From Candidatus Cloacimonadota bacterium (lineage in GTDB: Bacteria; Cloacimonadota; Cloacimonadia; Cloacimonadales; TCS61): 5,206 bases of DNA. The DNA lies in NCBI GenBank assembly GCA_030667725.1, contig DAOUVH010000108.1, positions 1 to 5,206 of the forward strand, written 5' to 3'. A program made the translations under genes and the position numbers. Shown piece after piece: positions 1 through 5,206 of this stretch. A model generated the notes under the pieces. That model saw only the letters and a program-made list of their open reading frames with translations, searched no databases and was not told where the DNA came from. Position 1 is the stretch's first letter, and each line of letters begins with the position of its first letter.

Positions 1-1
1 A

Positions 2-76
2 GGTGTAGAAGGTTTTTTAGGTTTATTCTTAATGGCATACTTTACGAATGCATTTTCAAGAAAAGTTCTGAGATGA
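2..76 (+). CDS. C-terminal end of a probable ion-channel-like membrane protein (5' end outside window)
   Basis: The second reading frame is open from the window edge to a TGA at 74-76 and encodes 24 residues: GVEGFLGLFLMAYFTNAF followed by SRKVLR. A hydrophobic, glycine-containing segment followed by a short basic tail looks like the last transmembrane helix and cytoplasmic end of a two-helix potassium-channel-type (Ion_trans_2) protein, where an 'EGFLG.FLMA.F' inner helix is common. That family call rests on resemblance of a short tail only. The stop overlaps the start of the following transposase gene as ATGA, which argues that this is a real gene end. Frame 1 is also open here and in frame with the transposase, so an N-terminal extension of that gene is the main alternative, but its translation is rich in Arg, Cys and Phe and looks non-coding. 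Confidence 0.5.
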   Translation, partial: GVEGFLGLFLMAYFTNAFSRKVLR

Positions 77-654
77 TTAATTCTCGTAAAACAATCCGTT
101 TACCGAGTTATGATTACACGGCAAACGGTGCATATTTCATAACAATATGTACGCATAAAAGAGAACAATCTCTTGGTGAAATAATAAATGTTGAAATGAA
201 ATTATCCAAAATTGGAGAAATCGTTTCAGAAAAATGGTTTGATATTCCCAATCACCACAATGTTAAATTGGGAGAATTCGTCGTAATGCCCAATCACATC
301 CACGGTATCATTTGGATTACATCAAATGAAACTGTAGCATCCCCCGGGATGACCGATGAGAGAGAAAGGGTTTGCCAGGGCAAACCCCGACTGGAAGAAC
401 GAGTTTGCCAGGGCAAACTGGAAGAGATATATTCGAGGAAATTCGGAGAGCCCCAATCCGGTTCGTTATCAATGATAATCAACCATTTCAAAGGATCAGT
501 TAAACGTTGGTGCAATAAGAATGACCATAAATGGTTCGGGTGGCAAAGAAATTATTATGAACATATTATTCGAAATAATAAAGATCTATTCAATACGACA
601 GAATATATTAAAAAGAATCCAATAAATTGGAGTAACGATGAATATAAAGCATAA
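73..654 (+). CDS. REP-associated tyrosine transposase (RAYT), Y1/IS200-like HUH family
   Basis: This is a single-domain Y1 transposase of 193 residues, the family that cuts and joins single-stranded DNA at hairpins and, in RAYTs, is linked to REP palindromes. Visible signatures are the N-terminal 'RKTIRLPSYDYTANGAYFIT' (5-24), the HUH metal-binding motif in MPNHIHG (72-78, H75 and H77), a SLSMIINHFKGSVKR helix (131-145), and WQRNYYEHIIRN (157-168) carrying the catalytic tyrosine (Y161 or Y162). The C-terminal 'YIKKNPINW' (178-186) is also family-typical. All key residues are present, so it may be active. Residues about 86-120 form a variable linker containing VCQGK twice, encoded by two palindromes. 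The start at 73 fits family N-termini, but the ribosome-binding site is weak, consistent with coupling to the upstream gene. It has no visible terminal repeats and overlaps neighbours at both ends, so it looks like a resident single-copy RAYT rather than a recent insertion. Confidence 0.93.
   Translation: MINSRKTIRLPSYDYTANGAYFITICTHKREQSLGEIINVEMKLSKIGEIVSEKWFDIPNHHNVKLGEFVVMPNHIHGIIWITSNETVASPGMTDERERVCQGKPRLEERVCQGKLEEIYSRKFGEPQSGSLSMIINHFKGSVKRWCNKNDHKWFGWQRNYYEHIIRNNKDLFNTTEYIKKNPINWSNDEYKA
338..351. repeat. Short palindrome 1 inside the transposase gene
   Basis: CATCCC (338-343) and GGGATG (346-351) are perfect 6-base inverted repeats separated by CC. GTAG (334-337) lies directly 5' of the left arm. 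In enterobacterial REP elements a GTAG-type tetranucleotide at the hairpin foot guides the cognate RAYT, so this layout is suggestive. Arms this short with a 4-base flank could be chance. Confidence 0.45.
368..387. repeat. REP-like palindrome 2 inside the transposase gene
   Basis: GGGTTTGCC (368-376) and GGCAAACCC (379-387) are perfect 9-base inverted repeats separated by AG. As single-stranded DNA or RNA it could form a GC-rich hairpin. On the coding strand it is read as part of ERVCQGKP in the linker between the HUH motif and the catalytic Tyr. Its 16-base core recurs at 403-418. Confidence 0.8.
370..425 (+). repeat. In-frame direct repeat of about 33 bases (VCQGK...LEE units)
   Basis: The 16-base core at 370-385 is repeated exactly at 403-418, an offset of 33 bases, so the reading frame is kept. 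CTGGAAGA follows both copies, at 391-398 and 418-425, with five bases (CCCGA) extra in the first. The protein therefore reads ERVCQGKPRLE then ERVCQGKLEE. This could be a tandem duplication of one palindrome-containing unit, or a double insertion of the same mobile palindrome. Confidence 0.75.
402..419. repeat. REP-like palindrome 3 inside the transposase gene
   Basis: AGTTTGCC (402-409) and GGCAAACT (412-419) are perfect 8-base inverted repeats separated by AG. The core GTTTGCCAGGGCAAAC is identical to that of the palindrome at 368-387. The outermost pair differs (A-T here, G-C there), although both remain paired, which looks like compensating change around a conserved hairpin. Confidence 0.8.
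629..632 (+). promoter_or_regulatory. Ribosome-binding site of trmO within the transposase gene
   Basis: GGAG lies five bases before the ATG at 638. It sits inside the last codons of the upstream transposase gene and supports 638 as the trmO start. No other start codon is close by in that frame. Confidence 0.65.
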
Positions 655-1144
655 TCAAGAAGAAATTGTATTTAACACAATCGGAATTATTCATTCACCA
701 TTCAAAGAAAGGGAAGGAATGCCGATCCAACCAATCGGAGCAAAAGGTGTGAAAGGTCAAATAGTGATATTTCCTGAATTTAAAGATGGTCTTAAAGATC
801 TGGACGGATTTTCTCATATCATTTTACTTTTCAATTTCCATTTATCAACCAATTATAAGCTCTTAGTTAAACCGTTCATGGAAGATACAATAAGAGGTGT
901 GTTTGCCACTCGAGCTCCACGTCGTCCCAACCAGATTGGAATGTCAATCGTTAAACTGGAAAGTGTTGAAGATAATATTCTGCATATTTCTAATGTTGAC
1001 ATCGTAGACGGAACACCAATTTTAGACATTAAGCCATATATTAAAAGAGTTGATTGCGTTGAAAGTGAAAAAATTGGCTGGTTAGAAAAGAAAGCAGAAA
1101 AATTTGATAAAAAAATTTCGGATAATAGGTTTAGCGGAAAATAA
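638..1144 (+). CDS. trmO: tRNA (N6-threonylcarbamoyladenosine(37)-N6)-methyltransferase TrmO/TsaA, short form
   Basis: TrmO-family enzymes use S-adenosylmethionine to methylate t6A at position 37 of certain tRNAs, giving m6t6A and tuning decoding next to the anticodon in the cytoplasm. The 168-residue product shows the whole UPF0066 beta-barrel signature: IGIIHSPFKE (15-24), a QP loop (31-32), DGFSHIILLFNFH (56-68), GVFATRAPRRPNQIGMS (87-103) and DGTPILDIKPYIKRVD (124-139). It ends in a lysine-rich tail. It is shorter than the E. coli enzyme (about 235 residues), lacking most of the C-terminal domain, as do many archaeal and deep-branching bacterial homologues. The gene begins inside the end of the transposase gene and its TAA shares one base with the mutL ATG. 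The family call is firm; exact tRNA substrate is inferred, since short members are less studied. Confidence 0.93.
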   Translation: MNIKHNQEEIVFNTIGIIHSPFKEREGMPIQPIGAKGVKGQIVIFPEFKDGLKDLDGFSHIILLFNFHLSTNYKLLVKPFMEDTIRGVFATRAPRRPNQIGMSIVKLESVEDNILHISNVDIVDGTPILDIKPYIKRVDCVESEKIGWLEKKAEKFDKKISDNRFSGK

Positions 1145-2979
1145 TGGGAAGAATTAAAGTTTTATCAGAAGAAGTTGCAAATAGAATTGCAGCAGGTGAA
1201 GTAATCGAAAGACCGGTTTCTGTAGTTAAAGAACTGGTAGAGAATTCCATTGATGCCCATTCATCACAAATAACAGTGCATATAGAAAGTGGTGGCAAGA
1301 AATTGATGCGCGTTATTGATAACGGAAGAGGAATGAGTGAAGATGATGCCTTGCAAGCTTTCGAGCGTCATGCAACCAGCAAGATCAAGACAGCAACAGA
1401 TATCTTCAATATATCAACACTCGGTTTTCGTGGAGAAGCACTTCCAAGTATTGCTTCGGTGAGCCAACTCATTCTCATAACCAAAGATACAGAAAGTGAT
1501 ACAGCTTCCAGAGTTGAATTCAGGGGTGGAAAGCTCACAGATTTTTCTAAAACTTCTGCAAACAAAGGAACAACAATCACAGTAAGAAATTTATTCAGCA
1601 ATATTCCTGCACGAAGAAAATTTTTGAAATCTGATCCAGTTGAATTTAAACATATTCTTAATTATTTGCATTATCAGTCTATTCTCTATCCTCAAATTCA
1701 CTTCCGCTTTTTAGCTGATGGAAAGGAAAAGCTCAATTATCCAGCAGTTGCAGAAATGAAAGCAAGAATGTCCACAATATTTGGAAGCGATTTCCTTAAA
1801 CGAGACTTGATCGAAGTATCCGAGAAAGGGCATGAAATTGAGCTTTCAGGATTTATAAGTGGTTTGAACGAGGAGAAGGAAGGATTTGCGGATTACAGAT
1901 ACCTTTTTGTGAACGGAAGGTATATTCGTGATAAAATTGTTTTACATAGCTTAAAATCGGCATATGGTCCATTCATAAAGAAACTTCGTATATTTCAGCA
2001 AGGCAAAACACCACCTTATATTTTGTTCCTGAATGTTGACCCCCAGCAGGTGGATTTTAATGTTCATCCTGCAAAAATGGAAATTCGTTTCAGGGATCCC
2101 GGAAAAGTTCATACTTTTATAAAGTTAACTATCGAGAAATTGCTTCTACAATATGAGGATGATAAATTCAAGCAGATCAAAAACAAAATAAGCTCTACAT
2201 TCCAACCTGGCAAAACTACCGATGTTGAAACCAGAATATTTTCTAATAAGATGGAGAAGAAACATTTCAATCAGGTTAAGAAGGAATTGAAGGATATCTA
2301 TCAACCCGATCTTTTCAGAAAAAAGACAATTGATGATATCCAGATCGAAAAGAATTTTACAGAAAACAGAACCGATATGTTCCTCAGACCTGAGGAAGAT
2401 GTAATAAATCCCTGGCAACTTCATCAAAGCTACATTTTTGTTCAAGTAGAAGAAGGATTGATGATAATTGATCAGCATGCTGCACACGAACGAATAATTT
2501 ATGAGAAAATATTACACAGAATTCATGGAGCTCCTGCTCAAACACAGAAATTACTGTTTCCAATAGTTATAGATCTTCCACCGCATCTCACTAATACCAT
2601 TCCTGAATTAATTTCAGAAAATATTGAAGTATTCAACAAAATTGGATTTTCTATAAAAACTTTCAGTGGTGATTCCATAGTAATTGATGAGATTCCTATT
2701 GAACTTGAAGATTGGGATGGCGGAGATATCTTCATTGACATTATAAAACAATTAGAAGATGAATTTGAACAAACCGAAGATTTCAGAGACAGCCTTTCAA
2801 AGTCAGTTGCCTGTAAAGCTGCGATTAAAGCAGGAAGAAAAATGAACAGGAAGGAGATGCTGGCACTTATTAATGATCTATTTGCCTGCGAAGTTCCTTA
2901 TTTCTGTCCTCATGGTAGACCGCTCATAATCAAGATGACGATACCTGAATTTGAAAAAAAATTCAAACGAACAACATGA
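1144..2979 (+). CDS. mutL: DNA mismatch repair protein MutL, endonuclease type
   Basis: MutL couples mismatch recognition by MutS to strand nicking and excision. The 611-residue product is full length. The N-terminal GHKL ATPase has IAAGEVIERP (15-24), ELVENSIDA (30-38, with E30 as likely general base and N34 binding Mg), DNGRGM (59-64), RHATSKI (75-81) and LGFRGEAL (93-100). The transducer domain has NIPARRKFL (153-161) and VDFNVHPAKMEIRF (303-316). A polar, Lys/Glu-rich linker spans roughly 340-420. The C-terminal domain carries the metal-dependent nicking motif DQHA..E....E (443-454), ACKAAIKAG (556-564) and CPHGRP (588-593), which supply Zn-site residues. QKLLFP (468-473) fits the QxLxxP-type sliding-clamp-binding motif. 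All catalytic elements are intact, so this is a nicking MutL of the kind found in bacteria without MutH. The start matches family N-termini, and TAATG overlap implies coupling to trmO. Confidence 0.98.
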   Translation: MGRIKVLSEEVANRIAAGEVIERPVSVVKELVENSIDAHSSQITVHIESGGKKLMRVIDNGRGMSEDDALQAFERHATSKIKTATDIFNISTLGFRGEALPSIASVSQLILITKDTESDTASRVEFRGGKLTDFSKTSANKGTTITVRNLFSNIPARRKFLKSDPVEFKHILNYLHYQSILYPQIHFRFLADGKEKLNYPAVAEMKARMSTIFGSDFLKRDLIEVSEKGHEIELSGFISGLNEEKEGFADYRYLFVNGRYIRDKIVLHSLKSAYGPFIKKLRIFQQGKTPPYILFLNVDPQQVDFNVHPAKMEIRFRDPGKVHTFIKLTIEKLLLQYEDDKFKQIKNKISSTFQPGKTTDVETRIFSNKMEKKHFNQVKKELKDIYQPDLFRKKTIDDIQIEKNFTENRTDMFLRPEEDVINPWQLHQSYIFVQVEEGLMIIDQHAAHERIIYEKILHRIHGAPAQTQKLLFPIVIDLPPHLTNTIPELISENIEVFNKIGFSIKTFSGDSIVIDEIPIELEDWDGGDIFIDIIKQLEDEFEQTEDFRDSLSKSVACKAAIKAGRKMNRKEMLALINDLFACEVPYFCPHGRPLIIKMTIPEFEKKFKRTT

Positions 2980-3920
2980 GCCAAAAGCAAAAGAACAATA
3001 TTCCACTGATCATCATTCAAGGTCCAACGGCAATAGGGAAAAGCCGACTCGCTATGAAAATTGCCGAAAAACTTAATACTTCGATAATCTCGGCTGATTC
3101 CAGACAGGTTTATAAATATTTAAATATCGGTACTGCAAAACCAACCATAGAAGAGCAAAAAAAAATTAAACATCACCTAATTGATATAGTAAAACCCGAT
3201 GAAGAGTATAATGCCGGCACTTTTGCTGAAGATGCAGAAAAGATTATCGCCAAAATTTCATCTCAAGATAAGATCCCAATTATTTGCGGAGGTACAGGTT
3301 TTTATATAAAAGCACTTCTGGAAGGAATCTTCAAAGCTCCGGAAATTCCAATTGAGATAAGACAAAGTCTGCGCAAAGCTGCTGCAGAGAAAGGCACAGA
3401 ATTCTATTATGAAAAACTGAAGAAGATTGATCCTGATTCTGCCAGACGGATAAATGAGAATGATGAGAATCGGATTATTCGTGCCTTAGAGATATATGAG
3501 ACAACAGGAAAAACAATTACACAATTATGGAAAGAAGACATTCGGGAAGTGAGAAACTTCCAAACTGTAAATATAATGATATCAGAAGAACGGAAAACAC
3601 TATATGAAAAAATAAATAGTCGTGTTGATAAAATGATCGACATTGGATTAATGAATGAAATGAAAAACCTTGTAAAAAAAGGATACAAAAGACTTGATCC
3701 TGGTATGAATACAGTTGGCTACAAAGAGCTTTATCCATTTTTAGAAGGTAATTCTGAATTAGGTATTTGCATAGATAAAATTAAACAAAACACCCGCAAT
3801 TTCGCCAAGCAACAGTTCACCTGGTATAGAAAAATCGATTTTGATTTGACATTAGATAGTAAAAGCATTAACTTTTCAAATGTCTATAAAGAAATAATGA
3901 TGAAATTACAGGAGAGATGA
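2976..3920 (+). CDS. miaA: tRNA dimethylallyltransferase MiaA
   Basis: MiaA transfers a dimethylallyl group from dimethylallyl diphosphate to N6 of A37 in tRNAs reading codons that begin with U, giving i6A. The 314-residue product has usual length and motifs: P-loop GPTAIGKS (16-23), ADSRQVY (40-46, D41 the probable general base), NIGTAKP (50-56), HHLID (66-70), GGTGFYIKALLEG (105-117), ENRIIRALEIYETTGKTIT (164-182), TVGYKEL (246-252) and TRNFAKQQFTWYRK (273-286). A small deviation is INEND (159-163), where many homologues have IHPND. The ATG overlaps the mutL stop as ATGA and has no Shine-Dalgarno before it, so translation probably depends on ribosomes finishing mutL. The mutL-miaA pairing is widespread in bacteria. 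Confidence 0.98.
   Translation: MSQKQKNNIPLIIIQGPTAIGKSRLAMKIAEKLNTSIISADSRQVYKYLNIGTAKPTIEEQKKIKHHLIDIVKPDEEYNAGTFAEDAEKIIAKISSQDKIPIICGGTGFYIKALLEGIFKAPEIPIEIRQSLRKAAAEKGTEFYYEKLKKIDPDSARRINENDENRIIRALEIYETTGKTITQLWKEDIREVRNFQTVNIMISEERKTLYEKINSRVDKMIDIGLMNEMKNLVKKGYKRLDPGMNTVGYKELYPFLEGNSELGICIDKIKQNTRNFAKQQFTWYRKIDFDLTLDSKSINFSNVYKEIMMKLQER
3910..3914 (+). promoter_or_regulatory. Ribosome-binding site deciding the start of the PPIase gene
   Basis: AGGAG in the last codons of miaA is followed by two adjacent ATG codons. Spacing is two bases to the ATG at 3917 and five to the ATG at 3920. The five-base spacing is nearer the usual range, so 3920 is the more likely start, giving 283 residues instead of 284. 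Confidence 0.65.
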
Positions 3921-4771
3921 TGATCGTTGCAAAAGTAAATAATTACGAAATTAAATTTCAGGAATATCAATCAGAATTGAAAGAAGTGCTTAAAATGATG
4001 CATCTTGGAGAACCAAATAATGAAGCAAAAAAGAGAGCAATAGAACAACTCATAGACGGATATCTACTTCTTAATTCTGCAAAAAATTCTAAAATTGACA
4101 TTTCTGATGATGATATTGAACATGAAGTAGTTGAGTTGAAATTAAAATTCGAATCTGAAGATGATTTCAATAATATGTTAATTGATAAAGAAATTGAAAT
4201 TAAAACCATAAAAGAGAGAATTAAAAATAATTTATTAATAACAAAATATGTTAAGATCAATTTTCCAGCTGATTCTGAAATACCAATTGAAAAACTTCGA
4301 GAAATATATAAAGAGAATATTAATTCATTCAAAACCCAGGAGATGGTCAAAGCTTCCCACATACTTATTAATGGTACTGGTGAAGAGAGTTTATTGAGGG
4401 CTGATGAATTATATAAAAGGATTAAAACAAAAGATGATTTTGATAAGATCGCTGCAGAATGCTCGGATTGTCCCAGCAATTGTCAGTGTGGTGATCTTGG
4501 CTATTTCCCAAAGGGAAAAATGGTAAAGGATTTTGAAGATGTTGCATTCAATCTAAAACAACATGAATTCAGTAAACCGGTTAAAACAAAGTTTGGATAT
4601 CACATCATTATGAATACAGGTAGAAAAGAGAGCGTAATAGCTGATTTTAATGAAGTAAAAGATGCTTTAAAAGACAGACTTAAAAGGATCGATTCTGAAT
4701 TGAAACTTATTAAACACCTCAAAGGATTACGCAGTAAAGCAGATATTGTGATTAATCACAAAGAATTATAA
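3917..4771 (+). CDS. Cytoplasmic parvulin-type (PpiC/SurA-like) peptidyl-prolyl cis-trans isomerase
   Basis: Parvulins catalyse cis-trans isomerisation of X-Pro bonds and often chaperone exported proteins. The 283-284-residue product begins with VAKVNNYEIKFQEYQSEL (4-21), the usual opening of a SurA_N-like chaperone segment, followed by a helical charged region to about 140. The parvulin domain spans about 144-235: VKASHILI (144-151), FDKIAAECSDCPSN (175-188), CGDLGYFPKGKMVKDFEDVAF (191-211, read as two adjacent pieces) and KPVKTKFGYHIIM (220-232). A charged helix ends the protein. No signal peptide is present: an in-frame TAA at 3887-3889 leaves no room for one upstream, so it should act in the cytoplasm, unlike SurA or PrsA. 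C182, C185, C189 and C191 form a CxxCxxxCxC cluster where relatives usually have a CPS...GGDLG loop. Overall architecture resembles NifM and SurA, but no nitrogenase genes are in view. Start 3920 is slightly favoured by ribosome-binding-site spacing. Confidence 0.9.
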   Translation: MMIVAKVNNYEIKFQEYQSELKEVLKMMHLGEPNNEAKKRAIEQLIDGYLLLNSAKNSKIDISDDDIEHEVVELKLKFESEDDFNNMLIDKEIEIKTIKERIKNNLLITKYVKINFPADSEIPIEKLREIYKENINSFKTQEMVKASHILINGTGEESLLRADELYKRIKTKDDFDKIAAECSDCPSNCQCGDLGYFPKGKMVKDFEDVAFNLKQHEFSKPVKTKFGYHIIMNTGRKESVIADFNEVKDALKDRLKRIDSELKLIKHLKGLRSKADIVINHKEL

Positions 4772-4779
4772 CTTTTTAT

Positions 4780-4784
4780 AGGAG
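4780..4784 (+). promoter_or_regulatory. pdxJ: Ribosome-binding site of pdxJ
   Basis: AGGAG sits eight bases before the ATG at 4793, in the only intergenic gap of the window (4772-4792). The gap is too short for a full promoter or terminator and shows no hairpin, so pdxJ is probably cotranscribed with the genes before it. Confidence 0.75.
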
Positions 4785-4792
4785 AAAATAAA

Positions 4793-5206
4793 ATGGCATT
4801 ATTAGGTGTGAACATTGATCATATAGCAACATTACGAGAAGCAAGAAAAGGAATCGAGCCGGAACCAATTTATGCTGCAAGCGTAGCTGAACAAAATGGT
4901 GCAGATCAAATAACAATTCATTTACGTGAAGATAGAAGACACATTCAAGATCGTGATCTGAAAATACTAAAGAAAACAATCCAAACAAAACTAAATCTGG
5001 AAATGGCAGCTACAAATGAAATGGTGAAGATCGCCTCTGATATAAAGCCTGATACTGTAACTTTAGTTCCTGAAAAGAGGGAAGAGCTGACAACTGAAGG
5101 CGGATTGAATTTATCAGAGGTACACAGAAATGCTATTTCATCTTTAAGGAAAGCCGGAATTGAAGTCAGTGTATTTATTGAGCCTGATCTGGAAATGATA
5201 GAATTA
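4793..5206 (+). CDS. pdxJ: Pyridoxine 5'-phosphate synthase PdxJ (3' end outside window)
   Basis: PdxJ condenses 1-deoxy-D-xylulose 5-phosphate with 3-amino-2-oxopropyl phosphate to form pyridoxine 5'-phosphate, the ring-closing step of the DXP-dependent vitamin B6 pathway in the cytoplasm. The window holds the first 138 codons, open to the edge; the family is usually about 240 residues. Motifs match closely: [16 protein letters not shown] (3-18), [20 protein letters not shown] (36-55, with H43, R45 and H50 in the active-site and phosphate-binding region), LNLEMAAT (67-74, E70 a catalytic candidate), [16 protein letters not shown] (89-104) and [11 protein letters not shown] (122-132). The ATG has a good ribosome-binding site and the family-typical N-terminus. 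Presence of pdxJ implies de novo B6 synthesis by the DXP-dependent rather than the PdxS/PdxT route, provided pdxA and related genes exist elsewhere. Confidence 0.98.

What the first reader, a model, noticed from the sequence alone, without database searches (positions are those of the whole stretch)
334..425. REP-like palindromes embedded in the coding sequence of a RAYT transposase
Three perfect short inverted repeats (arms of 6, 9 and 8 bases, each with a 2-base spacer) lie within about 80 bases of the variable linker between the HUH motif and the catalytic Tyr. Two share an identical 16-base core. The stretch 341-420 is about 59% GC (47 of 80), against about 23% for 541-620 in the same gene. 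RAYTs are known to act on REP hairpins, normally outside their own gene. Hairpins inside the ORF, kept in frame, suggest either that a mobile palindrome family inserts into tolerant linkers or that the enzyme can bind its own gene or mRNA.
Basis: partly seen in the sequence, partly recalled or inferred. Interest (0 to 1): 0.7.

Follow-up and report, generated by a model that had tools for sequence, protein, structure and literature searches.

The report
REP hairpins inside their transposase gene
A bacterial gene for a DNA-hairpin-cutting enzyme carries, within its own coding sequence, worn copies of the kind of DNA hairpin such enzymes act on; this habit of one enzyme subclass was reported in 2018, and the comparisons made here suggest that hairpin and enzyme change together.

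Summary
In detail: three perfect inverted repeats lie in the linker of an intact RAYT (TnpAREP) gene, beyond chance even with the protein held fixed. They are most likely in-gene REPs, a published peculiarity of TnpAREP subclass 2.4 (Quentin 2018). The first hairpin keeps its GTAG foot (334-337); the second is an inverted partner whose foot reads GTCG, where two relatives keep GTAG; the third fits a 33-base in-frame duplicate. The own genome is not held. In the ortholog genome G101 the core occurs only inside this gene; in G100, in the gene plus one unrelated-looking site. So here it looks like a resident remnant. Family-wide, 57 of 79 near homologues carry a linker palindrome with arms of 9 or more. 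With arms of 10 or more, linkers hold 4.5 per kb, other ORFs 0.03, the nearest non-coding flanks 2.0-2.4. Double-foot copies are read in both open frames. In 34 such loci palindrome sequence follows RAYT protein similarity; reading frame does not. In 25 of 57 loci the same palindrome recurs in the locus (1% between loci). This favours a DNA-level link between enzyme and hairpin over a merely tolerant linker, without proving it. Binding, copying and function are untested.

The parts
73..654 (+). RAYT / TnpAREP gene, 193 aa, subclass 2.4 type (NHIH, WQ, YIKKNP)
   Evidence: PF01797 27.4 bits, cut-off 23; NCBIfam REP_Tyr_transpos 66.8 bits, below its cut-off of 80; best PDB fold 4er8, TnpAREP with a REP hairpin; core dN/dS 0.17 against ortholog L096
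304..456 (+). variable linker between HUH and the downstream core; residues 87-107 and 109-127 of the protein predicted with pLDDT under 50
   Evidence: alignment A1; bounds
334..351 (+). REP 1: GTAG foot (334-337) directly followed by hairpin CATCCC-CC-GGGATG (338-351); the ortholog in G101 reads GTAGGGGCATCCC-TT-GGGATGACC
   Evidence: sequence; alignment A2
368..391 (-). REP 2, inverted: hairpin GGGTTTGCC-AG-GGCAAACCC (368-387) with foot GTCG on the minus strand (CGAC at 388-391); orthologs L096 and L099 also have CGAC, relatives L097 and L098 have CTAC at the foot of their last unit
   Evidence: sequence
396..428 (+). 33-base in-frame duplicate of 363-395 carrying the third palindrome (402-419), without a foot; 23 of 33 bases identical, first 23 bases at 91%
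   Evidence: the repeat finder D2, spacing 33
604..621 (+). Y motif YIKKNP with the presumed catalytic Tyr (residue 178)
   Evidence: motif definition in PMC6006769
638..1144 (+). TrmO (tRNA t6A37 methyltransferase), the downstream neighbour that marks the orthologous locus in G101 and G100
   Evidence: tblastn finds it beside the RAYT gene in L096 (84%) and L099 (88%), and about 1.1 kb further on in L097 (76%)

Best explanation
The palindromes are in-gene REP elements of a TnpAREP/RAYT of subclass 2.4. A GTAG-footed hairpin and an inverted partner (feet outward) sit in the disordered loop between the HUH and Tyr halves. In the window lineage they are old: the first has lost a GGG from its stem, the second foot reads GTCG, and the second unit has been duplicated in frame. 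Inferred mechanism: RAYTs act on GTAG hairpins in single-stranded DNA; REP copies land or are recopied close to the RAYT gene, and only those in the loop and in an open frame survive. In-gene and gene-side copies are then kept alike by recopying or conversion, and arms are kept complementary, so the gene goes on carrying the hairpin its own product recognises. Shown here: location, frames, enrichment, locus-matched copies, paired changes, match with the protein. Inferred: recognition, copying, and any benefit.
For: Prevalence: 57 of 79 homologues have a linker palindrome with arms of 9 or more (56 by the script plus L020, whose linker was cut short); 56 of 78 linkers observed against 0.44 expected from shuffles. 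Density (arms of 10 or more): linker 53 in 11,724 bp, rest of RAYT 2 in 36,405, 500-bp flanks 43 in 25,569, other ORFs 28 in 949,664, other intergenic 41 in 159,052. DNA rather than peptide: 36 double-foot elements in 34 loci, all 28-29 nt, 24 in frame 0 and 12 in frame 1 (absence from the TAG frame follows from the open reading frame); in those 34 loci palindrome half-sites follow RAYT protein identity (Mantel r 0.47, 0 of 5000), reading frame does not (r 0.05, 812 of 5000). Locus-matched copies: 25 of 57 loci, 21 of them within 600 bp of the linker start, against 33 of 3192 between loci. Private paired change: G131 has two exact copies, both at the RAYT locus, while 18 of its 19 other hits share one compensated pair change; in G133 three exact copies at the RAYT locus against ten hits elsewhere of the form with the other pair. 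Window clade: residue pairs C-K 19, R-E 7, H-E 4, C-N 1 of 31 matches, no C-E or R-K, as stem pairing predicts; no synonymous change in the stem codons against L096, P 0.014. Low-confidence loop. In-gene REPs of subclass 2.4: PMC6006769 section 13.
Against: The window element lacks a double foot and an intact second foot, and no multicopy family is seen in the two ortholog genomes. No palindrome with arms of 8 or more and loop up to 4 lies near the gene outside the linker in window 1-1200 (72 bases upstream only), L096 or L099. 22 of 79 homologues have no such linker palindrome, and in the Cloacimonadota-centred set 15 of 32 have none. The Mantel test does not remove shared descent. G138 shows no privacy: its in-gene core has six exact copies on six contigs. 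The protein-level pairing rests on related sequences found by a restricted expression. Linker against core dS (0.35 against 0.86; p 0.04) is one pair of genes.
Confidence: 0.75

Rival explanations
1. Passive tolerance: REPs insert often next to RAYT genes, and the disordered loop is the only part of the gene where an in-frame insertion survives. No use to gene or element.
For: Flanks are also rich: in the first 100 bp 1.82 per kb upstream and 2.03 downstream over all bases, 2.04 and 2.42 over non-coding bases. [quoted passage not shown] REPs occur inside other genes (PMC3733652 section 15). Linker and flank palindromes tend to occur together (p 0.03).
Against: Linker density (4.5 per kb) is about twice that of the nearest non-coding flanks although a linker must also stay in frame. 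Pairing persists while sequence drifts (296 of 304 inner pairs in 38 foot-defined linker elements). In-gene copies are matched to copies beside the gene.
Confidence: 0.4
2. Autoregulation: the hairpin in the gene or mRNA is an operator bound by RAYT (or an attenuator), limiting its own expression.
For: Stable fold of 334-425, z -3.8; stem conserved at synonymous sites against L096; match with the protein in 34 loci. RAYT-REP binding is known for E. coli and other TnpAREP (PMC8266576 passages).
Against: No data on binding or expression. The first unit is worn and the second foot is lost, so action of the present enzyme on it is doubtful; changes in GTAG impaired cleavage by S. maltophilia TnpAREP while binding tolerated them.
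Confidence: 0.15
3. A peptide-level repeat: RVCQGKP-type peptides are what is selected, and the palindrome is a by-product of codons.
For: The hexapeptide recurs in the window clade: 31 matches in 27 proteins scanned of 120 held.
Against: With the same protein only 3 of 2000 codon redraws reach an arm of 9. Elsewhere the same kind of DNA element is read in two frames with unrelated peptides, and frame does not follow protein similarity. The loop is predicted disordered.
Confidence: 0.04
4. A purely local duplication without any link to REPs.
For: The third palindrome fits a 33-base duplicate. In G101 the core is found nowhere else at one mismatch.
Against: The second palindrome is single and at the same place in ortholog L096; GTAG foot at 334; feet at the last unit in L097 and L098.
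Confidence: 0.03

Closest known systems
TnpAREP subclass 2.4 (Bertels group 4 in Quentin's table) with REPs inserted in tnpAREP, Quentin et al. 2018, PMC6006769
   Same: NHIH, WQ and Y motif; variable insert between the HUH and Y halves; REP hairpins inside the gene, in frame; scattered over many phyla.
   Different: Window hairpins are worn: one GTAG foot kept, one GTCG, no double foot, an in-frame duplicate, and no multicopy family in the ortholog genomes. Match to neighbouring copies, frame independence and match to the protein are not in the passages I read; the supplementary figures were not seen.
Head-to-head GTAG dimers (PMC3733652 passages) and REPINs (PMC3116915 seen as a search listing only; REPIN structure recalled)
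   Same: Two inverted GTAG hairpins with feet outward; Quentin notes that a double-foot REP could arise by central deletion of an inverted dimer.
   Different: Here inside the transposase gene, low copy.
Intragenic REPs and Rickettsia palindromic elements (PMC3733652 section 15)
   Same: Palindromes read in frame within genes.
   Different: Those are repeats spread over many unrelated genes; this core is not seen as a repeat family in the 124 genomes searched.
E. coli TnpAREP (PDB 4er8) and IS608/ISDra2 TnpA
   Same: Best fold matches.
   Different: 18% identity or less; 20 of 22 Y1-type ORFs of other classes in the genomes have no palindrome with arms of 9 or more.

Membership tests
TnpAREP subclass 2.4 | HUH motif NH[IFV]H | tested here: met
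   NHIH, residues 74-77
TnpAREP subclass 2.4 | WQ motif and Y motif YIxNNP | tested here: met
   WQRNYYE 157-163; YIKKNP 178-183, with K for one N
TnpAREP subclass 2.4 | variable-length insert between HUH and the downstream core | tested here: met
   alignment A1; low confidence at 87-107 and 109-127 in the model
TnpAREP subclass 2.4 | REP hairpin inserted in the gene in frame | tested here: met
   orthologs; subject to the REP rows below
TnpAREP subclass 2.4 | placement by phylogeny or the authors' own HMM | not tested
   the authors' profiles were not at hand; NCBIfam REP_Tyr_transpos score is below its cut-off
GTAG REP element | GT[AG]G foot next to a hairpin | tested here: inconclusive
   met for 334-351; GTCG at the second; none at the third; CTAC at the last unit in L097 and L098
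GTAG REP element | double foot GTAG...CTAC on one palindrome | tested here: not met
   window has only a 5' foot
GTAG REP element | many copies in the genome | not testable with these tools
   own genome not held; in ortholog genomes not met: G101 1 site, in the gene; G100 2 sites, one in the gene (one mismatch)
GTAG REP element | copies flanking the RAYT gene | tested here: not met
   none with arms of 8 or more and loop up to 4 near the gene in the window, L096 or L099; window holds only 72 bases upstream
Rickettsia-type palindromic element | same palindrome in many unrelated genes | tested here: not met
   124 genomes, 75 sites in all against 67 for the reversed control (summed by hand)
IS200/IS605 insertion sequence | TnpA of class 1.1 with element ends | tested here: not met
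   Y motif is YIKKNP, not Y---Q; RAYT-trmO neighbourhood shared with L096 and L099; element ends were not searched for

The most novel reading that the evidence does not exclude
RAYT genes of this subclass carry their own cognate REP as a built-in copy: in-gene and gene-side hairpins evolve in concert, ahead of or apart from the genome-wide population, and in step with the enzyme, so the gene locus is where new REP types arise and from which enzyme specificity can be read.
Probability: 0.3. Interest if true: 0.68.

Novelty: new member of a known kind. Interest (0 to 1): 0.4.

Why it matters
How a RAYT and its REPs stay matched while both change is not settled by what I read. If the gene carries its own matched hairpin, the cognate substrate of many uncultured RAYTs can be read straight from the gene and tested, and the RAYT locus becomes the place to look for the birth of new REP families. 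For the window alone the result is ordinary: a worn example of a published habit.

Tried and rejected
Rejected: a new mobile family in this genome (not testable; no sign of it in the two ortholog genomes). Three independent insertions (the third palindrome fits a 33-base duplicate). Peptide selection (two frames; codon redraws). My first linker parse missed many ORFs and is superseded. The first Cloacimonadota parse failed on a faulty expression and was redone.

L017 (truncated) was dropped before the 79. The 32 genes include five seen already (L077, L007, L040, L004, L021 again as L082, L083, L084, L085, L206; three of these, L083, L084 and L206, are from outside the Cloacimonadota search) and a tandem pair (L101); three further genes in that call did not show the Y motif and one of them has a palindrome. 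Other ORFs were called simply by length. In one search, 7 of 30 loci gave no parsable ORF, and the identity of L192, one of the two with a palindrome, is unsure. bins count all bases; one search repeats them over non-coding bases, which lowers the advantage of the linker from 2.2-2.5 fold to 1.9-2.2 fold. In one search, palindromes under 40% GC were left out, so its classes differ slightly. In-gene cores were searched genome-wide for 3 genomes only (G131, G138, G141; 16 genomes each); the G133 result comes from the search with the G138 core. One search counts both strands of one palindrome.

Papers: PMC6006769 passages and section 13; PMC3733652 passages and section 15; PMC8266576 passages; other papers only as search listings. 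Paper searches. Supplements were not read.

Full report
What is there. The window carries an intact 193-aa RAYT gene (73-654), then trmO, mutL, miaA, a PpiC/SurA-type isomerase and the start of pdxJ. Of the first 23 protein matches five carry an organism name: four Candidatus Cloacimonadota/Cloacimonetes, one Armatimonadetes. The RAYT has NHIH, WQ and YIKKNP, and its model (mean pLDDT 77) matches E. coli TnpAREP bound to a REP hairpin first (4er8, E 3.6e-06). Against its ortholog in genome G101 (L096) the core has dN/dS 0.17, so the gene is kept.

The observation. All three inverted repeats, the shared 16-base core and the GC figures are as stated. With the protein fixed, 3 of 2000 codon redraws of the linker give an arm of 9 or more and none gives two arms of 8 or more.

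Anatomy. The first hairpin (338-351) sits directly behind GTAG (334-337). In G101 the unit reads GTAGGGGCATCCC-TT-GGGATGACC; the window seems to have lost a GGG, a reading also favoured by the protein P0002, but alignment A2 places no gap there. The second hairpin (368-387) is followed by CGAC, that is GTCG on the minus strand, as in L096 and L099; in L097 and L098 the last unit, with an imperfect stem, ends in CTAC, an intact foot. So the ancestral form is probably a pair of GTAG hairpins with feet outward. The third palindrome lies 33 bases further and fits an in-frame duplicate (23 of 33 bases identical). L096 has one copy of the second unit; L099 has one, with a mismatch, and three repeats of the first. 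trmO follows the RAYT gene in the window, L096 and L099. L099 has a stop inside the gene.

Copies elsewhere. No genome is held for the window. In 124 genomes taken as the phylum of G001, GTTTGCCNNGGCAAAC with up to one mismatch was found in 52, at most 4 sites each, 75 in all against 67 for the reversed control (summed by hand). In G101 the only site is in the RAYT gene; in G100 one is in the gene and one looks unrelated. Here the palindrome looks like a resident, not a spreading repeat.

The family picture. Of the 80 nearest loci in genome contigs, 79 could be parsed; 57 have a linker palindrome with arms of 9 or more (56 by script, plus L020). In shuffles 0.44 of 78 are expected, 56 were seen. 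In the Cloacimonadota-centred set 17 of 32 have one; five of the 32 repeat earlier genes. Of 22 Y1-type ORFs of other classes, 2 have one. The density of palindromes with arms of 10 or more is 4.5 per kb in linkers, 1.7 in 500-bp flanks, 0.26 in other intergenic DNA, 0.055 in the rest of the RAYT and 0.03 in other ORFs; in the nearest 100 non-coding bp it is 2.0 upstream and 2.4 downstream. So the linker is about twice as dense as the nearest flanks: an advantage, but not a large one. Linker and flank palindromes tend to occur together (both 22, linker only 25, flank only 7, neither 25; p 0.03).

DNA, not peptide. 36 double-foot elements in 34 loci are all 28-29 nt; 24 are read in frame 0 and 12 in frame 1. 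None is in the frame where GTAG gives a stop, which an open gene requires; the informative part is that both other frames are used. Elements found by their feet alone have 296 of 304 inner pairs complementary in linkers (38 elements, 30 perfect) and 209 of 224 elsewhere in the loci. In the 34 loci palindrome sequence follows RAYT protein identity (r 0.47, 0 of 5000 permutations), while reading frame does not (r 0.05, 812 of 5000). L080 and L071 show nearly the same palindrome in two frames. Re-insertion and small shifts beside the element are both possible, and shared descent is not removed from this test.

Local matching. In 25 of 57 loci a further copy (up to 2 mismatches in about 20) lies in the same locus, in 21 of them within 600 bp of the linker start, against 33 of 3192 between loci. 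In G131 the in-gene palindrome has two exact copies, both at the RAYT locus, while 18 of the other 19 hits in that genome differ by one base pair changed on both arms. In G133 three exact copies lie within 3.3 kb at the RAYT locus, while ten hits elsewhere (six exact, four with one mismatch) belong to the form with the other pair. In G141 the four hits (two exact, two with 1-2 mismatches) all lie at the RAYT locus; the same core is exact at two places in G142, and four hits with two mismatches fall in three further genomes. G138 is different: six exact copies on six contigs. Over 16 genomes, counts of GTAGGGN16-17CCCTAC range from 0 to 47 against 0 to 7 for the control; G139 and the two genomes without any match do not exceed it. 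Private, paired changes at the RAYT locus suggest concerted evolution of in-gene and gene-side copies; two genomes are too few to generalise.

Window clade. In 27 proteins scanned the hexapeptide that covers the second stem pairs C with K (19), R with E (7), H with E (4) and C with N (1), never C with E or R with K. This is what exchanging a T-A for a C-G stem pair predicts; codons are inferred for most, DNA was seen only for the genomes. The stem codons have no synonymous change against L096 although 51% of the synonymous sites in the core differ (P 0.014). Both are suggestive; related sequences were not weighted.

What is known. Quentin et al. [quoted passage not shown] Di Nocera and colleagues' paper of 2013 (PMC3733652; author name recalled) describes GTAG families and REPs in other genes. 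So the finding is a member of a known kind. I did not see the match to protein, the frame independence or the locus-private paired changes in the parts read; supplementary figures were not seen, so I do not claim that they are unpublished.

Verdict. Most likely an old in-gene REP pair, with one duplicate, in a subclass 2.4 RAYT. The family-wide comparison makes passive tolerance alone less likely but does not exclude it. Whether the enzyme acts on its own gene is open.

Noticed in passing
L099 (G100), orthologous locus: RAYT ortholog with an in-frame TAG after the HUH motif and three repeats of the first hairpin unit: gene decay beside unit expansion.
   Followed up: partly
L096 (G101), just upstream of the RAYT gene: A looser inverted repeat, CCTGCCA ... 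TGGCAGG with a 12-base loop (seen by eye), below the thresholds used; perhaps a terminator.
   Followed up: no
L101 (G062 C54): Two tandem RAYT genes with the same double-foot palindrome in both linkers.
   Followed up: no
L052, L043, L110, L062, L019, P0001, P0007: Linkers with serial repeats of half or whole palindrome units, all in frame: expansion by local duplication seems common.
   Followed up: no
L070 linker: A 44-base perfect palindrome (arms 22) read in frame inside a RAYT.
   Followed up: no
L191 (G140 C195): A Y1 transposase of another class (DHVH, YIHANP) with a 33-base palindrome (arms 16) about 46 residues after HUH; in-gene palindromes may not be confined to subclass 2.4.
   Followed up: no
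P0075 and P0108 N-termini: Palindrome-type peptides (GTACRAPT, GRDAIHRV) near the start of the RAYT protein rather than in the linker.
   Followed up: no
G138, G133, G130, G140: The same 20-base palindrome GGGCGACGCATGCGTCGCCC occurs exactly in four genomes: REP types shared between genomes.
   Followed up: partly
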